Shown here: positions 1 through 9,019 of the stretch, piece after piece
Position numbering within the stretch: position 1 is the first letter of the stretch
How the letters are laid out: each line of letters begins with the position of its first letter
Assembly: GCA_030652805.1 (NCBI GenBank)
Contig: JAUSPT010000029.1
Location: 1-9,019 of the forward strand
DNA length: 9,019 nt
Source: a bacterium
GTDB lineage: Bacteria; JAHJDO01
Direction: 5' to 3'
The notes under the pieces: model-generated
What the model was told of the DNA's origin: nothing
Database searches by the model: none
What the model saw: only the letters and a program-made list of their open reading frames with translations
Position numbers and translations under genes: made by a program

Positions 1-24
1 GTAAAAACTAGCTGTCTTTCTCAT
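1..24 (-). CDS. 5' end of a divergent gene, product unknown (runs off the left edge)
   Basis: On the minus strand an ATG at 24-22 opens a frame that reads MRKTASFY to the window edge. It is preceded, at a 7-nt spacing, by a strong ribosome binding site (GGAGGAG, complement of 32-38). Eight residues are too few to name a family, and the evidence for a gene is the ribosome binding site plus the divergent arrangement with the pyr leader. A large palindrome (41-104) lies directly upstream and would be in its 5' leader. It could be a chromosomal gene or the start of a mobile-element gene; the sequence does not decide. Confidence 0.42.
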
Positions 25-40
25 TTGGCAACTCCTCCGA

Positions 41-104
41 TATGGTAGATTCTTGCTCCAAACATTGCTCGCTAGCTCGCAATGTTTGGATGTCTTCTAT
101 CATA
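41..104. repeat. Large imperfect inverted repeat with an 11-bp perfect core
   Basis: The core is an exact 11-bp inverted repeat: CCAAACATTGC (58-68) and GCAATGTTTGG (79-89) around a 10-nt loop that itself contains the palindrome GCTAGC. A second pairing block, TATGGTAGA (41-49) with TCTATCATA (96-104), has one G-U pair and extends the dyad beyond an internal loop. Neither strand has a T-run after the stem, so it does not look like an intrinsic terminator. It sits between the divergent gene at 1-24 and the pyr promoter. It may be an RNA structure in the leader of that gene, a protein-binding dyad, or the subterminal part of a mobile element. Confidence 0.7.
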
Positions 105-165
105 CCACGAGTGTTACCTATGTTTCTCAGCCTCCGCATAATTTATTTCATTTGTAAGCGAAAAT

Positions 166-194
166 TTGACATAAACAGGTTGTTATGTTAACCT
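166..194 (+). promoter_or_regulatory. Probable pyr operon promoter region
   Basis: A perfect -35 hexamer TTGACA lies at 166-171. With a 17-bp spacer the -10 would be the poor TAACCT (189-194), giving a start near 200, just before the PyrR hairpin. An alternative is an extended -10, TGTTATGTT (181-189), which would not need the -35; it is only 12 bp from TTGACA, so both cannot be used together. The short dyads AACAGG/CCTGTT (174-179/195-200) and AGGTT/AACCT (177-181/190-194) overlap this region. The position is right for a leader transcript, but the exact elements are uncertain. Confidence 0.4.
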
Positions 195-210
195 CCTGTT
201 TGAGGATAAA

Positions 211-241
211 CCTTTAAACTAGTTCTGAGAAGCTAGTAAGG
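211..241 (+). promoter_or_regulatory. PyrR-binding RNA hairpin (anti-antiterminator)
   Basis: The segment folds into CCTT (211-214) with AAGG (238-241), a 5'-side bulge TAA (215-217), and the stem ACT (218-220) with AGT (235-237). An upper stem AGTT (221-224) pairs with AGCT (231-234) and closes the hexaloop CTGAGA (225-230). The known PyrR recognition consensus is ARUCCNGNGAGGYU. Positions 221-234 match 12 of its 14 bases, and the two differences (C to U at 224, G to A at 231) are a compensatory base-pair swap. The conserved U-G pair (223/232) and the CNGNGA loop are kept. By homology, PyrR with UMP should stabilise this hairpin and favour the downstream terminator. Confidence 0.85.
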
Positions 242-273
242 AAAAGAAATATGATAAAAGAAGAGACCTTCCT
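239..273 (+). promoter_or_regulatory. Candidate antiterminator pairing
   Basis: AGGAA (239-243) overlaps the 3' strand of the PyrR hairpin and is complementary to TTCCT (269-273), the core of the terminator's 5' strand. CT (233-234) can add two pairs with AG (275-276) across a bulge. This is the mutually exclusive arrangement expected of a PyrR attenuator, but the helix is short, so the exact antiterminator fold is inferred. Confidence 0.45.
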
Positions 274-296
274 AAGTTTTTTAGGGAGGTTTTTTA
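266..296 (+). terminator. Intrinsic terminator of the pyr attenuator
   Basis: ACCTTCCTAA (266-275) pairs with TTAGGGAGGT (281-290), giving 10 bp with one G-U and a 5-nt loop, followed directly by TTTTTATTTA. It lies after the PyrR hairpin and before the pyrR ribosome binding site, as in known pyr leader attenuators. Read-through would be expected when UMP is low. Confidence 0.88.
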
Positions 297-333
297 TTTA
301 TGTAAATGAGCTTTTGTGATTGGAGGAATGAAT

Positions 334-876
334 ATGGGTTTGAAAGAAAAAGGGCTAGTTATGGACAAAGAAGGTGTAGAGAGGACAATCAGCCGTATAG
401 CTCATGAAATAGTTGAGAAAAATAAGGGAACAGATAATCTGGTAATTATTGGCATAAGAACCAGAGGGGTCTTTCTTGCAGAGAGAATAGTAGAGAAAAT
501 AAAACAAATAGAAAAGTCCGTTATTCCTATTGGCGTACTTGATATAACTCTTTATCGGGATGATTTAAGCACTATTGCTTCCCAGCCAGTGGTTCATAAG
601 ACAGAGATCCCTTTTGATATAACGAATAAAGTGGTTGTTTTAGTGGATGATGTTCTTTATACGGGTAGAACTATACGAGCAGCATTAGATGAACTGATTG
701 ATTTTGGCAGACCAAAGGCAATCCAGCTAGCAGTTTTAGTAGATAGAGGACATAGAGAACTACCTATCCGAGCTGATTATGCGGGAAAGAACGTCCCTAC
801 TTCTCAGAGGGAAATCGTTGAGGTTAGATTGGAAGAATACGATAAAAAGACAGAGGTTATAATTATTGGGAAATAG
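334..876 (+). CDS. pyrR: Bifunctional pyr operon attenuator / uracil phosphoribosyltransferase PyrR
   Basis: PyrR binds UMP and the leader RNA to promote termination of pyr transcription; family members also have weak uracil phosphoribosyltransferase activity. From ATG 334 the protein is 180 aa, the usual family size. The PRPP-binding motif is at residues 102-113 ([12 protein letters not shown]), with the IRTRG loop at 41-45 and the [14 protein letters not shown] segment at about 136-149. I chose ATG 334 because GGAGG (322-326) sits 7 nt upstream. An upstream GTG (316) and ATG (328) are in frame but overlap or abut that ribosome binding site. The gene directly follows its own leader hairpin and terminator, so autoregulation of the operon is likely. 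pyrB starts 20 nt downstream. Confidence 0.95.
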
Positions 877-896
877 GCAAAGGGAAAGGGATAGAA

Positions 897-1835
897 ATGG
901 AATGGAATAGAAAAGATCTTCTTGGACTGGAGGACTTAACAAAGGAAGAGATTAAGCTGATTTTAGACACAACAGAATCATTCAAAGAAATATCAACGAG
1001 AGAGATAAAGAAAGTACCGGCATTAAGGGGAAAGACTATTGCAAACTTGTTCTTTGAACCTAGTACAAGAACAAGGATTTCTTTTGAGCTCGCAGAGAAG
1101 CGCCTGAGCGCAGATGTGGTAAACTTTTCTGCTTCAACAAGTAGTCTCTCAAAAGGTGAGACATTCATTGACACAGCAAAAAATATTGAAGCTATGAAAA
1201 TAGATTGTGTTGTGATACGTCACAGCTCTTCAGGTGCATCCTATATGCTATCAAAAAAGCTAAATGCCAGTGTTATAAATGCTGGAGACGGAACTCATGA
1301 GCATCCAACGCAGGCACTTCTGGACATGTTTACAATAAGAGAGAAAAAAGGCGGATTAGAGGGACTTAAGGTAGCGATTGTTGGAGATATCAGACACAGC
1401 CGTGTTGCAAGAAGCAACATCTGGGGTATGAGGAAAATGGGGATAGAGGTGAGAATATGTGGGCCGAAGACATTATTGCCTGTTGATATTGAAAAAACGG
1501 GTGCAAAGGTTTTCTATCATATAGAACATGCCATAAAGCATGTAGATGTTATTATGGCACTAAGGATTCAGAAAGAAAGACAAGGACAAAGTTATTTCCC
1601 GTCAATAAGAGAATATTCAAAGTTCTATGGGCTCACAAGCGAGAGACTTAAGTATGCAAAAGGGGATGTTTTAATAATGCATCCAGGCCCTATAAACAGA
1701 GGTGTTGAAATTATGCCTGAAGTAGCTGATGGACCGTATTCAGTTATTCTCGAACAGGTAACTAATGGACTTGCAGTTCGTATGGCTGTTCTCTATCTTG
1801 TTATGGGCAGTAAAACTAAGGAGGTGAGCGCGTGA
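897..1835 (+). CDS. pyrB: Aspartate carbamoyltransferase catalytic subunit PyrB
   Basis: It condenses carbamoyl phosphate with aspartate, the committed step of pyrimidine synthesis, in the cytoplasm. The 312-aa protein has the expected length. The carbamoyl-phosphate motif FFEPSTRTR is at 52-60, the mobile loop SSLSKGET at 82-89 (with the active-site Ser/Lys), and HPTQALLD at 136-143. The aspartate-domain motif [11 protein letters not shown] is at 163-173, with LRIQKERQ at about 222-229 and HPGPINRG at 262-269. No regulatory subunit gene (pyrI) follows, which fits the unregulated trimer type. The ATG start is preceded by a purine-rich AGGGAAAGGG region. Its stop overlaps the pyrC GTG start by 4 nt, so translation is probably coupled. 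Confidence 0.97.
1818..1827 (+). promoter_or_regulatory. Near-perfect ribosome binding site of pyrC inside the pyrB end
   Basis: AAGGAGGTGA, inside the last pyrB codons, is complementary to the 16S anti-Shine-Dalgarno over about 9 bases. It lies 7 nt (from GGAGG) before the GTG at 1832, and it fixes that GTG as the start of pyrC. Confidence 0.8.
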
Positions 1836-3127
1836 AACTACTCATTAAAAACGGAACTGTTGTTGATCCATCTCAACATATAAATGAAAAGACGGACATA
1901 TTGATAGAAAATAATAAAATATGCAAATTAGGTAAGAATATCAGGGAAAACGGTTGTGAGGTATTCAATGCTAAAGACATGATAGTTTCTCCCGGATTTA
2001 TTGATATGCATGCTCATCTGAGAGAACCTGGAAGGGAAGATGCAGAAACAATAGCCACAGGTACTCGATCTGCTGCAAAGGGCGGGTTTACGTCAGTTTG
2101 CTGTATGCCGAATACAGAACCCGCAATAGATAATCAGTCTGTTGTAAAGTTTGTTTTAGAAAAAGCTAAAAAAGAAGGTAAGGTCAATGTGTTTGCTATA
2201 GGTGCAATTACAAAGGCGCGAAAGGGGACCGAACTTGCAGAGATTGGAGATATGAAGCATGCGGGAATAGTTGCTGTTTCAGATGATGGTAATTGGGTAG
2301 AAAATTCTGCTCTCATGAGAAGGGCACTTGAATATAGTGAGATATTTAATATTTTGGTAATATCACATTGTGAAGATAAGACGCTCTCAGGGAAAGGAAT
2401 GATAAACGAAAGTTATATTTCAACTGTCTTGGGACTGGAAGGCATTCCAAGGGAAGCAGAGGAAATTGCTGTTTTTAGAGATATAAGCTTAGCAAAGATG
2501 TTGAATACCAGAATACATATTGCTCATGTGTCAAGCGGAGGAACAGTAGAATTGATAAAAGAGGCTAAAACCCGCAATATAAAGATCAGCTGTGAGGTAA
2601 CACCCAACCATTTCACATTAACAGAACAAGCTATTAATGGTTATGATACAAATACGAAGGTTAATCCCCCACTGAGAAGCGAAGATGATATTCAAGCCAT
2701 AAAAAACGGGCTTGCTGATGGAACAATAGATGTTATAGCAACAGACCATGCTCCTCACACAATAACAGAGAAGGAATATGAGTATGATAATGCCCCGTTC
2801 GGAATTATTGGTTTTGAGACAGCTATAGGGCTTGCCCTTACAGAACTTGTTCACAGCAAAGTTTTATCATTATCCAAGCTTATTGAAAAGCTCTCTTGCA
2901 ATCCCGCAAAAATTCTTGGGTTTAAGACAAAAGGAACATTGAAAATCGGCTCAGACGCAGACATAACAATAATAGATGAGAATAAGAAATGGGTCGTAGA
3001 TGTAAACAGGTTTCTCTCAAAAAGTAAAAACTCACCGTATCACAATAGAAAATTGAAAGGCAAAGTAGTAGCAACCATTGTTGGCGGAAAGATTGTATTT
3101 TATGATTCAATAAGAGAGAGCAAATGA
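1832..3127 (+). CDS. pyrC: Dihydroorotase PyrC, bacterial class I type
   Basis: It reversibly cyclises carbamoyl aspartate to dihydroorotate and is a zinc-dependent amidohydrolase. The 431 aa are typical of the longer class I enzymes found in Gram-positive-like pyr operons. Metal-binding HxH is at H60/H62 within [13 protein letters not shown]. The substrate-binding region CMPNTEP is at 91-97, and the SDDG aspartate at about 151-152. Further metal histidines are H179 (ISHCED) and H232 (HIAHVSSGG). The catalytic aspartate is D305 in ATDHAPH. All key residues are present. The GTG start overlaps the pyrB stop (GTGA) and is supported by an excellent ribosome binding site. The stop overlaps the ATG of the transporter gene (ATGA at 3124-3127). 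Confidence 0.96.
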
Positions 3128-4404
3128 CAGATTCTCATATTACTGAACAAAAAGTCAAGCGCTACAAACATGAAATATTCATGTTCAGAAGATGGAATTT
3201 TGCCTTCAATATCGCTGAACACTCCTTTGATGTATTTGGCAGAACATTTGTTTCAACAGTAACGGTATTACCAGTTTTCTTAAGCTTTCTCACAGATTCA
3301 AAAACTGTTATAGGGCTGATTCCTGCTATTTTCGTTTTTTTCTGGCTGGTTCCACAGATATTATCAGCATATTTTACAGAACCAATTAAGCAGAAAAAAA
3401 GAATAATTGTTTTTCTCAAAATAATCTATGCTTTCCCATGGCTGATACTTGCTATTTATTTTCTCGTTTTTTTTAAAGCATCTTCCCAACTAGCTCTTGT
3501 TGTTTTCTTTATTGCGTTTGCCATTTATTCTCTTTTTGGAGGACTGGCTACACCAACATGGCTTGCTTTTGTTGGAAAATTAATCTCAAGGAATAGAAGA
3601 GGTGTTTTTTATGGATACTGGTATATAATAGGGACAGGACTTGCTGTATTTGGAGCTTTTGGCATAAAATATATCCTTGCAGCATACCCCTTCCCTGTTA
3701 ATTTTGCCATATGCTTTTTATTGGCATTTTCATTTCTCTGCCTTGCAAACACTTTTCTTGCTATAACAAGAGAGCCTCATGCTCCAAAAGCTGCTGATAG
3801 AACATCTCCTAAGGAATATTTTTCCAATGCTAAATCAATCCTGGGAAATACATCTTTTTTAAGATTTGTTCTTTGTATGATAATGTCAGCTTTTGGCCCA
3901 ACAATGACAAATGTATTTTATATTATATATGTAAGGGAAAAATTTAATGTGCCCATTGGAGATGTTGGAATATTTACAGCAGTTCTTCTCATATCACAGA
4001 TTATAGCAGCTGCTATCGGAGGCAAATTAACGGATAAACTGGGAGCAAAAAAAGTATTTACAGCTAGCAGATTAATTGCTGCATTTTGCAGTATATGGGC
4101 TTTGATGACTAATAACATTGCAGGTGCGTATATTATCTTTATCATTATGGGCATCTGTGTAGGGTTCACGACAGTTTCTTATCACAATCTTATTCTTGAA
4201 TTAGCGCCTTCTGATAAAAGGGCGACATATATAGGGTTGATAAATACCATACGAGCTCCCTTTACTGCTATTAGTCCAATCATCGGAGGAATGATAATAG
4301 ACTGCATTTCTTACAGATTGCTATTCATTCTCGCTACTATCAGCTCATTAATCGCTATGATTATAATTAGTTTGCCTATAAAGAAGAATCCACGAGTGGC
4401 ATGA
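3124..4404 (+). CDS. Major facilitator superfamily transporter, substrate unknown
   Basis: This is a 426-aa integral inner-membrane protein. After a hydrophilic N-terminus of about 25-35 residues it has about 11-12 hydrophobic segments, for example near 41-57, 61-83, 95-117, 122-140, 163-180, 191-213, 247-268, 281-298, 312-328, 332-353 and 398-417. GGKLTDKLGAKKVF (299-312) is a classic MFS motif A between helices 8 and 9, and GKLISRNRRG (151-160) is the corresponding basic loop in the first half. The fold is clear but the substrate is not; I see no motif specific for uracil, nucleosides or orotate. It is translationally coupled on both sides by ATGA overlaps. Its place, between pyrC and pyrK, is where carA/carB often lie. 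Possible roles are uptake or export of a pyrimidine-related compound, or a cargo gene co-opted into the operon. Confidence 0.85.
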   Translation: MTDSHITEQKVKRYKHEIFMFRRWNFAFNIAEHSFDVFGRTFVSTVTVLPVFLSFLTDSKTVIGLIPAIFVFFWLVPQILSAYFTEPIKQKKRIIVFLKIIYAFPWLILAIYFLVFFKASSQLALVVFFIAFAIYSLFGGLATPTWLAFVGKLISRNRRGVFYGYWYIIGTGLAVFGAFGIKYILAAYPFPVNFAICFLLAFSFLCLANTFLAITREPHAPKAADRTSPKEYFSNAKSILGNTSFLRFVLCMIMSAFGPTMTNVFYIIYVREKFNVPIGDVGIFTAVLLISQIIAAAIGGKLTDKLGAKKVFTASRLIAAFCSIWALMTNNIAGAYIIFIIMGICVGFTTVSYHNLILELAPSDKRATYIGLINTIRAPFTAISPIIGGMIIDCISYRLLFILATISSLIAMIIISLPIKKNPRVA

Positions 4405-5030
4405 GAACAAAAATTTTCATCTTATTGTTTCTACAAGTTACTGCGCTTGCTTATTGTGAGGTCAATTTGGTTCCAAATGGTGATTTTGAGAACGGACGGC
4501 TTATGCCTGCTCATTGGGGATCTAATGCGAGAAAGGATTCTACAGTCCAGGTATATGAAAGTGCAAAAGGCAAAGTAATAGAAGACAAAAATCTCCTGTG
4601 GAATAAGACTGAATCGCCTACGGGTAGATGCGTAGAATTCAGACTTAACGAGCCAGCAAAGCAATGGACTTCAATCGCTGCAACAAGCGGAATGGAGTAT
4701 GAAAGCGAATATATTCCTTGCGCATATAACCAGAAATATAAGCTCAGTATAGATATTAAAAGCGTAGGTATTAGTGGAAAGGAAAACGGCCCCAAGGTTA
4801 TTGTGTTTGTAAAAGCGTACGGGTATGATAAGAAAAAGATGAAATCCTTTGAGGTGTATCGTGCTCCTATGCATTGTTACCCTGAAAACCCCGGAGATTG
4901 GAGTACATGCTCAAGAACATTCAAAATTAAAGTATCAACTGCTCAGAAAATGAAGGTAGTTGTGTATGCATACTGGCCAAAAGGTGTTGTGTATTTTGAT
5001 AATGTAAGATTGATAGAGATCAACGAATGA
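4401..5030 (+). CDS. Secreted protein with a carbohydrate-binding-like beta-sandwich domain
   Basis: The 209-aa product starts with a Sec-type signal peptide: a basic MRTK, a hydrophobic stretch to about residue 17, and a possible cleavage near ALAYC-EVN. C19 is preceded by Tyr, so a lipoprotein site is doubtful. The mature part opens with NLVPNGDFENG (22-32) and a nearby Trp. It ends with VVYFDNVRLIEI (about 196-207). These are the hallmark first and last strands of CBM4/9-type jelly-roll, galactose-binding-like domains, which suggests a single ligand-binding module with no catalytic domain. It overlaps the transporter gene and pyrK by 4 nt each. The start has no obvious ribosome binding site and probably depends on coupling. 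The ligand is unknown; it might be an extracytoplasmic partner of the transporter. Confidence 0.75.
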   Translation: MRTKIFILLFLQVTALAYCEVNLVPNGDFENGRLMPAHWGSNARKDSTVQVYESAKGKVIEDKNLLWNKTESPTGRCVEFRLNEPAKQWTSIAATSGMEYESEYIPCAYNQKYKLSIDIKSVGISGKENGPKVIVFVKAYGYDKKKMKSFEVYRAPMHCYPENPGDWSTCSRTFKIKVSTAQKMKVVVYAYWPKGVVYFDNVRLIEINE

Positions 5031-5848
5031 AAATTTTTAATGTCAAAAAAGAAATAATAGAAAACAAAAAAGTCTCTTCCAATTGTTATAGAATGACATT
5101 CGAGTCAAAAGAGATAGCTTGCAGAGTAAAACCAGGACAATTTCTGCATATAAAATGCTCGGATACATATGATCCCTTATTAAGAAGACCCATCAGTGTT
5201 CATAGTATAGAAAACAATATTATTGGAATTCTTTATAAAGTAATTGGAAGAGGAACAGGATTATTATCTAAGAAGACCTCAGGAGATCCCATAGATGTTA
5301 TAGGTCCATTAGGCAATGGTTTTGATTACCAATTAGTTTCCAATTGCCAATTGCCAATTCTTGTTGGGGGAGGTATAGGAATTGCCCCCTTATATTTTCT
5401 TGCTCAGAGACTTGTTGAGAGAGGCTCAAATATAACCGTCCTTATTGGTGCGAGTGATAAATGCAACATTCTCTGCATAGATGAGCTTAAAAAATTGGAT
5501 TGCAAAGTGAAAGTATCTACAGATGATGGAAGTTTTGGTCTTAGAGGCACAGTTATAGAACTGCTAAAAAAAGAAATCTCTTCTACAAATTCAAAATTAA
5601 AATTATTCGTCTGCGGACCTGTCCCTATGCTGAAACAGGTTAATCAATTAGTTTCAAAGGATAATGTTTCCTCTCAGGTCTCATTAGAAAGGCAAATGGC
5701 GTGTGGTGTTGGAGCGTGTATGGGATGCAGTATAAAAATCCGAAATCCGAAATCCGAAATCCGAAAAAATAAGATGTTTGATTATAAGCGGGTTTGTAAA
5801 GACGGTCCTGTTTTTGATATTAAAGAAGTGGTTTGGGAGGATATATGA
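5027..5848 (+). CDS. pyrK: Dihydroorotate dehydrogenase B, electron transfer subunit PyrK
   Basis: PyrK carries FAD and a [2Fe-2S] cluster and passes electrons from PyrD to NAD+. At 273 aa it is slightly longer than usual. The FAD-binding motif RRPISVHS is at 53-60, with GRGTGLLS at 74-81 and GPLGNGF at 93-99. The NAD-binding motif VGGGIGIAPL is at 113-122, with FVCGPVPM at 194-201. The cluster ligands are C226, C231, C234 and C257. The gap between the last two is 22 residues, against about 11-15 as I recall for the family. The excess coincides with a tandem AAATCCG array at 5736-5763. A second heptamer array (CCAATTG) sits just before the NAD motif. Both keep the frame open, so the protein is probably functional. 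It overlaps the pyrD start (ATGA). Confidence 0.94.
   Translation: MKIFNVKKEIIENKKVSSNCYRMTFESKEIACRVKPGQFLHIKCSDTYDPLLRRPISVHSIENNIIGILYKVIGRGTGLLSKKTSGDPIDVIGPLGNGFDYQLVSNCQLPILVGGGIGIAPLYFLAQRLVERGSNITVLIGASDKCNILCIDELKKLDCKVKVSTDDGSFGLRGTVIELLKKEISSTNSKLKLFVCGPVPMLKQVNQLVSKDNVSSQVSLERQMACGVGACMGCSIKIRNPKSEIRKNKMFDYKRVCKDGPVFDIKEVVWEDI
5340..5360 (+). repeat. Tandem heptanucleotide repeat CCAATTG x3 inside pyrK
   Basis: Copies are at 5340-5346, 5347-5353 and 5354-5360; the last has C instead of G. They encode part of SNCQLPI immediately before the conserved VGGGIG NAD-binding motif. Partial sequence flanking the array (CCAATTAG at 5329-5336) may be a decayed fourth copy. Confidence 0.85.
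5736..5763 (+). repeat. Tandem heptanucleotide repeat AAATCCG x4 inside pyrK
   Basis: Four exact, adjacent 7-bp copies (5736-5742, 5743-5749, 5750-5756, 5757-5763) encode the linker KIRNPKSEIRK between the third and fourth Fe-S cysteines. No frame of the repeat contains a stop codon. Gain or loss of one copy would shift the frame and remove the last cluster cysteine. Confidence 0.95.
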
Positions 5849-6753
5849 GACAGTTAAGTCTTGATATAAACATTGCTGGAATAAAGATGAAAAATCCAAT
5901 AATAACAGCTTCTGGCACATTCGGATATGGCTTGGAGTATTCACAACTAATAGATATAAAAAAATTTGGAGCAATTGTTACAAAGACTATAACACTGGAA
6001 CCAAGGATTGGTAATCCACAACCTAGAATTGTGGAGGTAGTTGGTGGTATGCTGAATTCAATAGGACTTCAGAATCCAGGAGCTAAAGTTTTTATTGAAG
6101 AAAAGCTACCAAAGCTAAAAGAGTATGGTGTGCCAATTATAGCAAATATTTCAGGCAGCAAGGAGGCAGAGTTTGTCAAACTTGCTGATCTATTTAAAGA
6201 TATTGGATTATCAGGTCTAGAGCTAAACATTTCCTGCCCAAATGTGGAACATGCAGGACTATTTGCCCAAGATGCAGATACAACTTATAAACTTGTTAGA
6301 AAGGTAAGAAAAGTTACAAGTTTGCCATTGATTGTTAAACTTACTCCTAATGTTACAGATATTACACTAATTGCCAGAGCGGCAGAAGACGGGGGCGCAG
6401 ATGCAATATCCTTAATCAATACTCTAATAGGCATGAGTATAGATATTCAGACAAAAAGGCCTAAGCTGGCAAATGTCATTGGAGGGCTGTCAGGCCCTGC
6501 GGTTAAACCAGTAGCATTAAGAATGGTCTATGAAGTATCTAAAAAAGTACGTATTCCAGTAATTGGGATGGGGGGAATAATGACTTCAGACGATGCTATT
6601 GAATTTTTACTTACTGGGGCAAGTGCAGTTGCTATTGGCACAGCAAACTTTGTTAATCCTAATACTTGTTGTGAGATTATAGAGGGCATTAAGACCTATA
6701 TGAGAGACAACAAGTTCAATAGAATGTTAGATATTATAGGACAACTTAGATGA
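5845..6753 (+). CDS. pyrD: Dihydroorotate dehydrogenase B, catalytic subunit PyrD (class 1B)
   Basis: This FMN enzyme oxidises dihydroorotate to orotate, in a complex with PyrK. From ATG 5845 it has 302 aa, the usual size. The N-terminal NPIITASGTFGYG is at 17-29, the substrate loop NSIGLQNPG at 71-79, and the catalytic cysteine C131 lies in LELNISCPNVEH. A cysteine base is the mark of class 1 enzymes. VKLTPNVTDI is near 168-177. The FMN-phosphate region includes GGLSGPAVKP, IGMGGI and AIGTANF. I chose ATG 5845 because it overlaps the pyrK stop (ATGA) and follows GGGAGG (5835-5840), although the 4-nt spacing is short. An in-frame TTG at 5833 would add four residues but lies at the ribosome binding site. 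Confidence 0.96.
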   Translation: MRQLSLDINIAGIKMKNPIITASGTFGYGLEYSQLIDIKKFGAIVTKTITLEPRIGNPQPRIVEVVGGMLNSIGLQNPGAKVFIEEKLPKLKEYGVPIIANISGSKEAEFVKLADLFKDIGLSGLELNISCPNVEHAGLFAQDADTTYKLVRKVRKVTSLPLIVKLTPNVTDITLIARAAEDGGADAISLINTLIGMSIDIQTKRPKLANVIGGLSGPAVKPVALRMVYEVSKKVRIPVIGMGGIMTSDDAIEFLLTGASAVAIGTANFVNPNTCCEIIEGIKTYMRDNKFNRMLDIIGQLR

Positions 6754-7610
6754 GTAGTCTTTCTCTAAAGTCTTATGCAAAAGTTAATTTATTTTTGGAA
6801 GTATTATGGAAAAGAGATGATGGTTACCACGAAATTGAAAGCCTGATTCAAAAAATAAGTTTATGCGACAATATCCTGCTAGAAGATAGGCTGAAAGATA
6901 TAACCATTCTCTGCCCAAACAAAAAAATCAACATTCCATCTAACCACAACAATCTGGCATACAAAGCAGCAAAACTACTTATAGAAAGATTCAATATTAA
7001 AAAGGGAATTTCTATTACAATTGACAAAAAGATACCTGTTGGATCTGGTTTGGGTGGCGGTAGCAGCAATGCAGCTTCAGTTCTCAAAGGATTAAATCAA
7101 CTCTGGAATATTGGATTAAAAAACGCCGAATTACAGGAATTAGGAGCAGAAATAGGTTCTGATGTCCCATTTTTCATTAATGGTAAAACTGCACTGGTAA
7201 AAGGGCGAGGAGTAAAAATACACACTTGCTTTACTATGCCTAAAATATGGCTTGTTCTAGCTATTCCAAATATAAGTGTTTCAACAAAATGGGCATATGG
7301 AAGACTGGATAGGGAGTTGACAAAAAATATAAATAGTGCTAGATTGCCAAGACTTAAGAAGTTACAGGTAAAGGATATAGTGAATAATTTGTTTAACAGA
7401 TTGGAGGGGGTGGTGTTTAAGGAATATCCTCTTATTAAGGCCATTAAGGAGAAAATGATAGCTTGTGGAGCAAGTGGTGCTTTGATGAGTGGAACAGGGT
7501 CTGCAGTTTTTGGTATAGCCTCAAGCAAAGACAATGCTTATAAAATAGCCAAAAAAATTTCTAATGACCCAAAATTAGAAGTAGCTTGTTATGTGGCAAG
7601 TGGTCTCTAA
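6750..7610 (+). CDS. ispE: 4-diphosphocytidyl-2-C-methyl-D-erythritol kinase IspE
   Basis: This GHMP-family kinase phosphorylates CDP-methylerythritol in the MEP pathway for isoprenoid precursors. The 286 aa match the family length. The N-terminal YAKVNLFLEVLWKRDDGYHE carries the conserved K11 and N13. The glycine-rich ATP loop PVGSGLGGGSSNAA is at 96-109, and the catalytic aspartate is D138 in GSDVPFF. The third motif GASGALMSGTGSAVFG lies near the C-terminus. It starts inside the pyrD stop codon (ATGA), with AGGA (6738-6741) 8 nt upstream, so it is co-translated with the pyr genes. Its substrate contains a cytidine nucleotide, which gives a weak metabolic link to pyrimidine supply. spoVG follows after 33 nt. 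Confidence 0.96.
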   Translation: MSSLSLKSYAKVNLFLEVLWKRDDGYHEIESLIQKISLCDNILLEDRLKDITILCPNKKINIPSNHNNLAYKAAKLLIERFNIKKGISITIDKKIPVGSGLGGGSSNAASVLKGLNQLWNIGLKNAELQELGAEIGSDVPFFINGKTALVKGRGVKIHTCFTMPKIWLVLAIPNISVSTKWAYGRLDRELTKNINSARLPRLKKLQVKDIVNNLFNRLEGVVFKEYPLIKAIKEKMIACGASGALMSGTGSAVFGIASSKDNAYKIAKKISNDPKLEVACYVASGL

Positions 7611-7643
7611 AGTAGTAGACAGCAAATTAAGGAGAGAATTTCA

Positions 7644-8180
7644 ATGGAAATTACAGAAGTAAAAGTCAGACTAAGGGATAGAGAAGGAAATAAATTAAAA
7701 GCGTACGCAACTGTTACTTTTGACGATTCTTTTGTTGTGAGAGACTTAAAAATTATTGATGGAAGAAAAGGATTGTTTGTAGCAATGCCTTCTCGGCAGG
7801 TAAGAGAAGCATGTCCCAACTGCCATCATCGCAATGCTCTCAGAAGCAAATTTTGTAATCAGTGCGGCAAGGCTCTCGAATTTCAGAGTGTTCCAAGAAA
7901 AGAAGGAGAGGATAATAGATTAGATGAGCACAGAGATGTGGCGCATCCAATAACTACAGAAGCCAGAGATTATCTGCAAAAAAAGGTATTAGAAGCCTAC
8001 GAGGTAGAAAGGGCAGAATTGCCTCAGGAGGTTAAACCCGAGCCTGGGATTGAACAGCCTGTAAGTACTGAACCTGGTGCTGAGCAATCGTCAGAACACG
8101 TTGAACAGCAGTCCGAAGATACTCCTGAGCAATCACCAGAAATTGAGCTTAATACTGATCAAATAGAAAAACCTGAATAG
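7644..8180 (+). CDS. spoVG: SpoVG-family regulator with a zinc-ribbon insertion and acidic tail
   Basis: SpoVG proteins are small nucleic-acid-binding regulators, about 85-100 aa in Firmicutes. This one has 178 aa. Residues 1-50 match the SpoVG N-terminal half (EITEVKVRL, then DDSFVVRDLKIIDG and KGLFVAMPSR). The family's next segment, DVAHPI, appears only at 98-103, followed by a helix to about 123. Between the halves sits an insertion with four cysteines, C57, C60, C71 and C74 (CX2CX10CX2C), a zinc ribbon. The C-terminal 125-178 is rich in Glu, Pro and Gln, includes two EPGxEQ copies (133-138, 143-148) and looks disordered. A good ribosome binding site (AAGGAGAG, 7629-7636) precedes the ATG by about 9 nt. 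The ispE-spoVG order is also seen, with small variations, in Firmicutes. Confidence 0.88.
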   Translation: MEITEVKVRLRDREGNKLKAYATVTFDDSFVVRDLKIIDGRKGLFVAMPSRQVREACPNCHHRNALRSKFCNQCGKALEFQSVPRKEGEDNRLDEHRDVAHPITTEARDYLQKKVLEAYEVERAELPQEVKPEPGIEQPVSTEPGAEQSSEHVEQQSEDTPEQSPEIELNTDQIEKPE

Positions 8181-8194
8181 ATAAGTAATTTAAT

Positions 8195-8265
8195 TGCCCG
8201 GTGGTGTAATGGTAACACATCAGTTTTTGGTACTGAGATTCGAGGTTCGAGCCCTTGCCGGGCAA
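8195..8265 (+). tRNA. tRNA-Gln(UUG)
   Basis: The acceptor stem is TGCCCGG (8195-8201) with CCGGGCA (8258-8264), and the discriminator base is A8265. The anticodon stem TCAGT/ACTGA (8220-8224/8232-8236) encloses the loop TTTTGGT with anticodon TTG at 8227-8229. The T loop contains GTTCGAG. The 3' CCA is not encoded (CAT follows). It lies 14 nt after the spoVG stop with no terminator between, so it may be on the same transcript. Confidence 0.95.
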
Positions 8266-8277
8266 CATATAGAATAT

Positions 8278-8354
<77 letters not shown>

Positions 8355-8389
8355 AGCTAATAGTTTAATACACAAAGAGTTAAGGATAA

Positions 8390-8422
8390 GCTAGGAGAAT
8401 TTTTCTTCTAGCCTTTTTCTTT
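8390..8422 (+). terminator. Intrinsic terminator after the tRNA pair
   Basis: GCTAGGAGAA (8390-8399) pairs with TTCTTCTAGC (8403-8412), giving 10 bp with one G-U and a 3-nt loop, followed by CTTTTTCTTT. It is the first convincing plus-strand terminator after the pyr leader, so it probably ends the operon and tRNA transcription unit. Confidence 0.8.
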
Positions 8423-8476
8423 CAGAGTAACTATAGCACCCTTATCAAAGCTTCTTGCAAATACATTACTGTCAAG

Positions 8477-8507
8477 GCAATTTAAAAATATCCCCTTTTT
8501 AAATTGC
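8477..8507. repeat. 12-bp perfect inverted repeat
   Basis: GCAATTTAAAAA (8477-8488) and TTTTTAAATTGC (8496-8507) are exact inverted copies around the 7-nt loop TATCCCC. There is no T-run after the stem on the plus strand. It lies 7 nt from an inverted copy of the transposon-end motif, so it may be part of a decayed element end. Confidence 0.8.
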
Positions 8508-8514
8508 TACAAAG

Positions 8515-8528
8515 GGACATTATCATTT
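8515..8528 (-). repeat. Inverted copy of the mobile-element end motif
   Basis: The reverse complement, AAATGATAATGTCC, is identical over 14 nt to 8889-8902 in the second direct repeat. The orientation is opposite to the element that starts at the right edge, which suggests a remnant of another copy. Confidence 0.6.
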
Positions 8529-8809
8529 TGCCAGAACAGAAAATATAAATACCTAAAAACAAAATATATTAAAAGGTCTAATCTTTAATACAAAATATCT
8601 TATGTGTAGTTACAAAAGCGGGTTTTTCGTAGAAAAAACGGGGAAAAGCACTAGAAATATACGGGTTTAGTGTCAGCAACTTCCCATAAGGTATGTTATG
8701 TGAATATAGGATTTTCCAGAATACAAAAGCAGCTTAAAGCAGGGGAAACAAAAAGAATTTGAGATGAGTCAGGAAAAACCTATTAAAAAAATATTGTCGA
8801 GTAAACTCA

Positions 8810-8842
8810 GTGTAATACACATATGATAATGTCCTATTTGGC
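8810..8842 (+). repeat. Direct repeat, copy 1 of 2 (33 nt)
   Basis: This segment matches 8878-8910 with a single mismatch (T8822 versus A8890), and the offset is 68 bp. It begins with the near-palindrome GTGTAATACAC and ends TGTCCTATTTGGC. Confidence 0.9.
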
Positions 8843-8877
8843 TTTTTATTAAAAAATCCTTGACATTAATTTTTGTT

Positions 8878-8910
8878 GTGTAATACACAAATGATAATGT
8901 CCTATTTGGC
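8878..8910 (+). repeat. Direct repeat, copy 2 of 2 (33 nt), likely element end
   Basis: This is the second copy of the repeat at 8810-8842. A third, shorter relative (AAATGTCCTAATTT, 8919-8932) follows. The TGTCCTA core therefore occurs three times in direct orientation just upstream of the transposase, as expected for iterated transposase-binding sites at an insertion-sequence end. Confidence 0.85.
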
Positions 8911-8969
8911 ACATTTAGAAATGTCCTAATTTAAAGAGGCTATAATACCCGATTTAATAGGAGGGTATT

Positions 8970-9019
8970 ATGGCAGAAAGGGATATTATCATGGCAAGTC
9001 AAAGAGAGCTAAAGCGGTT
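8970..9019 (+). CDS. N-terminus of a transposase, possibly ISNCY family (runs off the right edge)
   Basis: ATG 8970 opens a frame reading MAERDIIMASQRELKR to the edge, preceded by AGGAGGG (8959-8965) with 4-nt spacing. A second in-frame ATG is at 8991, better spaced for a longer leader but without its own ribosome binding site. The pattern of a short acidic start followed by IMASQRELKR resembles the N-terminus of ISNCY-type transposases as I remember them, where a helix-turn-helix would follow. Support comes from the repeats immediately upstream and a TATAAT at 8941-8946. Only 16 residues are visible, so the family call is tentative. Confidence 0.5.
   Translation, partial: MAERDIIMASQRELKR

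Follow-up and report, generated by a model that had tools for sequence, protein, structure and literature searches.

A four-unit heptanucleotide array in pyrK of an uncultured bacterium as a probable in-frame expansion tolerated in a protein loop

The window, i.e., the whole 9,019-nucleotide stretch analysed here, is one entire contig (G000:C29) of a 2.0-Mb draft genome. The gene order along it, assigned mostly by sequence, is PyrR leader, pyrR, pyrB, pyrC, a transporter gene, a hypothetical gene, pyrK, and pyrD, followed on the same contig by an ispE-like gene, a SpoVG-domain gene, and two tRNA genes. The features discussed below are located as follows:

207..299: PyrR-binding RNA leader upstream of pyrR (Rfam RF00515, 56.3 bits)
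5027..5848, + strand: pyrK, electron-transfer subunit of dihydroorotate dehydrogenase B (Pfam, PDB matches, AlphaFold model)
5340..5359, + strand: CCAATTG x 2.9, third heptanucleotide array in pyrK, residues NCQLPI (Tandem Repeats Finder, alignment)
5587..5598, + strand: unexpanded seed AAATTCAAAATT, second pyrK site (alignment of relatives)
5702..5728, + strand: codons of C226, C231, and C234, the first three [2Fe-2S] cysteines (alignment of 29 PyrK)
5736..5766, + strand: (AAATCCG)4 + AAA, perfect heptanucleotide array (Tandem Repeats Finder, frame test, relatives)
5795..5797, + strand: codon of C257, the fourth cysteine, downstream of the array (alignment, frame test)
5842..6753 (ORF start 5833 or 5845), + strand: pyrD, catalytic subunit, directly downstream of pyrK (Pfam DHO_dh, 3.4e-84)

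In the distal part of the window, the SpoVG domain (7644-8180) is fused with a zinc ribbon and an acidic tail, and positions 8810-9019 hold a near-perfect 33-bp direct repeat GTGTAATACACAWATGATAATGTCCTATTTGGC, with copies 68 bp apart, directly before an ORF start. This ORF, which begins MAERDIIMASQRELKR, resembles the N-terminus of an IS transposase and runs off the contig end.

The product of pyrK has the four cluster cysteines and the FAD/NAD-binding fold of a dihydroorotate dehydrogenase B subunit, with pyrD adjoining. It matches Pfam DHODB_Fe-S_bind (1.3e-14) and NAD_binding_1, as well as the PDB sequences 5ksw_B (E 1.9e-41) and 1ep1_B; the AlphaFold model (mean pLDDT 91.9) superimposes on these 2 structures with Z of 33.4 and 32.5, respectively. 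C226, C231, C234, and C257 are invariant among 29 aligned PyrK sequences. According to the model, strands 235-239 and 251-255 flank the array region, which forms a loop with linker pLDDT of about 74. PyrK of Lactococcus lactis (1ep1_B, 5ksw_B) shares the fold and the four cysteines (Z 32-33); its loop between cysteines 3 and 4, however, is shorter, the difference being due to the array. An earlier sequence-only reading of the locus correctly gave the spacing between C234 and C257 as 22 residues. Its contrast with a shorter usual spacing needs qualifying: cysteines 3 and 4 lie 7-26 residues apart across 44 PyrK-like sequences, and the value found here is long, yet within the natural range. Since the loop tolerates 7-26 residues, the enzyme with a heptapeptide added to this hairpin most likely still works.

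Tandem Repeats Finder reports AAATCCG x 4.4 with 100% matches at 5736-5766, in agreement with the four perfect copies originally noticed between the Fe-S cysteines. The array is in frame within the 273-aa ORF (5027-5848), separates the third and fourth cysteines of the [2Fe-2S] site, and encodes K-I-R-N-P-K-S-E-I-R-K. The net insertion amounts to three of the four units, i.e., 21 nt or 7 residues. The initial estimate of about 10 added residues is thus too high, because the one-unit version, obtained in silico by removing three units (CSIKIRKNKMFDYKRVC), already has 15 residues between the cysteines, which is an ordinary spacing. As 7 is not a multiple of 3, the unit length shifts the frame inside the ORF. 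When pyrK is read in silico with 0-8 units, C257 and the C-terminus are retained with 1, 4, and 7 units and lost with 0, 2, 3, 5, 6, and 8. The earlier statement that every change of copy number removes C257 therefore holds only off multiples of three: three-unit changes are frame-neutral, so not all copy-number changes would break pyrK.

The insert consists of perfect head-to-tail 7-bp units beyond chance, as in heptanucleotide tandem repeats of the LSSR/STRR kind. A direct reading of AAATCCG and CGGATTT finds no GGG, which sets the array apart from G-quadruplex repeats, and the insert in pyrK is a simple tandem array with no discrete palindromic element. Searching the source genome yields 20 matches to AAATCCGAAATCCG and 0 for the reversed-pattern control, hence the AAATCCG arrays in this genome are not due to chance. 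As for the CCAATTG x 2.9 array of pyrK, it is common to G000-G003 and diverged in G004 according to the alignment; its 14-mer CCAATTGCCAATTG occurs once in the G000 genome.

The set compared comprises five genomes, G000-G004 (G000 being the source), and searches at genus, family, class, and phylum rank all yield these five; all genomes compared are draft MAGs or assemblies, most or all of them from short reads. G001, whose pyrK product is 91% identical, has the same array as G000. The linker of G002 holds another repeat, made of CAAAACT/CAAAAGG units (24 residues), and in that of G003 (21 residues) CAAAACT-like units surround the small palindrome CCCGAAAGCCTTCGGG. G004 lacks any insert, its linker being CMGCIIKVKNGYKRVC (11 residues). 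The linker is thus lineage-specific, and the presence of different repeats in different species indicates that this loop is a place that takes up repeats. The exact one-unit precursor of pyrK is found in none of G001-G004, and the 11-residue linker of G004 implies that some other change also occurred there. At the second pyrK site, 21 nt are added in G001 (AAATTCA units) and in G003 (AAACTCA units), and none in G000, G002, and G004. At L018 (G003 pyrK), L210 (G002 cobT), and L119 (G002), heptamer arrays likewise contain or adjoin small in-frame palindromes such as CCCGAAAGCCTTCGGG or CCCGATAATGTCGGG; sister species have plain heptamer arrays at these 3 sites.

Orthologues of other genes show the empty, seed, and expanded states side by side. 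In murB, a single GAAATCCGAAA is present in G003 and G004, while G001 has exactly 21 nt more of the same unit, and G000 carries 21 additional nt of a different unit, AAAATCA, at the same place. Similarly, a radical-SAM gene has ACTCACCACT / ACTCAAAACT in G001 and G004 and ACTCATC x4 in G000, again a gain of 21 nt. An exact +21-nt step from 1 to 4 units is therefore directly observed twice in murB, once in the radical-SAM gene, and twice at the second pyrK site. The empty sites of the relatives, which can be read equally directly, are single-copy seeds of 10-12 bp, containing a 3-5-bp direct repeat with 7-bp spacing. Among in-frame indels of at least 4 residues in 462 orthologue pairs, a tally in which some events are counted twice or more, a 7-bp periodic run accompanies 8 of the 11 seven-residue indels vs 7 of the 63 of other sizes. 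The insertion in ispG is 27 nt rather than 21, and some other, N-terminal sites differ by 6, 8, or 10 residues.

Genome-wide statements rely on 757 kb of sampled stretches from two genomes (360 kb of G000 and 397 kb of G001) together with searches. Period 7 makes up 25 of 77 Tandem Repeats Finder rows in the G000 sample, against 0 for a Markov control. This sample has almost no exact arrays of periods 2-6, and the picture in G001 matches. These arrays have several unit sequences and are dispersed over many loci. By a crude gene prediction, which overestimates the number of genes, 29 of the 37 arrays sampled fall inside ORFs, and translations place arrays within recognisable conserved genes or at their N-termini; the mainly intergenic location that is typical of, though not strictly defining for, described heptanucleotide repeats is not seen here. 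Every one of the 14 perfect AAATCCG arrays in the genus consists of exactly four units; they are located in, among others, pyrK, ispG, cobT, murB, an xerC-like N-terminus, a gene for a membrane protein, and the termini of a dispersed element (gene names besides pyrK and pyrD come from reading the translations, not from family searches). Perfect period-7 arrays reach a maximum of 33-35 bp in the 757 kb, and 16 of 18 have a matching overhang of at least 3 bp, vs 6% expected for a random seed.

Two further observations concern individual loci. An orthologous membrane protein contains, at the same position and length, ACAGACG x4.7 in G000 and AAAATCA x4.7 in G001 (L102:18136-18168 and L166:9768-9800). 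Prepilin-like genes standing in a row (L106:10600-12310, L094:17830-18320) have different heptamer arrays in their leader peptides, namely TTTTGAC, ATAGACC, CAGAAGG, AATTTTG, and TAGACCA.

The dispersed element is about 135 bp long and has 37, 41, and 30 matches in G000, G001, and G002, respectively, 3 in G003, and 1 weak match in G004. Its copies (e.g., G000:C54:12605-12738; L316, L320, L324) have sharp ends, AAATCCGAAATCCGAATATCGAAATCC on the left and CGTGCTTCGTGCTTCGAATTT on the right. The left end is built of four AAATCCG-like units, and three copies have an exact (AAATCCG)4 end. Neither plasmid nor phage collections contain a match to the element. It resembles a non-autonomous mobile repeat whose ends consist of heptamers, and it may be among the sources of the AAATCCG unit.

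Outside the genus, AAATCCG x3 or more is present in 8 of 380 sampled genomes and 3 of 34 named genomes, in three or four units, and the reversed control is never present in the same genomes. One WOR-3 MAG and one Stahlbacteria MAG carry (AAATCCG)4 in frame, which bears out the earlier association of the linker peptide with repeat-rich genomes of uncultured lineages. In IMG/VR, x3 patterns of AAATCCG, ACTCATC, ACAGACG, and TAGACCA give 24, 34, 1, and 0 matches, respectively. Two shuffled controls give 7 and 0, so a heptamer vocabulary common to several phyla is not established. A strict general limit of four units is rejected, since ACTCATC arrays on viral contigs reach 7 units and those of a control heptamer 13.

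Taken at the level of pyrK, the array is probably a fixed in-frame expansion of a heptanucleotide seed, tolerated in a loop. The seed would be a short stretch containing the same 3-5 bp twice, offset by 7 bp (type XYZnnnnXYZ), and slippage or template switching during replication may have amplified it to four units, adding a heptapeptide to the surface hairpin that joins the third and fourth cysteines of PyrK, where length seems to be tolerated. The same process would have operated throughout the genus, affecting many genes and returning to the same loops. The matching overhang of 16/18 perfect arrays fits growth from a 3-5-bp direct-repeat seed. As 7 is not a multiple of 3, only a gain of three units (21 nt, 7 residues) spares the frame and the fourth cysteine, which explains the four units of coding arrays. 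An intermediate with two or three units would put normally essential genes such as murB out of frame, from which we infer that three units were added at once or that only such steps survived. Chance seeds alone, however, are insufficient, as many arrays share the single unit AAATCCG, in other phyla too.

The first reading left the choice between tolerated repeat invasion and a slip-strand switch, and it is the former that agrees with the lineage-specific linker and with a genome full of heptanucleotide arrays. Under the switch, gain or loss of units would turn PyrK off and reversibly halt dihydroorotate oxidation; the unit length is indeed indivisible by three, and C257 is lost with most changes of copy number. 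Unit number, however, is observed to be equal in the two species sharing the pyrK array, in four sharing that of ispG (four units each), and in two sharing that of cobT, although 7.6%, 21.6%, and 4.2% of flanking sites vary, respectively. No array length variants are seen at shared sites in any relative at species level, and the arrays are stable on the between-species time scale. In addition, a gene of pyrimidine synthesis is an atypical contingency locus, and other arrays occupy unrelated housekeeping genes. The switch is not supported, given equal copy number between species, and appears very unlikely. In another reading, a short-k de Bruijn assembler collapsed longer arrays to 27-35 bp, so that the true number is not four; the 33-35-bp maximum of perfect arrays is close to the collapse expected at a k-mer of about 27. 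Such a collapse, however, would randomise the frame, whereas the arrays of pyrK, ispG, cobT, murB, and two other genes are all in frame, as are ORF arrays in two other phyla. Decayed imperfect arrays, which are unable to collapse, also have about four units (an HdrA-like site in four species), gains relative to empty sites are exactly 21 nt, and (AAATCCG)4 is present in unrelated assemblies; altogether, an artefact is very hard to credit.

A ready-made insertion, in which the 31 bp are the remnant left end of the dispersed element (30-41 copies in G000, G001, and G002), would account for the recurrence of one unit. It is in line with the element's four AAATCCG-like starting units, the three exact (AAATCCG)4 ends, and the lack of AAATCCG arrays in the outgroup G004, which is nearly free of the element. 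Yet murB grew from a native single unit, ACTCATC, AAAATCA, and AAATTCA behave alike without being the element's end, and no element sequence follows the array in pyrK, which makes this origin improbable. As for a longer loop selected for its own sake, e.g., tuning the cluster or contacts with PyrD, conservation of the pyrK array in two species speaks for it, as does the ispG array, which has 0/31 variable sites in four species, while only 0.8% of flanking windows of that size match. An adaptive role is nevertheless highly unlikely, given that the linkers of the relatives at this site have 11, 21, and 24 residues of unrelated sequence and that the same peptide is found in unrelated proteins.

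In-frame expansion of a seed can also be cast in a broader form, in which a saltatory process converts a 10-12-bp seed into a four-unit array in one event, inside and outside genes and in several phyla, perhaps by a dedicated or error-prone replication step. This broader form is a doubtful, if conceivable, extension. If true, the four-unit preference would reflect how arrays are made, rather than G-quadruplexes or reading frame only, and these lineages would acquire seven-residue protein insertions by that route. For coding arrays, reading frame suffices to explain the preference.

Literature searches on heptapeptide or heptanucleotide coding expansions returned nothing specific. Orthologues in the empty, seed, and expanded states provide direct before-and-after pairs. 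These reveal a 21-nt step in genes that are normally essential and allow selection on the reading frame to be told apart from structural causes such as G-quadruplexes. They address the dominance of 7-bp repeats in many bacteria and the frequent occurrence of four units, and pose the question of why repeats grow in three-unit steps. The arrays also give rise to seven-residue loop insertions, for which those who annotate genes or study protein structures of uncultured lineages should be prepared.

Among known systems, the STRR sequences of cyanobacteria are heptanucleotide repeats of like kind. Rickettsia palindromic elements are in-frame repeats in housekeeping proteins, probably at tolerant surface sites; they are, however, defined palindromic elements, whereas here a simple repeat gains 21 nt locally. 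Bacterial heptanucleotide long simple sequence repeats, in the account of Mrazek 2007 cited in PMC4679880 and PMC4692102, share several traits with the present arrays: 7-bp units outnumber all other classes, loci are numerous and dispersed, perfect arrays are short, and the taxa are scattered. Polymerase slippage favouring 7 bp has been proposed for them. As cited there, those repeats are mainly intergenic, in contrast to the arrays described here, which lie mostly in ORFs, including housekeeping genes, with +21-nt in-frame gains. Contingency loci that phase-vary through tetra- or heptanucleotide tracts, such as those of Haemophilus (PMC2651432, PMC8262952), likewise have units that are not a multiple of three, in or near coding sequence; the array in pyrK, however, is short, equal between species, and in a biosynthetic gene. 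TAACTGA repeats occur in marine Beggiatoaceae, cyanobacteria, and Bacteroidetes (PMC4679880). They are alike in that one heptamer appears in distant lineages, with 2-6 copies in the Guaymas genome and occasional heptapeptides in ORFs. Unlike the arrays of this genus, which sit within domains and have no regulatory position, TAACTGA repeats are mostly found just upstream of start codons, or at the protein periphery if in ORFs, and reach 43 copies in some species. Finally, GGGAATC repeats of Xanthomonas and Nostoc share the clear preference for four units, which has been linked to G-quadruplexes (PMC4692102). Those repeats, however, are mostly non-coding, and since AAATCCG, ACTCATC, TTTTGAC, and other units of the present arrays contain no G-tracts, the G-quadruplex explanation is inapplicable here.
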